Assembly (NCBI RefSeq): GCF_003012815.1
Contig: NZ_PXYJ01000001.1
Coordinates: 248,001-312,000, forward strand
Length of the DNA: 64,000 nt
Direction: 5' to 3'
Source of the DNA: Allosphingosinicella vermicomposti
GTDB taxonomy: Bacteria > Pseudomonadota > Alphaproteobacteria > Sphingomonadales > Sphingomonadaceae
Below the pieces are notes generated by a model. The model saw only the letters and a list, made by a program, of their open reading frames with translations, was not told the DNA's origin and searched no databases. Below are positions 1 to 64,000 of the stretch, in pieces. Every line of letters begins with the position of its first letter. Positions within the stretch are counted from its first letter, which is position 1. Position numbers and translations under genes: made by a program.

Positions 1-46
1 CCGTATGGCGGAAGCCAACCGCGCGTTCTCGCATTACCGCTGGTAA
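1..46 (+). CDS. rpsG: 30S ribosomal protein S7, C-terminal end (partial)
   Basis: Only the last 14 codons and the TAA stop are inside the window; the reading frame begins with the codon at 2-4 and gives RMAEANRAFSHYRW. This is the characteristic C-terminus of bacterial S7, the small-subunit head protein that binds the 3' domain of 16S rRNA. Its position directly upstream of fusA matches the str operon order rpsL-rpsG-fusA-tuf. The identification rests on this short tail plus context. Confidence 0.9.
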   Translation, partial: RMAEANRAFSHYRW

Positions 47-86
47 TACCTATATGGGCGGAGTCGCTTCGGTGGCTCCGCCCGCA

Positions 87-187
87 CCGTTCGCCCTGAG
101 CTTGTCGAAGGGCTGACCTCTTCTGAGAAAGAGGGGAAAGGGCAGGGCTTCGACAAGCTCTCCTGAGGCTATCGAAGGGCCGAACGG
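87..187. repeat. Family A intergenic palindrome (rpsG-fusA)
   Basis: An imperfect inverted repeat begins CCGTTCGCCCTGAGCTTG and ends with its near complement (..CGAAGGGCCGAACGG). The arms contain the core CTTGTCGAAG/CTTCGACAAG that recurs in at least nine other gaps of this window. It lies inside the str operon between rpsG and fusA. No gene is present in the gap 47-239. Confidence 0.85.
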
Positions 188-239
188 CATTTAAGACCCA
201 AAGATTCACCCGCCGCAACCGGCATCGGAGTTAAAGATC

Positions 240-2333
<2,094 letters not shown>

Positions 2334-2458
2334 GCCGGAAAGAGCCGTTATGGGGCGCGCATCCGAAGCCTGGCTTAGGGTGTGCAAACGACAGTTTCGA
2401 CAGGCGGCCTCAAGCGGGCGATGCGGTCGAGTGCAATTGAGAAGAAGGTAGGACAACA

Positions 2459-3649
2459 ATGGCGAAAGCTAAGTTTGAGCGGAACAAACCGCACTGCAAC
2501 ATCGGCACCATCGGTCACGTCGACCATGGCAAGACCTCGCTCACCGCGGCGATCACCAAGGTTCTCGCCGAATCCGGCGGCGCAACCTTCACCAGCTACG
2601 ACAATATCGACAAGGCTCCGGAAGAGCGTGAGCGCGGCATCACCATTTCGACCAGCCACGTCGAGTATGAAACCACCGAGCGTCACTATGCGCACGTCGA
2701 TTGCCCGGGCCACGCCGACTATGTGAAGAACATGATCACCGGCGCCGCTCAGATGGACGGCGGCATTCTCGTCGTGTCGGCCGCCGACGGCCCCATGCCG
2801 CAGACCCGTGAGCACATCCTGCTCGCCCGTCAGGTCGGCGTTCCGGCCCTCGTCGTGTTCATGAACAAGGTCGACCAAGTCGACGATCCCGAACTGCTCG
2901 AGCTCGTCGAACTCGAAATCCGCGAGCTTCTGTCCTCGTACGACTTCCCGGGCGACGACATTCCGGTCATCAAGGGTTCGGCTCTCGCCGCTCTTGAAGA
3001 CAGCAACGAAGAAATCGGCAAGAAGGCCGTTCTCGAGCTGATGGCCGCTGTCGACAGCTACATCCCGCAGCCGGAGCGTCCGCTCGACAAGCCGTTCCTG
3101 ATGCCGATCGAAGACGTGTTCTCGATCTCGGGTCGCGGCACCGTCGTCACCGGCCGCGTCGAAACCGGCGTTGTGAAGGTTGGTGAAGAAGTCGAAATCG
3201 TCGGCATCAAGGACACCAAGAAGACGACCGTCACCGGCGTTGAAATGTTCCGCAAGCTGCTCGACCAGGGTGAAGCCGGCGACAACATCGGCGCGCTGAT
3301 CCGTGGCGTTGGCCGTGAAGAAGTCGAGCGTGGTCAGGTTCTGGCCAAGCCGGGTTCGATCACGCCGCACACCGACTTCCAGGCGGAAGTCTACGTCCTG
3401 TCGAAGGACGAAGGTGGCCGCCACACGCCGTTCTTCGCCAACTACCGTCCGCAGTTCTACTTCCGCACGACCGACGTGACGGGCGAAGTGGTTCTTCCGG
3501 AAGGCACCGAGATGGTCATGCCGGGCGACAACGTCCAGCTGGGCGTGAAGCTCATCGCTCCGATCGCCATGGACCAGGGTCTGCGCTTCGCAATTCGCGA
3601 AGGCGGCCGTACGGTCGGCGCCGGGGTTGTGGCGAACATCACGAAGTAA
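2459..3649 (+). CDS. tuf: Elongation factor Tu
   Basis: GTPase that delivers aminoacyl-tRNA to the ribosomal A site. The 396 residues match the family length. Visible motifs are [14 protein letters not shown] (P-loop, about residue 18), RGITIS (switch I), [12 protein letters not shown] (G3) and NKVD (G4), followed by the two beta-barrel domains with the typical [13 protein letters not shown]. The start ATG is preceded by AGAAGGTAGGA. It closes the str operon: a strong terminator begins 7 bp after the stop. The 125-bp fusA-tuf gap may hold an extra promoter, but I see no convincing one. Confidence 0.98.
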
Positions 3650-3655
3650 TATAGG

Positions 3656-3703
3656 AGCGGGCCGCCTGATTCTCTTCGGAGCTTGGGTGGCCCGCTTTTT
3701 CTT
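3656..3703 (+). terminator. Rho-independent terminator after tuf
   Basis: An 11-bp GC-rich stem (AGCGGGCCGCC pairing with GGTGGCCCGCT) encloses a loop of about 19 nt and is followed by TTTTTCTT. It ends the str operon and separates it from the S10 operon. Confidence 0.88.
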
Positions 3704-3736
3704 GTTTGTAATTTAGTTAGTGCGGCATCTCATCTG

Positions 3737-3828
3737 CCGTCATGCTGAACGTGTTTCAGCATCCATGTCCAAACGCGCGCTGCGGCACGCGTTTGGACAT
3801 GGGCCCTGAAACGAGTTCAGGGCGACGG
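3737..3828. repeat. Family B intergenic palindrome (tuf-rpsJ)
   Basis: Inverted repeat whose left arm reads CCGTCATGCTGAACGTGTTT and whose right arm carries CCCTGAAACGAGTTCAGGG followed by CGACGG. The same element occurs at 28041 and 55702. The centre also contains a self-complementary CCAAACGCG/CGCGTTTGG. It sits upstream of rpsJ. Confidence 0.85.
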
Positions 3829-3869
3829 CGCTGGATAGGCGCCGTCGGCTCTTTCGCATCGGTAGGACC

Positions 3870-4181
3870 ATGGAAACGCAGAATATCCGCATTCGCCTCA
3901 AGGCGTTCGATCATCGTGTGCTCGATCAGGCAACTGGCGACATCGCCGACACCGCCCGTCGCACCGGCGCCCTTATTCGCGGTCCCATCCCCCTTCCGAC
4001 GCGCATCGAGAAGTTCACCGTCAACCGTTCGCCGCACGTGGACAAGAAGTCCCGCGAACAGTTTGAGGTGCGCACCTACAAGCGCCTGCTCGACATCGTT
4101 CAGCCGACTCCGCAGACGGTCGACGCTCTTATGAAGCTCGATCTCGCAGCAGGTGTTGATGTTGAGATCAAGCTCGCCTAA
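3870..4181 (+). CDS. rpsJ: 30S ribosomal protein S10
   Basis: Small-subunit head protein and NusE partner of NusB in antitermination. The 103-residue length and the sequence ([16 protein letters not shown].., then ..[20 protein letters not shown].., then ..[18 protein letters not shown]) are typical of bacterial S10. It is the first gene of the S10 operon, 220 bp after tuf and beyond its terminator, so it should have its own promoter between the family B repeat and the ATG; I could not pick one with confidence. A 240-bp structured gap separates it from rplC. Confidence 0.98.
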
Positions 4182-4217
4182 GGGGAGCACGCGCAGCCGC
4201 TAGGATGCGCTGAGAGA

Positions 4218-4414
4218 TTCGGCCCCGCTCGGACCGGGGCCCCTGCAAAACCAAGGTTTTTGGCAGGAAAATGGTTCGGGATACCGCACGGCATCGCCGT
4301 GGTCTGCGTCCCCCGCTTTTCTCGCTTGCGAGGAAATGGCCCAGAGCGGGGCACGCATCATTTGTTGGGCTGGCACGCCCCTGAAGGAAGCTTCGGGGGC
4401 CTCTGTATAAGGAG
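4218..4414 (+). promoter_or_regulatory. Structured leader between rpsJ and rplC
   Basis: The 240-bp gap contains at least four consecutive hairpins: GGCCCCG/CGGGGCC (4221-4241); CTGCAAAACC with a bulged partner (4242-4265); CCCCGCT/AGCGGGG (4311-4351) enclosing CTCGC-TT-GCGAG; and CCCCTGAAG/CTTCGGGGG (4378-4399), which ends 10 bp before the Shine-Dalgarno AAGGAG (4409-4414) of rplC. None has a clear T-run. In E. coli the S10 operon is controlled by L4 binding a leader upstream of rpsJ; here a comparable structured segment lies one gene later. Control by a ribosomal protein is an inference. Confidence 0.55.
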
Positions 4415-4421
4415 TATGGTC

Positions 4422-5177
4422 ATGCGTACTGGCGTGATCGCGAAGAAAATGGGGATGACCCGCTTGTTCCAGGAGGACGGCCGCCACGTGCCCGTCACCG
4501 TCCTGGCACTCGACAATGTTCAGGTCGTTGCTCGCCGCGAGGCGGATCGTGACGGCTATGTCGCCGTTCAGCTCGGCGCGGGTTCGGCCAAGGCCAAGAA
4601 CCTGACGAAGCCGGAGCGCGGCCATTTCGGCAAGGCCGAAGTGGAGCCGAAGGCGCAGCTCGCTGAATTCCGTGTCGCCGAGGATGCTCTCCTCGACGTC
4701 GGCGCCGAAATCGCAGCCGATCATTATGCCGTCGGCCAGCTGGTCGACATTCAGGGTGTGACTCAGGGTAAGGGTTTCGCCGGCGCCATGAAGCGTTGGG
4801 GCTTCGGCGGTCTGCGTGCCACGCACGGCGTGTCGGTGTCGCACCGTTCGCATGGTTCGACCGGTAACCGCCAGGATCCGGGCCGCGTCTTCAAGAACAA
4901 GAAGATGGCCGGTCACATGGGCGCTCGCAACCGCACCCAGCAGAACCTCGAAGTCGTCCGCACGGACGTCGAGCGCGGCCTCATCTTCGTGAAGGGCTCG
5001 GTGCCCGGCTCGAAGGGCGGCTGGCTCCTCGTCAAGGACGCCGTGAAGGTCGCCCGCCACGCAGATGCGCCGTATCCGGCCGGCATCCGCCAGGCTGCCA
5101 ACAGCAACACCGCTCCCGCGAACACCCCGGCGCAGGCCGAGGCTCCCGTGGAAGCCACCGAAGGCCAGGAAGGCTAA
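4422..5177 (+). CDS. rplC: 50S ribosomal protein L3
   Basis: Early-assembly large-subunit protein near the peptidyl-transferase centre. The frame is open from 4260, but the correct start is ATG 4422: it gives [16 protein letters not shown], the normal L3 N-terminus, with AAGGAG 7 nt upstream (an adjacent ATG at 4416 is too close). The conserved loop [19 protein letters not shown] and the ..RTQQNLEV.. region are present. After about residue 220 there is an Ala/Pro/Glu-rich tail ending [13 protein letters not shown], longer than in E. coli L3 (209 residues) and common in alphaproteobacteria. rplD begins 3 bp later. Confidence 0.97.
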
Positions 5178-5180
5178 ACG

Positions 5181-5807
5181 ATGAAGGTCAAGGTTCAGAC
5201 CCTCGACGCCAAGGGCAAAGGCGACATCGAGCTTAACGACGAGATTTTCGGCGTTGAGCCCCGTGCCGACATCCTTCACCGCGTCGTCACCTGGCAGCTC
5301 GAAAAGCGCCGCGGCACCGCCCGCGCCGCTCGCGAGCGCTCCGATGTTGCCCGCACGGGTAAGAAGTTCGGTCGCCAGAAGGGCGGCGGTACGGCTCGCC
5401 ATGGCGATCGCCGCGCCCCGATCTTCATCGGCGGCGGTAAGGCCCACGGCCCCCGGGTCCGCGACTTCAATCCGTCGCTTAACAAGAAGATCCGTGCGCT
5501 CGGCCTCAAGATGGCCCTGTCGTCCAAGGCTCGTGACGGCAAGCTGGTCGTCATGGACAATCTGGACGTCAAGGAGTCCAAGACCAAGGCGCTGAAGGAT
5601 CAGCTCGGCAAGCTCGGCTTCGGCAAGACCGCTCTCGTCATCGACGGCGACGCGCTGAACGTCGGTTTCGCTCTGGCGTCCTCCAACCTCCGCGAGATCA
5701 ACCTTCTCCCGGCGGTCGGCGCGAACGTCTACGACATTCTCAAGGCCGAAACGCTGGTGCTGACCCGCGCCGCGGTTGAAAAGCTGGAGGCGCGCTTCAA
5801 TGGCTAA
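5181..5807 (+). CDS. rplD: 50S ribosomal protein L4
   Basis: Large-subunit protein lining the exit tunnel and, in E. coli, the autogenous repressor of the S10 operon. The 208 residues contain the tunnel-loop region [23 protein letters not shown] and the C-terminal ..[20 protein letters not shown]... The gene starts 3 bp after rplC and overlaps rplW by 8 bp. If the structured leader upstream of rplC is regulatory, L4 is the obvious candidate ligand, by analogy with enterobacteria only. Confidence 0.97.
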
Positions 5808-6114
5808 GCAGCAGAAGACGGGTGTCGACATCAAGCATTATGATGTCGTTCTCGCTCCCCACATCACCGAAAAGACGACTCTGCTTTCCGAGCAGAATGC
5901 CGTTGTCTTCAAGGTCGCGAACGAGGCCACTAAGCCGCAGATCAAGGCGGCGGTCGAGGCTCTGTTCAGCGTCAAGGTGCTGGGCGTGAACACCATCACC
6001 CAGAAGGGTAAGACGAAGAAGTGGAAGGGTCGTCCCTACACCAAGTCTGACATGAAGAAGGCGATCGTGACGCTGGCCGACGGCCAGTCCATCGACGTCA
6101 CCACCGGAATCTGA
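5800..6114 (+). CDS. rplW: 50S ribosomal protein L23
   Basis: Tunnel-exit protein that docks SRP, trigger factor and SecYEG. The frame is open from 5776, but ATG 5800 ([18 protein letters not shown]) has GGAGG nine bases upstream and matches the family N-terminus, giving 104 residues. Motifs [21 protein letters not shown] and [17 protein letters not shown] are typical of L23. The start codon overlaps the end of rplD by 8 bp, indicating translational coupling. Confidence 0.96.
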
Positions 6115-6124
6115 GGCGCGGACG

Positions 6125-6961
6125 ATGGCACTCAAGCATTATAATCCGACTACCTCGTCCCAGCGCGGCCTGATCCTCGTCGACAAGTCGTCGCTGTGGA
6201 AGGGTAAGCCGGTCAAGGCGCTGACCGAAGGTAAGCGCAAGACGGGCGGGCGCAACAACAAGGGTCACGTGACCTCGCGCGGTATCGCGGGCGGCCACAA
6301 GCAGAAGTACCGCTATATCGACTTCAAGCGTCGCAAGTGGGACCAGCCGGCCACCGTCGAGCGTCTGGAATATGACCCCAACCGCACCGCGTTCATCGCT
6401 CTGGTGAAGTATGAAGACGGCGAACTCGCCTACATCATCGCACCGCAGCGTCTTGCCCCGGGTGACACCATCGTCGCCGGCAAGAAGACCGACGTGAAGC
6501 CGGGCAATGCCATGGAACTTGGCCAGATGCCGGTCGGCACCATCGTCCACAATGTGGAGATGAAGCCGGGCAAGGGCGGCCAGATCGCACGTTCGGCAGG
6601 CACTTATGTGCAGGTCGTCGGCCGCGACAAGGGCATGGTGATCGTTCGCCTCAATTCGGGCGAGCAGCGTTACCTGCGCAGCGATTGCATGGGCACGGTT
6701 GGCGCGGTGTCGAACCCCGACAACCAGAACCAGAACTTCGCCAAGGCCGGCCGTACTCGCTGGATGGGCAAGCGTCCGCTGACCCGCGGCGTTGCGAAGA
6801 ACCCGGTCGACCACCCGCACGGCGGTGGTGAAGGCCGGACCTCCGGTGGCCGCCATCCGGTGACCCCGTGGGGCAAGCCGACCAAGGGTGCGCGCACCCG
6901 TTCGAACAAGGCGACGGACAAGATGATCATCCGTTCGCGTCACGCGAAGAAGAAGAGGTAA
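6125..6961 (+). CDS. rplB: 50S ribosomal protein L2
   Basis: Largest and most conserved primary 23S-binding protein, needed for subunit association and peptidyl transfer. It has 278 residues. The C-terminal signature [20 protein letters not shown] is intact and includes the histidine implicated in the peptidyl-transferase centre of other bacteria. The [20 protein letters not shown] region in the N-terminal third is also typical. The gene follows rplW by 10 bp and precedes rpsS by 2 bp. Confidence 0.98.
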
Positions 6962-6963
6962 TA

Positions 6964-7239
6964 ATGGCCCGCTCCGTCTGGAAAGGTCCGTTCGTCGAGT
7001 TGTCGCTGCTTAAGAAGGCAGAGACGGCGCAGGAATCCGGTGGCCGCGCGCCGATCAAGACCTGGTCGCGCCGCTCCACCATTCTGCCGCAGTTCGTCGG
7101 GCTGACGTTCAACGTCTACAATGGCCGCAAGTTCGTGCCGGTTTCGGTTTCGGAAGAAATGGTCGGCATGAAGCTCGGCGAGTTCGCTCCGACCCGCTAC
7201 TTCCCCGGCCACGCGGCCGACAAGAAGGGCAAGAGGTAA
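6964..7239 (+). CDS. rpsS: 30S ribosomal protein S19
   Basis: Small-subunit head protein forming bridge B1a with the 50S. The frame extends upstream to 6868, but ATG 6964 gives [18 protein letters not shown], the invariant S19 N-terminus, and a 91-residue protein of normal size. The core [23 protein letters not shown] and [13 protein letters not shown] are present. It starts 2 bp after the rplB stop. Confidence 0.97.
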
Positions 7240-7242
7240 GCC

Positions 7243-7623
7243 ATGGCTAAGGAAAAAGCCCCCCGCCGCGTCGCGGCAAATGAGGCGCTGGCCGTCGGCA
7301 CCACGATCCGTGGTTCGGCCCAGAAGCTGAACCTCGTCGCCGCGCTCATCCGCGGCCGCAAGGTCGAAGATGCGCTCAATGTCCTCACCTTCTCGAAGAA
7401 GGCGATGGCGGTTGATGTCCGCAAGGTGCTCGCTTCGGCGATCGCGAATGCGGAAAACAATCACAATCTCGACGTCGACAGCCTCGTCGTCGCGGAAGCC
7501 AGCGTCGGCAAGAGCATCTCGATGAAGCGCTTCGCGACCCGTGCGCGTGGCCGTTCGAGCCGCATCGTGAAACCGTTCAGCCGCGTGCGCATCGTCGTTC
7601 GCGAAGCGAGCCAGGAAGCTTAA
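7243..7623 (+). CDS. rplV: 50S ribosomal protein L22
   Basis: Tunnel-constriction protein; its beta-hairpin contacts the nascent chain and is a site of macrolide resistance in other bacteria. The 126 residues show the family core ([25 protein letters not shown]) and the hairpin tip region [16 protein letters not shown]. The N-terminus ([19 protein letters not shown]) is somewhat longer than in E. coli, as in other sphingomonads. It sits 3 bp after rpsS and 1 bp before rpsC. Confidence 0.97.
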
Positions 7624-7624
7624 G

Positions 7625-8332
7625 ATGGGTCAAAAATCATCTCCGATCGGTCTGCGCCTGCAGATCAACCGCACCTGGGACAGCCGCTGGTATGCGGAAG
7701 GCGCCGATTATGGCCGCCTTCTTCTCGAGGATCTCAAGATTCGCGAATATGTCCTGAAGACTCTGCCGCAGGCCGCGATCTCCAAGGTCGTGATCGAGCG
7801 TCCGGCGAAGCTTTGCCGCGTCAACATCTATGCCGCGCGTCCGGGCGTCATCATCGGCAAGAAGGGCGCCGACATCGAAAAGCTTCGCAAGAAGCTGGCT
7901 TCGATGACATCGTCCGACGTGTCGCTGAACATCGTCGAAATCCGCAAGCCCGAAATCGACGCCAAGCTCGTCGCCCAGGGTGTTGCCGATCAGCTCGAGC
8001 GCCGTATCGCTTTCCGTCGCGCCATGAAGCGCGCGGTGCAGTCGGCTCTCCGCCTCGGCGCGGAAGGCATTCGTATCACCTGCGGCGGCCGCCTCGGCGG
8101 CGCTGAAATCGCCCGCACGGAATGGTATCGCGAAGGCCGCGTGCCGCTCCATACGCTGCGCGGTAACGTCGATTATGCCGAAGCCCAGGCCCACACCGCT
8201 TATGGCGTGTGCGGGGTCAAGGTTTGGATCTTCAAGGGCGAAATCCTTGGCCACGATCCGATGGCTCAGGACCGCCTCATGATGGAAGCGCAGACGTCGG
8301 GCGTTCGCCCGGCTCGCGACGACCGTCGCTAA
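7625..8332 (+). CDS. rpsC: 30S ribosomal protein S3
   Basis: mRNA-entry-tunnel protein with helicase function together with S4 and S5. It begins [20 protein letters not shown] and has a KH domain near residues 60-110 with the GxxG loop in [15 protein letters not shown]. The C-terminal domain carries [27 protein letters not shown]. The 235-residue length is normal. Only 1 bp separates it from rplV. Confidence 0.98.
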
Positions 8333-8344
8333 GGAATTAGAGAC

Positions 8345-8776
8345 ATGCTGCAACCAAAGCGCACCAAATTCCGCAAGGCCTTCAAGGGCCGTATCTCGGG
8401 CAACGCCAAGGGCGGCACCGATCTGAACTTCGGCGCTTTCGGCCTCAAGGCCCTGGAGCCGGACCGGATCACCGCTCGCCAGATCGAAGCGGCCCGCCGC
8501 GCGATCACCCGCCACATCCGCCGTCAGGGCCGTTTGTGGATCCGCGTGTTCCCGGACGTGCCGGTTTCGTCGAAGCCTGCCGAAGTCCGCATGGGCTCGG
8601 GTAAGGGTGCACCCGAATATTGGGCAGCCCGCGTGAAGCCGGGCCGCATCCTGTTCGAACTGGACGGCGTTCCCGGACCGCTGGCCCGCGTCGCTTTCGA
8701 GCGTGCGATGGAAAAGCTGCCGATCAAGACCAAGGTGGTGGCCCGCCTCGGTGAATCGCTGATTGAGGAAGATTGA
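8345..8776 (+). CDS. rplP: 50S ribosomal protein L16
   Basis: Binds near the A-site tRNA elbow and stabilises the peptidyl-transferase region. The protein has 143 residues, beginning [17 protein letters not shown], with the conserved [20 protein letters not shown] and the [19 protein letters not shown] loop that reaches the tRNA. The start is preceded by GGAATTAG. It precedes rpmC by 3 bp. Confidence 0.97.
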
Positions 8777-8779
8777 TAA

Positions 8780-8986
8780 ATGGCCAAGATCGACGATCTC
8801 AAAGCCAAGAGCGACGACCAGCTCAGTGAACAGCTGGGCGAACTGAAGCGCGAGCAGTTCAATCTGCGCTTCCAGGCTGCGACCAACCAGCTCGAGAAGC
8901 CGGCGCGCGTTCGTGAAGTCCGCCGCTCCATCGCCCAGATCAAGACGCTGCAGGGTGAGCGCACGCGCGCCGCTCAGAAGGCCTAA
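8780..8986 (+). CDS. rpmC: 50S ribosomal protein L29
   Basis: Small two-helix protein beside the tunnel exit next to L23. The 68 residues have the family pattern of a first helix ([27 protein letters not shown]) and a second helix with [17 protein letters not shown]. The gene lies between rplP and rpsQ with gaps of 3 and 9 bp, the standard order. Confidence 0.95.
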
Positions 8987-8995
8987 GGAGTTATC

Positions 8996-9262
8996 ATGCC
9001 GAAGCGCATTCTGACCGGGACCGTGGTGTCCGACAAGACCGACAAGACCGTGGTGGTGAAGGTCGAGCGGCGGGTGAAGCACCCGCTGTACGGCAAGATC
9101 ATCAAGCTGTCGAAAAAGTATCATGCCCACGATGAGGGCAATGAGTTCAAGGCCGGTGAAACCGTCCGCATCGAAGAGACGCGGCCGATCTCCAAGCTGA
9201 AGACCTGGAAGGTTCTGGACCGCGTCGACACGCATGCCACGCCCGCCAAGTCGGACATCTAA
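8996..9262 (+). CDS. rpsQ: 30S ribosomal protein S17
   Basis: Primary 16S-binding OB-fold protein of the small-subunit body. It has 88 residues, with [21 protein letters not shown] and [20 protein letters not shown] plus [14 protein letters not shown], all typical. AAGGAG precedes the start. A 62-bp gap follows before rplN, the widest gap in this part of the operon; I see no strong terminator in it. Confidence 0.96.
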
Positions 9263-9324
9263 GTCGCATTAATTGTAACTGATCGCCGGGCTTTCCCGGT
9301 TGAAGTGAAAGAAGGAATGGATCG

Positions 9325-9693
9325 ATGATCCAGATGCAGTCCAACCTTGATGTGGCTGACAACTCGGGCGCCAAGCGCGTCCAGTGCATCAAGGTGCTCG
9401 GCGGCTCCAAGCGCCGCTTTGCCAGCGTTGGCGACATCATCGTGGTGTCGGTGAAGGAAGCGTCCCCCAAGGGTCGCGTGAAGAAGGGCGACGTCCACAA
9501 GGCCGTCATCGTCCGTACCGCCAAGGACATTCATCGTCCCGACGGTTCGACGATCCGCTTCGATTCCAACGCCGCGGTGCTCGTCAACAACAACCAGGAG
9601 CCGATCGGCACCCGTATCTTCGGCCCGGTCGTCCGCGAATTGCGCGCGAAGAAGCACATGAAGATCATCTCGCTCGCGCCGGAGGTTTTGTAA
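9325..9693 (+). CDS. rplN: 50S ribosomal protein L14
   Basis: Interface protein forming bridges B5 and B8 and binding the silencing factor RsfS. The 122-residue length is exactly usual. It opens [21 protein letters not shown] and has [16 protein letters not shown] and the C-terminal [24 protein letters not shown]. In E. coli this is the first gene of the spc operon; here the 62-bp upstream gap is compatible with an internal start of transcription but no promoter was identified. Confidence 0.97.
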
Positions 9694-9697
9694 GATC

Positions 9698-10018
9698 ATG
9701 GCTGCTGCGAAGATCAAGAAGGGCGACCAGGTCGTCATCCTGTCCGGCAAGGACAAGGGCAAGACGGGCGAAGTCACGAAGAACCTGCCGAAGGACGGCA
9801 AGGTCGTCGTGTCGGGCGTCAACATCATCACCCGTCACCGCAAGGCCACTCAGGCCAATCCGCAGGGCGGTCTGGAACGCGCCGAAGCACCGCTTCACGT
9901 GTCCAAGGTCGCGCTGAAGGATCCCAAGACGGGCAAGCCGACGCGCGTCCGTTTCGAAACCAAGGACGGCAAGAAGGTCCGCGTGGCCGTGAAGTCCGGG
10001 GAGACTCTCAATGGCTGA
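9698..10018 (+). CDS. rplX: 50S ribosomal protein L24
   Basis: Assembly-initiator protein with a KOW motif. The 106 residues contain [20 protein letters not shown] (KOW) near the N-terminus and [17 protein letters not shown] in the middle. The start is 4 bp after rplN, and the 3' end overlaps rplE by 8 bp, indicating coupled translation. Confidence 0.96.
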
Positions 10019-10592
10019 AGCAAAGTACACGCCGCGCCTCCGCAAGGATTATGACGAGCGCATCGTCAAGGCGATGACGGAGAAATTCGGTTACAAGAAC
10101 CGGATGGAAGTGCCGAAGATCGAAAAGATCGTCATCAACATGGGCGTCGGCGAAGCCACGCAGGACAAGAAGAAGGTCGAAGTCGCAGCGTCCGAAATGG
10201 AGCTGATCGCCGGCCAGAAGCCTGTCGTGACGAAGGCGAAGAAGTCGATCGCGCAGTTCAAGCTGCGTGAAGGCATGCCGATCGGCTGCAAGGTCACGCT
10301 GCGCCGTGAACGTATGTACGAGTTCCTGGACCGTCTGGTCACGATCGCGCTTCCGCGCGTTCGCGACTTCCGCGGCCTGAACCCGAAGTCGTTCGACGGC
10401 CGTGGCAATTATGCGATGGGTCTCAAGGAACAGATCATTTTCCCGGAGATCAGCTATGACCGCATCGACAAGGTGCGCGGCATGGACATCATCGTCACCA
10501 CCACCGCGAAGACGGATGAGGAAGCGCGCGAGCTGCTGCGCCTCTTCAATTTCCCATTCCCGGTCGAACAGGATCAGCAGCAGGCGGCCTGA
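10011..10592 (+). CDS. rplE: 50S ribosomal protein L5
   Basis: 5S rRNA-binding protein that contacts the P-site tRNA. The 193 residues include [14 protein letters not shown], the [23 protein letters not shown] region and [18 protein letters not shown]. The C-terminus (..EQDQQQAA) is a little longer than in E. coli L5 (179 residues). The ATG at 10011 lies inside the last codons of rplX. Confidence 0.97.
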
Positions 10593-10634
10593 GGGTCGTT
10601 CTGCCGCAGACTTAGAAGGAAGAGAACTTAAGTC

Positions 10635-10940
10635 ATGGCGAAACTGAGTTCCATCAACAAGAATGAGCGTCGCAAGAAGCTGGTCAAGAAATATTCCGGC
10701 CAGTATGCGAAGCTGAAGGCGATCGCGGACGACGAGTCCAAAGACGATATGGAGCGTCTGATCGCACGTCTGAAGATGGCGGAAATCCCGCGCAACGCGA
10801 ACCCGACCCGGGTCCGCAACCGTTGCCAGATGACTGGCCGTCCGCGCGCGAATTATCGCAAATTCGGGCTTTCGAGGGTCATGCTGCGCGAATTGGGCAA
10901 TAAGGGCCTGATCCCCGGTCTGACGAAATCGAGCTGGTAA
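10635..10940 (+). CDS. rpsN: 30S ribosomal protein S14
   Basis: Small-subunit head protein. The 101-residue form lacks the CxxC zinc pairs found in the short S14 type, so this is the zinc-independent (C-minus) version usual in proteobacteria. The C-terminal [21 protein letters not shown] is typical. Only the single Cys of RCQ is visible. The start has AAGGAAGAG upstream. Confidence 0.96.
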
Positions 10941-10950
10941 GGTATAAGAT

Positions 10951-11346
10951 ATGCCATTGACCGATCCTTTGGGTGATATGCTCACCCGCATCCGCAACGG
11001 CCAGCAGGCGCGCAAGGACAGCGTGGTTTCCCCCGCGTCCAAACTGCGTGCCCGCGTTCTCGACGTGCTTCAGCGCGAGGGCTATATCCGCGGTTACAGC
11101 GAAGAAGCGCTTGGCGGCCATAAGGGCCTTCGCATCGAGCTGAAATATTTCGAGGGCCAGCCGGCGATCCGCCACCTGTCCCGCATTTCGAAGCCTGGCC
11201 GCCGCGTCTATTCGGGTTCGCAGGAACTGCCCCGCGTCCGCAACGGCCTCGGCATCACCATCGTTTCGACGCCTCGCGGCGTTCTGTCCGACGCGGAAGC
11301 GCGCGATCAGAATGTCGGCGGCGAAGTGCTGGCGGAGGTGTTCTAA
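10951..11346 (+). CDS. rpsH: 30S ribosomal protein S8
   Basis: Primary 16S central-domain binder and, in E. coli, translational repressor of the spc operon. It has 131 residues, opening [17 protein letters not shown], and the C-terminal [26 protein letters not shown]. It sits 10 bp after rpsN and 1 bp before rplF. Confidence 0.97.
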
Positions 11347-11347
11347 G

Positions 11348-11881
11348 ATGTCCCGTATCGGCAAACGGCCCGTAACCATCCCAGCTGGCGTTACCGCCAG
11401 CACCGAAGGCCAGGTGCTTTCGGTCAAGGGACCGAAGGGCACGCTCACTCTCCAAATGCTCGACGAAGTCACCTACGCCATCGAAGATGGCGGGATTTCG
11501 GTGCAGCCGGCCAACAACAGCAAGCGCTCGCGCTCCTTCTGGGGCATGCAGCGCACCATGGTGCAGAACCTGGTCACCGGCGTGACCGAGGGCTTTTCGA
11601 AGACCCTCGAAATCACCGGCGTTGGTTACCGCGCAAACGCTCAAGGCAAGACCCTGAAGCTGCAGCTCGGCTACAGCCACGACGTCAACATCCCGGTGCC
11701 GGAAGGCATCGAGGTGAAGACCCCGGACACGACGACCGTCGAGATTTCCGGCATCGACCGCCAGAAGGTTGGTCAGGTTGCCGCCGAGATCCGCCGTTGG
11801 CGCAAGCCCGAGCCGTACAAGGGCAAGGGCATCAAATATCGCGGCGAGTATATCTTCCGCAAAGAAGGCAAGAAGAAGTAA
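11348..11881 (+). CDS. rplF: 50S ribosomal protein L6
   Basis: Large-subunit protein near the factor-binding site. The frame is open from 11312, but ATG 11348 ([15 protein letters not shown]) is the family N-terminus and follows the rpsH stop by one base; this gives 177 residues. The two tandem L6 domains are visible, the second ending with [20 protein letters not shown], the conserved C-terminal signature. Confidence 0.97.
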
Positions 11882-11884
11882 GCC

Positions 11885-12238
11885 ATGGCGAAACTCTCTC
11901 TCTTCGATCGGCGCCGTCAGCGCGTCCGTACCTCGCTCCGGAAGGTCAGCGGCGGCAAGCCGCGCCTGTCGGTGCACCGTTCCGGCCGCCATATCTATGC
12001 GCAGGTCATTAACGACGTCGAAGGCCGCACCGTGGCTTCCGCGTCCACGTTGGAGAAGGACGTGCGCGGCAAGACCGGCGCAACGTCCGACGCCGCGCAG
12101 GATGTGGGCCGCCGGGTTGCCGAGCGGGCCAAGGCCGCCGGCGTTACCAAGGTTGTGTTCGACCGTGGCGGTTTTCTGTTCCACGGCCGCGTGAAGGCTC
12201 TCGCCGATGCCGCGCGCGAAGGCGGACTGGAGTTCTAA
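11885..12238 (+). CDS. rplR: 50S ribosomal protein L18
   Basis: 5S rRNA-binding protein of the central protuberance. The 117 residues show [21 protein letters not shown]-type sequence, here [17 protein letters not shown], and the C-terminal [22 protein letters not shown]. It follows rplF by 3 bp and abuts rpsE. Confidence 0.96.
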
Positions 12239-12241
12239 GTG

Positions 12242-12982
12242 ATGGCTGAAGAAAACACCCAAGGCACCGAAGGTCAGGACGCCGTCCAGGCCGGAGCCCC
12301 CGCCACCGATGCTCCCGCTCCTGCTACCGAAGAGCGCGGCGGCGGCGAACGCCGTGGCCGTGGCGGCCGTGGCGGACAGGGCGGTCGCGACAATCGCGGT
12401 GGCGGCCGTGGCCGTCGCGACGATCGTCGTGGCAATCGCGACGAGGATGGTGGCGAGGAGCTCATTGAAAAGCTCGTCCACATCAACCGCGTCTCCAAGA
12501 CCGTGAAGGGCGGTAAGCGCTTCGGTTTCGCAGCACTGGTCGTCGTCGGCGACGGCAAGGGCCGCGCGGGCTTCGGCAAGGGCAAGGCCCGCGAAGTGCC
12601 GGAAGCGATCACCAAGGCGACTGCCGCCGCCAAGAAGGCGATGGTCCGCGTTCCGCTCAAGGAAGGTCGCACGCTGCACCATGATGGCCGTGGCCATTTC
12701 GGTGCCGGCAAGGTGACCGTTCGCACCGCGCCTCCGGGTACCGGCATCATCGCTGGCGGTCCGATGCGCGCCGTGTTCGAAAGCCTTGGTGTTGCCGACG
12801 TGGTGACCAAGTCGGTCGGCACGTCCAACCCCTACAACATGATCCGGGCGACTTTCGAAGCGCTCACCGATCAGACCAGCCCCAAGTCGGTGGCGCAGCG
12901 TCGTGGCAAGAAGATTGCAGACCTGCTCGGCCGTGGCGGCTCGCAGACGGCCGAGGCTGATGCCGCGGCTGTGACGGAGTAA
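12242..12982 (+). CDS. rpsE: 30S ribosomal protein S5 with RGG-rich N-terminal extension
   Basis: Decoding-fidelity protein at the mRNA entry site. ATG 12242 is preferred over an in-frame GTG immediately before it. Of 246 residues, the normal S5 fold starts around residue 75 ([20 protein letters not shown]) and continues with the dsRBD-like half and [35 protein letters not shown]. The first 70 or so residues are an added low-complexity segment: an acidic/Ala/Pro part (about 1-30), then Arg-Gly repeats ([18 protein letters not shown]..). E. coli S5 has about 167 residues. Extensions of this kind occur in sphingomonads; the function is unknown. Confidence 0.96.
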
Positions 12983-12987
12983 GAGAC

Positions 12988-13164
12988 ATGGCCACCATCA
13001 AGGTCACCCAGATCGGTTCGCCGATCCGCCGCACCCCCGATCAGCGCCAGACGCTGATCGGTCTCGGCCTCAACAAGATGCACCGGACGTCCGAGCTTCA
13101 GGACACCCCTGAAGTCCGCGGCATGATCCGCAAGGTGCAGCATATGGTGAAGGTCGAAGGCTAA
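12988..13164 (+). CDS. rpmD: 50S ribosomal protein L30
   Basis: Small large-subunit protein of 58 residues. The translation begins [20 protein letters not shown] and continues with [19 protein letters not shown] and [13 protein letters not shown], the complete L30 fold. It is 5 bp after the rpsE stop, with AAGAGA as a weak ribosome-binding site. It is the last gene before a hairpin and T-run, so it probably ends one transcription segment. Confidence 0.96.
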
Positions 13165-13220
13165 AGCCTTCGACTGCCGACTTGCGAAAGTTGGCGGCAT
13201 CACTATGAGGACAACGGAAA

Positions 13221-13250
13221 CCCCGGCCCTAGCGCCGGGGCTACGTTTTT
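13221..13250 (+). terminator. Terminator-like hairpin between rpmD and rplO
   Basis: CCCCGGC (13221-13227) pairs with GCCGGGG (13234-13240) across a 6-nt loop; CTACG separates it from TTTTT (13246-13250). It would end or attenuate transcription inside the spc operon, between genes that are normally adjacent. The five bases between stem and T-run weaken the call. Confidence 0.6.
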
Positions 13251-13284
13251 ATCAGCGCGAACATAGCGAAAGCGAGTGCAAGAC

Positions 13285-13815
13285 ATGAAACTCAATGAAA
13301 TCCGCGATAACCAAGGTGCCCGTAAGTCCCGCGTCCGCGTGGGCCGTGGTATCGGTTCAGGCCTCGGCAAGACCGGCGGCCGTGGCCAGAAGGGCCAGAA
13401 GAGCCGCTCCGGCGTCTCGATCTGGGGCTTCGAAGGCGGTCAGATGCCGCTCCACATGCGGATCCCGAAGCGCGGCTTCAACAATCCGTTTGCCAAGGAT
13501 TATGCTGAAGTGAATTTGGGCGCGATCCAGAAGCTGGTCGACGCAGGCAAGCTCGATGCCAAGGGCACGATCGACCATGCGGCCCTTAAGGCCGCCGGCG
13601 TTGCTCGTGGCGGCAAGGATGGCGTTCGCCTGCTCGGCAAGGGTAGCCTTACGGCCAAGCTCAGCTTCCTCGTCTCCGGCGTTTCCGCTGGTGCCCGCGA
13701 AGCCATTGAAAAGGCTGGCGGCAAGGTCGACGTGATCGAAGTCGTTCCGGCGTCCGAAAAGGCCGCTGCGAAGAAGGGCACGAGCCGCGCCGCTGCGAAG
13801 AAGGCGAAGGCCTGA
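13285..13815 (+). CDS. rplO: 50S ribosomal protein L15
   Basis: Late-assembly large-subunit protein. ATG 13285 ([21 protein letters not shown]) is chosen over an in-frame GTG at 13276 because it is the invariant L15 start. The 176 residues include the glycine-rich N-terminal arm ([20 protein letters not shown]) and the [20 protein letters not shown] signature. The C-terminus carries an added Lys/Ala-rich tail ([14 protein letters not shown]). A 120-bp gap with a hairpin precedes it, and a family A palindrome follows it. Confidence 0.97.
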
Positions 13816-13853
13816 CAAGCGGGAAAACCGCACTATATATGCCTCTCACAACC

Positions 13854-13963
13854 CCGTTCGTGCTGAGTAGGGGCTGAGCCAGGCGAAGACCCGTATCGAA
13901 GCACTCGCACAGAGCCTTCGATACGCCGTTTCGACAAGCTCAACGGCTACTCAGGGCGAACGG
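13854..13963. repeat. Long family A palindrome (rplO-secY)
   Basis: Inverted repeat of about 110 bp: left arm CCGTTCGTGCTGAGTAGG.. ..CGTATCGAAG, right arm CTTCGATACG.. ..CTACTCAGGGCGAACGG. Copies with the same long architecture occur at 24460 and 30309. It lies between two cotranscribed essential genes, so it must be tolerated within the mRNA or coincide with a transcription boundary. Confidence 0.88.
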
Positions 13964-14022
13964 AATTCTGGGGCAGGGGTGGCGGCAATCGCCACCCGCC
14001 ACTTTCCGAGGTCGAATAGCAT

Positions 14023-15390
14023 ATGGCATCCGTAGCCGAACAAATGGCCAGCAATTTCAGCATGGCGAATTTCGCCAAGGCCACCGATCTTAAAAAGCGC
14101 CTGTGGTTCACGCTTGGAGCGCTGATCCTTTTTCGCCTGCTGAGCTTCGTGCCGCTTCCCGGCATCGATCCGCGCTCGCTGGCGAGCCTGTTCGACACGA
14201 CGCGCGGCACCGTGCTCGATTTCTTCAACACCTTTTCGGGCGGCAGCCTTGAGCGCATGAGCCTCATCGCGCTCGGCGTCATGCCCTATATTACGGCGTC
14301 CATCGTCGTTCAGCTCGCGACCACCATGTCGCCGACGCTCGCTACGCTCAAGAAAGAGGGTGAGAGCGGGCGCAAGAAGATCAACCAATATACACGCTAC
14401 GGCACGGTATTCCTTGCCGCGATCCAAGGCTACTTCATCGCCGTCGGCCTTGAAGGCTGGGGCGCGGGGCAGGGCGGCTCGGCCGTTATCGACCCGGGCA
14501 TGATGTTCCGGATCACCACCGTCGTCAGCCTTGTCGGCGGCACGATGTTCCTGATGTGGCTGGGTGAGCAGATCACCAGCCGCGGCATCGGCAACGGCGT
14601 ATCCCTCATCATCATGGCGGGCATCGTTGCTCAGCTGCCGACCGCGCTCGCGCAGGTTTTCGAAGGCGGCCGCACCGGCACTTTGTCGCCGCTGCTCATC
14701 ATGGGCGTGCTGGCGCTGGTCGTCGGCCTCATCGCCTTCATCTGCTTCATGGAGCGCGCTCAGCGCCGCATCCTCATCCAGTACCCGAAGCGCCAGACGC
14801 AGCGCGGCCTGATGCAGGCGGAGCGGTCGCACCTGCCGCTGAAGCTCAATACTTCGGGCGTTATTCCGCCGATCTTCGCCTCGTCGCTGCTCCTCATGCC
14901 GCTGACCATCGCGCAGTTCGCGGGCAATCGTGTCGCGGGTGAGAGCACCTGGGGCGACATCCTCATTACGGTGACGACCGCGCTGCAGCACGGCGCGCCG
15001 CTCTACATGGCGCTCTATGCCGCGGGCATCATCTTCTTCTGCTTCTTCTACACGGCGGTTGTCTTCAACCCGGAAGAAACGGCGGATAACTTGAAGCGCT
15101 ATGGCGGCTTCATCCCCGGCATCCGTCCGGGCAAGCGGACCGAGGAGTATCTCGATTACGTGCTGACCCGCATCACCGTAGTCGGCGCCGCTTATCTGAC
15201 GCTCATCTGCCTCGTGCCGGAATTCCTGGTCGCGCGGGCGGGCATTCCCTTCTATCTCGGCGGCACCAGCCTGCTCATCGTCGTCAACGTGACGATGGAC
15301 ACGGTGACCCAAATCCAGAGCCACCTGATCGCGCACCAATATGGTGATCTGATCAAGAAGGCGAAGCTGAAGGGCGGACGCGCACGCTAA
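14023..15390 (+). CDS. secY: Protein translocase subunit SecY
   Basis: Central pore of the SecYEG inner-membrane translocon. The 455 residues have the expected ten membrane segments; recognisable parts are FVPLPGIDPR near TM1, the ALGVMPYITASIVVQL plug/TM2 region, the cytoplasmic loop with YTRYGTVFLA, the basic loop (QYPKRQTQRGLMQAERSHLPLKLNTSGVIPPIFASS cut by TM7), and GGFIPGIRPGKRTEEYLDYVL. Its place after rplO and before adk is the usual spc order. Confidence 0.98.
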   Translation: MASVAEQMASNFSMANFAKATDLKKRLWFTLGALILFRLLSFVPLPGIDPRSLASLFDTTRGTVLDFFNTFSGGSLERMSLIALGVMPYITASIVVQLATTMSPTLATLKKEGESGRKKINQYTRYGTVFLAAIQGYFIAVGLEGWGAGQGGSAVIDPGMMFRITTVVSLVGGTMFLMWLGEQITSRGIGNGVSLIIMAGIVAQLPTALAQVFEGGRTGTLSPLLIMGVLALVVGLIAFICFMERAQRRILIQYPKRQTQRGLMQAERSHLPLKLNTSGVIPPIFASSLLLMPLTIAQFAGNRVAGESTWGDILITVTTALQHGAPLYMALYAAGIIFFCFFYTAVVFNPEETADNLKRYGGFIPGIRPGKRTEEYLDYVLTRITVVGAAYLTLICLVPEFLVARAGIPFYLGGTSLLIVVNVTMDTVTQIQSHLIAHQYGDLIKKAKLKGGRAR

Positions 15391-15422
15391 ACGGCGGCGC
15401 GAAACAGGGGAGTTCTTGAGGC

Positions 15423-16076
15423 ATGAACATCATCCTCCTTGGCCCTCCGGGCGCCGGCAAGGGAACTCAGGCCAGCCGCCTCGAGAAAGAGCGCGGCATG
15501 GTCCAGCTCTCAACGGGCGACATGTTGCGCGCGGCAGTAGCTGCGGGCACCGAGGTCGGCAAAAAGGCGAAGACGGTGATGGATGCGGGCGACCTCGTTT
15601 CGGACGAGATCGTCACCGGCATCTTGTCCGAACGGCTCGACCAACCGGATGTGGAGCAGGGATTTATCCTCGACGGCTATCCCCGCACCGACGCCCAGGC
15701 ACGGTCGCTGGAAGAGCTTCTCGCCAGTAAGGGCATGAAGCTCGATTATGTGATCGAGCTCGTGGTAGACGAGGAGGCTCTGGTCGACCGCATCACCGGC
15801 CGTTTCTCCTGCGCCAAATGCGGCGAGGGTTATCACGACCGCTACAAGCTGCCGAAGATCGACATGATCTGCGACCGTTGCGGCGCCGAAGACCAGTTCA
15901 AGCGGCGCCCCGACGATGTCGAGGAAACGGTCCGCAACCGCCTTTGCGAATATCGCGCCAAGACCGCGCCGATTCTGCCCTTCTACGAAGCCAAGGGCAT
16001 CGTCCGCCGCGTCGACGGTATGGCGCCGATCGTACATGTGAATGCGGATATCGAGACGATCCTCGACCGCCGCTGA
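15423..16076 (+). CDS. adk: Adenylate kinase with four-cysteine lid
   Basis: Catalyses ATP + AMP to 2 ADP. The 217 residues are the long form with P-loop [10 protein letters not shown], the NMP-binding [10 protein letters not shown], and [13 protein letters not shown]. The lid contains CAKC and CDRC 20-odd residues apart (about residues 130-155), the four-Cys set that binds Zn or Fe in Gram-positive and some alphaproteobacterial enzymes and that E. coli Adk lacks. It starts 32 bp after secY, with GGGAG upstream, and ends the first spc segment before two unrelated genes. Confidence 0.97.
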
Positions 16077-16089
16077 AGGCCGCACGCTG

Positions 16090-16158
16090 TGTTCCTGCGA
16101 AAGCAGGAGCCCATTTCTCACGATATGAGCCGCTGGGTTCTTGCTTTCACAGGAGCAC
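16090..16158. repeat. Family E palindrome after adk
   Basis: Left arm TGTTCCTGCGAAAGCAGG..CCCA and right arm TGGG..CTTGCTTTCACAGGAGCA are imperfect complements about 20 bp apart. Each arm is itself partly self-complementary (CCTGC..GCAGG). Only one copy was seen in this window. Confidence 0.65.
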
Positions 16159-16172
16159 CCATGTTCAAAAAC

Positions 16173-16245
16173 CCGTTCGTTGAGCGAAGTCGAGGGGCGC
16201 GCTTCGAACCGTCATGCCAGCACCCCCTCGACTAGGCTCGGGACG
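16173..16245. repeat. Family A variant palindrome after adk
   Basis: CCGTTCGTTGAGCGAAGTCG followed by AGGGG is matched 40 bp later by CCCCTCGACTAGGCTCGGG. The left half matches the family A arm; the right half is degenerate. It lies 28 bp upstream of the SRPBCC gene's ribosome-binding site. Confidence 0.6.
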
Positions 16246-16280
16246 ATCGGCTAAAATGCGGCCCACCTTGGAGGTCCGCC

Positions 16281-16796
16281 ATGATCCGCCTCATCCCCGC
16301 TTTCTGCGCCGTCCTGCTCGCTTCTCCGGCAGCAGCCGAAGTCAAATCCATGTCCGCCACGCATTTCGAAACCGAAAGCAAGGCCATCGTCCCGGCAACG
16401 CCCCAAGAGGCCTATGCGATGATCGGCCAGCCCGCCCAATGGTGGAGTCCGGCGCATAGCTATTCCGGAGATGCCACTGCCCTCACCATGCAGCTGGAGC
16501 CAAGCGGCTGCTTCTGTGAAACCCTGTCATCGGGCGGCTTTGTCGAGCATGGCCGCGTCATTCTTGCAATGCCTGGTGAAATGCTGCGCGTCGACACGGC
16601 GTTAGGCCCGCTTCAGGCGGAGGCAGTAACGGGCCGCCTGACCTGGTCGTTCAAGCCGGTCGCGGGCGGCACCGAAATCACACAAAATTATGTCGTCAGC
16701 GGCCAAGTCCGGAATAGCGCCGCAGCGTTGGCCCCAGCGGTGGACAAGGTTCTCGCGGAGCAGTTCGATCGCCTGAAGGCGCGGCTGTCCCGCTGA
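16281..16796 (+). CDS. Secreted SRPBCC-superfamily protein
   Basis: A 171-residue protein with a Sec signal peptide (MIRLIPAFCAVLLASPAAAE, likely cut after AAA). The mature part resembles the START/Bet v1-like SRPBCC fold of polyketide cyclase/AHSA1 relatives: an N-terminal strand (SATHFETESKAIVPATPQEAYAMIG), a QWWSPAHSYSG segment, and a C-terminal TEITQNYVVSGQVRN followed by a long helix (VDKVLAEQFDRLKARL). No ligand can be predicted. GGAGG lies 7 nt before the ATG. It and the next gene interrupt the usual adk-rpsM junction and end tail-to-tail 3 bp apart. Confidence 0.8.
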   Translation: MIRLIPAFCAVLLASPAAAEVKSMSATHFETESKAIVPATPQEAYAMIGQPAQWWSPAHSYSGDATALTMQLEPSGCFCETLSSGGFVEHGRVILAMPGEMLRVDTALGPLQAEAVTGRLTWSFKPVAGGTEITQNYVVSGQVRNSAAALAPAVDKVLAEQFDRLKARLSR

Positions 16797-16799
16797 GCT

Positions 16800-17315
16800 T
16801 CAGTTCGTTTCGGGACGGACCACCAGATCGTCGATGTCAAGCGTGTCGATCGCCTCTTCCATGCGCCGCTTATTGGCTTCGGTCTGGCTGTTGAGACAGC
16901 CGGGATAGAAGCGCACCTGCCGCACCCCGTCCGGCCCGCGCCAGCGGACATGGTAATCCGACAGGTCGGTGACCTGACTGTCGCATTGTTGGCTGATGTC
17001 ATATTCGCCCGCACTGGCCGGGCGGAGCGGGCCCACTAAGGCCGCGATCCGCTCGTAAGTGCCCGGAGTGCCCTGACGGCTCACCGGCGTTTCGACCCGC
17101 GTGAAACGGACGGGCTCGAAGTTGATCCGGTCGTCAGCCGTGATCGAGGCCTTGTACATCGGGCAGAAGCCGAAGCAGGCCCCATGTTCGATTTCGATCA
17201 TCTCTGTGCCTGCTGCGGCGGAGCTTCCACCGGCGGGAATAGTCGTGCAGGCGGGAAGGGCGGCCAATATAGACACGACCAGGGCGGCTTTGTATCGGGT
17301 GCGTAAGAATTTCAT
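16800..17315 (-). CDS. Putative lipoprotein, DUF6438-like
   Basis: 171 residues with a type II signal sequence ending in the lipobox LPAC (Cys near residue 23), so probably an outer-membrane lipoprotein. The mature part contains IEIEHGACFGFCPMYKASIT, the Cys-rich opening of DUF6438 proteins (typically G-x-C-x-G-x-C-P-x-Y), followed by strands and a C-terminal helix (EANKRRMEEAIDTLDIDDLV). A later Cys pair (QQCDSQ, YPGCLNS) may form disulfides. Function unknown. It is convergent with the SRPBCC gene and divergent from the alpha-operon promoter. Confidence 0.75.
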   Translation of the reverse strand: MKFLRTRYKAALVVSILAALPACTTIPAGGSSAAAGTEMIEIEHGACFGFCPMYKASITADDRINFEPVRFTRVETPVSRQGTPGTYERIAALVGPLRPASAGEYDISQQCDSQVTDLSDYHVRWRGPDGVRQVRFYPGCLNSQTEANKRRMEEAIDTLDIDDLVVRPETN

Positions 17316-17366
17316 GCCGCCGGAACGAGCAGGAGGGTTCCCGGTTCCCGACGCGCCCTGCGGCTG

Positions 17367-17395
17367 TTGACAGAATCACCTGCCGCTCTTATCTG
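17367..17395 (+). promoter_or_regulatory. Sigma70-type promoter of the alpha operon
   Basis: TTGACA (17367-17372), a 17-bp spacer and TATCTG (17390-17395) form a near-consensus promoter. It lies about 130 bp upstream of rpsM and explains how rpsM-rpsK-rpoA-rplQ are expressed after the inserted genes. The leader between it and rpsM contains GGGGTTTTTG, not preceded by a strong stem. Confidence 0.75.
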
Positions 17396-17525
17396 CGCGC
17401 TATCCCGTTAACCGGTCTTCCGGCGGCGCATGTCGTGCGCGCGTCGGCTACGCCTGTTCCGGGGTTTTTGAAGCGCTGAGATGGGGCGGTGGCCAGCCGC
17501 CCTGTGGAGCAGGAGAAATTATCTA

Positions 17526-17894
17526 ATGGCACGTATTGCGGGTGTGAACATCCCGACCAACAAGCGCGTCGAAATCGCGCTGACCTACATCCACGGCATT
17601 GGCCCGGCCAAAGCCAAGGAGATCACCGAGAAGCTGGGCATCACGCGCGAGCGCCGCGTCCAGGATCTTTCCGACCAGGAAGTGTTGCAGATCCGCGAAA
17701 CGATCGACGCCGATCACACCGTGGAAGGCGATCTTCGCCGCCAGACCGCGATGAACATCAAGCGTCTGATGGATCTGGCTTGCTATCGCGGCCTGCGTCA
17801 CCGCAAGGGCCTTCCGGTCCGCGGCCAGCGCACGCACACCAATGCGCGCACCCGTAAGGGCAAGGCCAAGCCGATCGCCGGCAAGAAGAAGTAA
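17526..17894 (+). CDS. rpsM: 30S ribosomal protein S13
   Basis: Small-subunit head protein forming bridges B1a and B1b. ATG 17526 gives [21 protein letters not shown], the S13 family start, with AGGAG 9-13 nt upstream; the frame itself is open from 17481. The 122 residues include the [17 protein letters not shown] helix-hairpin-helix and the basic C-terminal [17 protein letters not shown]. It is first in the alpha operon. Confidence 0.97.
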
Positions 17895-17990
17895 GCGAGT
17901 GATCGTCCGGGGGACGATCGCGAGACACTTCTCCTTCGGGAGCATCTCTTCAGGGCCCACGCCCGACAGGATTAGGTAGGAATAAAGATT

Positions 17991-18380
17991 ATGGCACGCG
18001 AACCTCAGCGCCTTCGTCGGCGCGAGCGCAAGAACATCACCGCCGGCGTTGCGCACGTCAACGCCAGCTTCAACAACACGATGATCACGATCACCGATGC
18101 GCAGGGCAATGCGATTGCCTGGTCATCGGCGGGCATGATGGGCTTCAAGGGCAGCCGCAAGTCGACCCCTTATGCCGCCCAGGTCGCCGCCGAAGACGCG
18201 GGCAAGAAGGCCGCCGAGCACGGCGTCCGCACGCTCGAAGTCGAAGTGAAGGGTCCGGGTTCGGGCCGCGAGAGCGCCCTTCGCGCGCTGCAGGCGGTCG
18301 GCTTCCAGATCACGTCCATCCGCGACGTGACGCCGATCCCGCACAACGGCGTCCGCCCGTCCAAGCGTCGTCGCGTGTAA
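17991..18380 (+). CDS. rpsK: 30S ribosomal protein S11
   Basis: Platform protein near the E site. The 129 residues include [22 protein letters not shown], the [20 protein letters not shown] core and the C-terminal [18 protein letters not shown], all diagnostic. The 96-bp gap from rpsM contains a GATCGTCC-GGG-GGACGATC hairpin without T-run. TAGGAATAAAG supplies the ribosome-binding site. Confidence 0.97.
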
Positions 18381-18387
18381 AAATCGT

Positions 18388-18449
18388 CTTTCCGCGCTTG
18401 CGGAAAGCCGGTTGCAGATTGCCGAAACCGCAGGCGGTTTCGAATTTTT
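18388..18449 (+). terminator. Tandem hairpins with T-run between rpsK and rpoA
   Basis: CTTTCCGC-GCTT-GCGGAAAG (18388-18407) is followed by CGAAACCG/CGGTTTCG (18423-18442, loop CAGG), then AATTTTT (18443-18449). The second hairpin plus T-run has the form of an intrinsic terminator. A third hairpin (GCGATC-TTT-GATCGC) lies before the rpoA ribosome-binding site. Because rpoA lies immediately downstream, partial termination or attenuation is more likely than a full stop. Confidence 0.6.
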
Positions 18450-18500
18450 ACAAAACCGGAGGCGATCTTTGATCGCTTCCGAGGAAGCCAAGGGAAGATC

Positions 18501-19565
18501 ATGGCCGTCAACGCAAAGAACTGGCAGGAAATGAAGAAACCCAACGCTCTGGAAAAGAAAGCGGGCGGCGACGCCCGGCGCAAGGCGACCTTCGTCGCCG
18601 AGCCGCTTGAGCGCGGTTTCGGTCTGACGCTCGGCAACTCGCTGCGCCGCGTGCTGCTCTCTTCGCTCCAGGGCGCTGCCGTCACCTCGATCAAGATCGA
18701 AGGCGTGCTGCACGAATTCTCGAGCCTCGCAGGCGTTCGTGAAGACGTGACCGACATCGTCCTCAACGTGAAGCAGGTCGCCCTGAAGATGGAAGGCGAG
18801 GGCTCCAAGCGCCTGTCGCTCTCCGCGACGGGTCCGGGCGAAGTCACCGCCGGTCAGATCGCAGCCACGGGCGATATCGAGGTGATGAACCCCGATCTCG
18901 TCATCTGCCATCTCGACGAAGGCGCGACGCTGAACATGGAACTCGCGGTTCAGGCGGGCAAGGGCTATGTCCCGGCCGCCAACAACCGTCCGGCCGACGC
19001 GCCGATCGGCCTCATCCCGGTCGATGCGCTTTACTCGCCGGTGCGCCAGGTCAGCTACAAGGTGGAAAACACCCGCGTCGGCCAAGAACTGGACTATGAC
19101 AAGCTGACGCTGACCGTCGAAACCGACGGCACGATCACGCCGGAAGATGCGATCGCTTATGCGGCTCGCATCCTTCAGGACCAGCTGCAGCTCTTCGTCC
19201 ACTTTGACGACGGCATCCAGGCGGCTCCGGTTTCGACCGGCGGCGGCATGGCGGCGGCTGCGGTGGACGCGGAAAGCGACGCCAACCAGCTCAACCGCTA
19301 CCTCTTGAAGAAGGTGGACGAGCTGGAACTGTCGGTCCGTTCGGCGAACTGCCTCAAGAACGACAACATCATCTACATCGGCGACCTCGTCCAGAAGACG
19401 GAAGCCGAAATGCTCCGCACACCGAACTTTGGCCGCAAGTCCTTGAACGAAATCAAGGAAGTGCTGTCCGGCATGGGCCTCCGCCTCGGCATGGACATTC
19501 CGGGTTGGCCGCCTGAAAATATCGAGGAAATGGCCAAGAAGCTCGAACAAGAGCTGATGGGCTGA
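18501..19565 (+). CDS. rpoA: RNA polymerase subunit alpha
   Basis: Assembly platform of RNA polymerase and contact point for activators and UP elements. The 354 residues comprise the NTD (residues about 20-240; [23 protein letters not shown]) and the CTD (about 275-340; [30 protein letters not shown] is split by the 265-determinant helix, and [14 protein letters not shown] follows). A short acidic linker ([15 protein letters not shown]) joins them. AGGGAAG precedes the start. After the stop a perfect CGGCCTGTCC/GGACAGGCCG hairpin (about 19573-19595) lacks a T-run. Confidence 0.98.
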
Positions 19566-19700
19566 AAGCTCGGCCTGTCCGGGGGACAGGCCGAAATCAG
19601 CTCTCTGATGGGCTAAAGGGGTAAAGGGCGGTTCCCCTTTTCAAAACCGCCTGGTCCGGGGTGCCTGATACGGCCTCGGGACGAACGAAGGAAAAGAACA

Positions 19701-20126
19701 ATGCGTCATCGCGTCGGCGGCCGTAAGCTGCAACGTACCTCCAGCCATCGCGCGGCCCTGTTCCGCAACATGGCGGCCGCGCTCATCAAGCATGAGCAGA
19801 TCATGACCACCGTCGCCAAGGCGAAGGAACTGCGTCCCTATGTCGAAAAGCTGGTCACGCTGGCGAAGAAGGGCGGCCTTTCGAACCGTCGTCTCGCTCA
19901 CGCCCGCCTGCTCGACGACAAGCAGCTGGTGAAGCTGTTCGACGTCCTCGCCACCCGCTATGCGGACCGTAACGGCGGCTATACCCGCGTCATCAAGGCC
20001 GGCATCCGCGCTTCGGACGCCGCTTCGATGGCGATCATCGAATTCGTCGACCGTGACGTTTCGGCCAAAGGCCAGGATTCGGGCCCGGTCATGAACGACG
20101 AGGCGTTCGAGGCGGAAGCCGCCTGA
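19701..20126 (+). CDS. rplQ: 50S ribosomal protein L17
   Basis: Tunnel-exit-surface protein. It has 141 residues, beginning [20 protein letters not shown] and including [29 protein letters not shown]; the C-terminal extension after the L17 domain (about residue 115) is short and acidic. It is the final gene of the alpha operon and is followed 28 bp later by a strong terminator. Confidence 0.97.
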
Positions 20127-20154
20127 ACCCATCGCGATCATAGTGAAAAGAAAA

Positions 20155-20180
20155 GGGCTCCGGAAACGGAGCCCTTTTTT
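20155..20180 (+). terminator. Rho-independent terminator after rplQ
   Basis: GGGCTCCG (20155-20162) pairs perfectly with CGGAGCCC (20167-20174) across GAAA, followed by TTTTTT. It ends the ribosomal super-cluster. Confidence 0.95.
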
Positions 20181-20203
20181 GTTAGGATAGCCCACCCTCA
20201 ACA

Positions 20204-20293
20204 CCGCTCGGGCTGAGCTTGTCGAGCCGAAGGCGGCTTAAGGCCAAGCCCGTTCCCTCAGGAATCGTCCTTCGACACGCTCAGGACTAACGG
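20204..20293. repeat. Family A short palindrome
   Basis: CCGCTCGGGCTGAGCTTGTCG on the left and TCCTTCGACACGCTCAGGACTAACGG on the right are diverged complements. It separates convergent transcription units (rplQ and the glycine-zipper gene). Confidence 0.75.
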
Positions 20294-20302
20294 CTTAAAG
20301 CA

Positions 20303-20707
20303 TTAGCAATTCCGTCCGACTTCGTTGCCGATGAGAGCGCCGATCGCGCCACCCAGGATCGCGCCGGTCGTGCCGTTGCCGCCACGGTTACGGTAATAAT
20401 AGCGGTCGCGATTGCCGCTACGGGCGATTTCCCTGCCGAGCAGCGCGCCAGCCGCACCGCCGACGATGGCACCGGTCGTGCCATCATTGCAGCGCCGGTA
20501 ACGGCGGTCACGATAATAGCGGCCATCGTAATTGCCGTAATAGCCGCGATCATAATCGCGGTAGCTGCGGCGATCGTAGCGATAGCCATCGCCATAATAG
20601 TTTGAATAGCCATGGTCGCGATAGCGCGGGCGGGCTTCGGCGGCCGTGGGCAGGGCGGTCGCGGTGGTGGCGAGCACCGCCGCTGAGAGGATCATTGTCT
20701 TGAGCAT
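20303..20707 (-). CDS. Glycine-zipper 2TM-domain envelope protein
   Basis: 134 residues with an N-terminal signal peptide (MLKTMILSAAVLATTATALP.., cut near AEA). The middle is extremely Tyr/Arg/Asp-rich (YRDHGYSNYYGDGYRYDRRS..). Two glycine-zipper segments follow, GTTGAIVGGAAGALLG and GTTGAILGGAIGALIGNEVG, each with the GxxxG spacing of the Gly-zipper_2/Rick_17kDa-type outer-membrane-associated proteins. A Cys ends the protein. AAGGAG precedes the start. Function unknown; such proteins are often stress or envelope factors in sphingomonads. Confidence 0.8.
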   Translation of the reverse strand: MLKTMILSAAVLATTATALPTAAEARPRYRDHGYSNYYGDGYRYDRRSYRDYDRGYYGNYDGRYYRDRRYRRCNDGTTGAIVGGAAGALLGREIARSGNRDRYYYRNRGGNGTTGAILGGAIGALIGNEVGRNC

Positions 20708-20830
20708 GATACTGGCTCCTTACGCTTGGAGGCGGAGCCAGAAGCAGCGGCCGCGCCGAAGGATTACTATTCTCCCCTTCGACTGAGTCTGCGATGAACG
20801 GATTGAATTTGCTGTCTTTTCCCCACCCGC

Positions 20831-20899
20831 CCGCCAGTCCCGGGCCTGTCGAATCCCGTTCCAGCTGGAGCCGTCCTTCGACAGGCTCAGGACTAGCGG
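20831..20899. repeat. Family A short palindrome
   Basis: Left arm CCGCCAGTCCCGGGCCTGTCGAA and right arm TTCGACAGGCTCAGGACTAGCGG, written here as interrupted complements. It lies between the glycine-zipper gene's upstream region and the 3' end of the next minus-strand gene. Confidence 0.75.
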
Positions 20900-20923
20900 G
20901 GTGTGGCGGATAGGAGGAGTTCG

Positions 20924-21976
20924 CTAGTCCTGCATCGCTTTCATGATCGGCGTGATGTCGGTTTTCAGCAGCTCCATCTGCTGTTCGTACATCGCCTTCG
21001 ATTGCGCCTCGGAAATCCGCGCCAATTCTCCGGAAGTCAGAAGGTAGCCCATGCTGGCCCGGTCGCAGAGGCCCTGCGCCAGGTCGCGGTCAAACGGCGT
21101 TTCGGCGGTATTCGCGGCCAGATCACAGCTGAAGGTGCCGGCATAGATGAAGGATTCCTCCGCCGCTTTCTTGTCCCCATTGTCGAGAAGAGCCGAGCCA
21201 AGGTCCATCTGGGCCTCCGCGATGCGGATTTCCGGGCGCATGTCCATCATGCCCTTGACGCCAGCCAATGCGCTGCGCTCGATCCAGGCGGAGGCACGGC
21301 GCCAGCCCTCGATCGCGCGGTCGCGTTCCGCCTTGGCAAGATCCGACTTGCCTTCCGATTTGAAGGTTTCGGCGCGATCCTTGTGATATTTGGCAGCGGC
21401 GGTTTCGAATTTCTCGCTGCTCAGCATCCCCGCATGTTGCAGCTTCATCTGATGTTCGTTGCCCTTGGACTGTTCAAGCTGGCTGTGGAGCTGATCCGCC
21501 GCCTGGCGAGCGTTGGCGAGCACCTGCTCGGCTTCCTGATCCTGGCGAAGCGCGCGGAGCGTCAGATAGGTTTCCTCCTGAAGCGGGAGGTTGTCTATCA
21601 AGGCATGAAAATGCTTTCCGCCTTCGAAATGGTGGATCATTTCGGCATAAGCGGGCTGAAGCACGGCCTTGGCCTCTTCAAGCTTGCCCTTTTCGCGGAG
21701 GTTGCCGCCGTGGACGGACTTGGCGTGGAGGTAATCCTTGAAGATATAATGTTTGACGCCTTCATCGGCGTCCGGCGCCATCATCGCATTATAATAATGC
21801 TGGATCATCGCCAGGCAGCCTTCGGCTGACTCCTCGCCGAAACATGCGAAGGTATACCCCTGAGCGGCCTTGAACTCCTTCAAATATTGCTTTTCCGGCG
21901 CGGCGGACGCAGTCGGTTGCTGCGCGGCTGCCGCGGATGAAAGCAGCAAGGCTGCCAAGACGGTGAATTTCCCCAT
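20924..21976 (-). CDS. Secreted protein, function unknown, helical (TPR-like)
   Basis: 350 residues from ATG 21976, chosen because it starts a clean signal peptide (MGKFTVLAALLLSSAAAAQQ) and follows GGGGAAG; the frame is open 17 codons further upstream. The mature protein looks almost entirely alpha-helical, with repeated helix pairs such as GNLREKGKLEEAKAVLQPAY and LRALRQDQEAEQVLANARQA that resemble degenerate TPR units. Four Cys (FACFGEESAEGCL; FSCDLA; GLCDRA) could pair in the periplasm. I do not recognise a named family. It is divergent from the S9A peptidase at 22099. Confidence 0.7.
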   Translation of the reverse strand: MGKFTVLAALLLSSAAAAQQPTASAAPEKQYLKEFKAAQGYTFACFGEESAEGCLAMIQHYYNAMMAPDADEGVKHYIFKDYLHAKSVHGGNLREKGKLEEAKAVLQPAYAEMIHHFEGGKHFHALIDNLPLQEETYLTLRALRQDQEAEQVLANARQAADQLHSQLEQSKGNEHQMKLQHAGMLSSEKFETAAAKYHKDRAETFKSEGKSDLAKAERDRAIEGWRRASAWIERSALAGVKGMMDMRPEIRIAEAQMDLGSALLDNGDKKAAEESFIYAGTFSCDLAANTAETPFDRDLAQGLCDRASMGYLLTSGELARISEAQSKAMYEQQMELLKTDITPIMKAMQD

Positions 21977-22098
21977 TTTTCTTCCCCAGGACTGTCGGCC
22001 TTTGCGGCTCTCTCCGCCCAATATCACAGCCCTTTGACAAGCGGAACGGTGCCGTTAGGCTCAGCTCCATATCTTGTCCCATCAAAAGGCATTCCCAC

Positions 22099-24261
22099 AT
22101 GCGTCCTGCGACACGTCTGACCATCGCGACCCTTCTCGCCACGACCGGAACAGCCCTGACCCCTATGACCGCCACCTCCGCGACGACCACGCAAGCCGAC
22201 GCCCCGATCACTTACCCCAAGACGCTGCGCCAGGATGTGGTGGAAGCGCAATTTGGCGTGGCTGTCGCCGATCCCTATCGCTGGCTGGAGGCCGACGTCC
22301 GCGAGGACCAGAAGGTGCGGGAATGGGTGACCGAGCAGAACAAGGTGACGGACGCTTATCTCGCCACCCTGCCGGGCCGCGATATCTTCGCCAATCGCAT
22401 GAAGGCGCTTTACGATTATGAGCGGTTCGGCCTGCCTTATAAGAAGGGCGGCCGCTATTTCTACACGCGCAATGACGGCCTTCAGAACCAGTCCGTTCTT
22501 TATGTGCGCGACAGCCTGAACGGCGAAGGCAAGGTGCTGCTCGATCCGAACACATGGTCGAAGGACGGCGCCACCGCGCTTGCCAGCTGGGCGCCTTCGG
22601 AAGACGGCCGTTACGTTGCTTATGCGATCCAGGACGGCGGCACCGACTGGCGCACGGTGAAGGTACTCGACACGCAGACGGGCAAGGAAACCGGCGACCA
22701 GATCGAATGGATCAAGAATGGCGGCGTCGATTGGGCGAAGGACGGATCGGGCTTCTACTACAGTCGCTTCCCGGAAGTGCCCGCCGACCAGAAGTTTCAG
22801 GCGCTCAACGAGAACCACAAGGTCTATTTCCACAAACTTGGTACGCCACAGAGTGCGGACCGGATGCTGTACGAAACGCCGGACCAGCCCCGCCGGGGCC
22901 ATTATCCGGGGGTGAGCGACGATGGCAAATGGCTGATCGTCACGACTGCGGAAGGCACGGACGACCGCTACGAAATCACGCTCATCAGCCTCACCGATCC
23001 GTCCGCCAAGCCGCGCACGTTGGTGAAGGGGCTTGAGAACAATTGGTCCTATATCGGCAATGAAGGCAGCATATTCTATTGGGTGACGAACAAGGACGCG
23101 CCGCGCCTTCGCGTCGTATCGCTCGACGTGTCCCAGGCCGATCCGAAGCCGGTCGAAATCGTGAAGGAAGATGTCGCGACCCTGGATGGCGCGTCGATCG
23201 TCGGCGGCACGTTGCTTACCACCTATCTGGTCGATGCAAAGGCGGAAGTGCGCCGCTATGCGCTGGATGGCGCGCTGAAGGGCAAGATCAGCCTGCCGGG
23301 CATCGGCGCCGTAGGTGGCTTCGACGGTGAGGCGGACGATCCGGAAACCTTCTTCGCCTTCACGAGCTTCGCGACGCCGACCACCGTTTATCGTTATGAT
23401 GCGGCAACCGATAAAGCGACGCCATGGGCCGAACCCAAGCTGAAGTTCAACCCTGCCGATTATGAGGTCAGCCAGCGTTTCTACACGTCGAAGGACGGGA
23501 CCAAGGTGCCGATGTTCATCGCGCATAAAAAGGGTCTCGACCTGTCGAAGGGCGCGCCCACGATCCTTTACGGCTATGGCGGGTTCAATGTGTCGATGAC
23601 GCCCGCTTATTCGCCGACGCGCCTCGCCTGGATGGAGCAGGGCGGTGTCTATGCGGTCGCCAATCTTCGCGGCGGCGGCGAATATGGCAAGCCCTGGCAC
23701 GACGCCGGGCGCCTTCAGAACAAGCAGAACGTCTTCGACGATTTCATTGCCGCGGGCGAATATCTGATCGCGCAAGGCTTTACGACGAAGGACAAGCTTG
23801 CCGTGCAGGGCGGCTCGAACGGCGGCCTGCTCGTTGGCGCCGTCGTCAACCAGCGTCCCGATCTATTCGCCGCCGGCTTGCCCGCCGTGGGCGTGATGGA
23901 CATGCTGCGCTTCGATCGCTGGACCGCGGGCCGTTACTGGGTCGACGATTATGGCTATCCGAACAAGGAGGCGGATTTCAAACTCCTCCACGCTTATTCG
24001 CCTTACCATAATGTCAAGACGGGCGTGGATTATCCGGCGCTTCTGGTGACGACGGCCGACACGGACGATCGCGTGGTGCCGGGGCATAGCTTCAAATATG
24101 CCGCCGCCATCCAGGCCGCGGATATCGGCGACAAGCCGCACCTCATCCGCATCGAAACGCGCGCAGGGCATGGCTCGGGCAAGCCGACCGACAAGATCAT
24201 CGAGGAATATGCCGACATGTGGGCCTTCACGGCCAAACATACCGGCCTGACGGTGAAGTGA
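22099..24261 (+). CDS. Prolyl oligopeptidase, family S9A (copy 1)
   Basis: Serine peptidase cleaving after proline in short peptides; a signal peptide (about residues 1-25) predicts periplasmic location. 720 residues: an N-terminal segment (YPKTLRQDVVEAQFGVAVADPYRWLE), a seven-bladed beta-propeller (about 80-430) and the alpha/beta-hydrolase domain. The triad is visible: Ser573 in GGSNGG, Asp656 in DTDDRVVPGHS and His691 in RAGHGSGKP, with Arg658 matching the substrate-binding Arg of porcine POP. Its stop overlaps the start of the small Cys-rich gene (TGATG). A close paralog follows at 24611; the two align along their whole length. Confidence 0.93.
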   Translation: MRPATRLTIATLLATTGTALTPMTATSATTTQADAPITYPKTLRQDVVEAQFGVAVADPYRWLEADVREDQKVREWVTEQNKVTDAYLATLPGRDIFANRMKALYDYERFGLPYKKGGRYFYTRNDGLQNQSVLYVRDSLNGEGKVLLDPNTWSKDGATALASWAPSEDGRYVAYAIQDGGTDWRTVKVLDTQTGKETGDQIEWIKNGGVDWAKDGSGFYYSRFPEVPADQKFQALNENHKVYFHKLGTPQSADRMLYETPDQPRRGHYPGVSDDGKWLIVTTAEGTDDRYEITLISLTDPSAKPRTLVKGLENNWSYIGNEGSIFYWVTNKDAPRLRVVSLDVSQADPKPVEIVKEDVATLDGASIVGGTLLTTYLVDAKAEVRRYALDGALKGKISLPGIGAVGGFDGEADDPETFFAFTSFATPTTVYRYDAATDKATPWAEPKLKFNPADYEVSQRFYTSKDGTKVPMFIAHKKGLDLSKGAPTILYGYGGFNVSMTPAYSPTRLAWMEQGGVYAVANLRGGGEYGKPWHDAGRLQNKQNVFDDFIAAGEYLIAQGFTTKDKLAVQGGSNGGLLVGAVVNQRPDLFAAGLPAVGVMDMLRFDRWTAGRYWVDDYGYPNKEADFKLLHAYSPYHNVKTGVDYPALLVTTADTDDRVVPGHSFKYAAAIQAADIGDKPHLIRIETRAGHGSGKPTDKIIEEYADMWAFTAKHTGLTVK

Positions 24262-24455
24262 TGGGGAGGATTGGAAGAACTCTCCCGCTGATTTGCGACT
24301 GTGGCGCTGAAGGAAAAATCCGTTTCGAAGAGGATGGCACCCCTGAGCGTATGGATCGGCCATCCAATGTCACGCGGGAAGTTGTTAGCGGTCCCTTCCA
24401 TGAAAAGGACAGTTCCATCGTCTGCTCGCAATGCGAGCAGGTCGTAATGAATTAA
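24261..24455 (+). CDS. Small Cys-rich (possible zinc-ribbon) protein
   Basis: 64 residues starting at ATG 24261, which shares a base with the stop of the upstream peptidase. The sequence has CDC near residue 12 and CSQC near residue 53, a CxC..CxxC arrangement suited to one metal site, around an acidic/basic core (GKIRFEEDGTPERMDRPSNV). GTGAAG upstream is a weak ribosome-binding site and translational coupling is likely. No family is recognised; the existence as a protein is inferred from cysteine spacing, coupling and lack of alternative frames. Confidence 0.55.
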   Translation: MGRIGRTLPLICDCGAEGKIRFEEDGTPERMDRPSNVTREVVSGPFHEKDSSIVCSQCEQVVMN

Positions 24456-24459
24456 TTAA

Positions 24460-24590
24460 TTCTAGCCCGTTCGCGCTGAGTAGGAGCTGAGCGAAGTCGA
24501 AGATCCGTATCGAAGCACCCCCGCCAAGGCACTTCGATACGCCGGTTCGACAGGCTCACCGGCTACTCAGTGCGAACGGTTAGGCTAGAA
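24460..24590. repeat. Long family A palindrome between the S9A genes
   Basis: Inverted repeat about 130 bp long: TTCTAGCCCGTTCGCGCTGA.. on the left and ..GCGAACGGTTAGGCTAGAA on the right, with inner CGTATCGAAG/CTTCGATACG. It separates the two paralogous peptidase genes. Confidence 0.9.
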
Positions 24591-24610
24591 TAGTTTGGAG
24601 AGAAAACCTC

Positions 24611-26767
24611 ATGCGCATCACCGCGGCCCTTCTGCTGCTTGCCACCACCGCCGCCTGCACGACGGCCGCTGTCCCGCCCGCCGCAGTCGGCGACGCAGCT
24701 GCAACCGCGGCTATCGCCTACCCGCAAACGGCGCGTGGCGACGTGGTGGAAAGGCAGTTCGGCGTGGCCGTGGCCGATCCCTATCGCTGGCTCGAAAATG
24801 ACGTGCGCGAAGATCCGAAGGTGCGTGAGTGGGTGACAGCGCAGAATGCGGTGTCGAGCGCCTATCTCGCCAAGCTTCCGGGCCGCGAGTCGCTAAAGGC
24901 GCGCCTTACCGCTCTTTATGATTATGAGCGTTATGGCGTGCCGGAAAAGGCGGGGAGCCGCTATTTCTACATGCGCAATGACGGCCTCCAGAACCAGTCC
25001 GTTCTTTATGTTCGCGACGGCCTCAATGGCACGCCGCGTCAGCTGGTCGATCCCAATGGATGGTCGCAGGATGGCGCGACAGCGCTGGCCGAATGGGTGC
25101 CCTCGAAGGACGGTAAGCATCTCCTCTATTCGATCCAGGAAGGCGGCACCGATTGGCGTGTGGTGAAGGTGCTGGACGTCGCGACGGGTCAGGTGCTGCC
25201 CGACGAAGTGAAGTGGGTGAAATTCTCCAACCTCGATTGGGCGAAGGACGGATCGGGTTTTTATTATTCCCGCTTCCCCGAGCCGAGCGCGGGCGCACAG
25301 TTCCAGTCGCTGAATGAAGGTCAGGCCGTCTATTTCCACAAGCTCGGCACGAACCAGACCGACGACAAGCTCGTCTTCGCTCAGCCCGATCGTCCGAAGC
25401 TCGGCAATACGGCGGAAGTGTCGGACGATGGCCGCTGGCTGATCGTGACGTCGTCCGAAGGCACCGATGCGCGTTACGAAGTGACCTTGATCGACCTTCA
25501 GGCGCCGCAAAGCCCGCCGCGGCGGCTGGTGACGGGCCTTGAGAATGAATGGGCCTATCTCGGCAACAATGGCACGACCTTCTACTGGCGGACCGACAAG
25601 GATGCGCCGCGCGGACGGATTGTGTCGGCCGACCTGTCAAAGCCGGGTTTCGCGACGGCGCAACTGGTTCCGGAAGATCAGGCGACGCTCGGCAGCGCCT
25701 CGATTGTCGGCGACAAGATCGTCGCCTCCTATCTCGTCGATGCGAAGACGGAGGTGCGCACCTTCGACATGGCCGGAGAGCAGGTTGGCACCGTGAAGCT
25801 GCCGGGCATCGGCACGGCTTTTGGCTTCTCCGGCGACGCCAGCGACAGCGAGACCTTCTTCTCCTTCGCCAGCTTTAATTCGCCGGGCGCCATCTATCGC
25901 TATGACAGCAAGACGGGCGCGAGCAGCGTGTTCGCGGAGCCCGAGCTTTCCTTCGATCCCGCCCAGTTCGAAGTGGAGCAGCGTTTCTACGCGTCGAAGG
26001 ATGGGACGAAGGTGCCCCTCTTCCTCGTCCACAAAAAGGGCATGGCGCTGAAGAACGTGCCCGCGCTCCTCTACGGCTATGGCGGGTTCAACGCGCCGGA
26101 ATTGCCGCGATTCCAGCCCAAATGGATGGCCTGGGTCGCCGAAGGCGGCGTACTCGCCGTGGCGAACCTTCGCGGTGGTGGCGAATATGGTAAGGCCTGG
26201 CACGACGCCGGGCGCCTGCTCAACAAACAAAATGTGTTCGACGATTTCATCGCTGCCGGAGAGTATCTGATCGGGCAGGGGATCACATCGAAGCAGAAAT
26301 TGGCGATCGAGGGGCGGTCCAATGGCGGCGTGCTCGTCGGCGCGGTGCTCAATCAGCGGCCGGACCTGTTCGCCGCCGCGCTCCCGACTGTCGGTGTAAT
26401 GGACATGCTGCGCTTCGACCGGTTCACGGCTGGACGCTATTGGGTCGACGATTATGGCTATCCGAACAAGGAAGCGGATTTCCGCAATCTCTATGCTTAT
26501 TCGCCCTATCACAACATCAAGTCGGGCGTGAATTACCCGCCAATGCTGGTGACGACGGCCGATACGGACGACCGCGTGGTGCCGGGGCATAGCTTCAAAT
26601 ATATCGCCGCGATGCAGGCGGCCGAAACCGGCCCCGCGCCGCACCTCATTCGCATCGAGACGCGGGCAGGCCATGGCTCGGGCAAGCCGACGGACAAGCA
26701 GATCGAGGAATATACCGATATGTACGGCTTCATCGCCCACCATACCGGGCTGAAGATTGGCGACTAA
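24611..26767 (+). CDS. Prolyl oligopeptidase, family S9A (copy 2, lipoprotein-like)
   Basis: 718-residue paralog of the gene at 22099, with the same propeller-plus-hydrolase layout. The N-terminus (MRITAALLLLATTAACTT) resembles a lipoprotein signal with Cys near residue 16, although Thr/Ala before it is not an ideal lipobox, so membrane anchoring is possible, unlike copy 1. The nucleophile motif is GRSNGG (Ser570) where copy 1 and most S9A enzymes have GGSNGG; Asp (DTDDRVVPGHS) and His (RAGHGSGKP) are intact. The Gly-to-Arg change beside the serine could alter activity or specificity. A strong terminator follows. Confidence 0.92.
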   Translation: MRITAALLLLATTAACTTAAVPPAAVGDAAATAAIAYPQTARGDVVERQFGVAVADPYRWLENDVREDPKVREWVTAQNAVSSAYLAKLPGRESLKARLTALYDYERYGVPEKAGSRYFYMRNDGLQNQSVLYVRDGLNGTPRQLVDPNGWSQDGATALAEWVPSKDGKHLLYSIQEGGTDWRVVKVLDVATGQVLPDEVKWVKFSNLDWAKDGSGFYYSRFPEPSAGAQFQSLNEGQAVYFHKLGTNQTDDKLVFAQPDRPKLGNTAEVSDDGRWLIVTSSEGTDARYEVTLIDLQAPQSPPRRLVTGLENEWAYLGNNGTTFYWRTDKDAPRGRIVSADLSKPGFATAQLVPEDQATLGSASIVGDKIVASYLVDAKTEVRTFDMAGEQVGTVKLPGIGTAFGFSGDASDSETFFSFASFNSPGAIYRYDSKTGASSVFAEPELSFDPAQFEVEQRFYASKDGTKVPLFLVHKKGMALKNVPALLYGYGGFNAPELPRFQPKWMAWVAEGGVLAVANLRGGGEYGKAWHDAGRLLNKQNVFDDFIAAGEYLIGQGITSKQKLAIEGRSNGGVLVGAVLNQRPDLFAAALPTVGVMDMLRFDRFTAGRYWVDDYGYPNKEADFRNLYAYSPYHNIKSGVNYPPMLVTTADTDDRVVPGHSFKYIAAMQAAETGPAPHLIRIETRAGHGSGKPTDKQIEEYTDMYGFIAHHTGLKIGD

Positions 26768-26793
26768 GGGCTCAGCCGATCGTCAAGGAATAA

Positions 26794-26826
26794 GGGGCGT
26801 CCAATCGCGGTTGGACGCCCCTTTTT
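26794..26826 (+). terminator. Rho-independent terminator after the S9A pair
   Basis: An 11-bp perfect stem GGGGCGTCCAA/TTGGACGCCCC with loop TCGCGG is followed by TTTTTGTTT. It also lies just past the stop of the convergent cytochrome gene and could serve both strands. Confidence 0.93.
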
Positions 26827-26829
26827 GTT

Positions 26830-27441
26830 TCAGCGGCCTTCAGCCTCGACCCGATCCTTGTCGCGCGGGGTGGGGAAGGGCGGCATGCGGCCAGAAATGC
26901 CGTCGCGATCGATAAACTGGTGCTTCAGCGCCGCGCCAACGTGGAGGATGAGGAGGGCGATGGTGAGCTTCACCAATATCTCATGCGTTTCGCCCATCGC
27001 GTCGCCAAAGGCTTCGGACAGGCCGGGGATGAGGGGCAGCGGAATACCGCCCGCGAGGCGCGTTGTGGCTTCATCGGCGCCGCCTGAAATCGCGGCCAGA
27101 CCCGTCAGCGGCAGGGCGATAATGAGGACATAGAAAGCGCGGTGGTTCCACACGGCCGCGAACCGCTCCCAGCGGGAGAGCTCGGGCGGAAAGGGCGGCG
27201 GCTTGTGCATCAGGCGCCAGACGAGGCGGAGGATGCCGAGGATGAGGATAAGCGCGCCCAGCGTCTTGTGCCAGGTGAACCATTCGCCGCGCACCGGCCC
27301 GCGCTCCATGCCGTGGAAGGTAAAGCCCACATAGATTTGCGCGAGGATCAGGGCGGCGCTCATCCAGTGCAGTGCCACCGCGCCTCCATTATAGCGGAGC
27401 AAGGTGCGGGGTTGGGGAATTGCGTCAGGAACAGTCGTCAT
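26830..27441 (-). CDS. Cytochrome b561 family protein
   Basis: 203-residue membrane b-type cytochrome, probably passing electrons from quinol. Four membrane helices are visible with candidate haem histidines: GGAVALHWMSAALILAQ (His near 25), WFTWHKTLGALILILG, WNHRAFYVLIIALPLTG and GETHEILVKLTIALLILHVGAALKHQF. The layout matches the CybB/Ni-hydrogenase cytochrome b superfamily. It overlaps alkB by 4 bp (ATGA), so the two are cotranscribed, alkB first. Confidence 0.88.
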   Translation of the reverse strand: MTTVPDAIPQPRTLLRYNGGAVALHWMSAALILAQIYVGFTFHGMERGPVRGEWFTWHKTLGALILILGILRLVWRLMHKPPPFPPELSRWERFAAVWNHRAFYVLIIALPLTGLAAISGGADEATTRLAGGIPLPLIPGLSEAFGDAMGETHEILVKLTIALLILHVGAALKHQFIDRDGISGRMPPFPTPRDKDRVEAEGR

Positions 27442-28004
27442 GGCTTCTCTCCCTTCAAGCTGCGGAAGGTAATGGAATGTCGCAGGCTGTCCACCGGCGG
27501 GATACTATGCTCCCATTCTTCGCGAGCGGGGCCGCGCAGGACATAGGCTGAGCGGGGCTCGGCCGTGACCGTGATCCGCTCCCACTTCGCACCCACCTTG
27601 CGCCGGAAGCGGAGCGGGGCGGGGGCGCAGAGGGAGATGCCGATCACATCGCTGAAGACCGGACGGTCCCTGTGCCAGCCAATACCGGCGCCCAGTGCAT
27701 ATTCGATGAGTAGGGCGTGGACGAGGGCTTCGGAGGGTAGTCCTGCAAGGTCAGCTGCATGGTCCCGGACGGGGATCAGCCAGTCCGGAAACGGATCGGC
27801 TGCGCGGAGGCCGCTACCGTCAAAGGCATAGTGGAGGCCGAAGCTGTGGGTGCGGCGTCTCCCAACAAAGCCCTGGAATTCGAAAGGCTTGAGCGAGAGC
27901 GCGGCGATGCGTGCGCCGAGGTTTTGCTCTTCGTCCAGCGACAGGAAGTCGGGCTTATAGGCCATGCCTTCGGGAAGGGCGGGGGCGAAGAGGTCGCTCT
28001 GCAT
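27438..28004 (-). CDS. alkB: 2-oxoglutarate/Fe(II)-dependent dioxygenase, AlkB family
   Basis: 188 residues. AlkB enzymes remove alkyl groups from DNA or RNA bases (or modify proteins) by oxidative demethylation. The iron ligands fit His111-x-Asp113 in GWHRDRP and His166 in EWEHSIP; Arg175 and Arg181 (LRHSITFR) fit the 2-oxoglutarate and structural arginines. The short length places it nearer the small AlkB-like group than E. coli AlkB (216 residues). Substrate cannot be assigned. It is translationally coupled to the cytochrome b561 gene. Confidence 0.88.
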   Translation of the reverse strand: MQSDLFAPALPEGMAYKPDFLSLDEEQNLGARIAALSLKPFEFQGFVGRRRTHSFGLHYAFDGSGLRAADPFPDWLIPVRDHAADLAGLPSEALVHALLIEYALGAGIGWHRDRPVFSDVIGISLCAPAPLRFRRKVGAKWERITVTAEPRSAYVLRGPAREEWEHSIPPVDSLRHSITFRSLKGEKP

Positions 28005-28040
28005 CCCGCTTTAACTCACGGTCGCTGTAATGTTCCACCA

Positions 28041-28126
28041 CCGTCACCCTAAACTTGTTTCAGCATCCATCGGCGAGCAGCGCAGCTGTCACAAGCATGG
28101 ACCCTGAAACAAGTTCAGGGTGACGG
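28041..28126. repeat. Family B intergenic palindrome
   Basis: CCGTCACCCTAAACTTGTTT..CAGCATCCAT pairs with ..CATGGACCCTGAAACAAG..GGGTGACGG. It is followed after 8 bp by a different palindrome (family D), a tandem arrangement seen only here. Confidence 0.85.
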
Positions 28127-28133
28127 TGAAGGT

Positions 28134-28209
28134 CGTCATTGCGGGCGGGGCGAAGCAATCCAGCTCCGCGCCGCTGAATTGCTTCGTCGCTTTGCTCCTC
28201 GCAATGACG
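28134..28209. repeat. Family D intergenic palindrome
   Basis: GTCATTGCGGGCGGGGCGAAGCAATCC on the left is an imperfect complement of GAATTGCTTCG..CGCAATGAC on the right. Only one copy is seen here, but its architecture parallels family B and it adjoins the fadJ-like stop. Confidence 0.8.
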
Positions 28210-28215
28210 AGGGGG

Positions 28216-30279
28216 TTAGCGCGTGAACTTCTCGCCCGCTTGCGCCTTCTGGACGAGGAGGTTGGAGAGGGTGAAATCGGCACCTAGACGTTCCTGCTGC
28301 CCCTTCAGGCCGTCGACGATCTTGGTGAGGCCTTCGCCGTCCGCCCAGTGCATGGGGCCGCCGCGATAGACGGGCCAGCCATAGCCATAGACCCACACCA
28401 CATCGATGTCCGAAGCGCGCTGAGCCATCCCTTCTTCCAGGATCTTCGCGCCCTCATTGACCATCGTGTAGATGGTGCGCTCCATGATTTCCTGATCGGA
28501 AATGTCGCGCGGGGTGACGCCTTCCTTCGCGCGGAACTGCTCGATAATCTCCTGCACCTTGGGGCTCGGCGATGGGCGGCGCTTGTCGTCATAATCGTAG
28601 AAGCCCGCGCCCTTTTTCTGGCCCCAGCGGTCGATGGCGCACAGCGCATCGCGGATATTTTCGATGCGCTTGGGATCGCGGTGCCAGCCAATGTCGACGC
28701 CCGCGAGGTCGGCCATCTGGAACGGCCCCATGGGCATTCCGAATTCGACATGGACGCGATCCACTTGCTCCGGCGTCGCGCCTTCCAAGAGCAGCTGCAT
28801 CGCCTGCATCTGGCGCGGGATCAGCATGCGGTTGCCGATGAAACCGTAGCAGACGCCCGCGACGACGGCGACTTTCTTGATCTTCTTGGACAGCTGCATC
28901 GCGGTAACGAGCACGTCCGGCGCGGTCTTCGCGCCGCGCACGATTTCCAGCAGTTTCATCACATTGGCGGGCGAGAAGAAGTGGAGACCCACCACGTCCT
29001 GCGGCCGCGACGTGACAGCGGCAATCTCGTCGATGTTGAGATAGGAGGTGTTGGAGGCAAGGATCGCACCGGGCTTGGCGATCGTGTCGAGGCGGGCGAA
29101 CACATCCTTCTTCACGTCCATATTCTCGAACACCGCCTCGATGATGAGGTCGCATTCGGCGAGGTCGTCGAAATTGAGCGTTGGCTTCAGCAGGCCCATC
29201 GCGCCTTGAACCTGCTCCGCCGTCATGCGGCCCTTGGCGGCGGTCGCTTCATAATTTTTGCGCATGATGCCGGTGCCGCGATCGAGCGCGTCCTGCTGCA
29301 TTTCGACGATCGTCACCGGGATGCCTGCGGACAGGAAGTTCATCGAAATGCCGCCGCCCATCGTGCCCGCGCCGATCACGCCCACGCGCTTGATGTCGCG
29401 AGGCTTCGTGTCTTCCGGCAGGCCATCGATTTTCGAGGCCTTGCGTTCGGCGAAGAAGAAATATTGCTGGGCTTTGGCTTGGCGTCCGCTCATCAATTCC
29501 ATGAACAGGCGGCGCTCCTCGAGCACGCCTTCGGCATAGGGCTTTTCAACCGCGGCTTGGACGGCCTTGATGTTCGCTTCCGGCGCATCGAAGCCGCGCA
29601 TCTTGCGGGCGTTCGCCTTGCGGAATTCATCGAAAATGCCCGGATTGGTGCGGGCTTCGGCAAGCTTGTCGTCCTTTTCGCTGGTCTTCTGGAGCGGGCG
29701 GACGTCCTTCACCTCCTCGGCATAAGCGACGGCATGCTGTTCAAGATCGCCCTCGATCAGGCGATCGACGAGGCCGAGCGCGTGGGCGTCCTTGGCGCCG
29801 ATCGGCGTGCCGCTGGTCGTCATTTCGAGCGCCTTCTGGACGCCGACGGCGCGCGGCAGGCGCTGCGTGCCGCCCGCGCCGGGGAGGAGGCCCAATTTCA
29901 CTTCCGGAACCCCGAGCTTCGCCGACGGCACCGCCACGCGATAATGGCAGGCGAGCGCGACTTCGAGTCCCCCGCCAAGCGCGGTGCCGTGGATCGCGGC
30001 GACGACCGGCTTGGTGCAATTTTCGATCCGGTCGACAACCTGCGGCAGCATCGGCTGCTCGAACGCCTTGGGCGTGCCGAATTCGGAAACGTCGGCGCCC
30101 GCGAAGAAGGTCTGCCCTTCGCAGCGAATGACCACGGCCTTGATTGCATCATCGGCATCGGCTTCGTCGATCGCCTTGACGAGGCCGTCGCGGACCGCAT
30201 GGCCGAGCGCGTTCACCGGCGGATTGTTGGACGTGACGATCAGGATGTCGCCGTGGCGCTTGGTGGAAATGGGGCTCAT
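28216..30279 (-). CDS. Bifunctional enoyl-CoA hydratase/3-hydroxyacyl-CoA dehydrogenase (FadJ/FadB-type)
   Basis: 687 residues carrying two beta-oxidation steps. Residues about 5-190 are a crotonase domain ([11 protein letters not shown] for the oxyanion hole; [13 protein letters not shown] and [19 protein letters not shown] with the two catalytic Glu positions). From about 295 comes the NAD-binding domain ([20 protein letters not shown]) and then two 3HCDH C-terminal domains ([28 protein letters not shown]). AGGAGAAG precedes the ATG. No thiolase gene is adjacent. It heads the left half of the acyl-CoA catabolic cluster. Confidence 0.93.
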
Positions 30280-30308
30280 TCTTACTTCTCCTAATCTGTC
30301 GTCCTAAT

Positions 30309-30419
30309 CCGTTCGTGCTGAGTAGGGACTGAGCTTGGCGAAGGCCCGTATCGAAGCATTCGAGCTGAACCCTTCGATACGCCGTTTCGACAAGCTCAAC
30401 GGCTACTCAGGGCGAACGG
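30309..30419. repeat. Long family A palindrome
   Basis: CCGTTCGTGCTGAGTAGG..CGTATCGAAG on the left and CTTCGATACG..CTACTCAGGGCGAACGG on the right; nearly the same sequence as the copy between rplO and secY. It lies between two same-strand catabolic genes. Confidence 0.9.
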
Positions 30420-30440
30420 AGAAGGTGGTGCAAGTTCATA

Positions 30441-31226
30441 TCAAAAGGCCGTCTGCCCGTAGAGCAATTTGGTGAAGGGATAGGACGCCGCGAGGCCGCC
30501 GTCGACGACCAAGGCATGGCCGTTGACGTAGCTCGACTCTTCGGACGCCAGATAGAGGGCCGAGCGGGCGATTTCGATGGGCTCGCCGCCGCGCTGGAGC
30601 GGATTGAAGCGGCCGATCCTGTCGCCTTTGCCTTGGGCACGGGCATGGTCATAGATCATCTGCGTCATGCCGGTTTGGATGAGGCCGGGGCAGATGGCAT
30701 TGACGCGGACGTTCGATCCGACGAGCTGCGCCGCGCCGGTCTTCACGAGATTGATGACGCCCGCCTTGGAGGCCGAATAAGCCGGGCCACCCGCACCGGC
30801 GCGAATACCCGCGACGGACGCGGTGCAGATGATCGATCCGCCGCCGCGTTCCTTGATGACCGGCGCGGCATGCTTGATGGCAAGGAAGGGGCCGATCAGG
30901 TTGACGCGCAGGATTTCGGTCCAGTCATCCGGCGTCTGATCGAACAGGCCAGTGAGGCCGCCCGAAATGCCTCCGTTCGCGAACATGACGTCGAGGCCGC
31001 CGAAGCGGGCGACGGCTTCGGCGACCAGCCGCTTCACATCGGCTTCGGAGCCTGCATCGGCATGGATTGCGATGGCTGCGTCGCCAATCTCGGCTGCGGT
31101 CTCTTCATGCCCCTTGATGTCGGCACAGACGACCTTCGCGCCTTCTTCGGCGAACAGCTTCGCGGACGCCTTGCCGATGCCCGAGCCCGCGCCAGTGATG
31201 ATGGCGACTTTGTTTTCTAGCTTCAT
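30441..31226 (-). CDS. SDR-family oxidoreductase (copy 1)
   Basis: 261-residue classical short-chain dehydrogenase. The cofactor motif is [14 protein letters not shown] (TGxxxGxG), an acidic residue follows strand 2 (VVCADIKG), favouring NAD, then NGGISG replaces the usual NNAG, and the catalytic Ser..Tyr-x3-Lys is [16 protein letters not shown]. The C-terminus ([21 protein letters not shown]) is family-like. Likely oxidises a hydroxyacyl or alcohol intermediate in the acyl-CoA pathway; the substrate is not determinable. Confidence 0.88.
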
Positions 31227-31238
31227 TCATGCCTCCCC

Positions 31239-31317
31239 GTCATACCGGCGACGGCCGGTATCTCAGGACCAGCCTGCGCCTTTTCCGTCATGAGACCCCG
31301 GCTTTCGCCGGGGTGAC
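31239..31317. repeat. Family C palindrome between the SDR genes
   Basis: GTCATACCGGCGACGGCCGGTATCTCA on the left and TGAGACCCCGGCTTTCGCCGGGG on the right, each arm also a compact hairpin by itself. A better preserved copy lies at 34680. Confidence 0.8.
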
Positions 31318-31335
31318 GCGCGAGGCGGGGCATCA

Positions 31336-32112
31336 TCACAACCCCGTTCCCGTGGTCGAACCGCCATCGACGATGATCGTCTGGCCGGTCATGAAGGTGG
31401 AGGCGGGCGCGGCGAGGAAGACGGCGGCGCCCGCGATTTCGTGCGGCTCGCCGATCCGCTTCATCGGCGTGAAGCGGGTAACAGCTTTCAACGTGTCGGG
31501 ATCGTCCCATAGGGCCTTGGCGAAATCGGTGCGGACTAGGCCGGGCGCGATGCAGTTGACGCGGACGCCCGATGGGCCGAATTCGGCGGCGAGGTTGCGG
31601 GCAAGTTGGAAGTCGGCGGCCTTGGAAATGTTGTAAGCGCCGATGATCGCGGAGCCGGTGAGACCGCCGATCGAGGAGACGATGATGATCGATCCGTCCT
31701 TGCGCTCCAGCATTTCGGGTACCGCCATCTGGATCAGCCAGTGATTGGCGATGACATTGTTTTCCAGGATCTTCCGGAACTGATCGTCGGTGATCCCGCT
31801 CATTGGCCCGTAATAGGGGTTGGACGCTGCGTTACAGACGACGATGTCGATGCGGCCAAGCTGTGCTTTGGTTTCATCGACGAGGTTTTGAAGGTCATCC
31901 TTGGACGAGATGTTGGCGGGGACAACGATCGCGGTCCCCGGCCCGTGCTTCTCATTGATCGCGGTGGCGGCCTCCTCGCAGCTTTCGCGCTTGCGGCTGG
32001 AGATGACGACCTTGGCGCCTTGCTCGGCCATGGCTTCGGCGATGGCGCGACCGATGCCGCGCGAGGATCCGGTGATGATGGCGACCTTTCCGGTCAGGTC
32101 GAACAGGTTCAT
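31336..32112 (-). CDS. SDR-family oxidoreductase (copy 2)
   Basis: 258 residues from ATG 32112 (MNLFDLTGKVAIITGSSRGIG), chosen because GGGAGG lies 8 nt upstream; the frame is open for 28 more codons into the upstream repeat. Motifs: TGSSRGIG, NAASNPYYG in place of NNAG, VSSIGGLTG for the catalytic Ser and YNISK for Tyr/Lys. VISSRK after strand 2 suggests NADP preference. It is cotranscribed with the flanking acyl-CoA genes. Confidence 0.87.
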   Translation of the reverse strand: MNLFDLTGKVAIITGSSRGIGRAIAEAMAEQGAKVVISSRKRESCEEAATAINEKHGPGTAIVVPANISSKDDLQNLVDETKAQLGRIDIVVCNAASNPYYGPMSGITDDQFRKILENNVIANHWLIQMAVPEMLERKDGSIIIVSSIGGLTGSAIIGAYNISKAADFQLARNLAAEFGPSGVRVNCIAPGLVRTDFAKALWDDPDTLKAVTRFTPMKRIGEPHEIAGAAVFLAAPASTFMTGQTIIVDGGSTTGTGL

Positions 32113-32128
32113 TTTCTCATCCTCCCTC

Positions 32129-32184
32129 CCGTTCGTGTCGAGCGTAGTCGAGACACGCTTCTCGACTTCGCTCGAAGCGAACGG
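32129..32184. repeat. Family A short palindrome variant
   Basis: CCGTTCGTGTCGAGCGTAGTCGAG on the left and CTCGACTTCGCTCGAAGCGAACGG on the right; the most compact family A copy. It lies between the dehydrogenase at 32193 and SDR copy 2. Confidence 0.85.
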
Positions 32185-32192
32185 ACTGTTAT

Positions 32193-33437
32193 TCAATCTG
32201 CGAGCGCGTGTTTGGCGAACTCGTTCTTGGCAATCGCGCGATTGTGCACTTCGTCCGGCCCGTCCGCCAGGCGGAGGGTGCGGATGCCCGCCCAGCTTGA
32301 GGCCAATCCAAAATCCTGGCTGACGCCCGCGCCGCCATGGGCCTGTACTGCATCGTCGATGATCCGGAGCGCCATGCTTGGCGCCTGCACCTTGATCATC
32401 GCAATCTCGTTCGCGGCGGCCTTATTGCCAGCCTTGTCCATCATGTCGGCGGCCTTCAAGCAAAGGAGCCGCGACATTTCGATGTCGATGCGGGCACGCG
32501 CCACGCGCTGTTCCCAGATCGAATGTTCCATCAGGCGCTTGCCGAATGCGACGCGGGATTGAAGCCGCTTCACCATCGCCTCCAATGCTTCTTCGGCCGC
32601 GCCGATGGTGCGCATGCAATGGTGGATGCGGCCGGGGCCAAGGCGCCCTTGCGCGATCTCGAACCCGCGCCCCTCGCCGAGCAACATATTGGACGCCGGG
32701 ACGCGCACGTCCTTCAATTCGATTTCCATATGGCCGTGGGGCGCGTCGTCATAGCCGTAGACGGTCAGCGCACGCTCAACGGTGATGCCTGGCGCGTCCA
32801 TCGGCACCAAGATCATCGATTGCTGCTTATGCTTCTGCGCTTCGCGGTCGGTCTTGCCCATAAGAATCGCGACCTTGCAGCGCGGGTCGCCCGCCCCGGA
32901 CGACCACCATTTGCGGCCGTTGATGACATAGTCGTCGCTCTCGCGGCGTATGTCGCATTCGATGTTGGTGGCGTCGGACGAAGCGACGGCGGGCTCGGTC
33001 ATCAGGAAGGCGGAGCGGATTTCGCCGTTCATCAGCGGGCGGAGCCACTGTTCCTTCTGCTCCCGCGTTCCGTAGCGGTGGAGCACCTCCATATTACCGG
33101 TGTCGGGCGCCGAGCAATTGAATATCTCGCTCGCCCAGCCGATCCGGCCCATTTCCTCGGCGCAGAGCGCATATTCGAGATTGGTGAGCTGGGTGCCTTC
33201 GAATGCGAACGTGTCGTCGACATGGGGGAGGACGGGGGCGGGGGGCATGAACAGGTTCCAAAGGCCGGCTTCGCGGGCTTTCGGCTTCAATTCCTCGATC
33301 ACGGCCAGCGGCTGCCAGCGGTCGCCAGTTTCGAGCTGCTTCTTATAGTCGCCGATGCGCGGGCGAATCTGAGTCTCGATGAACTGGCGAACCCGGTCGC
33401 GGTAAAAAGCCTCGCGTTCCGTAAGGGTAAAATCCAT
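32193..33437 (-). CDS. Acyl-CoA dehydrogenase, ACAD10/11-like
   Basis: FAD enzyme introducing a C2-C3 double bond into acyl-CoA. ATG 33437 ([19 protein letters not shown]) with GAGAGGAAG upstream gives 414 residues; the frame is open 14 codons further. Recognisable parts: [18 protein letters not shown] (FAD site), [34 protein letters not shown] and the C-terminal [11 protein letters not shown]. Near the usual catalytic-base region the motif is [11 protein letters not shown], as in ACAD10/11-type enzymes, not YEGTS. It is divergent from the next dehydrogenase across a 78-bp gap that should contain both promoters. Confidence 0.9.
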
Positions 33438-33515
33438 GGCCTTCCTCTCGCTTGCTTTACGTTCCCGTAAACCTATCATCCGGGCTATCGCGGAGAGGCT
33501 GCGGAGACAAGATCA

Positions 33516-34679
33516 ATGGCCGATTTGGAAGCGTTTCGGGCGGAGACCCGTGACTGGCTGGAGGCGAATTGCCCGGCCGAGATGCGGGAGCCGATGCGGA
33601 GCGAGGATGATGCCTGCTGGGGCGGGCGCAATCCGGTGTTCAAGAGCGAGGCCCAGCGCCTGTGGATGGAGCGGATGGCCGAGCGCGGCTGGACCGTGCC
33701 GGACTGGCCAAGCGAATATGGGGGTGGCGGCCTCGACCCCGCGCAAACCAAGGTTCTGCGGCAGGAAATGGCGCGGATCAATGCGCGCAATCCGCTCTAC
33801 AGTTTCGGCATTTCGATGCTCGGCCCGGCGCTGCTAAAATATGGGACGGAGGCGCAGAAGACGCGCTTCCTTCCCGAAATCGCGCGCGGGGAAATCCGCT
33901 GGTGTCAGGGCTATTCGGAACCCAATGCCGGATCGGACCTTGCGAGCCTTGCCACCAAGGCGGAGGACAAGGGCGACCATTGGCTGGTGAACGGCCAGAA
34001 AGTGTGGACGTCTTACGCCGACAAGGCGGACTGGATCTTCTGCCTCGTCCGCACCGATTTTGACGCACCCAAGCATAAGGGCATCAGCTTCCTCCTCTTC
34101 GATATGGCCTCGCCCGGTGTGTCGACCAAGCCGATCCTTCTCATCTCCGGCTATTCGCCTTTCTGCGAGACCTTCTTCGACGATGTGCAGGTGCCGAAGG
34201 ATCAAGTGGTCGGCGAAGTGAACAAGGGCTGGGACGTCGCCAAATATCTGCTCGGCCACGAACGCGAGATGATCTCCGGCATGGGCCTTGGCGGCACGGG
34301 CGGTAGACTTGGCGCGGCGCTCAAGGACAAGCTCGCGGACGATCCGATCCTCCGCGCGGACGTGGCGCGCTTCGATGTCGACGCGATGGCCTTCAAGGCG
34401 ATGTCGGAGAAGTTCATCGACGAACTCAAAGCCGGGCAGGCCCATCCCGCTCAGCCATCAATGATGAAATATGCGGGCACGGAATTGAACAAGGCCCGGC
34501 ACGAACTGGTCATGGCCGCGGGCGGTGCCGACGCGCTCGAATGGGAAAGCGATCGTTCGCGCGGCGGCAAGGCGGCGCGGGAGTGGCTGCGCACCAAGGC
34601 CAATTCGATCGAGGGCGGCACCAGCGAAATCCAGCTCGGCATCATCGCCAAGCGCATTCTGGATCTGCCGGGGGCCTAA
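33516..34679 (+). CDS. Acyl-CoA dehydrogenase with canonical catalytic Glu motif
   Basis: 387 residues. FAD-binding signature RWCQGYSEPNAGSDLASL, then GQKVWTSYADKADWIFCLVRT, and the C-terminal NSIEGGTSEIQLGIIAKRIL in which Glu of IEGG matches the catalytic base of the family. It resembles the FadE types encoded as pairs in steroid and branched-acid catabolism. The partner at 34775 is 95 bp downstream, beyond a family C palindrome. ATG 33516 overlaps the divergent promoter region with the gene at 33437. Confidence 0.9.
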   Translation: MADLEAFRAETRDWLEANCPAEMREPMRSEDDACWGGRNPVFKSEAQRLWMERMAERGWTVPDWPSEYGGGGLDPAQTKVLRQEMARINARNPLYSFGISMLGPALLKYGTEAQKTRFLPEIARGEIRWCQGYSEPNAGSDLASLATKAEDKGDHWLVNGQKVWTSYADKADWIFCLVRTDFDAPKHKGISFLLFDMASPGVSTKPILLISGYSPFCETFFDDVQVPKDQVVGEVNKGWDVAKYLLGHEREMISGMGLGGTGGRLGAALKDKLADDPILRADVARFDVDAMAFKAMSEKFIDELKAGQAHPAQPSMMKYAGTELNKARHELVMAAGGADALEWESDRSRGGKAAREWLRTKANSIEGGTSEIQLGIIAKRILDLPGA

Positions 34680-34761
34680 CGTCATCCCGGCGAAAGCCGG
34701 GATCTCAAGACGGAAAGACACAGCCCTTCACCACGAGACCCCGGCTTTCGCCGGGGTGACG
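34680..34761. repeat. Family C palindrome between paired dehydrogenases
   Basis: GTCATCCCGGCGAAAGCCGGG..ATCTC followed by GAGACCCCGGCTTTCGCCGGGG..TGACGG. It starts directly at the stop codon of the upstream gene and ends 13 bp before the next start. Confidence 0.9.
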
Positions 34762-34774
34762 GAGAAAAGAGAAA

Positions 34775-35878
34775 ATGCCCCTCTACCTCACCGAAGATCA
34801 GGCGATGCTGCGCGATACGGCGCGGGACTTCATGGCGAGCGAAGGCGCGATTCCGACGCAGCTGCGCAAGTGGCGCGACATGAATTGCAAGGATGGGTTC
34901 GGCCATGCTTTGTGGCGGCAGTTCGGGGAAATGGGTTTTACCGGCATTCTCGTCGATGAAGCGGATGGCGGTCTCGGCCTCGGCCATGTCGAAGCAGGGA
35001 TCGTGTTGGAGGAGATCGGGTGTAACCTGACGCCTTCGCCCTTCCTCATCACAGCCGTCGCGGCGGTCGAGGCCTTGAAGGGCACGGCGCAGCGCGAAAA
35101 ATGGCTTCCCGGCATTCTGAAAGGCGAGACCGTGGCCGCGCTGGCGATCGATGAGGGCGCGAAGCACCGGCCTGAAGCAATCGCGGTGGAGGCGAAGCGT
35201 TCGGGCAATGGCTACAGCCTGTCGGGCGCCAAGCAGTTCGTGGTTCAGGGCGCTTCGGCGGACTTCATCCTTGTCGCGGCGAGGACGGAGGAGGGGCTTG
35301 GACTGTTCGCGGTGGAGAAGGATGCGAAAGGCCTTGAGGTCGAGGGCGTTCGCATGGCCGACAGCAGCATCGGCGCGCGCATGACTTTCGCCAATGTCGA
35401 GGTCGATGTTGACGCCCTGATCGGCGGCGAAGAGGTGCTGCGCCGCGTCCTGCGCGCGGGGCGGGTTGGCGCTGCGGCGGAGATGGTTGGCGTTGCGTCG
35501 GGCGCGATCGGCATGACCGTCGACTACCTCAAGCAGCGCAAGCAGTTCGGGCGGCTAATCGGGGAGTTTCAGGCGCTGCAATTCCGCGCCGCACATCTCT
35601 ATTCCGAACTGGAAATAGCGCGTGCGACGACATTGAAGACGCAGCAATTGCTGGATGAAGGCAGCGCCGAGGCCGAGGCGATGGTGCATGTCGCAAAGGC
35701 CAAAGCGGGGCAGGTTTCGACGCTTGCAGTGCAGGAGGGCGTTCAGATGCACGGTGGCATCGGCATGACCGACGAATATGATATCGGCCTCTACATGAAG
35801 CGCGACCGGGTGCTGAACGAGCTGTTTGGGGACGCCAATTATCACGCGGATCAGCTGGCGCGGCTGAACGGATATTGA
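34775..35878 (+). CDS. Acyl-CoA dehydrogenase lacking the usual catalytic motif
   Basis: 367 residues with the acyl-CoA dehydrogenase fold: N-terminal helical domain (YLTEDQAMLRDTARDFMAS), FGEMGFTGILVDEADGG, middle beta domain, and C-terminal YLKQRKQFGRLIGEFQALQFRAAH (helix G region) with MHGGIGMTDEYDIGLYMKR. The last part reads ELFGDANYHADQL where catalytic members have (I/Y)EG(G)TS. This is typical of the non-catalytic or alternate subunit of heterotetrameric alpha2beta2 acyl-CoA dehydrogenases; pairing with the product of 33516 is inferred. Confidence 0.87.
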   Translation: MPLYLTEDQAMLRDTARDFMASEGAIPTQLRKWRDMNCKDGFGHALWRQFGEMGFTGILVDEADGGLGLGHVEAGIVLEEIGCNLTPSPFLITAVAAVEALKGTAQREKWLPGILKGETVAALAIDEGAKHRPEAIAVEAKRSGNGYSLSGAKQFVVQGASADFILVAARTEEGLGLFAVEKDAKGLEVEGVRMADSSIGARMTFANVEVDVDALIGGEEVLRRVLRAGRVGAAAEMVGVASGAIGMTVDYLKQRKQFGRLIGEFQALQFRAAHLYSELEIARATTLKTQQLLDEGSAEAEAMVHVAKAKAGQVSTLAVQEGVQMHGGIGMTDEYDIGLYMKRDRVLNELFGDANYHADQLARLNGY

Positions 35879-35892
35879 TCTTTCAGCATTCT

Positions 35893-35980
35893 CACACCCG
35901 CTAGGGCTGAGCTTGTCGAAGCCCGTGTGAATTGTACGTTGCTCACGTCCTTCGACAGGCTCAGGACTAGCGGGTGTGTG
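35893..35980. repeat. Family A short palindrome
   Basis: CACACCCGCTAGGGCTGAGC..TTGTCGAAG on the left and CTTCGACAGGCTCAGGACTAGCGGGTGTGTG on the right, written interrupted. It lies between convergent genes and is a likely bidirectional RNA hairpin. Confidence 0.9.
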
Positions 35981-35982
35981 GG

Positions 35983-36363
35983 TTAGCGCTTTAGCAGCAG
36001 AGTCATGTGAGCCGATGCGATCGGCTTGGCGCGGTCCTTTTGCCAAGCCTGGGCTTCGACGCTTGCGACGCGGGTGCCGAGGCGGGTGATGGTGGCGGCG
36101 GCGAAGGTGTCGTGATCAATGCCACCGCGCATGAAATTGACGTTGACGTTGATCGGCTTGGCTTCGACCCGGGTCTCGCCCATCTGGTCGTAGAGTGTGC
36201 CGAGCGCGGCGAATTCGAGCAGGCCCGCGATTGCGCCGCCGTGGAGATAGCCGGGGCGCCCGACGACCGGCGCGGCGAACGGCATGATCCAGAGAAGAGT
36301 GTCCGCATCCCGCTCCGTCCGGAGGTCGAGAAGGCGCGCATAAGGCGGCAGGCGATCCAGCAT
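35983..36363 (-). CDS. PaaI-family acyl-CoA thioesterase
   Basis: 126-residue hotdog-fold protein. It has the HGG signature in GYLHGGAIAGLLEFAALGTL, where an acidic residue on the central helix (Glu of LLEFAA) is the expected catalytic position, followed by the beta-strands VNVNVNFMRGG and VASVEAQAWQKD. It would hydrolyse acyl-CoA to free CoA, fitting the dehydrogenase cluster that converges on it. Substrate range unknown. Confidence 0.87.
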   Translation of the reverse strand: MLDRLPPYARLLDLRTERDADTLLWIMPFAAPVVGRPGYLHGGAIAGLLEFAALGTLYDQMGETRVEAKPINVNVNFMRGGIDHDTFAAATITRLGTRVASVEAQAWQKDRAKPIASAHMTLLLKR

Positions 36364-36370
36364 CGAGGCC

Positions 36371-36637
36371 CTAATCGGCCTGTTTGCGGTTCTTGAGCGC
36401 GATCGCGGTGATGATCACGATGAAGGCGGTGAGACGGATGAGATAGAAGAAGCTGGATTCCTCTACCGGGAAATCGGTGAGCGCGAGGAGGGCCTGGGTC
36501 AGTCCGAGTAGCCAGAAGGCGATAGCGAAGGCGAGAAACAGCCCGTCGCTCGATCTGCGCCAGAAGCGCAGGAAGAACGTGCCGCCCGCGAGGAAGCCCA
36601 TTGTGATCATTCCGGAAAGGAAAGTGAAGAGCGTCAT
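36371..36637 (-). CDS. Small membrane protein, DUF5985-like (second of pair)
   Basis: 88 residues from ATG 36637, which shares one base with the stop of the upstream gene; the frame is open further upstream but the coupled start fits better. Three hydrophobic segments: TFLSGMITMGFLAGGTFFLRFW, LFLAFAIAFWLLGLTQALLAL and FFYLIRLTAFIVIITAIAL, with a basic loop after the first. This matches small DUF5985 inner-membrane proteins. Function unknown; it is next to a large kinase operon on the other strand. Confidence 0.7.
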   Translation of the reverse strand: MTLFTFLSGMITMGFLAGGTFFLRFWRRSSDGLFLAFAIAFWLLGLTQALLALTDFPVEESSFFYLIRLTAFIVIITAIALKNRKQAD

Positions 36638-36915
36638 CAGCTCCACTCCTCCATATCCCAGATGAGGCCGCCGACGAGAACGCCGACCGCCGCGAGCGAC
36701 AGCAGGAGGCGCGGCATCTGCAGGCTTATCGACTGGATGATGAACATATCGAGGATCACGGCCAAGGCGTTCAGCGCAAGGAAGCCGAAGCACAAGCCCG
36801 TCCAGAGGAGCAGGCGCGCACCGCTCTGCCGGAAGCTGCGCCATAGAAGGAAGGCGCACGTACCGGCCGTGCCGAGACAGAGAAGATAGACGAGGGCGCG
36901 GAATATCTCTGACAT
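36637..36915 (-). CDS. Small membrane protein, DUF5985-like (first of pair)
   Basis: 92 residues with three predicted membrane helices (ALVYLLCLGTAGTCAFLLW, LLLWTGLCFGFLALNALAVILDMF, and LLLSLAAVGVLVGGLIWDM) separated by short basic loops (RSFRQSGARL). The layout parallels the adjacent protein, suggesting an old duplication and a hetero-oligomer. AGGAGG lies 11 nt before the ATG. It is 4 bp downstream of the winged-helix-like gene, so three genes form one operon. Confidence 0.7.
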   Translation of the reverse strand: MSEIFRALVYLLCLGTAGTCAFLLWRSFRQSGARLLLWTGLCFGFLALNALAVILDMFIIQSISLQMPRLLLSLAAVGVLVGGLIWDMEEWS

Positions 36916-36919
36916 ATTC

Positions 36920-37303
36920 TCAATCCCTCCTAAGCTTGAACGCGTCCGAAAAAGCGCGGAGCTGATCGTGCGCGGCCATCACGATTTCCCTGCGGACGGC
37001 ATCTGGCTTTCTTCCGTAGTAAAGCTCAGCCTCTCCCGCCAGGCGATCGATTTCGCCGGATGCCGGAGCATAACGTATCTGTCCATCCTGATCCGTCACC
37101 ATTCCGGCAGTCACGAGGGATTCGATCCCCTGCGCCACCACCGAATCGCTGCCGCGAAGTGCGCCTACGAGTTCCGGCCGCGTCCAGGCGCGGTTCCGAT
37201 CAGCCCGCAGCAGAAGCATCAGCTCCATCGACCAGATGGAACGGAACGATCCTCTTATAAAGGCTAGAAGGTCCGCGCTTGCCGGCATCGTCCCCGAAAT
37301 CAT
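36920..37303 (-). CDS. Probable winged-helix protein
   Basis: 127 residues from ATG 37303; an in-frame TTG at 37333 and ATG at 37288 are alternatives, none with a good ribosome-binding site. The sequence has a helix (FRSIWSMELMLLLRADRNRAW), a helix-turn-helix-like TRPELVGALRGSDSVVAQGIESLVTAGMV, a wing (TDQDGQIRYAP) and a C-terminal helical part. This topology resembles small wHTH regulators. It leads the DUF5985 pair and diverges from the poly-HAMP kinase gene, so it could regulate either. Confidence 0.6.
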   Translation of the reverse strand: MISGTMPASADLLAFIRGSFRSIWSMELMLLLRADRNRAWTRPELVGALRGSDSVVAQGIESLVTAGMVTDQDGQIRYAPASGEIDRLAGEAELYYGRKPDAVRREIVMAAHDQLRAFSDAFKLRRD

Positions 37304-37486
37304 TGTTAATGATGAACCCTGCGTGATCGGCAAGGAGGCGCCTTTTTAGGAGGCTGGCCTTGTCGATCAACCCCGAGCATCGAAAATAACTTTGGGCTTG
37401 CGGCGCGAAGCGGGCGGAGGCAGTGTCGCGCCACGCGGGGGCGCGACCGGCAATTTTGCCGGCTTTTCGTGCAGGAGTATCCCCCG

Positions 37487-40400
37487 GTGAACGCCGAAAC
37501 CCGAGTCGAAAGCTTCGATCGCCGACAGCTGCTGGCAGCGCTTCGCGCATTCCGGCGCGGCGATTTTTCGGTACGCCTCCCCGAAGACGCCGCTGGCACG
37601 GACGGCGAGATTGCCAGCCTGTTCAACGAAATCGTCGGCCTGAACGACCAGATGGTCGGCGAATTCCGCCGCTTGTCGCAAGTCGTCGGCAAGGAAGGCA
37701 AGATGCTGCAGCGCGGCCATCTGAAGGATGGCAACGGGAATTGGGACAGCGCGGTCCAGTCGGTGAACGAACTGATCGAAGATCTCGTCCAGCCGACCGC
37801 CGAAGTGTCGCGCGTCATCGGCGCGGTGGCGAAGGGCGACCTGTCGCAGACCATGTCCGTCGAAATTGACGGACGCCCGTTGCGCGGCGAATTCCTGCGC
37901 ATCGGCAAGGTCGTGAACACCATGGTGGAACAGCTTGCCTCCTTCGCATCCGAAGTGACGCGCGTGGCGCGCGAAGTGGGTACGGAAGGCAAGCTTGGCG
38001 GCCAGGCGAATGTGAAGGGCGTCGCCGGCACGTGGAAGGATTTGACCGACAATGTGAACGCGATGGCGGGCAATCTGACCGCGCAGGTGCGTAACATCGC
38101 CGACGTGACTACCGCCGTGGCAAAGGGCGACCTTTCCAAGAAAATCACCGTGGACGTGAAGGGCGAGATTCTCGAACTCAAGAACACCATCAACACGATG
38201 GTGGACCAGCTTAATGGTTTCGCATCGGAAGTGACGCGCGTGGCCCGCGAAGTGGGCACCGAAGGGCGCCTCGGCGGGCAGGCGCAGGTTCCGGGCGTCG
38301 CGGGCACCTGGGCCGATTTGACCGACAATGTGAATTTGATGGCCGCGAACCTGACCGGTCAGGTGCGTAACATCGCTGACGTGACGACTGCGGTGGCGAA
38401 AGGCGATTTGTCCAAGAAGATCACCGTGGAGGTGAAGGGCGAAATCCTGGAGCTCAAGGACACCATCAACGTCATGGTGGACCAATTGAACTCCTTCGCG
38501 TCCGAAGTGACCCGCGTGGCGCGCGAAGTGGGTACGGAAGGGAAATTGGGCGGTCAGGCGCAGGTGCCGGGCGTCGGCGGCACGTGGAAGGATCTGACCG
38601 ACAATGTGAATTTGATGGCCGATAACCTCACCGGCCAGGTGCGTAACATCGCCGAAGTGACGACCGCCGTGGCATCAGGCGATTTGTCCAAGAAGATCAC
38701 CGTGGACGTGAAGGGCGAAATCCTGGAGCTCAAAAACACCATCAATACCATGGTGGATCAGCTGAATGGCTTCGCATCGGAAGTGACGCGCGTGGCGCGT
38801 GAGGTGGGGACCGAAGGGAAGCTCGGCGGGCAGGCGCAGGTGCCGGGCGTCGCGGGCACCTGGGCCGACCTCACCGACAATGTGAATTTGATGGCCGCGA
38901 ACCTGACGGGCCAGGTGCGCAACATCGCCGAAGTGACGACCGCCGTGGCGAAGGGCGACCTTTCCAAGAAGATCACCGTGGACGTGAAGGGCGAAATCCT
39001 GGAGCTGAAAAACACCATCAACGTCATGGTGGATCAATTGAATGGCTTCGCATCCGAAGTGACCCGCGTGGCGCGCGAAGTGGGCACCGAGGGGCGCCTC
39101 GGCGGACAGGCGCAGGTGGAGGGTGTCGCGGGCACATGGGCCGACCTTACCGACAATGTGAACGCCATGGCCGGCAACCTGACCAGCCAGGTGCGCAACA
39201 TCGCCGAAGTCACCACCGCCGTGGCGCGCGGCGATCTTTCCAAGAAGATCACCGTGGAGGTGAAGGGCGAAATCCTGGAGCTTAAAAACACCATCAACGT
39301 CATGGTGGATCAGCTCAACGGCTTTGCGTCGGAAGTGACCCGCGTGGCCCGCGAAGTGGGCACCGAAGGGCGCCTCGGCGGACAGGCGCAGGTAGAGGGC
39401 GTTGCGGGTACGTGGAAGGATCTGACCGATAACGTGAACGCCATGGCTGCAAACCTCACCGGCCAGGTGCGCAACATCGCCGAAGTGACGACCGCGGTGG
39501 CATCGGGCGACTTGTCCAAGAAGATCACCGTGGACGTGAAGGGCGAAATCCTGGAGCTCAAGAACACCATCAACGTCATGGTGGATCAGCTCAATGGCTT
39601 CGCATCCGAAGTGACCCGTGTGGCGCGTGAAGTGGGTACGGAAGGCAAGCTCGGTGGACGTGCGCAAGTGCGCGGCGTCGCGGGCACGTGGAAGGATTTG
39701 ACCGACAATGTGAACCTGATGGCCGACAATCTGACTGGCCAGGTGCGCAACATCGCCGAAGTGACGACCGCCGTGGCGCGCGGCGACCTTTCCAAAAAGA
39801 TCACCGTCGACGTGCGTGGGGAAATCCTGGAGCTCAAAGACACAATCAACGTCATGGTCGATCAGCTCAACTCCTTCGCATCCGAGGTGACCCGCGTGGC
39901 GCGCGAAGTGGGGACCGAAGGGCGCCTCGGCGGCCAGGCGCAGGTGCCGGGCGTCGGCGGCACGTGGAAGGATTTGACCGACAACGTGAACCTGATGGCG
40001 AACAACCTCACCAATCAGGTGCGCGGCATCGCGGATGTTGTGACGGCGGTGGCGCAGGGCAATTTGAAGCGCAAGCTGACCGTGGACGCGAAGGGCGAAA
40101 TCGCGGCGCTGGCCGAAACGATCAACTTCATGATCGATACGCTCTCGACCTTCGGCGATCAGGTGACGAACATGGCGCGCGAAGTGGGTATCGAAGGGCG
40201 CCTTGGCGGCCAGGCCTCCGTTCCGGGCGCCGCAGGCTTGTGGCGCGACCTCACCGACAACGTGAACCAGCTTGCCGCGAACCTAACGAACCAGGTGCGC
40301 TCCATCGCCGACGTGGCGACCGCCGTGACGAAGGGCGATCTTTCGCGCTCAATCGCCGTGGAAGCGTCGGGCGAAATGGCCGCGCTCAAGGACAATATCA

Positions 40401-43174
40401 ACGAGATGATCCGCAACCTCAAGGAACAGACCTTGAAGAATGCGGAGCAGGATTGGCTTAAGACCAACCTCGCGCGGTTCAGCCGCATGTTGCAGGGCGA
40501 ACGCGATCTCGCGACCGTGTCGAATCTCATCATCTCCGAACTCGCGCCGCTGGTGAACGCGCAATATGGCGTCTTCTATGTCGCCAAGCGCGACGGCGAC
40601 GAAACCGTGCTGGAACTTGCCGCCAGCTATGGCGCCGAGCGGATCGATGAACTGAAGCCCGTCTTCCGCCTGCGCGAAGGCCTGATCGGTCAGGCGGCGG
40701 CGGACAAGCGCAGCATCCTGCTCAACGAAGTGCCTGCCGACTTCATCCGCATCGGATCGGGGCTCGGGCATAGCGCGCCGGTCAACGTCAACATCATGCC
40801 CGCCATCTTCGAAGATGACGTGAAGGCGGTGATCGAACTCGCCTCATTCGGCAAGTTTAACGAGACCCACGTCTCCTTCCTCGACCAGTTGATGGAATCG
40901 GTGGGTATCGTTCTGAACACCATCGCGGCGACGATGCGCACCGAAGGCCTGCTCAGCCAGTCGCAGCTGCTCACCACCGAGCTTCAGGCGCGTCAGACCG
41001 AGCTTACGACCAAGCAGGAAGAGCTGCACGCGACGAACGAGGAGCTGCAGGAAAAGGCCCTGCTTCTCGAATATGAAAAGAAGCAGGTGGAGGGCAAGAA
41101 TATCGAAATCGACATGGCGCGCCGGGCCATCGAGGAAAAGGCCGAACAGCTTGCGCTGACGTCGAAATACAAGTCCGAATTCCTCGCCAACATGTCGCAT
41201 GAATTGCGGACGCCGCTCAATTCTCTCCTCATCCTCTCGAAGCTGCTCGCGGACAATCCGCAGGGCAATTTGAACGAGAAGCAGACGGAATTCGCACGTA
41301 CGATCAATGCGGCGGGGTCCGACCTTCTCAACCTCATCAACGACATTCTCGATCTGTCGAAGATCGAATCCGGCACGGTGTCGATCGATCTCGGCGAAGT
41401 GCCGCTGAAGGTATTGAAGCAGAATGTCGAACGCACCTTCCGTCAGCTTGCGGCCGACAAGGGGCTGATGTTCGAGGTTGCGTTCGACGAGCGCCTGCCG
41501 CTCGTCATGCGCACGGACGAAAAGCGCCTGCAGCAGGTCGTTCTGAACCTTTTGTCAAACGCCTTCAAATTTACGTCGCAAGGATCCGTGACTTTGTCAG
41601 CCGCGCGCGTGCAGAGCGGGTGGAGCGCGGATCATCCGGTGCTGAATGGCGCGGAAGGAGTCATCGCCTTCACCGTGTCCGATACGGGGATCGGCATTCC
41701 CGAAGACAAGCAGAAGCTGATCTTCGAAGCGTTCCAGCAGGCCGACGGCACGACCAGCCGGCGCTATGGCGGCACCGGCCTTGGCCTATCCATCAGCCGC
41801 GAGATCGCTCGGCTGCTGGGCGGTGAATTGCAGGTGCAGTCCACGCCGGGCAAGGGGTCGACCTTCACCTTGTTCGTGCCGCAAAATTCGGTCAGCGGCG
41901 CCGCGCTTGGCGCGACCGCGAGCGAGGATCATGTGCCGATGCTGAGCGCACCAGCCGCCGCCGAAGAAGTGGCGGACGATCGTGACGGCCTCGGCGACGA
42001 TCCGTTCGTGCTGATCGTCGAGGATGATGCGACCTTCGCCAACATCCTTCTCGAACTGGCGCACGAAGCGGGTCTGAAGGGCGTTGTATCGGCGGCGGGC
42101 GCGGGGACATTGGGCATGGCGCGCAAGCTCCAGCCCGATGCGATCACGCTCGACCTTGGCCTTGCCGATATTGACGGCTTCGTGCTGCTCGACCTGTTGA
42201 AGCACGATCCCGACACCCGGCATATCCCGATCCACGTCATTTCCGGCAAGGAAGAGGTTGCTTCCGCCATGGCGCTCGGCGCGGTCGGCGTTACCGAAAA
42301 GCCGGCGACACATGACGAACTGGTTGTGGTGTTCGGCGATCTTTACCGGCGCGTCAGCCGCGTCGAGCGGCAGGTGCTGATGGTGGGCTTCGACGCGAAG
42401 GGGCGGAAGGCGGCGGCCAAGGCGGTCGGCGATCCCGCCATGCGCTATGACGCGGCTCCAACCCTGTCGGACGCACCCCGCGATTTTGGCGATTATGACG
42501 CGATCCTCCTTCCCGTGGCGAAGGTTGCAGGCGAGGCCGAGCGGATATGCGCGCAGGCTCCAGCGGCTCCGCTCATCGTGCTTGGCGGCGGCGAGGACGA
42601 TCCGGATGCGCGCGGTGCGATCAATCGCGTGGCGTCGTCGTGCAACATCCAGATTGCATCAGGCTTGGACCAGCTTGCGACACTGTTGCCGGCAACGCTG
42701 CGCCGGGGACGGCGGCCCGCAGCGGCAGAGGATGCGCATCGCGGCGTGCCGGAAATCAAGGGCGCGAAAATCCTCGTCGTCGATGACGACATCCGGAACA
42801 TCTACTCGCTTACAAGCGTCTTGGAGACTTACGACGCGACCGTCCTCTACGCCGAACGGGGGAAAGAGGGCATCGCAATCCTTGAAAACACGCCGGATAT
42901 CGACATCGCGCTGATTGACATCATGATGCCTGAAATGGACGGATATGAAACGATGCGGCAGATCCGCACGCGCGATGCGCTGGCCAACGTGCCGCTTATC
43001 GCCGTGACCGCCAAGGCGATGAAGGGCGACCGGCAGAAGTGCCTCGATGCGGGGGCGTCCGATTATATCGCCAAGCCGGTCGACATCGATCTGCTGCTGG
43101 CCCTGCTCCGCGTGTGGATCGGCCGCGCGCGTTCACAGGAAGGATCGTCGCCTGCGATGGTGAGCGCGGACTAA
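37487..43174 (+). CDS. Cytoplasmic poly-HAMP hybrid histidine kinase (Nik1/Os-1-like)
   Basis: 1895 residues from GTG 37487, nine bases after AGGAG; no signal peptide or membrane segment. Order: short N-terminal HAMP-like unit (about 20-113); unit 1 of 97 residues (114-210); eight 92-residue HAMP units (211-946); a final HAMP; a GAF domain (about 989-1150); a coiled coil; HisKA with [15 protein letters not shown] (His1238); HATPase_c ([25 protein letters not shown]); receiver 1 (Asp1556 in TLDLGLAD); a degenerate receiver-like segment (about 1625-1745); and receiver 2 (Asp1811 in [11 protein letters not shown]). Poly-HAMP kinases without membrane anchors are known from fungal group III osmosensors. 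No Hpt domain is present. The next hybrid kinase starts 5 bp later. Confidence 0.92.
38117..40324 (+). repeat. Eight tandem 276-bp HAMP-coding repeats
   Basis: Units start at 38117, 38393, 38669, 38945, 39221, 39497, 39773 and 40049, each at the codon for Val of VA(K/S/R/Q)G(D/N)L. Spacing is exactly 276 bp with no insertions. Units 2-8 of the protein are near-identical (GDLSKKITV(D/E)VKGEILELK..), while the last (40049) is clearly diverged ([20 protein letters not shown]). Variation concentrates at a few sites (K/S/R before GDL; N/D in LK(N/D)TIN; PG/EG/RG after AQV). DNA identity is high enough to permit recombination between units. Confidence 0.93.
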
Positions 43175-43179
43175 TTTCC

Positions 43180-45252
43180 ATGGTGGAACCGACACCCCTG
43201 CGCAAAGCCGCCGCGCCGCAATTCGCGCCTCTTGCCGAAGGCAGGCCGCGCGTGCTGATTGTCGATGATGACGAGCGCAACCTGCTTGCGCTCAAGACGG
43301 TGGTCGATGAAGTCGCGGATACCGTCGTCGCTTCGTCGGGCGAAGAGGCGTTGCGCCACCTGCTGAATGGCGAATTCGCGGTCATCCTTCTCGACGTTTT
43401 CATGCCTGGCCTCGACGGTTACGAAACCGCGCAGATGATCCGCAGCCGCGAGCAGACCAAGCGTATCCCGATCATCTTCCTGTCCGCGGTGAACAAGGAA
43501 AGTGCGCATTTGAACCGCGGCTATGCGATGGGCGCGGTCGATTATGTGTTCAAGCCGGTCGAGCCCCTCGTCCTGCGATCCAAAGTGTCGGTGTTCGTTG
43601 ATCTCTTCGCCAAGACGCGCGAAATTCAGCACAAGGCCGAGCAGGAGCAAAGGCTGCTGGACGAAAATCTTCGCATTCAGGCCGAAAAGCTGCGTGCCGA
43701 GCAGGCGCTGCGCGATGCGGAGAAGAGGCAGGCTGCAATCATCGAGTCCCTGCCCATCGTCCTGTTCGTGCGCGAATTCGGACCTGATTTCACGACGCCC
43801 CGGATCGTCGGCGGCAATCTGGCGCGGATCAGCGGCTTCGAAACGCCGCCGCCGGTGGAGGAATGGCACCAGCGCCTTCATGCCGACGATCGCGCGCGGG
43901 TCATGTCCGGCTATCGCAGCCTGGAATACCAAAACGGCCTGGCGATCGAATATCGCTGGCAATGCGCGGATGGAGCCTACCGGCACTTCCTGGAACAGAC
44001 GATGGTGCTGGCTGACGAATATGGCGGGCGCGAAGTGGTCGGCACATTGCTGGACGTCACCGAACGCCGCGAGCTCGAAAGCCAGCTGGTCCAGGCCCAG
44101 AAGCTTGATGCCATCGGCAAATTGACCGGCGGCATCGCGCACGATTTCAACAATCTTCTTGCCGCCGTTTTGGGCGGGATCGACCTTATCGACCGGCGCG
44201 TGGCGCTGGCGGAGGACCAACGCAAGATTCTGACGATGACACGGCGCGCGGCCGAACAAGGATCCGACCTTGTCCGGCGCCTGCTCGCCTTTTCGCGGCG
44301 CCAGCAATTGCAGCCCGCGCCGGTTTCGGTGGCCCAATTGTCGACGGCCGTCGGCGACCTTCTCAACCATACGCTCGGCGGTCTGGTCGAACTGGATTGG
44401 TCGATTGCCAGCCAGCCGTGGAACGTCTTTGCTGATGAAGCCCAGCTAGAGCTGGCGCTGATGAACCTCGTCATCAATGCGCGCGACGCGATGCCTGACG
44501 GCGGCCGGATCGAGGTTCATGCGCGCAATAAGGTCTTGGAGGCCGGCAACGAACATGATCTGCCGGAAGGCGATTATGTCAGCCTGACCGTGATTGACAC
44601 AGGATCGGGTATCGCGCCCGATGACCTTGAACGAGTGATGGAGCCATTCTTCACAACCAAGGAAGTGGGCAAGGGGACGGGCCTTGGCCTTTCCATGGTT
44701 TACGGTTTTGCCAAGCAATCGGGCGGCGGCATACGGATCCAGAGCCGGGTTGGCGAGGGCACCAGCGTCGAGCTCCTGCTGCCAAGGGCTGCTTCGGACG
44801 CTGCCGCGACGGAAACCGCATCACGCCAGCGGGTTGAGCCTGTCGACACCGGCCCCGGATTGCGCGTGCTGCTGATCGATGATCATGCCGGGGTCCGGAC
44901 GACGACGACAGCCTTGTTGAGCGACTTCGGTCATCAGGTGGCGGAGGCATCGGACGGGCTGGAGGCGATCGCGGCGATGTCCGCCGACACGCATTGCTGC
45001 GACCTTGTCATCACCGATTATGCCATGCCGTCGCTCTCGGGGATCGAGGTGGTGCGCCGCTTGCGCGAATTGCGGCCAGACCTGCCCGCCATCATCATCA
45101 CCGGTTATGCGGACGCGGACAATATCCAGAACCGTCCGGCAAATGTTACGGTGCTGACGAAGCCCTTCACGCCGGAAAAGCTGACTGCGGCAATAAGGCG
45201 CGCCGTTCCGCGCGAAATGGAAATGGATCAGGCGCTTCCAAGCGCGGTCTGA
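43180..45252 (+). CDS. Hybrid histidine kinase REC-PAS-HisKA-HATPase-REC
   Basis: 690 residues from ATG 43180, five bases after the previous stop; the frame is open further upstream inside that gene but the family start fits here. Order: receiver (about 23-140; LIVDDDERN, Asp72 in [11 protein letters not shown], Lys in VFKPVEP); coiled coil (150-190); PAS (about 190-300); HisKA of the HDFNN type ([11 protein letters not shown], His321); HATPase_c ([27 protein letters not shown]); receiver (Asp613 in [12 protein letters not shown]). No membrane segment. The front receiver could accept phosphate from, or be paired with, the poly-HAMP kinase. The 3' end overlaps the convergent LytTR gene by 25 bp. 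Confidence 0.9.
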
Positions 45253-45998
45253 ACATTTTCGGCATATTTTGATGCCACGTCTACGATCGCCCCATCCTCG
45301 GTATGAAGGCGAACGATCCGGCGCCCTGAAAAATCGGCCTGGACGACGATGTCCGGCCGCACGAACGCGGCGCGATGGACCCGAAGCATTGGTTGAGATT
45401 GAAGGCGGCTTTCCAGCTCCTTCATGGTGATCTTCAGGATATAGGTGTGGGCTTCGGTATAGAATAACGCGTAATCGCGTGCCGCCTCGATCCGCCGGAT
45501 ATCCCCCACGGGCAGCGGCACCGTGCCGTCGCCCTTCGGAATCCAGAAAATCGGATCGCCCGAACGGCCTTCCGCGCTCGCGCCGTTTGCCGCCTCGGCT
45601 GGCAGATTCGCGTCACCCGCTTCCCCCTGGCGCTGCTCCAGGCGCAGCTGCGCGCGCTTCAACGCCTCGCGCAGCCGGTCCGGCTGGACGGGCTTCAGCA
45701 AATAATCGACCGCCTGCATGTTGAATGCTTCGATCGCGAATTCATCGAGGGCGGTGATGAAGATCATCTCCGTCTCGGCACGCTTCGACAAGGACCGCCC
45801 AACTTCGATCCCGCTGAAATAGGGCATTTCGATATCGAGAAGGATCAGATCGGGTTTCAGCGTTTCGGCCAGATCGAGCGCCACGCGGCCATCCTCGGCC
45901 ATGCCGACAATCTCGATGCCTTTGATCGTTTCCAGCGCATGGACAAGGCGCTGGAGAGCCGGCGGCTCGTCATCGACCAATAGCACCCTGAGCGTCAT
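45228..45998 (-). CDS. LytTR-family response regulator
   Basis: 256 residues: receiver domain (residues 3-120; VLLVDDEPPA, Asp55 in LLDIEMPYFSG, Lys in YLLKPVQPDRL), an Ala/Gly/Glu linker, and a C-terminal LytTR DNA-binding domain (about 155-255; IRRIEAARDYALFYTEAHTYILKITMKELESRL, FVRPDIVV). LytTR regulators bind direct repeats and usually pair with LytS-type kinases, as here: the kinase gene ends 102 bp upstream on the same strand. Its 3' end overlaps the convergent hybrid kinase gene. Confidence 0.92.
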   Translation of the reverse strand: MTLRVLLVDDEPPALQRLVHALETIKGIEIVGMAEDGRVALDLAETLKPDLILLDIEMPYFSGIEVGRSLSKRAETEMIFITALDEFAIEAFNMQAVDYLLKPVQPDRLREALKRAQLRLEQRQGEAGDANLPAEAANGASAEGRSGDPIFWIPKGDGTVPLPVGDIRRIEAARDYALFYTEAHTYILKITMKELESRLQSQPMLRVHRAAFVRPDIVVQADFSGRRIVRLHTEDGAIVDVASKYAENVQTALGSA

Positions 45999-46100
45999 GA
46001 TATTCGCGCTTTCACCCCTGTTTCGTGTTGAGGCCGTTGTTGTTCACACTTCTTATACGGAACATGAACGTATTTTCCCGTCTAAAAATTCGCAACCAAA

Positions 46101-47105
46101 TCATTTGCTTCCCGATGTCAGCGGGATTGAAATCCTGCCACGATAGCCTTCCGAATCCATGCCGATATCGATCGAGGCAAGGTCGCCATAGATGGTCGCG
46201 AGGCGGCTTTGCGTGTTGGAGAGGCCCATTCCGAACGAAGTCGAACCGCTCGCGACGTCGGTTTCGACCGACAGGAGCAGGCGGTCTCCGGCCTCTGCGG
46301 CGCGGATCACCAGACCAACCATGCCCAGGCCGCTCGCCATTGCATGCTTCACCGCATTTTCCACTAGGGGCTGCAGGAGGGCCGCCGGTACGTCGATCTC
46401 CTCCAAATGGTCCGGGCAATCGATCAAGATATCGAGCCGGTCGCCATATCGTATGCTTTCGGCCTGCAAAAAGGCCTCGATCATCATCAGCTCGTCGCCA
46501 AGCGGGATGAATGGTTTGGACATTTGCAGGGACAGGCGGAGAAACTGGGCCAGCTTGTCCGCCATCGCGGCCGCCTTGGGATGCTGGCCTGAAAGGATGA
46601 GGCTCGTCACCGCGTTCAAGGAATTCACGATCGCATGCGGATTCAATTGAAGGCGCAGCATCGCGGCCTCCGCATTCGCCGCATCCGCCTGAGCCCGCCG
46701 GACGGTCCGGCCACGCGATGAAAGGGCGGGAAGCGCCGCCTCCAGAGCCTGGAAGAGCAGATAGGTGAGAAATATCCACAATGCCGATCCCGGCGCCTCA
46801 CTGCCCGGGAGAGAACCGAGCAACAGGCCGAATTTTTGGTCCAGCACGGTCTGTATCAATGCGGCGCCGAGGAGCGCGGTGGGCTGTATAAAGCGTGCGG
46901 CTGCAGGAGCCTGACGGATCGCGGCGTCTGCTAGCGCTCTGCGCGCAATCGTAATCGCCGCGAGGCTGAGGGTGCCCGCCAGCATATCGGCACCGGGGGC
47001 GATGCCCGCGCTGAGGCGCGCCGCCAGAATGAGGGCCACGAAGCTCAGCCCGAGCAAAAGTGAGAGGCGCAGACGCGTGCGTCCCGCCCCGATCGTAATC
47101 AGCAT
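46101..47105 (-). CDS. LytS/YpdA-type sensor histidine kinase, atypical H-box
   Basis: 334 residues from ATG 47105, which has GGGGGAA 7 nt upstream (GTG 47120 and ATG 47111 are in frame). Four to five hydrophobic segments (about 10-130) form a membrane sensor. The His_kinase domain reads LQLNPHAIVNSLNAVTSLIL where the family normally has LNPHFLFNSLNAI, so the phospho-accepting His is kept but the FLF is AIV. The HATPase part has LQPLVENAVKHAM (N-box) and GMGLSNTQSRL. It is the likely partner of the LytTR regulator. The 299-bp gap to guaA holds its promoter region; I see no repeat or other gene there. Confidence 0.87.
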   Translation of the reverse strand: MLITIGAGRTRLRLSLLLGLSFVALILAARLSAGIAPGADMLAGTLSLAAITIARRALADAAIRQAPAAARFIQPTALLGAALIQTVLDQKFGLLLGSLPGSEAPGSALWIFLTYLLFQALEAALPALSSRGRTVRRAQADAANAEAAMLRLQLNPHAIVNSLNAVTSLILSGQHPKAAAMADKLAQFLRLSLQMSKPFIPLGDELMMIEAFLQAESIRYGDRLDILIDCPDHLEEIDVPAALLQPLVENAVKHAMASGLGMVGLVIRAAEAGDRLLLSVETDVASGSTSFGMGLSNTQSRLATIYGDLASIDIGMDSEGYRGRISIPLTSGSK

Positions 47106-47404
47106 GTTCATTTCCCCCACCGAACCGTCCGGGCGCTTATGCTCACGCTTCGAGTCGCGTGCACCTTACCCCCCGGATAGATCGGCGGGCGCTGTAGTGG
47201 GTTTTGGTGTTCGGACAATGATTTGAAGCTTTACTGTCCGGCGGATCGCGATGCCTGTGCCGAATTGGGCCGGAATTTAGCCATGAGCATCCCATTTCCG
47301 GCACGATTGGAAGTAAGTGCGCAACCGCCGACATCGCTGGACAGACATGGGGCCGACGCTTAAGGCCCGCCCCATTCCCCGATGCTCCGAAAGGCCCGGT
47401 TGCC

Positions 47405-48964
47405 ATGACGATCCAGCCCAGCGACAATATCCTCATCGTCGATTTCGGGAGCCAGGTGACGCAACTCATCGCGCGCCGGGTCCGCGAGGCGGGTGTGTAT
47501 AGCGAGATCGCGCCTTTCTCTTCCGCGCTGGAAGCCTTTCAGCGGCTGAAGCCGAAGGGCATCATCCTGTCCGGCGGCCCCGCCTCCGTCACCACCGCCG
47601 ACAGCCCGCGCGCACCGGCCGAATTGTTCGAGGCGGGCCTTCCCATCCTGGGCATTTGCTACGGCCAGCAATTGATGGCCGAACAATTGGGCGGCAAGGT
47701 CGTCAACGGCGACCATGCCGAATTCGGCCGCGCCTTCATCGAAGTGGTCGATGGCTGCCCGCTCTTCGACGGCCTGTGGCATCAGGGCGAGAAGCATCAG
47801 GTGTGGATGAGCCACGGCGACAAGGTCGAACGGCTTCCTGAGGGTTTCCGCATCGTCGCCCAGTCCGAAGGCGCGCCTTATGCCGCGACGGTCAATGACG
47901 AGAAGAATTTCTACGGCGTTCAATTCCACCCGGAGGTCGTCCACACGCCCGACGGCGGCAAGCTCATCGCCAATTTCGTGCGGCACGTCTGCGGCCTTGC
48001 CGGCGATTGGACGATGGCTGAATTCCGCGCGACCAAGATCGAGGAAATCCGGGCGCAGGTCGGGAAGGGGCGCGTGATTTGCGGCTTGTCCGGCGGCGTG
48101 GACAGCGCGGTCGCGGCGGTGCTGATCCATGAAGCGATCGGCGATCAACTCACCTGCGTCTTCGTCGACCACGGCCTGATGCGCGCGAACGAAGCCGAGC
48201 AGGTGGTGAGCCTGTTCCGCAATCACTATAATATTCCGCTCGTCCATGTGGATGCGGAGGAACTCTTCCTCTCCGGCCTCGCGGGCGTCACCGATCCGGA
48301 AGCCAAGCGCAAGTTCATCGGCAAGACCTTCATCGACGTGTTCGACGAAGAAGCGCGCAAGATCGGCGGCGCGGACTTCTTGGCCCAAGGCACGCTCTAT
48401 CCCGACGTGATCGAAAGCGTCAGCTTCACCGGCGGGCCGAGCGTGACGATCAAGAGCCACCACAATGTCGGCGGCCTGCCGGAGCGCATGAACATGCAGC
48501 TCGTCGAGCCGCTGCGGGAACTCTTCAAGGATGAGGTGCGCGAACTTGGCCGCGAACTCGGCCTGCCGGACGTGTTCGTCGGCCGCCATCCCTTCCCGGG
48601 CCCGGGCCTCGCCATTCGTATTCCGGGCGAGGTGACGAAGGAACGCTGCGATATCCTCCGCAAGGCCGACGCCGTCTATCTCGAGGAAATCCGCAATGCG
48701 GGTCTCTACGACGCCATCTGGCAGGCCTTTGCCGTGCTGCTCCCGGTGAAAACGGTGGGCGTGATGGGCGACGGACGCACCTACGACAGCGTCTGTGCTC
48801 TGCGCGCCGTCACCTCGACGGATGGCATGACCGCCGACATCTACCCGTTCGACGCGGCGTTCCTCAGCCGGACCGCGACCCGCATCATCAACGAAGTGCG
48901 CGGCATCAATCGCGTGGTGTACGATTACACCTCCAAGCCGCCCGGAACGATCGAGTGGGAATGA
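47405..48964 (+). CDS. guaA: GMP synthase (glutamine-hydrolysing)
   Basis: Converts XMP, ATP and glutamine to GMP, the last step of guanylate synthesis. 519 residues: class I amidotransferase domain (Cys85 in [18 protein letters not shown] with the His/Glu of the triad), ATP-pyrophosphatase domain (PP-loop [10 protein letters not shown] near 230) and C-terminal dimerisation domain ([19 protein letters not shown]; ..[13 protein letters not shown]). The TGA overlaps the next ATG (ATGA at 48961). No purine riboswitch-like structure was recognised upstream. Confidence 0.98.
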
Positions 48965-49305
48965 TCACCCTCTACGGCATCAAGAACTGCGACACGGTGA
49001 AAAAGGCCCGCGCCTGGCTCGACGTGCGCGGCATCGCCTACACGTTTCACGATTACAAGATTGCGGGCGTCGACGAAGCCCAGCTTCGCGCCTGGGTGGA
49101 CAAATTCGGCTGGGAGAAAGTCCTGAACCGTGCGGGCACGACATTCCGAAAGCTTCCCGACGCGGACAAGGAAGGGCTGAACGCAGACAAAGCGGTGACC
49201 TTGATGCAGGCCCAGCCATCGATGATCAAGCGCCCGATACTGGATCTTGGCGACCGCCGGATCGCGGGGTTCAAGCCGGAGATTTACGCCACGACTTTCG
49301 CCTGA
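48961..49305 (+). CDS. ArsC/Spx-family (YffB-type) protein
   Basis: 114-residue thioredoxin-fold protein. The opening [20 protein letters not shown] with single Cys10 and the [20 protein letters not shown]-like middle (here [16 protein letters not shown]) are those of YffB/ArsC-family proteins, which differ from true arsenate reductases. No ars genes are nearby, so an arsenate role is unlikely. It is translationally coupled to guaA by the ATGA overlap. Confidence 0.88.
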
Positions 49306-49327
49306 CATCGTCCGGGGGGACGCGCCG

Positions 49328-50188
49328 ATGAACAGTCAAATATTGGCGATCAGCCTGGGGTTGATGTCCGCCGTCACGCTTGCAGCCGCTAATATGTCGG
49401 TAAAGATGGGCAGCGATATCCTCGTCGGGCGCGCGATCTTGTCGCTAAGCGCAGCGCTGCTCATTCTGCCCGCCGCCTTTATCGTGCCCTTACCGGACAC
49501 GGCAACCTGGACGGCGCTGCTGATCGCGATGCCGGCCCATTTCTTCTACCAGATCTGCCTCGTGCAGGCGATGCAGCGGGCCGATCTGTCACTGATTTTC
49601 CCTGTGATGCGCGGTTCGGCCCCTTTGCTCACCGCCCTTTCGGCCTTGCTTTTCCTCAATGAGCAGCTGGCCTCGCTGGCCTGGGCCGGGCTGCTCATGG
49701 CAACCGGCGCCGTTATCGCTTTCGCGCTGCCGCCTCGCGGGAGGGGCTTTCGCGATCATCCTCACGGCGCAGCCTTGCTTTGGGCCCTCGGGACGGCCAT
49801 CGGCATCGCCTTGTACAATGTGGCCGATGCCCGCGGTGTGCGGCTGGCGCACAGCCCCTTCACGTTCATCGTCTGGCTGTTCCTTCTCGATAGCATCCTC
49901 ATCACCGCCGCCGCCACGATCATGCGGAGGGATGCGCTGCGTCAGGCGGTGGCGATGAAGTGGCGTTATGGCGTTGCTGCGGGCGCGCTGTCGATCCTGT
50001 CCTTTGGCGCCGCGCTTTACGCATTCGGCTTGATAGAAGCGGCAAAGGTATCGGCCCTGCGCGAAACGTCGGTCGTGTTCGCGGCGATGATGGGAGCCCT
50101 GTTTCTCGGCGAAGGTTTTGGCCGCCGCCGGATCGTCGCTGCCGGCATATTGGCGACGGGGCTGGTGCGGATGCAGTTCGGCGGATAG
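49328..50188 (+). CDS. EamA/DMT-superfamily transporter
   Basis: 286 residues from ATG 49328 (MNSQILAISLGLMSAVTLAAAN), 22 bp after the previous stop. Two EamA halves with about ten membrane helices; the end of the first half has MRGSAPLLTALSALLFLNEQL and the second has ALRETSVVFAAMMGALFLGEGFGRRR, the paired motif at the end of each EamA repeat. Substrate unknown; members export metabolites or drugs. It ends near a 212-bp gap that holds the short conserved element described at 50252. Confidence 0.87.
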   Translation: MNSQILAISLGLMSAVTLAAANMSVKMGSDILVGRAILSLSAALLILPAAFIVPLPDTATWTALLIAMPAHFFYQICLVQAMQRADLSLIFPVMRGSAPLLTALSALLFLNEQLASLAWAGLLMATGAVIAFALPPRGRGFRDHPHGAALLWALGTAIGIALYNVADARGVRLAHSPFTFIVWLFLLDSILITAAATIMRRDALRQAVAMKWRYGVAAGALSILSFGAALYAFGLIEAAKVSALRETSVVFAAMMGALFLGEGFGRRRIVAAGILATGLVRMQFGG

Positions 50189-50251
50189 CGGGCTGCGCAT
50201 TTTCCTACATCGCCATAATCTGCCATGAAGGCGCGATGATGAATCCGGTTC

Positions 50252-50336
50252 TCACGATCCCCTATCGATCAGCGGAAGTTGATGGCCGGAACCGGCAGTT
50301 GGAAAAACTTGCCAGAGCATCAATTTCATCAACTTT
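50252..50336 (-). other. Conserved short element, copy 1 (possible small ORF or RNA)
   Basis: A 36-bp segment (50301-50336) matches 32 of 36 positions with 57752-57787 in opposite orientation. Read on the minus strand, both copies show a G-rich run, then AAAGTTGATGAA; the ATG opens a peptide MKLMLWQVFP.. (25 codons, 50329 to 50252) here and MKLMLWRVFP.. (12 codons) in the other copy. Two of the four differences are synonymous in that frame. It lies 72 bp before panB on the opposite strand. Whether it is coding, an RNA or a binding site is unresolved. Confidence 0.45.
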
Positions 50337-50400
50337 CCCTCGAAGCGGTTACAGGGTCTGTGGGCCCTGCGACGCTTCGCGCGGCGATAAAGGGTAAGCC

Positions 50401-51258
50401 ATGTCCACCTATATGCTCGACACCGCGACCAGCCGCGCCAATCCGACGCCCGCGCCGATGAAGCGGCTGACCGTTCCCAAAATTCAGGCGATGAAGGGCG
50501 GCGAGCCCATCGTCATGCTCACCGCCTACACGATGCGGATGGCGCAACTGCTCGATCAGCATTGCGACATGCTGCTGGTGGGCGACAGCCTCGCGCAGGT
50601 TATTTACGGTCTGCCTTCCACTGTGCCGGTCACGCTCGACATGATGTGCGCGCATGGGGCGGCCGTGGTGCGGGGATCTTGGCATAGCGTCGTCGTGATC
50701 GACATGCCCTTTGGCTCCTATGAAGCGAGCCCTGAGCAAGCTTTCGAAAGCGCAGCCCGCATCCTCAAGGAAACCGGCGCGGCGGCGGTGAAGCTTGAAG
50801 GCGGGGAGGCGATGGCCGAAACCGTCGCCTTCCTCGTGAAGCGCGGCATTCCGGTCGTCGGCCATGTTGGCCTGACGCCCCAGGCGGTGAACGCGCTCGG
50901 CGGCTATGGCGCGCGCGGCAAGAGCGAGGCGGAGGCGGCGAAAATCCTCGCCGACGCAAAGGCTGTGGCCGATGCGGGCGCGTTTGCGATCGTCCTTGAA
51001 GGCGTGATGGAAGAGATCGCAATTCAGGCGACGCGGGCGATCTCCTGTCCGACGATCGGCATCGGCGCGTCGGCCCAGTGCGACGGGCAGGTTCTAGTGA
51101 TCGATGACATGCTCGGCATGTTCGAGCAGACGGCGCGGTTCGTGAAGAAATATGATGATTTCGCCCAGCATGTTACCGATGCGGCGGCGGCCTATGCGGC
51201 CGAAGTCCGTTCACGCGCCTTCCCGGGCGAGGGTCATATCTACCGGGCCAGGGGTTGA
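50401..51258 (+). CDS. panB: 3-methyl-2-oxobutanoate hydroxymethyltransferase
   Basis: First step of pantothenate synthesis: transfers a hydroxymethyl from methylene-THF to 2-oxoisovalerate. 285 residues with an N-terminal extension before the TIM barrel ([21 protein letters not shown]). Mg-binding and substrate motifs are [11 protein letters not shown] and HDM-type [33 protein letters not shown] and LEGVMEEIA (catalytic Glu) are present. panC is not adjacent. AGGGTAAGCC precedes the ATG. Confidence 0.96.
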
Positions 51259-51392
51259 ACGGCCTCTTCCGTTTGGCAGCCAACCCCCTATAGAGTGGCG
51301 GCAGAAGCGGGGCGCGTTCACCCATCCGGCTTTTCGTTCAGGAAGCGGATAGGTGGAGCGCGGCAGACCGCGGCCTGAAATGGAGACGATTC

Positions 51393-52097
51393 TTGGCGCT
51401 CAAGCCCACGGACAATGAATCCTTCTACCGCGAGGTGGATGAGGAGCTTCGCCGCGAACAGCTGACCGGTTTCTGGCGGCGTTACGGCAAGGCTGTGATC
51501 GGCGGTGCGATCATCCTGCTCGTCGTCATCGGCGGCTATCTCTATTGGCAGCATCGCGAGACGGAAAAGGCTGGCGCCCATGCCGAGGCGCTGAACGCCG
51601 CGTTCGACGATCTTCAGGCCGGAAAGCTCAAGGAGGCCGGACCGCGTCTCGACGCGCTGGCGAAGGACGGAACGCCGGGCTATCGCGCCGCGGCCTTGCT
51701 CGCCAAGGCGGACATCGCGATGAGCGAAGGGAAGGACAAGGACGCGATCGCGGGCTTCAAGGCGGTGGCCGAGAATGATGATTTCGCCGCGCCCTATCGC
51801 GAACTGGCCCTCATCCGCTGGACTGCGGCCGAGTTCGATACGCTTCCGCCCGCGCAGGTCGTCGACCGGCTTAAGGGTCTCGCGGTTGCGGGCAATCCCT
51901 GGTTTGGAAGCGCGGGCGAAATGGTTGCCATCGCGCATATGAAACAGAATAAGCCGGAACTGGCCGGGCCGATTTTCGCCGCCATGGCGAAGGACGCGCA
52001 ATTGCCGGATACGATCCGGTCGCGGGCCATCCAGATGGCATCCTCGCTCGGCATCGATGCCGTGCCTGCCGAAGCCGCTGCCAAGGAAGTGAAATGA
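51393..52097 (+). CDS. YfgM-like TPR membrane protein
   Basis: 234 residues starting at TTG 51393, which has GGAGA 7 nt upstream; the nearby ATG at 51380 is out of frame. A short cytoplasmic N-terminus (ESFYREVDEELRREQLTGFWRRYG) precedes one membrane helix (AVIGGAIILLVVIGGYLYW), then a periplasmic helical TPR-like domain (AALLAKADIAMSEGKDKDAI..). This matches YfgM/DUF2133 proteins that associate with SecYEG and periplasmic chaperones. Its start of bamB overlap (4 bp) and order yfgM-bamB-der are the same as in gammaproteobacteria. Confidence 0.88.
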   Translation: MALKPTDNESFYREVDEELRREQLTGFWRRYGKAVIGGAIILLVVIGGYLYWQHRETEKAGAHAEALNAAFDDLQAGKLKEAGPRLDALAKDGTPGYRAAALLAKADIAMSEGKDKDAIAGFKAVAENDDFAAPYRELALIRWTAAEFDTLPPAQVVDRLKGLAVAGNPWFGSAGEMVAIAHMKQNKPELAGPIFAAMAKDAQLPDTIRSRAIQMASSLGIDAVPAEAAAKEVK

Positions 52098-53446
52098 TGA
52101 AGAAGCTGGTCCTGACCGTAACCGCCGCGAGCCTTGTTGCCGGTTGCGGAATCGTAGGCGGAAAGAAGGGTCCGGTGACCCCGACGGTCGGGCAGCGTAT
52201 CCCTGTCCTGTCGTCCGAATCAGGGATCGCCGTCGATCCGGTGCTGGCATCCGTTCCCGTCACACTTCCGGCGGTGACGAACAATACCGACTGGGCGCAG
52301 CCGGGCGGCGGCGCGACCAAATCGCTGGGCCATCTCGCGCTCGGCACAAGCATCGGCCGCGCGTGGACGGCGGAGATTTCCGGCAGCACGCAGCGCACGC
52401 GCCTCGCCGCGGCGCCGGTGGTCGCCAACAATACCGTGTTCGTGATGGACACCGGCGCCACGCTCCGCGCGATCGATGCCGCGACTGGCAGCACGCGCTG
52501 GACCGCGAAGGTCGGTGAAGTGAGCGGCAGCCGCAGCTTCTGGACCGGCGAGAATACCGGCAATAGCGGCGCGGTGTTCGGCGGCGGCGCGAGCTACGAC
52601 AATGGCCGTGTCTACGCGACCAACGGCATTGGCGATGTCGTCGCTTTCGACGCCGCGACCGGCAATCAGCTGTGGAAAGCGCGTCCGGGCGGCCCGCTGC
52701 GCGGAGCTCCGACCATCGCCTATGACAGCGCCTATGTGCTGAGCCAGGATAACCAGCTTTATGCGCTGAACACGGCTGATGGCGCGCTACGCTGGCAGGG
52801 TTCGGGTTCGCTCGAACAGGCCGCTGTGTTTGGCGTCGCGGCCCCGGCTGCCGGTCAGGGTACGGTGGTCGCGGGCTTCTCCTCGGGTGAACTCACGGCT
52901 TTCCGCTATGAAAATGGCCAGCCGGTTTGGGGTGATGCCTTGACGCGCACGTCCATTTCGACGGCGGTCACCAACCTGTCCGACGTCGATGCCGATCCGG
53001 TGATCGACAATGGCCGCGTCTATGCGGTTGGACAGGGTGGCCGCATGGTGGCGATCGATCTCGTCACCGGCCAGCGCCTGTGGGAAATCAATATTGCGGG
53101 CATCTCGACACCTTGGGTGGCGGGCGACTGGATTTATGTCGTGACCGACGACGCCCAGCTCCTTGCCATTGCGCGCGAAACGGGCCGCGTGCGCTGGATG
53201 ACGCAGCTGCCCCGCTACAAAGACGAAGAAGACAAGAAGGGCCCGATCAGCTGGGTCGGCCCGGTCCTTGCCGGGGACCGCCTGATCGTCGCAAGCTCGG
53301 AAGGGCAGATCAGCAACGTGTCGCCGCTCGATGGCGCGATCCAGACGACGGTTGAAACGAAGATGCCGGTGTCGCTGCCTTTGGTCGTGGCGAATAATAC
53401 GCTCTACGTTCTGCACGACAGCGGGAAGCTGACCGCTTGGCGGTAA
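52094..53446 (+). CDS. bamB: Outer-membrane assembly lipoprotein BamB (PQQ-propeller)
   Basis: 450 residues; scaffold of the BAM complex that folds outer-membrane proteins. The lipobox is LVAGC (Cys near residue 18 from ATG 52094; a second ATG at 52097 is equally possible). An eight-bladed PQQ-type propeller follows, with repeated blades such as AIDAATGSTRWTAKVG, AFDAATGNQLWKARPGG, ALNTADGALRWQGSG and AIDLVTGQRLWEIN. Start overlaps the previous stop by 4 bp. A family A palindrome lies just downstream. Confidence 0.93.
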   Translation: MMKKLVLTVTAASLVAGCGIVGGKKGPVTPTVGQRIPVLSSESGIAVDPVLASVPVTLPAVTNNTDWAQPGGGATKSLGHLALGTSIGRAWTAEISGSTQRTRLAAAPVVANNTVFVMDTGATLRAIDAATGSTRWTAKVGEVSGSRSFWTGENTGNSGAVFGGGASYDNGRVYATNGIGDVVAFDAATGNQLWKARPGGPLRGAPTIAYDSAYVLSQDNQLYALNTADGALRWQGSGSLEQAAVFGVAAPAAGQGTVVAGFSSGELTAFRYENGQPVWGDALTRTSISTAVTNLSDVDADPVIDNGRVYAVGQGGRMVAIDLVTGQRLWEINIAGISTPWVAGDWIYVVTDDAQLLAIARETGRVRWMTQLPRYKDEEDKKGPISWVGPVLAGDRLIVASSEGQISNVSPLDGAIQTTVETKMPVSLPLVVANNTLYVLHDSGKLTAWR

Positions 53447-53479
53447 ATAGGTTGTCGAAGACCGGTTCATCTGGACCGG

Positions 53480-53549
53480 GCTTCGACAAGCTCAGCTCTG
53501 GCGAGATGGAGCAAACTTAAAAAGCCGCTAGCCCTGAGCCTGTCGAAGG
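53480..53549. repeat. Family A short palindrome (bamB-der)
   Basis: GCTTCGACAAGCTCAG (53480-53495) and CTGAGCCTGTCGAAGG (53534-53549) form the inverted core; outer arms are diverged. The 171-bp gap contains nothing else recognisable. Confidence 0.75.
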
Positions 53550-53617
53550 GCGTGTGAAGCGAGGCGTTTGCAGAGCCCGCACTTGAATGTCCGGGCTCAC
53601 TCAGGCAGGGCGGGCGG

Positions 53618-54988
53618 ATGCCTAAATTGCCCACCGTCGCCATCGTCGGACGCCCGAATGTCGGGAAATCCACCTTGTTCAACCGCCTGGTTGGCAAGAA
53701 GCTGGCGTTGGTCGACGACCGGCCCGGCGTGACCCGCGACCGGCGGGAGGGTGATGCGATCCTGCTCGGCACCGAATTCCGCATCATCGACACGGCCGGT
53801 TTCGAGGATGAGGATCCCGAAACCCTTCCCGGCCGCATGCGCGCGCAAACCGTCGCCGCGGTGAAGGAAGCGGACGCGGCGCTGTTCGTCATCGACGCCC
53901 GCGCTGGTATCACGCCGCTGGACGAGGAAATCGCGCGCTGGCTGCGGAGCGAAACCACGCCCGTCATCCTCGCGGGCAACAAGGCGGAAGGGAAAGCGGG
54001 CGAAAGCGGCCTTCTCGAAGCTTACTCCCTTGGCCTTGGCGATCCGATCGGGATCAGCGCCGAACATGGCGAGGGCGTTGCCGATCTCTACGAGCAGCTT
54101 GCCCCCTATATCGAGAGGGAGGAGGATCCTTTCGCTGAGGAAGACGTGCCGGAGGAAGACCGGCCGCTGAAGCTCGCCATCGTCGGCCGCCCCAATGCTG
54201 GCAAATCGACGCTGATCAACCGCATCCTGGAGCAGGAACGGCTGATCACCGGCCCGGAAGCTGGAATCACCCGCGATTCCATCGCCATCGACTGGGAATG
54301 GAAGGATGGAGAGGGCAAGGTCCGTCCGGTCCGCCTCATCGACACGGCGGGGATGCGCAAGAAAGCGCGAGTTCAGGACAAGCTCGAAAAGCTGTCGGTC
54401 GCCGATGCCCGCCGTGCGGTGGATTTCGCCGAGGTGGTCGTGCTGCTGCTCGACGGAACCTTGGGGCTGGAGGCGCAGGATTTGCGCATCGCCGATAACG
54501 CGCTGCAGGAAGGCCGGGCGCTCGTTATCGCCATCAACAAGTGGGACGTGGCTGACAATCATTCGAGCCTGTTCCAGGGCATTCGCGCGGCGCTGGAAGA
54601 AGGCCTTTCGCAGGTGCGCGGCGTGCCGCTCATCGCCGTGTCGGCGCGGACAGGGAAAGGCATCGACCAGCTTCTTTCCGCCGCCTTCGAAGTGCGCGAT
54701 ATCTGGTCGCGGCGTGTGTCGACGGGAGAGCTTAATCGCTGGTTCGAACGCGCAGTCGAGAATAATCCGCCGCCTGCGCCCGGAGGCAAGCGGATCAAGC
54801 TGCGCTATATTACCCAGGTGAATACGCGGCCGCCGAGCTTTGTGCTGTTCGGCACGCGCGTGGATGAGCTTCCGGAAAGCTACAAGCGCTATCTCGTGAA
54901 CGGCATCCGCAAGGAACTGGGCTTTGGCGCGGTGCCGGTGCGTCTCCATGCACGGGCGCCGAAGAATCCGTTCGGTGGCGGATCGTGA
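53618..54988 (+). CDS. der: Ribosome-assembly GTPase Der (EngA)
   Basis: 456 residues with two tandem Era-like GTPase domains and a C-terminal KH-like domain; acts in 50S maturation. Domain 1 has GRPNVGKSTLFNRL, DTAGFED and NKAE; domain 2 (from about 185) has GRPNAGKSTLINRIL, DTAGMRKKARV and NKWD. The linker is acidic (REEDPFAEEDVPEEDRP). The C-terminus IKLRYITQVNTRPPSFVLF..PVRLHAR is diagnostic. Its stop overlaps the GTG of the TusA-like gene. Confidence 0.97.
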   Translation: MPKLPTVAIVGRPNVGKSTLFNRLVGKKLALVDDRPGVTRDRREGDAILLGTEFRIIDTAGFEDEDPETLPGRMRAQTVAAVKEADAALFVIDARAGITPLDEEIARWLRSETTPVILAGNKAEGKAGESGLLEAYSLGLGDPIGISAEHGEGVADLYEQLAPYIEREEDPFAEEDVPEEDRPLKLAIVGRPNAGKSTLINRILEQERLITGPEAGITRDSIAIDWEWKDGEGKVRPVRLIDTAGMRKKARVQDKLEKLSVADARRAVDFAEVVVLLLDGTLGLEAQDLRIADNALQEGRALVIAINKWDVADNHSSLFQGIRAALEEGLSQVRGVPLIAVSARTGKGIDQLLSAAFEVRDIWSRRVSTGELNRWFERAVENNPPPAPGGKRIKLRYITQVNTRPPSFVLFGTRVDELPESYKRYLVNGIRKELGFGAVPVRLHARAPKNPFGGGS

Positions 54989-55209
54989 GCGGCGAGGCGC
55001 GTCTTGTCGATGCGCGGGGGATGCTCTGTCCTTGGCCCGTCATGCGCTTGGCACGTGCGGCGCGGGAAACGGGGGGCACGGGAAGCGTCCGCATCCTGGC
55101 CGACGACCCGATCGCACCCAAGGAGATTGCGAGCCTCTGCGCCGAACGCGGCTGGGCGCTGACGCCCGAAGCCGATACGGCCTTTCTGGTTGATTTCAGC
55201 GCTTCGTAA
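54985..55209 (+). CDS. TusA/SirA-like sulfur-carrier protein
   Basis: 74 residues from GTG 54985, overlapping the der stop (GTGA). The family motif is LVDARGMLCPWPVMRLARA, with the sulfur-carrying Cys15 followed by Pro-x-Pro (CPWP). The rest fits the two-layer alpha/beta fold (VRILADDPIAPKEIASLCAERGW). Members move persulfide sulfur for tRNA thiolation or other sulfur transfers; partner proteins are not in this window. Confidence 0.88.
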   Translation: MSGEARLVDARGMLCPWPVMRLARAARETGGTGSVRILADDPIAPKEIASLCAERGWALTPEADTAFLVDFSAS

Positions 55210-55264
55210 CCGCCTATTTACCGCCTTTCCTTAAGGCTGAACCGTTGCAAGGGAGTGTGCGCAT

Positions 55265-55693
55265 TTGGACGTCGAGAGCGAAGCCATTGTCGACTGGGCA
55301 TATTTTTCGCGCACCCGCACCGAACTTGGCGCCAGCTTCGTGCGAATCCTCGGCTATTTTCAGGAGGACGGTGAGAAGGCCGTCGCCCGGATCGAAGACG
55401 GCATGCACCGGCGCGACGCGGCGGCGCTCGTCCTGCCCGCGCACACGCTGAAGACCGAGGCGCGGCAGTTCGGCGCGGAGCCGATCGGCGAAATTGCCGA
55501 ACGAATTGAATTTGCCGCGCGGCGCGCCGTGGAAAGCCGCCTGTTCCCGGATGACCTGCTGCCCTCAGTGGTCCGCCTGCGCCAGCTCTTCAATCAGACG
55601 ATGGCGCTGTTCGCGCAGGAAATGAACCCGCTCGCCCAGCGCCGCCCCGCTTTTGGTCGCGCGCCTACCAACCAGGAATTCGGGCGGATTTAA
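55265..55693 (+). CDS. Stand-alone Hpt phosphotransfer protein
   Basis: 142 residues starting at TTG 55265 (weakly supported; AAGGGAG lies upstream). The Hpt core is helical with FVRILGYFQEDGEKAVARIEDGMHRRD followed by LVLPAHTLKTEARQFGAEPIGEIAERIE, where His60 is the phospho-accepting position (AHxLKxxxxxxGA pattern). The C-terminal tail is Arg/Pro-rich. Since both hybrid kinases in this window lack an Hpt domain, this protein is a candidate relay partner, by inference only. Confidence 0.82.
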   Translation: MDVESEAIVDWAYFSRTRTELGASFVRILGYFQEDGEKAVARIEDGMHRRDAAALVLPAHTLKTEARQFGAEPIGEIAERIEFAARRAVESRLFPDDLLPSVVRLRQLFNQTMALFAQEMNPLAQRRPAFGRAPTNQEFGRI

Positions 55694-55701
55694 GCCAAGG
55701 G

Positions 55702-55786
55702 CCGTCATGCTGAACTTGTTTCAGCATCCATGCCGGCGAAAGCGCGACAGGTGGTTAGATGGACCCTGAAACAAGTTCAGGGTAAC
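55702..55786. repeat. Family B intergenic palindrome
   Basis: CCGTCATGCTGAACTTGTTT..CAGCATCCATG on the left and TGGACCCTGAAACAAGTTC..AGGGTAACG on the right. It separates the convergent Hpt and DUF418 genes. Confidence 0.88.
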
Positions 55787-55794
55787 GCTTTAAT

Positions 55795-57045
55795 CTAAAC
55801 CGCCACAGCCTTTCGCAGCGGCTGGATCTGCCAGCGGGCGAGGCTGCGCCACAACCATTCGAAAGGGCCGTAGGCAAAGCGGTCGAGCCAGGGCTTGGAC
55901 CAAATCAGCATCAGTGCCCACATGGCGATCACCACCAAATAGACCTCTGCTCGGCCAAGATCGCCGTAGAGACCGCCGCCATAGCCGTAGAAGAGGGTGG
56001 AAACGATGATGCTGGTGCCCAGATAATTCGTGAACGCCGCCCGGCCTGCCGCCGCGATGCGATCGACCAGCGCGCCGCCCTGCCGGGTGAGCAGGATGAT
56101 GAGCGCGGCGTGGCCTATGATCATGACTGGCCGAATGGGCGTCACCGCCCCTATCGTCGCGGCCGCCACCGTGGCGGTGTCGAACCCCGACCCTGCGACC
56201 CACGCCGCGATCAGCATGTATAGCGGAATGCTGATCGCATAGCAGATGAGCATCCAGCGGATGTAGCGCCTGTTTTCCCACGCGCCGGTCAGGAAGCCGC
56301 TTTTCAGCGCCGCCATGCCGATCAGCATGTATGCGAGCGTTTCGACACCGAAGAAGAAGATGCCGATGACCATGAAGCTGGTCTGGCCCGCACGGTGCGC
56401 GACGAGGCCGGCATAGCTGCCGTCATGTACCGCAAGATCCTTGGCCAGTTCGGCGGGCGGAAGCGGGCCAACGCCCTGCTTCATCTCGTTCCACTGCGCG
56501 ATGATGTCCGGACTGGCTCCGGGCGCGGAGGCCTGCGCGCTAACCGCAAGGAAACCGGCCGAGAGCATCGCCATCAGGATCGTCTGCACGATGAGAAGGC
56601 CTACCGCCCAGCCGATTAGGCCCTTTACGGGCTTATTGCGAAACAGGAAGACGAGGGCGCCGATCAATGCATATTGGTGAAGGATGTCGCCCCACCAGAC
56701 CAGGAAGAAATGGAGGAGGCCGAACACGAACAACCAGGCCATGCGGCGAAAGTGCACGGAAGTGGGATTTTCACCCTTCGCCGCGGCGCGCTCCACGACG
56801 AGCAGCAGGCTGGCGCCGAACAGAAGCGAGAAAAGGCCACGCATCTTCCCGTCGATCAGCACGAAATTGAACCACCAGGCGATGAGGTCCGCACCTTCCG
56901 TGCAGCCATAGGCAGCCGGGTTTTGGTAGGCGGCCTGGGGCATAGCAAAGGCCAGGATATTCATCGCCAATATGCCCATGACCGCGATGCCGCGCACGAT
57001 ATCGAGCGTCGCAATGCGAGCCTGCGGTTCCGACGCCATCGCCAT
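55795..57045 (-). CDS. DUF418-domain membrane protein
   Basis: 416 residues from the ATG of MAMASEPQARIATLDIVRG, chosen because AGGAGGGG lies about 6 nt upstream; the frame is open nine codons further. Around ten membrane helices; RIATLDIVRGIAVMGILAMNI is the typical opening of DUF418/acyltransferase-like membrane proteins, and the C-terminal DUF418 part includes RAAFTNYLGTSIIVSTLFYGYGGGLYGDL. Function unknown; related proteins are proposed transporters or envelope-modifying enzymes. It faces away from bfr. Confidence 0.85.
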   Translation of the reverse strand: MAMASEPQARIATLDIVRGIAVMGILAMNILAFAMPQAAYQNPAAYGCTEGADLIAWWFNFVLIDGKMRGLFSLLFGASLLLVVERAAAKGENPTSVHFRRMAWLFVFGLLHFFLVWWGDILHQYALIGALVFLFRNKPVKGLIGWAVGLLIVQTILMAMLSAGFLAVSAQASAPGASPDIIAQWNEMKQGVGPLPPAELAKDLAVHDGSYAGLVAHRAGQTSFMVIGIFFFGVETLAYMLIGMAALKSGFLTGAWENRRYIRWMLICYAISIPLYMLIAAWVAGSGFDTATVAAATIGAVTPIRPVMIIGHAALIILLTRQGGALVDRIAAAGRAAFTNYLGTSIIVSTLFYGYGGGLYGDLGRAEVYLVVIAMWALMLIWSKPWLDRFAYGPFEWLWRSLARWQIQPLRKAVAV

Positions 57046-57127
57046 TAACTCCCCTCCTGTTCGACCGGCCATCTATACAGGATGCCGCCCGCTATCACCT
57101 TACTGAAAGTGCGGCGTTGCGGCGGCC

Positions 57128-57607
57128 TCAGCCCTCCGTGGGCTTCGACTGGAGCTGGATGTAATTCTGGATGCCCATGCGTTCGATCATGTCGAACTGC
57201 TTTTCGAGCGTGTCGACATGCTCTTCCTCGCTGGCCAGGATTTCGGCGAAGAGGTCACGACTCACATAATCGCGGACGCTCTCGCAATGGGCGATAGCGC
57301 CTTTGAGTTGAACCACGGCCTCCCGCTCCAGCTCCAGATCGGCCTTCAGCACTTCCTCAACCGTTTCACCGATGCGAAGGCGGCCGAGCAATTGGAAGTT
57401 GGGAAGGCCATCGAGGAACAATACACGCTCCGAAAGGCGGTCGGCGTGCTTCATCTCGTCGATCGACTCATGCCGCTCATATTCGGCAAGGCGCTGGATG
57501 CCCCAATGGTCGAGCAGACGGTAATGAAGCCAATATTGATTGACGGCGGTAAGCTCGTTCCTCAGCGCCTCATTCAATAATTCGATGACGCGATCGTCGC
57601 CCTTCAT
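57128..57607 (-). CDS. bfr: Bacterioferritin
   Basis: 159-residue subunit of the 24-mer haem-containing iron store. ATG 57607 (MKGDDRVIELLNEAL) is chosen over 57619 because GGAG sits in front of it and because it places every known site in register: ferroxidase ligands Glu18, Glu51, His54, Glu94, Glu127 and His130, Tyr25, and the haem-axial Met52. All are present, so the protein should be a complete, haem-binding ferroxidase-type subunit. The bfd gene lies 267 bp upstream on the same strand. Confidence 0.96.
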   Translation of the reverse strand: MKGDDRVIELLNEALRNELTAVNQYWLHYRLLDHWGIQRLAEYERHESIDEMKHADRLSERVLFLDGLPNFQLLGRLRIGETVEEVLKADLELEREAVVQLKGAIAHCESVRDYVSRDLFAEILASEEEHVDTLEKQFDMIERMGIQNYIQLQSKPTEG

Positions 57608-57751
57608 GGCCGTCTCCATAATTGAGGCGGCATTGTATCAGTCGAGCTGGCTTTTCACAGCGGAAAATGGCTCATCTCCGGGAAAAATGGCGCTGCATCT
57701 GCCAGTCATTCGCAGGCATGCGGGCCGCGAGTGACACGCATTTTCCCGGGC

Positions 57752-57797
57752 AAAGTTGATGAAGTTGATGCTGTGGCGCGTTTTTCCAAAACCTTAA
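57752..57797 (+). other. Conserved short element, copy 2 (possible small ORF or RNA)
   Basis: Plus-strand copy of the element at 50252, between bfd and bfr but antisense to them. AAAGTTGATGAAGTTGATG contains the ATG (57759) of a 12-codon frame MKLMLWRVFPKP ending at TAA 57797; a 12-bp perfect palindrome CTTAAGCTTAAG (57793-57804) covers the stop. A longer alternative frame (KVDEVDAVARFSK..TSAD) also aligns without gaps to the other copy. The rest of the 267-bp gap shows no gene. Confidence 0.45.
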
Positions 57798-57874
57798 GCT
57801 TAAGACGGACGAGCGCGGATAGCGGATAAGAAAGAGCCACCCATGATGGCATTTTGCGGCGCTGTAGGAAAGCC

Positions 57875-58045
57875 TCAGGCGGTTGCGCGCTCGGCGGCGA
57901 TGATCTGGCGAGCGAAGGGAAAGCATTGGCCGCATTTGGCGCGGCGGCCAAGGCAGGCATAGGCGCTGGAGGGGCAAGACGCGCCATTTTTGGTGGCCTT
58001 CCGCACATCGCTCTCGCGAATCGCATTACAGACGCAAACGATCAT
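57875..58045 (-). CDS. bfd: Bacterioferritin-associated ferredoxin
   Basis: 56-residue [2Fe-2S] protein that reduces bacterioferritin haem to release stored iron. Translation MIVCVCNAIRESDVRKATKN.. ends ..AERATA. The cluster ligands fit the Bfd pattern C-x-C (Cys4, Cys6) and C-x2-C (Cys38, Cys41; AKCGQC). GGAGATC precedes the start weakly. It lies upstream of bfr in the same orientation and is short enough to be missed by length-filtered gene calling. An inverted repeat upstream is a candidate operator. Confidence 0.93.
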   Translation of the reverse strand: MIVCVCNAIRESDVRKATKNGASCPSSAYACLGRRAKCGQCFPFARQIIAAERATA

Positions 58046-58075
58046 GGAGATCGCAAATAGCGATAATGCGATTTA

Positions 58076-58104
58076 GTCGCAATATACCATTGGCAAATTG
58101 CGAC
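58076..58104. promoter_or_regulatory. Inverted repeat upstream of bfd (candidate iron-responsive operator)
   Basis: GTCGCAAT (58076-58083) and ATTGCGAC (58097-58104) are perfect complements 13 bp apart, 31-59 bp before the bfd ATG. Adjacent AT-rich GCAAATAGCGATAATGCGATT (interrupted repeat of GCGAT) lies closer to the gene. Position and symmetry suggest a regulator site; it does not exactly match a Fur, Irr or RirA consensus I can name. Confidence 0.5.
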
Positions 58105-58123
58105 GAATGGTCCGCAATCGCCG

Positions 58124-60310
58124 TCAGGCGAGTGCCGCGTCTGCGCCCATCAGTTTCGGGAAGAAGGCCTCATGCGCTGAGCGAAGCGAATCGAGCGATA
58201 TGCCCGCAACTTCATTTCCGCCTGTCGTGCCGATGCGCGTTATGGGAACGCCCATCGTATAAGCGCGGTCGATATCGTCGCCTGTCACCACATAACGCCC
58301 CTGGTCTTCGCCAAAGGCGGCCGCGGCATCGGTGATCGCGCCGAGTTCGGCGCCTATGCCTGCAGCCAATGCCATTTCCGTGACTGCGACGAGCAGGCCG
58401 CCATCGGACACGTCGTGGACAGCGGTAACCTTGCCGTCTGCGATCAACTGTCTAACGAGATCGCCTGCCGCCTTTTCGCGGTCGAGATTGACTGGCGGGG
58501 GCGGGCCGTCTTCGCGGCCGTGAAGTTCGCGCAGCCAGAGCGACTGCCCAAGGTGCCCGGCGCGTTCGGAAACCGTGCCGCCGATCAGATAGATGCCTTC
58601 GCCCTCTCCCTTGAAAGCCAGGGTCGCGCTCTCCGACCAATCGGGTAGCAGGCCGATGGCGCCGATGGCCGGGGTGGGGAGAATGGCCGAACCGCCGCCA
58701 GTGGCCTTGCTTTCATTGTAAAGCGACACGTTGCCCGACACGATCGGCATGTCGAGCGCGCGGCAGGCTTCGCTCATGCCTTCGAGGCAGCCGACGATCT
58801 GGCCCATGATTTCGGGACGCTGCGGATTGGCGAAGTTGAGGCAATTGGTGACGGCGAGCGGCTTTGCGCCAACTGCGCTGAGGTTGCGCCACGCTTCGGC
58901 GATCGCCTGTTTGCCGCCTTCGACCGGATCGGCGAAGCAATAACGCGGCGTGCAATCAGTGGTGATGGCAAGGCCTTTTTGCGTGCCATGGACGCGGACG
59001 ACCGCAGCGTCCCCGCCCGGGCGCTGGACCGTATCCGCGCCGACCATGTGGTCATATTGCTCCCAAATCCACCGGCGGCTGGCGAGATCGGGCGTGCCCA
59101 TCAGCTTGAGGAGATCGGCGCCGATGTCCGTGCTTTCCGGCACATTGGCGAGCGGTGCGGGCTTGGGCGTCGGCACGTGCGGGCGATCATAAAGCGGCGC
59201 TTCGTCTGCGAGCGGAGCCAAGGGAATGTCGGCGACCACATCGCCCTTCCACTTCAGCACCATGCGGCCGGTGTTGGTGACGTGGCCGATGACGGCGAAA
59301 TCCAGCTCCCATTTTTCGAAGATCGCCTTGGCGAAATCCTCGCGGCCCGGCTTAAGCACCATGAGCATGCGCTCCTGGCTTTCCGACAGCATCATTTCAT
59401 AGGGCGTCATGCCTTCTTCGCGCTGGGGCACATCGTCCATGACGAGTTCGATGCCTACACCGCCCTTAGACGCCATTTCGACCGAGGAGGAGGTGAGGCC
59501 CGCCGCGCCCATGTCCTGGATGGCGACGATGGCGTCGGATGCCATGAGTTCAAGGCAGGCTTCGATCAGCAATTTTTCGGTGAAGGGATCGCCGACCTGC
59601 ACGGTGGGGCGCTTTTCTTCCGAATCCTCGCCGAAATCGGCCGAGGCCATGGTCGCGCCGTGGATGCCGTCGCGCCCAGTCTTGGAGCCGACATAGACGA
59701 TCGGATTGCCGACGCCGGAGGCCGCCGAATAGAAGATCTTGTCGGTGTCGGCGATGCCGACGGTCATGGCGTTGACGAGGATGTTGCCGTCATAGGCCTT
59801 ATGGAAATTGACCTCGCCGCCGACGGTGGGGACGCCGACGCAATTGCCGTAACCGCCGATGCCGTGGACGACGCCCGCGATCAGGTGGCGCATCTTGGGA
59901 TGATCGGGTCGGCCGAAACGGAGCGAGTTCATGTTGGCGATGGGACGAGCGCCCATGGTGAAGACGTCGCGCAGGATGCCGCCGACGCCGGTCGCCGCGC
60001 CCTGATAGGGTTCGATGTAGGACGGGTGGTTGTGGCTCTCCATCTTGAAGATGGCGGCCTGCCCATCGCCGATATCGACGACGCCCGCATTCTCGCCGGG
60101 GCCGCAAATGACTTGGGGGCCTGTCGTCGGAAGCCTCTTCAGGTGGATGCGGGACGATTTGTAGGAGCAATGCTCCGACCACATGACCGAGAAGATGCCG
60201 AGCTCGGTAAGGTTCGGCTGCCGCTCCATGGCGTGGAGAACACGCTCATATTCTTCAGGAGACAGGCCGTGTTCGGCGACGACTTCCGGGGTGATCGGCG
60301 ATTGGGTCAT
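58124..60310 (-). CDS. purL: Phosphoribosylformylglycinamidine synthase subunit PurL
   Basis: Fourth step of purine synthesis: FGAR + glutamine + ATP to FGAM. At 728 residues it is the small PurL type, which works with separate PurS and PurQ; neither is in the window. Motifs: [10 protein letters not shown] near the N-terminus, [42 protein letters not shown], ..[20 protein letters not shown] and, in the second half, [19 protein letters not shown]. The stop lies 78 bp upstream of bfd's start on the same strand. Confidence 0.97.
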
Positions 60311-60449
60311 GCGCGGGCATTAGCGGGAGTCTGCGCGCGTGGAAAGACTAAGTCCCTCCCTCTCAACGGGGACGGAGTTTTGGGCGTTTCTCCGGATTGC
60401 GCGACTCTTCTGGCCGGCCGATAGTCACGCGTTAAAAAGGAGAGAGATG

Positions 60450-60917
60450 ATGGACCGCAAAGGCATTCCTCAGGGGTATCACAGCGTAACGCCCTATCTT
60501 ATCGTCGATGGCGCGGAGGCGGCGATCGACTTTTACGCCCATGCCTTTGGGGCGAAGGAAAAGATGCGCTTGCCGATGGGGGAAAAGATCGCTCATGCCG
60601 AGATCGTGATCGGGGATTCCCACGTCATGCTGTCGGATGAATGGCCGGACATGAACTTGCTTAGCCCCGCAAAACGAGGCGGGGCGACGTCGAGCCTGAT
60701 GATCTATCTTGGCGATGTCGACGCGGCGTTCGAGCAGGCGATCAAGGCGGGTGCGACGGTTGAGCGGCAACCGGAAGACCAGTTTTGGGGCGATCGCATG
60801 GGCACGGTCGTTGATCCGTTCGGCCATCGCTGGACCTTGTCGACCCAGATTAGGGACGTGCCGCCACAGGAAATGGAAGAGAAGATGAAGGCCTGGTCGA
60901 GCGAGATGGCGAACTGA
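60450..60917 (+). CDS. VOC-superfamily (PhnB/glyoxalase-like) protein
   Basis: 155 residues from ATG 60450, which is 7 nt after AAGGAG; the ATG at 60447 is only 4 nt away. A double beta-alpha-beta-beta-beta module typical of the vicinal-oxygen-chelate fold: VTPYLIVDGAEAAIDFYAHAFGA, HAEIVIGDSHVMLSDEWPDM, MIYLGDVDAAFEQAIKAGATVERQPEDQFWGDRMGTVVDPFGHRW. The DPFGHRWTL ending is characteristic of PhnB-type members, often dimeric with unknown substrates. Confidence 0.87.
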   Translation: MDRKGIPQGYHSVTPYLIVDGAEAAIDFYAHAFGAKEKMRLPMGEKIAHAEIVIGDSHVMLSDEWPDMNLLSPAKRGGATSSLMIYLGDVDAAFEQAIKAGATVERQPEDQFWGDRMGTVVDPFGHRWTLSTQIRDVPPQEMEEKMKAWSSEMAN

Positions 60918-60940
60918 CTTTGGGACCGGAGCAACAGAAA

Positions 60941-60967
60941 GGCCGGCGGAATTGTGTCCCGCCGGCC
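60941..60967. terminator. Bidirectional terminator-like hairpin
   Basis: GGCCGGCGG (60941-60949) pairs with CCGCCGGCC (60959-60967) between convergent genes. On the minus strand it is followed by TTTCTG, on the plus strand by CAATCTTT, so it is a moderate terminator in either direction. Confidence 0.7.
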
Positions 60968-60990
60968 CAATCTTTAAAGGTGAAGAGAAA

Positions 60991-61371
60991 TTAGGCCTTG
61001 CAGCTCTGCGCGCCCTTGCCCGGTGCGGTGTAGGTAACGGTGGTGCCGTTGCCGCTCAGCGAATAGCCTTCGGCCGCGTAGGCCTGGCCAGCTTCCGGGG
61101 CGGTCAGAATCGTGCCTTCCGGACCCTTCTTGTCGCGGACCTTCACCGTATTGTTGGTGTAGAAATCAGCATAAAGCAGGCTGTTATCCTTGCAGCGATA
61201 TGTGCGCGTCGACTGGATCGACGGCGGCAATTCAACCGGCGCCGCGTTGGCGAGCGCTTCAGCCTGAGGATCGGGTGCGTTGGCGGTGACGACCTCCGGC
61301 TCATTGCAAGCCGAGAGGGAAAGGAGGGCCGCAGCCGAAGCCGCGACGGTGAGGTGCTTTAGGTTTTTCAT
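60991..61371 (-). CDS. Putative lipoprotein, possibly MliC-like
   Basis: 126 residues from ATG 61371 (MKNLKHLTVAASAAALLSLSAC); lipobox LSAC with Cys22. The frame is open 13 codons further upstream. The mature part has TYRCKDNSLLYADFYTNNTVKVR and a later SLSGNGTTVTYTAPGKGAQSCKA; the RCxDxS..LxVxFYNN shape and the C-terminal Cys suggest a lysozyme-inhibitor (MliC)-type fold, but this is a weak resemblance. Probably an outer-membrane lipoprotein. Confidence 0.65.
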   Translation of the reverse strand: MKNLKHLTVAASAAALLSLSACNEPEVVTANAPDPQAEALANAAPVELPPSIQSTRTYRCKDNSLLYADFYTNNTVKVRDKKGPEGTILTAPEAGQAYAAEGYSLSGNGTTVTYTAPGKGAQSCKA

Positions 61372-61475
61372 AACAACGGAAGATTTCGCGAGTGCAGCAC
61401 GGATCGTCAAGCCCCAAAAATGTCATTCTTCGAGGGGTTCGACAAAGTGCGATCGCTTGGTTATCCTCCGTTGCG

Positions 61476-61787
61476 ATGAAGCGTGCCAAGGATATGACCG
61501 GAATGCAGCGCGTGAGGATCGGCTTTACCGGCCTTGCCTTCGTATTCCTGATCGTGATGCTCGCGGCGATTTTTACGCGCGCGAGCGACGAGGAACTGAT
61601 CACCGCCAACAATATCGACCCGGGGCTCAGCGAAAGCCAGCCCGTGGTGGTGCTCGCCAATCCGCCTGCGGCGCCCCTGGCAAAGGAGCAGCCCAAGGAG
61701 CCGCTCGCGGAACTCGGCGTCGCGCCCGGCAATGCCGAAAAGAATGCGCCAGCCGACAAGAGCGTCGGGCAGGCCCAACCTCAATAA
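61476..61787 (+). CDS. Small single-pass membrane protein, unknown
   Basis: 103 residues from ATG 61476; ATG 61494 and 61503 are also possible and no start has a clear ribosome-binding site. One membrane helix (IGFTGLAFVFLIVMLAAIFT) follows a basic N-terminus; the rest is a Pro/Ala/Glu-rich periplasmic tail. No family is recognised. Its stop abuts the ATG of the next gene, so the two are coupled and probably work together. Confidence 0.6.
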   Translation: MKRAKDMTGMQRVRIGFTGLAFVFLIVMLAAIFTRASDEELITANNIDPGLSESQPVVVLANPPAAPLAKEQPKEPLAELGVAPGNAEKNAPADKSVGQAQPQ

Positions 61788-63041
61788 ATGGCATGGCGGC
61801 TGGCGCTGGGCGCCGCGATTTACGCGCTGGCGGAGATCGGCCTGGGCCTGACGCTGGGGCGCGTCCTGGATTGGGGGCGGGCCGAAGCGTTGCTCTTTTT
61901 CGCTTTCCGGCCCTGGTGCCTGCTCGGCCTCGCCTTTGCGGCGCGGCGGCAGGGATGGATCATCCGTTTGGGACTTTACGGCGCCGGACTGGCTTTGGCT
62001 TCTCTGGGTGAGGGATTGCTGGTGGTGGGGCTTGGGGCAATCAATCCCATGCCGGAGCTCGCGCGGGGCCTACTGGGTGGATTGGTGCTTGTTCTGATCT
62101 ACGAAATGCTGATCCAGGGTGGGAAGCGAATCCACCGGCGGTTCGGAGCGATTGCGGGCGCGGTGTTGGCGCTGCCCCTGCTTATCTATCCACAGGCCCT
62201 CTCTTTCTATGACGGCATCGTGCTGGAAAAGGAGCGGGAAGGGGGAGCGGTTCGGCCCCCATTGCTGGTGATGACCGGCTTGCCGCTTTTGTGGGGCGGC
62301 TGGAGCGATTGGTCTCGTGAGCCTTGGCCGGTCCGCTCTTATAGTGTTTTGCAGACAGAGTTCGATATCACGCCGCTCGACGTGCTGGACGATGCCGGCC
62401 TTGCAAAAGGAAGGCTGCTCCTCCTTGCCCAGCCGCGGCGATTGGAGCCCGTCGAGCTGGTCCGGCTCGATGCGTGGGTGCGTGGGGGAGGGAAGGCGCT
62501 GATCCTCACCGACCCGATGCTGCTGTGGCCGAGCGACTTGGCGCTGGGCGACGCGCGCCGTCCGCCGCCGATCGGGCTGCTTGGCCCCTTGCTCGATCAT
62601 TGGGGGCTCGCTCTCGAAGAAGGGGCAGAAAGGGGCGTTGCGATCCGGATCAGCGGGCCGCGCAAATGGACAGTGGCTGCCCCCGGCCGCTTTCGAGCGG
62701 CGGACCCAGGCTGCCGCCTGGGGGATGAGGGGCTGCTTGCCGATTGCCGGATCGGACGGGGACGTGCGTTGCTGGTCGCGGACGCGGACATGCTTCACGA
62801 CACCTTATGGGCCGCGCCCGGGGAGCGGGGCGGGGATCGGCATCGCCGGATTGCCGATAATCCACTGCTCGTGGCCGACTGGCTTGATAGCTTGAGTGGA
62901 CTGTCGCGGATGCGGCAGTCGGGAGATGTGGCTTGGCGAAAACCCGGCGATAATGCGGGGCGCGCCATTCTCTTCGCTCTTCTTCCCGTTCTCGCTGCGG
63001 GCGTAACGGGACTCGTCTTGCGCGTCCGCCGCAAGTCTTAA
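61788..63041 (+). CDS. Membrane protein with GldG/ABC-auxiliary-like domain
   Basis: 417 residues. Four hydrophobic segments near the N-terminus (about 1-140) are followed by a soluble alpha/beta part: PPLLVMTGLPLLWGG, SYSVLQTEFDITPLDVLD, AKGRLLLLAQPRRLEPVELVRLDAWVRGGGKALILTDPML, and GRGRALLVADADMLHD, then a final helix (AILFALLPVLAAGVTGLVL). The soluble part resembles the GldG/IFT52-like (ABC_transp_aux) domain, in which a strand-loop ends LVADADML. No ABC ATPase gene is adjacent. Function not assigned. Confidence 0.65.
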   Translation: MAWRLALGAAIYALAEIGLGLTLGRVLDWGRAEALLFFAFRPWCLLGLAFAARRQGWIIRLGLYGAGLALASLGEGLLVVGLGAINPMPELARGLLGGLVLVLIYEMLIQGGKRIHRRFGAIAGAVLALPLLIYPQALSFYDGIVLEKEREGGAVRPPLLVMTGLPLLWGGWSDWSREPWPVRSYSVLQTEFDITPLDVLDDAGLAKGRLLLLAQPRRLEPVELVRLDAWVRGGGKALILTDPMLLWPSDLALGDARRPPPIGLLGPLLDHWGLALEEGAERGVAIRISGPRKWTVAAPGRFRAADPGCRLGDEGLLADCRIGRGRALLVADADMLHDTLWAAPGERGGDRHRRIADNPLLVADWLDSLSGLSRMRQSGDVAWRKPGDNAGRAILFALLPVLAAGVTGLVLRVRRKS

Positions 63042-63063
63042 CTATCCACTACTTCCCACTGAC

Positions 63064-63209
63064 TTATCCACAGGTTGTGCAACAGAACAAAGCTGCAACT
63101 GGGCTCAGAACAAACCATGAATACTATGTCTTATCCCATATTATGGCATGAAATCCCCGTTCAGGGCATGAAAACCCCTTCCATCCCTACCTAATGAATG
63201 TTATCCACG
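63064..63209. promoter_or_regulatory. Regulatory region upstream of mraZ: DnaA boxes and phased C-tracts
   Basis: TTATCCACA (63064-63072) is a perfect DnaA box; TTATCCACG (63201-63209) differs at the last base. Between them two direct repeats, GGCATGAAATCCCC (63145) and GGCATGAAAACCCC (63165), lie exactly 20 bp apart, and C-tracts start at 63135, 63155, 63175 and 63185, all multiples of 10 bp. On the opposite strand these are GGG(G) tracts in helical phase, as in MraZ operators (TGGGN repeats with 10-bp period in E. coli). MraZ autoregulation is therefore likely; DnaA control is speculative. Confidence 0.55.
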
Positions 63210-63321
63210 TAGCCATAATAAAGAGGGGCATTCTCTGGCCACGTGGCAACGGCGCAGGGACGCGGAGGCGCGTTCCTGTGGTCAGGGAAGGCTTGGCTTT
63301 AAAGAAGGCAGGCGAAACAGG

Positions 63322-63807
63322 GTGGAACTCGAACATCTCTTCAACGGGAGCGCACTGAACGCGGTGGATGCCAAAGGGCGTCTGTCGGTTCCGTCGTTCA
63401 TCCGTGGAGTGATCGAGCGCCGCTCCGACGCCAAGGCGTTGATCCTCGGTGCGCATGAGGTCGACCCTTGCCTCACCGCTTATGATCGCGGCTATGCCCG
63501 TTACCTCCATGCCGAAAACGAACGCCGCCGCCTGAACGAAGAGGCGCAGGGCGGTGAGGCGGCCAATCACTATGCCCGCGCGCGTCGCACATTCGGCATT
63601 ACCGAGGACGTTCCTTACGACACGAGCGGCCGCATCATCCTGCCCCCGATGATGCGCAAGAAGGGGCAGATCGAGGATCTGGCGCTGTTCGTCGGCGTCG
63701 GCGGTACGTTCGAAATCTGGAATCCGCATGTTGCGTTGAAGAGCGGCGATGCGGATTTGAAAGAACTCGCGGCTTACCGGCTGGAAGAGAAGGGGATCGC
63801 GCTGTGA
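63322..63807 (+). CDS. mraZ: Transcriptional regulator MraZ
   Basis: 161 residues from GTG 63322. AbrB-like DNA-binding protein that heads and represses the division and cell wall (dcw) cluster. Two MraZ half-domains are visible: [24 protein letters not shown] (with the DxKGRxxxP signature) and [23 protein letters not shown] (DxxGRxxLP). The C-terminal helix [12 protein letters not shown] follows. Its stop overlaps the rsmH GTG. Candidate operators lie 115-190 bp upstream. Confidence 0.95.
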
Positions 63808-64000
63808 GCCAGCCCGCGCCCCATATTCCGGTCCTTCTTGACGAAGTGATTGCGGGTCTCTCTCCCCAGGCGGGCGAAGTTCATGTCGACGGCACGTTCG
63901 GCGCCGGCGGCTATACGCGTGCGATTTTGGAGACGGGTGCGAAGGTCATCGCCTTCGACCGCGATCCCGACGCCATTCGTGACGGGCAAGGGCTCGTCGC
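63804..64000 (+). CDS. rsmH: 16S rRNA (cytosine1402-N4)-methyltransferase, N-terminal part
   Basis: The first 65 codons, cut by the window end, from GTG 63804 overlapping the mraZ stop (GTGA). The translation [21 protein letters not shown].. then [15 protein letters not shown] (SAM-binding motif I) and [11 protein letters not shown] (motif II) is diagnostic of RsmH (MraW). The mraZ-rsmH order is the normal start of the dcw cluster. Confidence 0.96.

Follow-up and report, generated by a model that had tools for sequence, protein, structure and literature searches.

A cytoplasmic poly-HAMP hybrid kinase of Allosphingosinicella vermicomposti and its association with a partner kinase and a DUF5985 gene trio

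The window, by which we mean the whole 64,000-nucleotide stretch of Allosphingosinicella vermicomposti DNA that was analysed, contains a gene for a hybrid histidine kinase with a long array of HAMP repeats, a second hybrid kinase gene directly downstream on the same strand, and, divergent and upstream, a trio of small genes, two of which encode DUF5985 proteins. The original prediction for this DNA concerned the poly-HAMP kinase and had missed both the operon partner and the DUF5985 trio. The features are given below, the starts of the three trio genes (WH, TMA and TMB) having been chosen from open frames.

36371..36637, minus strand: TMB (DUF5985 protein B), 88 aa with three hydrophobic segments; start overlapping the TMA stop
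36637..36915, minus strand: TMA (DUF5985 protein A), 92 aa with three hydrophobic segments (Pfam DUF5985)
36920..37303, minus strand: WH, a 127-aa protein, winged-helix-like by look only; first gene of the divergent trio
37487..43174, plus strand: poly-HAMP hybrid histidine kinase, 1,895 aa, GTG start
37487..37942, plus strand: N-terminal cap, aa 1-152, divergent; Pfam recognises one HAMP at ~aa 100-150
37943..39874, plus strand: 92-aa HAMP units 1-7, apparently homogenised (repeat analysis and comparison with locus L127)
39875..40426, plus strand: terminal HAMP units 8 and 9, position-conserved
40499..40915, plus strand: GAF domain (Pfam)
41171..41374, plus strand: HisKA, H-box SHELRTP, intact by eye (Pfam)
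41513..41884, plus strand: HATPase (Pfam)
42005..42346, plus strand: receiver 1, phospho-Asp retained (Pfam and alignment)
42371..42691, plus strand: degenerate middle receiver, phospho-Asp gone, predicted fold retained (alignment and structure model)
42770..43108, plus strand: receiver 3, phospho-Asp retained (Pfam and alignment)
43180..45252, plus strand: partner hybrid kinase, 690 aa from the chosen ATG, with REC, linker, PAS_3, HisKA, HATPase and REC

The kinase frame at 37487-43174 is genuine, and GTG 37487 is preferred over GTG 37469 as its start because AGGAG sits just ahead of the former. From the N-terminus, the protein consists of the cap, nine clean 92-aa HAMP units, GAF, HisKA, HATPase and a series of three receivers, the middle one dead, having lost its phospho-acceptor Asp. 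C-terminal to the array, Pfam recognises GAF_2 (2.3e-16), HisKA, HATPase_c and two Response_reg domains, and the catalytic motifs are intact by eye. Pfam, together with an alignment of the acceptor Asp positions, bears out the original prediction of GAF, HisKA, HATPase and two good receivers with a degenerate one between them. The further claim that the protein is soluble agrees with our finding of no membrane segment in the poly-HAMP kinase, where the highest 19-residue hydropathy mean is 1.52 and lies within receiver 1. Among the best 25 NCBIfam families listed for each kinase (poly-HAMP and partner), none reached its cut-off.

The array is built on a 276-bp repeat (8.7 copies, 82% match, score 2662 by TRF), which is not chance: residues agree at 661/1000 positions when the sequence is shifted by 92, against 41-67 at shifts of 90, 91 and 93. 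The nine clean units span aa 153-980, after the divergent cap. A profile check matched Pfam HAMP (PF00672) in 10 stretches (4.8e-97), confirming that the repeats are HAMPs, and HAMP_2 (PF18947) likewise matches in 10. Taken together, the two families recognise one HAMP per unit, on its second half, and one more in the cap. Each unit is one recognised HAMP and one half that is invisible to Pfam. In the fungal kinase CaNik1, the 92-aa unit has been described as a HAMP pair (PMC3848655), and by that analogy the array would hold about 21 HAMPs in total. A profile comparison of the two halves of the unit gave a probability of 7.8%, short of confirming a pair, and a structure model of units 8-9 with GAF and DHp was weak (mean pLDDT 70.8, pTM 0.42). 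Two solved chains, PDB 9TRJ and 9TRK ("histidine kinase, Gcn4p"), match the window array with E values of 2.3e-42 and 2.6e-92, respectively, and the cap resembles the start of 9TRK by eye in the printed alignment. Both chains are fusion fragments, in contrast to the full-length window kinase, and a literature search found no paper on either.

When the array is compared with that of L127, a locus of the same genus, units 1-7 have nucleotide identities of 0.80-0.88 across positions and between counterparts alike, while units 8 and 9 are 0.87 and 0.90 identical to their own counterparts and 0.66-0.75 identical to other units. This pattern suggests to us that copying has homogenised the middle of the array and that the terminal pair is fixed in position. 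Over the stretch from the final two units to HisKA, 54 other loci are 61-89% identical to the window. Counting one match in the cap, 9 of the 12 gene-complete Sphingomonadales loci have 10 units and the other 3 have 8; across the 58 poly-HAMP loci of the named set, the counts span 1 (in cut contigs) to 15, and arrays of 10 and of 12 units account for 9 and 12 loci, respectively. An unusually long array in the window was therefore rejected, and with it the notion that the array is special for being about twice as long as its fungal counterpart. Arrays longer than that of NIK1 have in any case been published for the bacterial "group III" kinases AskA, AskB and Amb07 (PMC7643160) and, with more than ten HAMPs, for OsaA (PMC9739842), and array length at AskB is already reported to differ between two Myxococcus species (PMC4603909).

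Three matched receivers occur in 52 of the 58 poly-HAMP loci of the named set. The acceptor Asp is kept at receiver 1 in 58/58 rows and at receiver 3 in 57/57 ungapped rows; at receiver 2 it is found in 44/58 rows, with gaps in 2/58, and the window has Pro there. In the window, L127, two Mesorhizobium loci and L044, the spacing between receivers 1 and 3 is kept and the match to the middle receiver is lost, and the other sphingomonads examined (L128-L137, L011 and L014) have only ~30-55 residues between receivers 1 and 3. All three receivers have a receiver-like alternation of strands and helices in a structure model with a mean pLDDT of 90. Judged by alignment and model, the middle receiver is a decayed remnant of a three-receiver form, with no phosphorylation site here. 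The original prediction had raised the question of what this third receiver-like segment might add; its acceptor Asp replaced by Pro, it offers no phosphorylation site for an added function, and a new functional domain was rejected in favour of a decayed receiver on the lost Asp, the predicted receiver fold and the three-receiver relatives taken together.

A scan with the kinase half returned at least 585 related stretches from many phyla, hybrid kinases in general included. Array units are visible, within the stretch examined, in 58 of the best 80 of these, which are the nearest by sequence and thus a biased sample. An array match at E<=1e-20 was found in 13/196 genomes of a draw from the order, 16/289 from the class, 20/299 from the phylum and 90/174 from Myxococcota. 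Of 72,556 plasmid records, 304 show DNA similarity to at least part of the kinase gene, and in 13 the match covers 80% or more of its length. Phyla are intermixed in the kinase tree, which includes Hyalangium and two other Myxococcota loci, and G670, a genome of another class, sits among the sphingomonads. The locus in question (L140) has kinase, partner and trio, shares 83% identity with the window across the N-terminal 346 aa, and is either a transfer or a misplaced contig. In another genome (G741, locus L192), the poly-HAMP gene occupies two open frames (581 and 1,409 aa) with the trio adjoining, the split being due either to a broken gene or to an assembly error. Soluble poly-HAMP hybrid kinases are common and already described in bacteria, and are not a bacterial oddity. 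The proposed likeness to Nik1/Os-1 holds in principle but not as a rarity, given the published bacterial examples and the frequency of the array among the nearest relatives.

Fungal group III kinases (Nik1/Os-1, TcsC, Bos1), whose output is HOG, have a single receiver and are not known to have a GAF between the array and HisKA, and the window kinase differs from them in its GAF_2 domain and its two matched receivers. What it shares with them is a soluble hybrid kinase architecture and 92-aa repeats, the fungal repeats being described as HAMP pairs and CaNik1 as having nine HAMPs (PMC3848655). By description, AskA/AskB with AskC and Sorangium Amb07 are also alike, as soluble hybrid kinases in which several receivers accompany a long poly-HAMP region; the available text of that report makes no mention of a DUF5985 trio for the Ask proteins or Amb07, and it places the Ask role in the response to ambruticin and glycerol and in development (PMC7643160). 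OsaA of S. coelicolor, again by description, is a 1,829-aa hybrid kinase that has no TM helix, shares the long HAMP array and has an adjacent receiver protein. This neighbour, OsaB, is a receiver with a coiled-coil effector and no kinase, unlike the window partner, and the pair is linked to osmoadaptation (PMC9739842).

The chosen ATG of the partner lies ~5 bp past the poly-HAMP stop, with no CheR or CheB gene between the two kinases. A REC-first hybrid kinase gene is found directly 3' in 12 of 13 Sphingomonadales loci (the window and L127-L137) and is absent in L138, a short contig. In the named set, 56 poly-HAMP loci leave 1.5 kb of room; a REC-first gene lies directly 3' in 42 of them, a generous figure in that it takes in some genes (L018, L033, L082) that are short frames or, probably, a broken-off end of the kinase itself, and a HATPase is present in 36. 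Where the same kinase core has no HAMP units in view, the REC-first gene is directly 3' in 7 of 18 loci. The M. xanthus arrangement is similar: askC, encoding a further hybrid kinase, lies immediately 3' of askB, the Ask proteins are reported to bind each other, and AskA Rec3 contacts the AskC receiver in a two-hybrid assay (PMC7643160).

Other signalling genes are found beside these kinases. CheR and CheB lie between the two kinases in Hyalangium and in the Myxococcota genome locus L220, and not in L227. Stand-alone CheR genes, some with CheB, are directly 3' of kinases in L016, L022, L026, L031, L034, L036, L072, L077, L079, L088 and others, and the kinases so followed include ones with and ones without HAMP arrays; methylation-based adaptation of non-chemoreceptor kinases is possible. 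Upstream, L127 has a 256-aa receiver gene, L026 and L037 likewise have a receiver-matched gene, and L034 has a REC-GGDEF-EAL gene (L034:6062-7960) directly ahead of its poly-HAMP kinase, which suggests a c-di-GMP output at that locus. In the window, a REC-LytTR response regulator gene (45228-45998, minus strand) is convergent with the partner kinase; it was rejected as a member of the system, as no receiver gene lies there in 12 relatives.

The two DUF5985 proteins of the window match PF19447 at 83.9 and 76.7 bits, against a cut-off of 27.3. WH has no Pfam or NCBIfam match, and none of the three trio proteins has an NCBIfam name. In 42 aligned TMA proteins, Cys10, Asp53 and Arg66 are each kept in 42/42 and Cys17 in 40/42 (numbering of that analysis). 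Window TMB gave no match when compared with phages, and the literature searched held no paper mentioning DUF5985. On the Sphingobium plasmid pTomTYG65a (L230 13073-14554), a gene annotated KaiC lies near a DUF5985 pair.

Presence of DUF5985 above its cut-off was compared with an array match at E<=1e-20 in draws that had the same size and handles for both searches. Array-positive genomes make up 9/9 of the DUF5985-positive genomes in the order draw (Fisher p 7e-13), 9/10 in the class draw (3e-12), 6/6 in the phylum draw (4e-8) and 64/65 in the Myxococcota draw (5e-25), against the overall frequencies given above, although these values overstate independence because genomes within a draw are related. 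With each genome counted once, 85 of 87 DUF5985-positive genomes in the four draws, from two phyla, are array-positive; the exceptions, G466 (280 contigs) and G800, have the trio and no array match. This count leaves out the genomes with sub-cut-off DUF5985 matches (1, 3, 5 and 2 per draw, 9 distinct), among which only G470 is array-positive, and with them included the figure is 86/96. At the G470 locus (L195), a DUF5985 fragment below the cut-off is all that lies beside an intact kinase and is perhaps a remnant of trio loss. The converse of the association fails: DUF5985 above the cut-off is present in 85 and missing from 50 of 135 distinct array-positive genomes, and it is missing from 36 of the 50 named poly-HAMP genomes, the remaining 14 being Pseudomonadota, Hyalangium (Myxococcota) and a MAG named Micavibrio. 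The trio is thus optional.

Trio genes fall within the fetched stretch in 17 of 75 poly-HAMP loci, and none was found in the 22 kinase-core loci of the same sample that have no HAMP units. In the Myxococcota draw, the trio is linked to the array in at least 38 of the 65 DUF5985-positive genomes, and in G911 of that draw it was found linked to the kinase. Unlinked trios, defined by no array within the fetched ~9 kb or more on each side and with gene order read from stop-to-stop frames, keep their gene set in G208, G166, G710 and G576 (L181-L184) and in the Myxococcota loci L217-L219 and L223-L226. Only 5 of 72,556 plasmid records match TMA, and a kinase is nearby in all five, as judged by annotation in four and by match positions only in A. 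thermophilum. On the Novosphingobium plasmid pNL2, the kinase, the partner, a 125-aa protein and two DUF5985 genes all run in one direction; across loci, the trio may be divergent upstream, co-oriented downstream or upstream, or convergent. In a quick kinase tree (85 rows, 24 with a linked trio), linkage must have been gained or lost at least 8 times to fit the well-supported branches. Co-inheritance of the trio holds in two phyla, including genomes where trio and array are unlinked. The kinase belongs to a module with the partner kinase and the DUF5985 trio, and this association is the new point of the analysis.

Our preferred reading, to which we give a probability of about 0.6, is that this poly-HAMP hybrid kinase is cytoplasmic, belongs in kind with the Ask proteins, and serves as the principal kinase of a module of five genes, with functional coupling to the DUF5985 trio. 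Starting from the observed anatomy, operon partner and co-inheritance, phosphotransfer, its direction, physical contact and the stimulus can be put together in the following proposal. A dimeric rod of stacked HAMPs would hold the GAF-DHp-CA core in one of two signalling states, and a stimulus at the array or GAF would flip the state of the kinase. Removal of all HAMPs from CaNik1 is reported to activate Hog1 in yeast transformants (PMC3848655), which points to an array that restrains or sets the kinase. After the switch, the kinase would phosphorylate its own receivers and, directly or via them, pass phosphate to the neighbouring REC-PAS-kinase-REC partner at its N-terminal receiver, and this partner would carry the output. 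The WH-DUF5985-DUF5985 operon would most likely be a membrane-side input or adaptor and less likely a regulated output; our preference for input comes from the lack of any membrane segment in the kinase itself, set against the two membrane proteins that the trio would supply. A wider form of this proposal, plausible but tentative, is that the soluble poly-HAMP kinases of many Pseudomonadota and Myxococcota are not free sensors, and that a membrane complex in which two three-helix DUF5985 proteins join the winged-helix-like protein feeds the HAMP rod in place of the missing transmembrane sensor, for example with membrane state or with redox via the near-invariant TM Cys pair.

Co-inheritance is compatible with the trio as input or as output, and output is the main alternative. 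In that case, the kinase pair would control the expression of the two small membrane proteins through the winged-helix-like protein. In the window, as in several relatives, the trio is transcribed divergently next to the kinase, an arrangement common for regulated targets, and unlinked trios could be regulated in trans; yet the position and orientation of the trio vary relative to the kinase, and we hold this alternative to be a minority prospect. Of similar standing, and likewise doubtful, is a stand-alone cytoplasmic osmosensor like fungal Nik1, in which the array would sense internal solutes or crowding and the trio would be a target operon or a hitch-hiker. The unit length of 92 aa is that of CaNik1 (PMC3848655), Streptomyces OsaA/OsaB are tied to osmoadaptation (PMC9739842), and the 36 named poly-HAMP genomes that have no DUF5985 fit such a sensor. 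However, AskA/AskB are reported to act in development and chemically induced sporulation (PMC7643160), and no EcfG-like stress promoter motif was found near the kinase gene, the one match elsewhere in the window being no more than chance. The unlinked co-occurrence of trio and array in two phyla also argues against hitch-hiking.

It is improbable that DUF5985 and the array go together only through common ancestry and genome size, functionally unconnected. The compared genomes are related and most DUF5985-positive Myxococcota genomes are at least 8 Mb, so that in this phylum genome size or clade could lie behind both DUF5985 and the array, but the 85/87 figure extends across many families and two phyla, linkage changed repeatedly on the kinase tree, the kinase-core loci with no HAMP units have no trio gene, and every TMA-matching plasmid has a kinase nearby. 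Least probable is a DNA-binding array that would make the kinase nucleoid- or promoter-bound, for although AskB bound the mrpC promoter in vitro, HTH-like matches over HAMPs have been pointed out (PMC7643160) and the window array matches SpoIIID at 27.5 bits against a cut-off of 27 (HTH_6, 21.8 against 28.3), these matches overlap HAMP helices, unrelated families score as well or better (GatB_Yqey, 34.1 bits against 27), and FrzCD, the other cited case, is reported to bind DNA via a bZIP-like domain with its HAMPs only modulating (PMC12077210).

Coupling of the kinase to the DUF5985 trio would bear on a standing question, namely what stimulates soluble poly-HAMP kinases in fungi, where they are the targets of fludioxonil, and in bacteria. 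The co-inherited membrane trio offers a specific candidate, open to deletion, for the input that is missing, or else for the output; DUF5985 gains a first functional context, and the association hints at a way in which a soluble sensor might be linked to the membrane. Since named plasmids carry the module, as do several Pseudomonadota and Myxococcota, the proposal is testable in tractable strains.

The window genome has a second locus (L139 5273-11158) with a GAF-HisKA-HATPase kinase bearing three receivers, then CheR, a REC-PAS-HWE kinase and a PilZ gene. To our knowledge, CfcA of P. putida has no poly-HAMP array. The CfcABCDE cluster is like the window module in being headed by a hybrid kinase and in including a REC protein, CfcD, and unlike it in that CfcB and CfcC are of the CheR/CheB type and CfcA feeds the diguanylate cyclase CfcR (PMC4951495). 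With a layout like that of cfcABCDE, the L139 locus is probably a CfcA relative.
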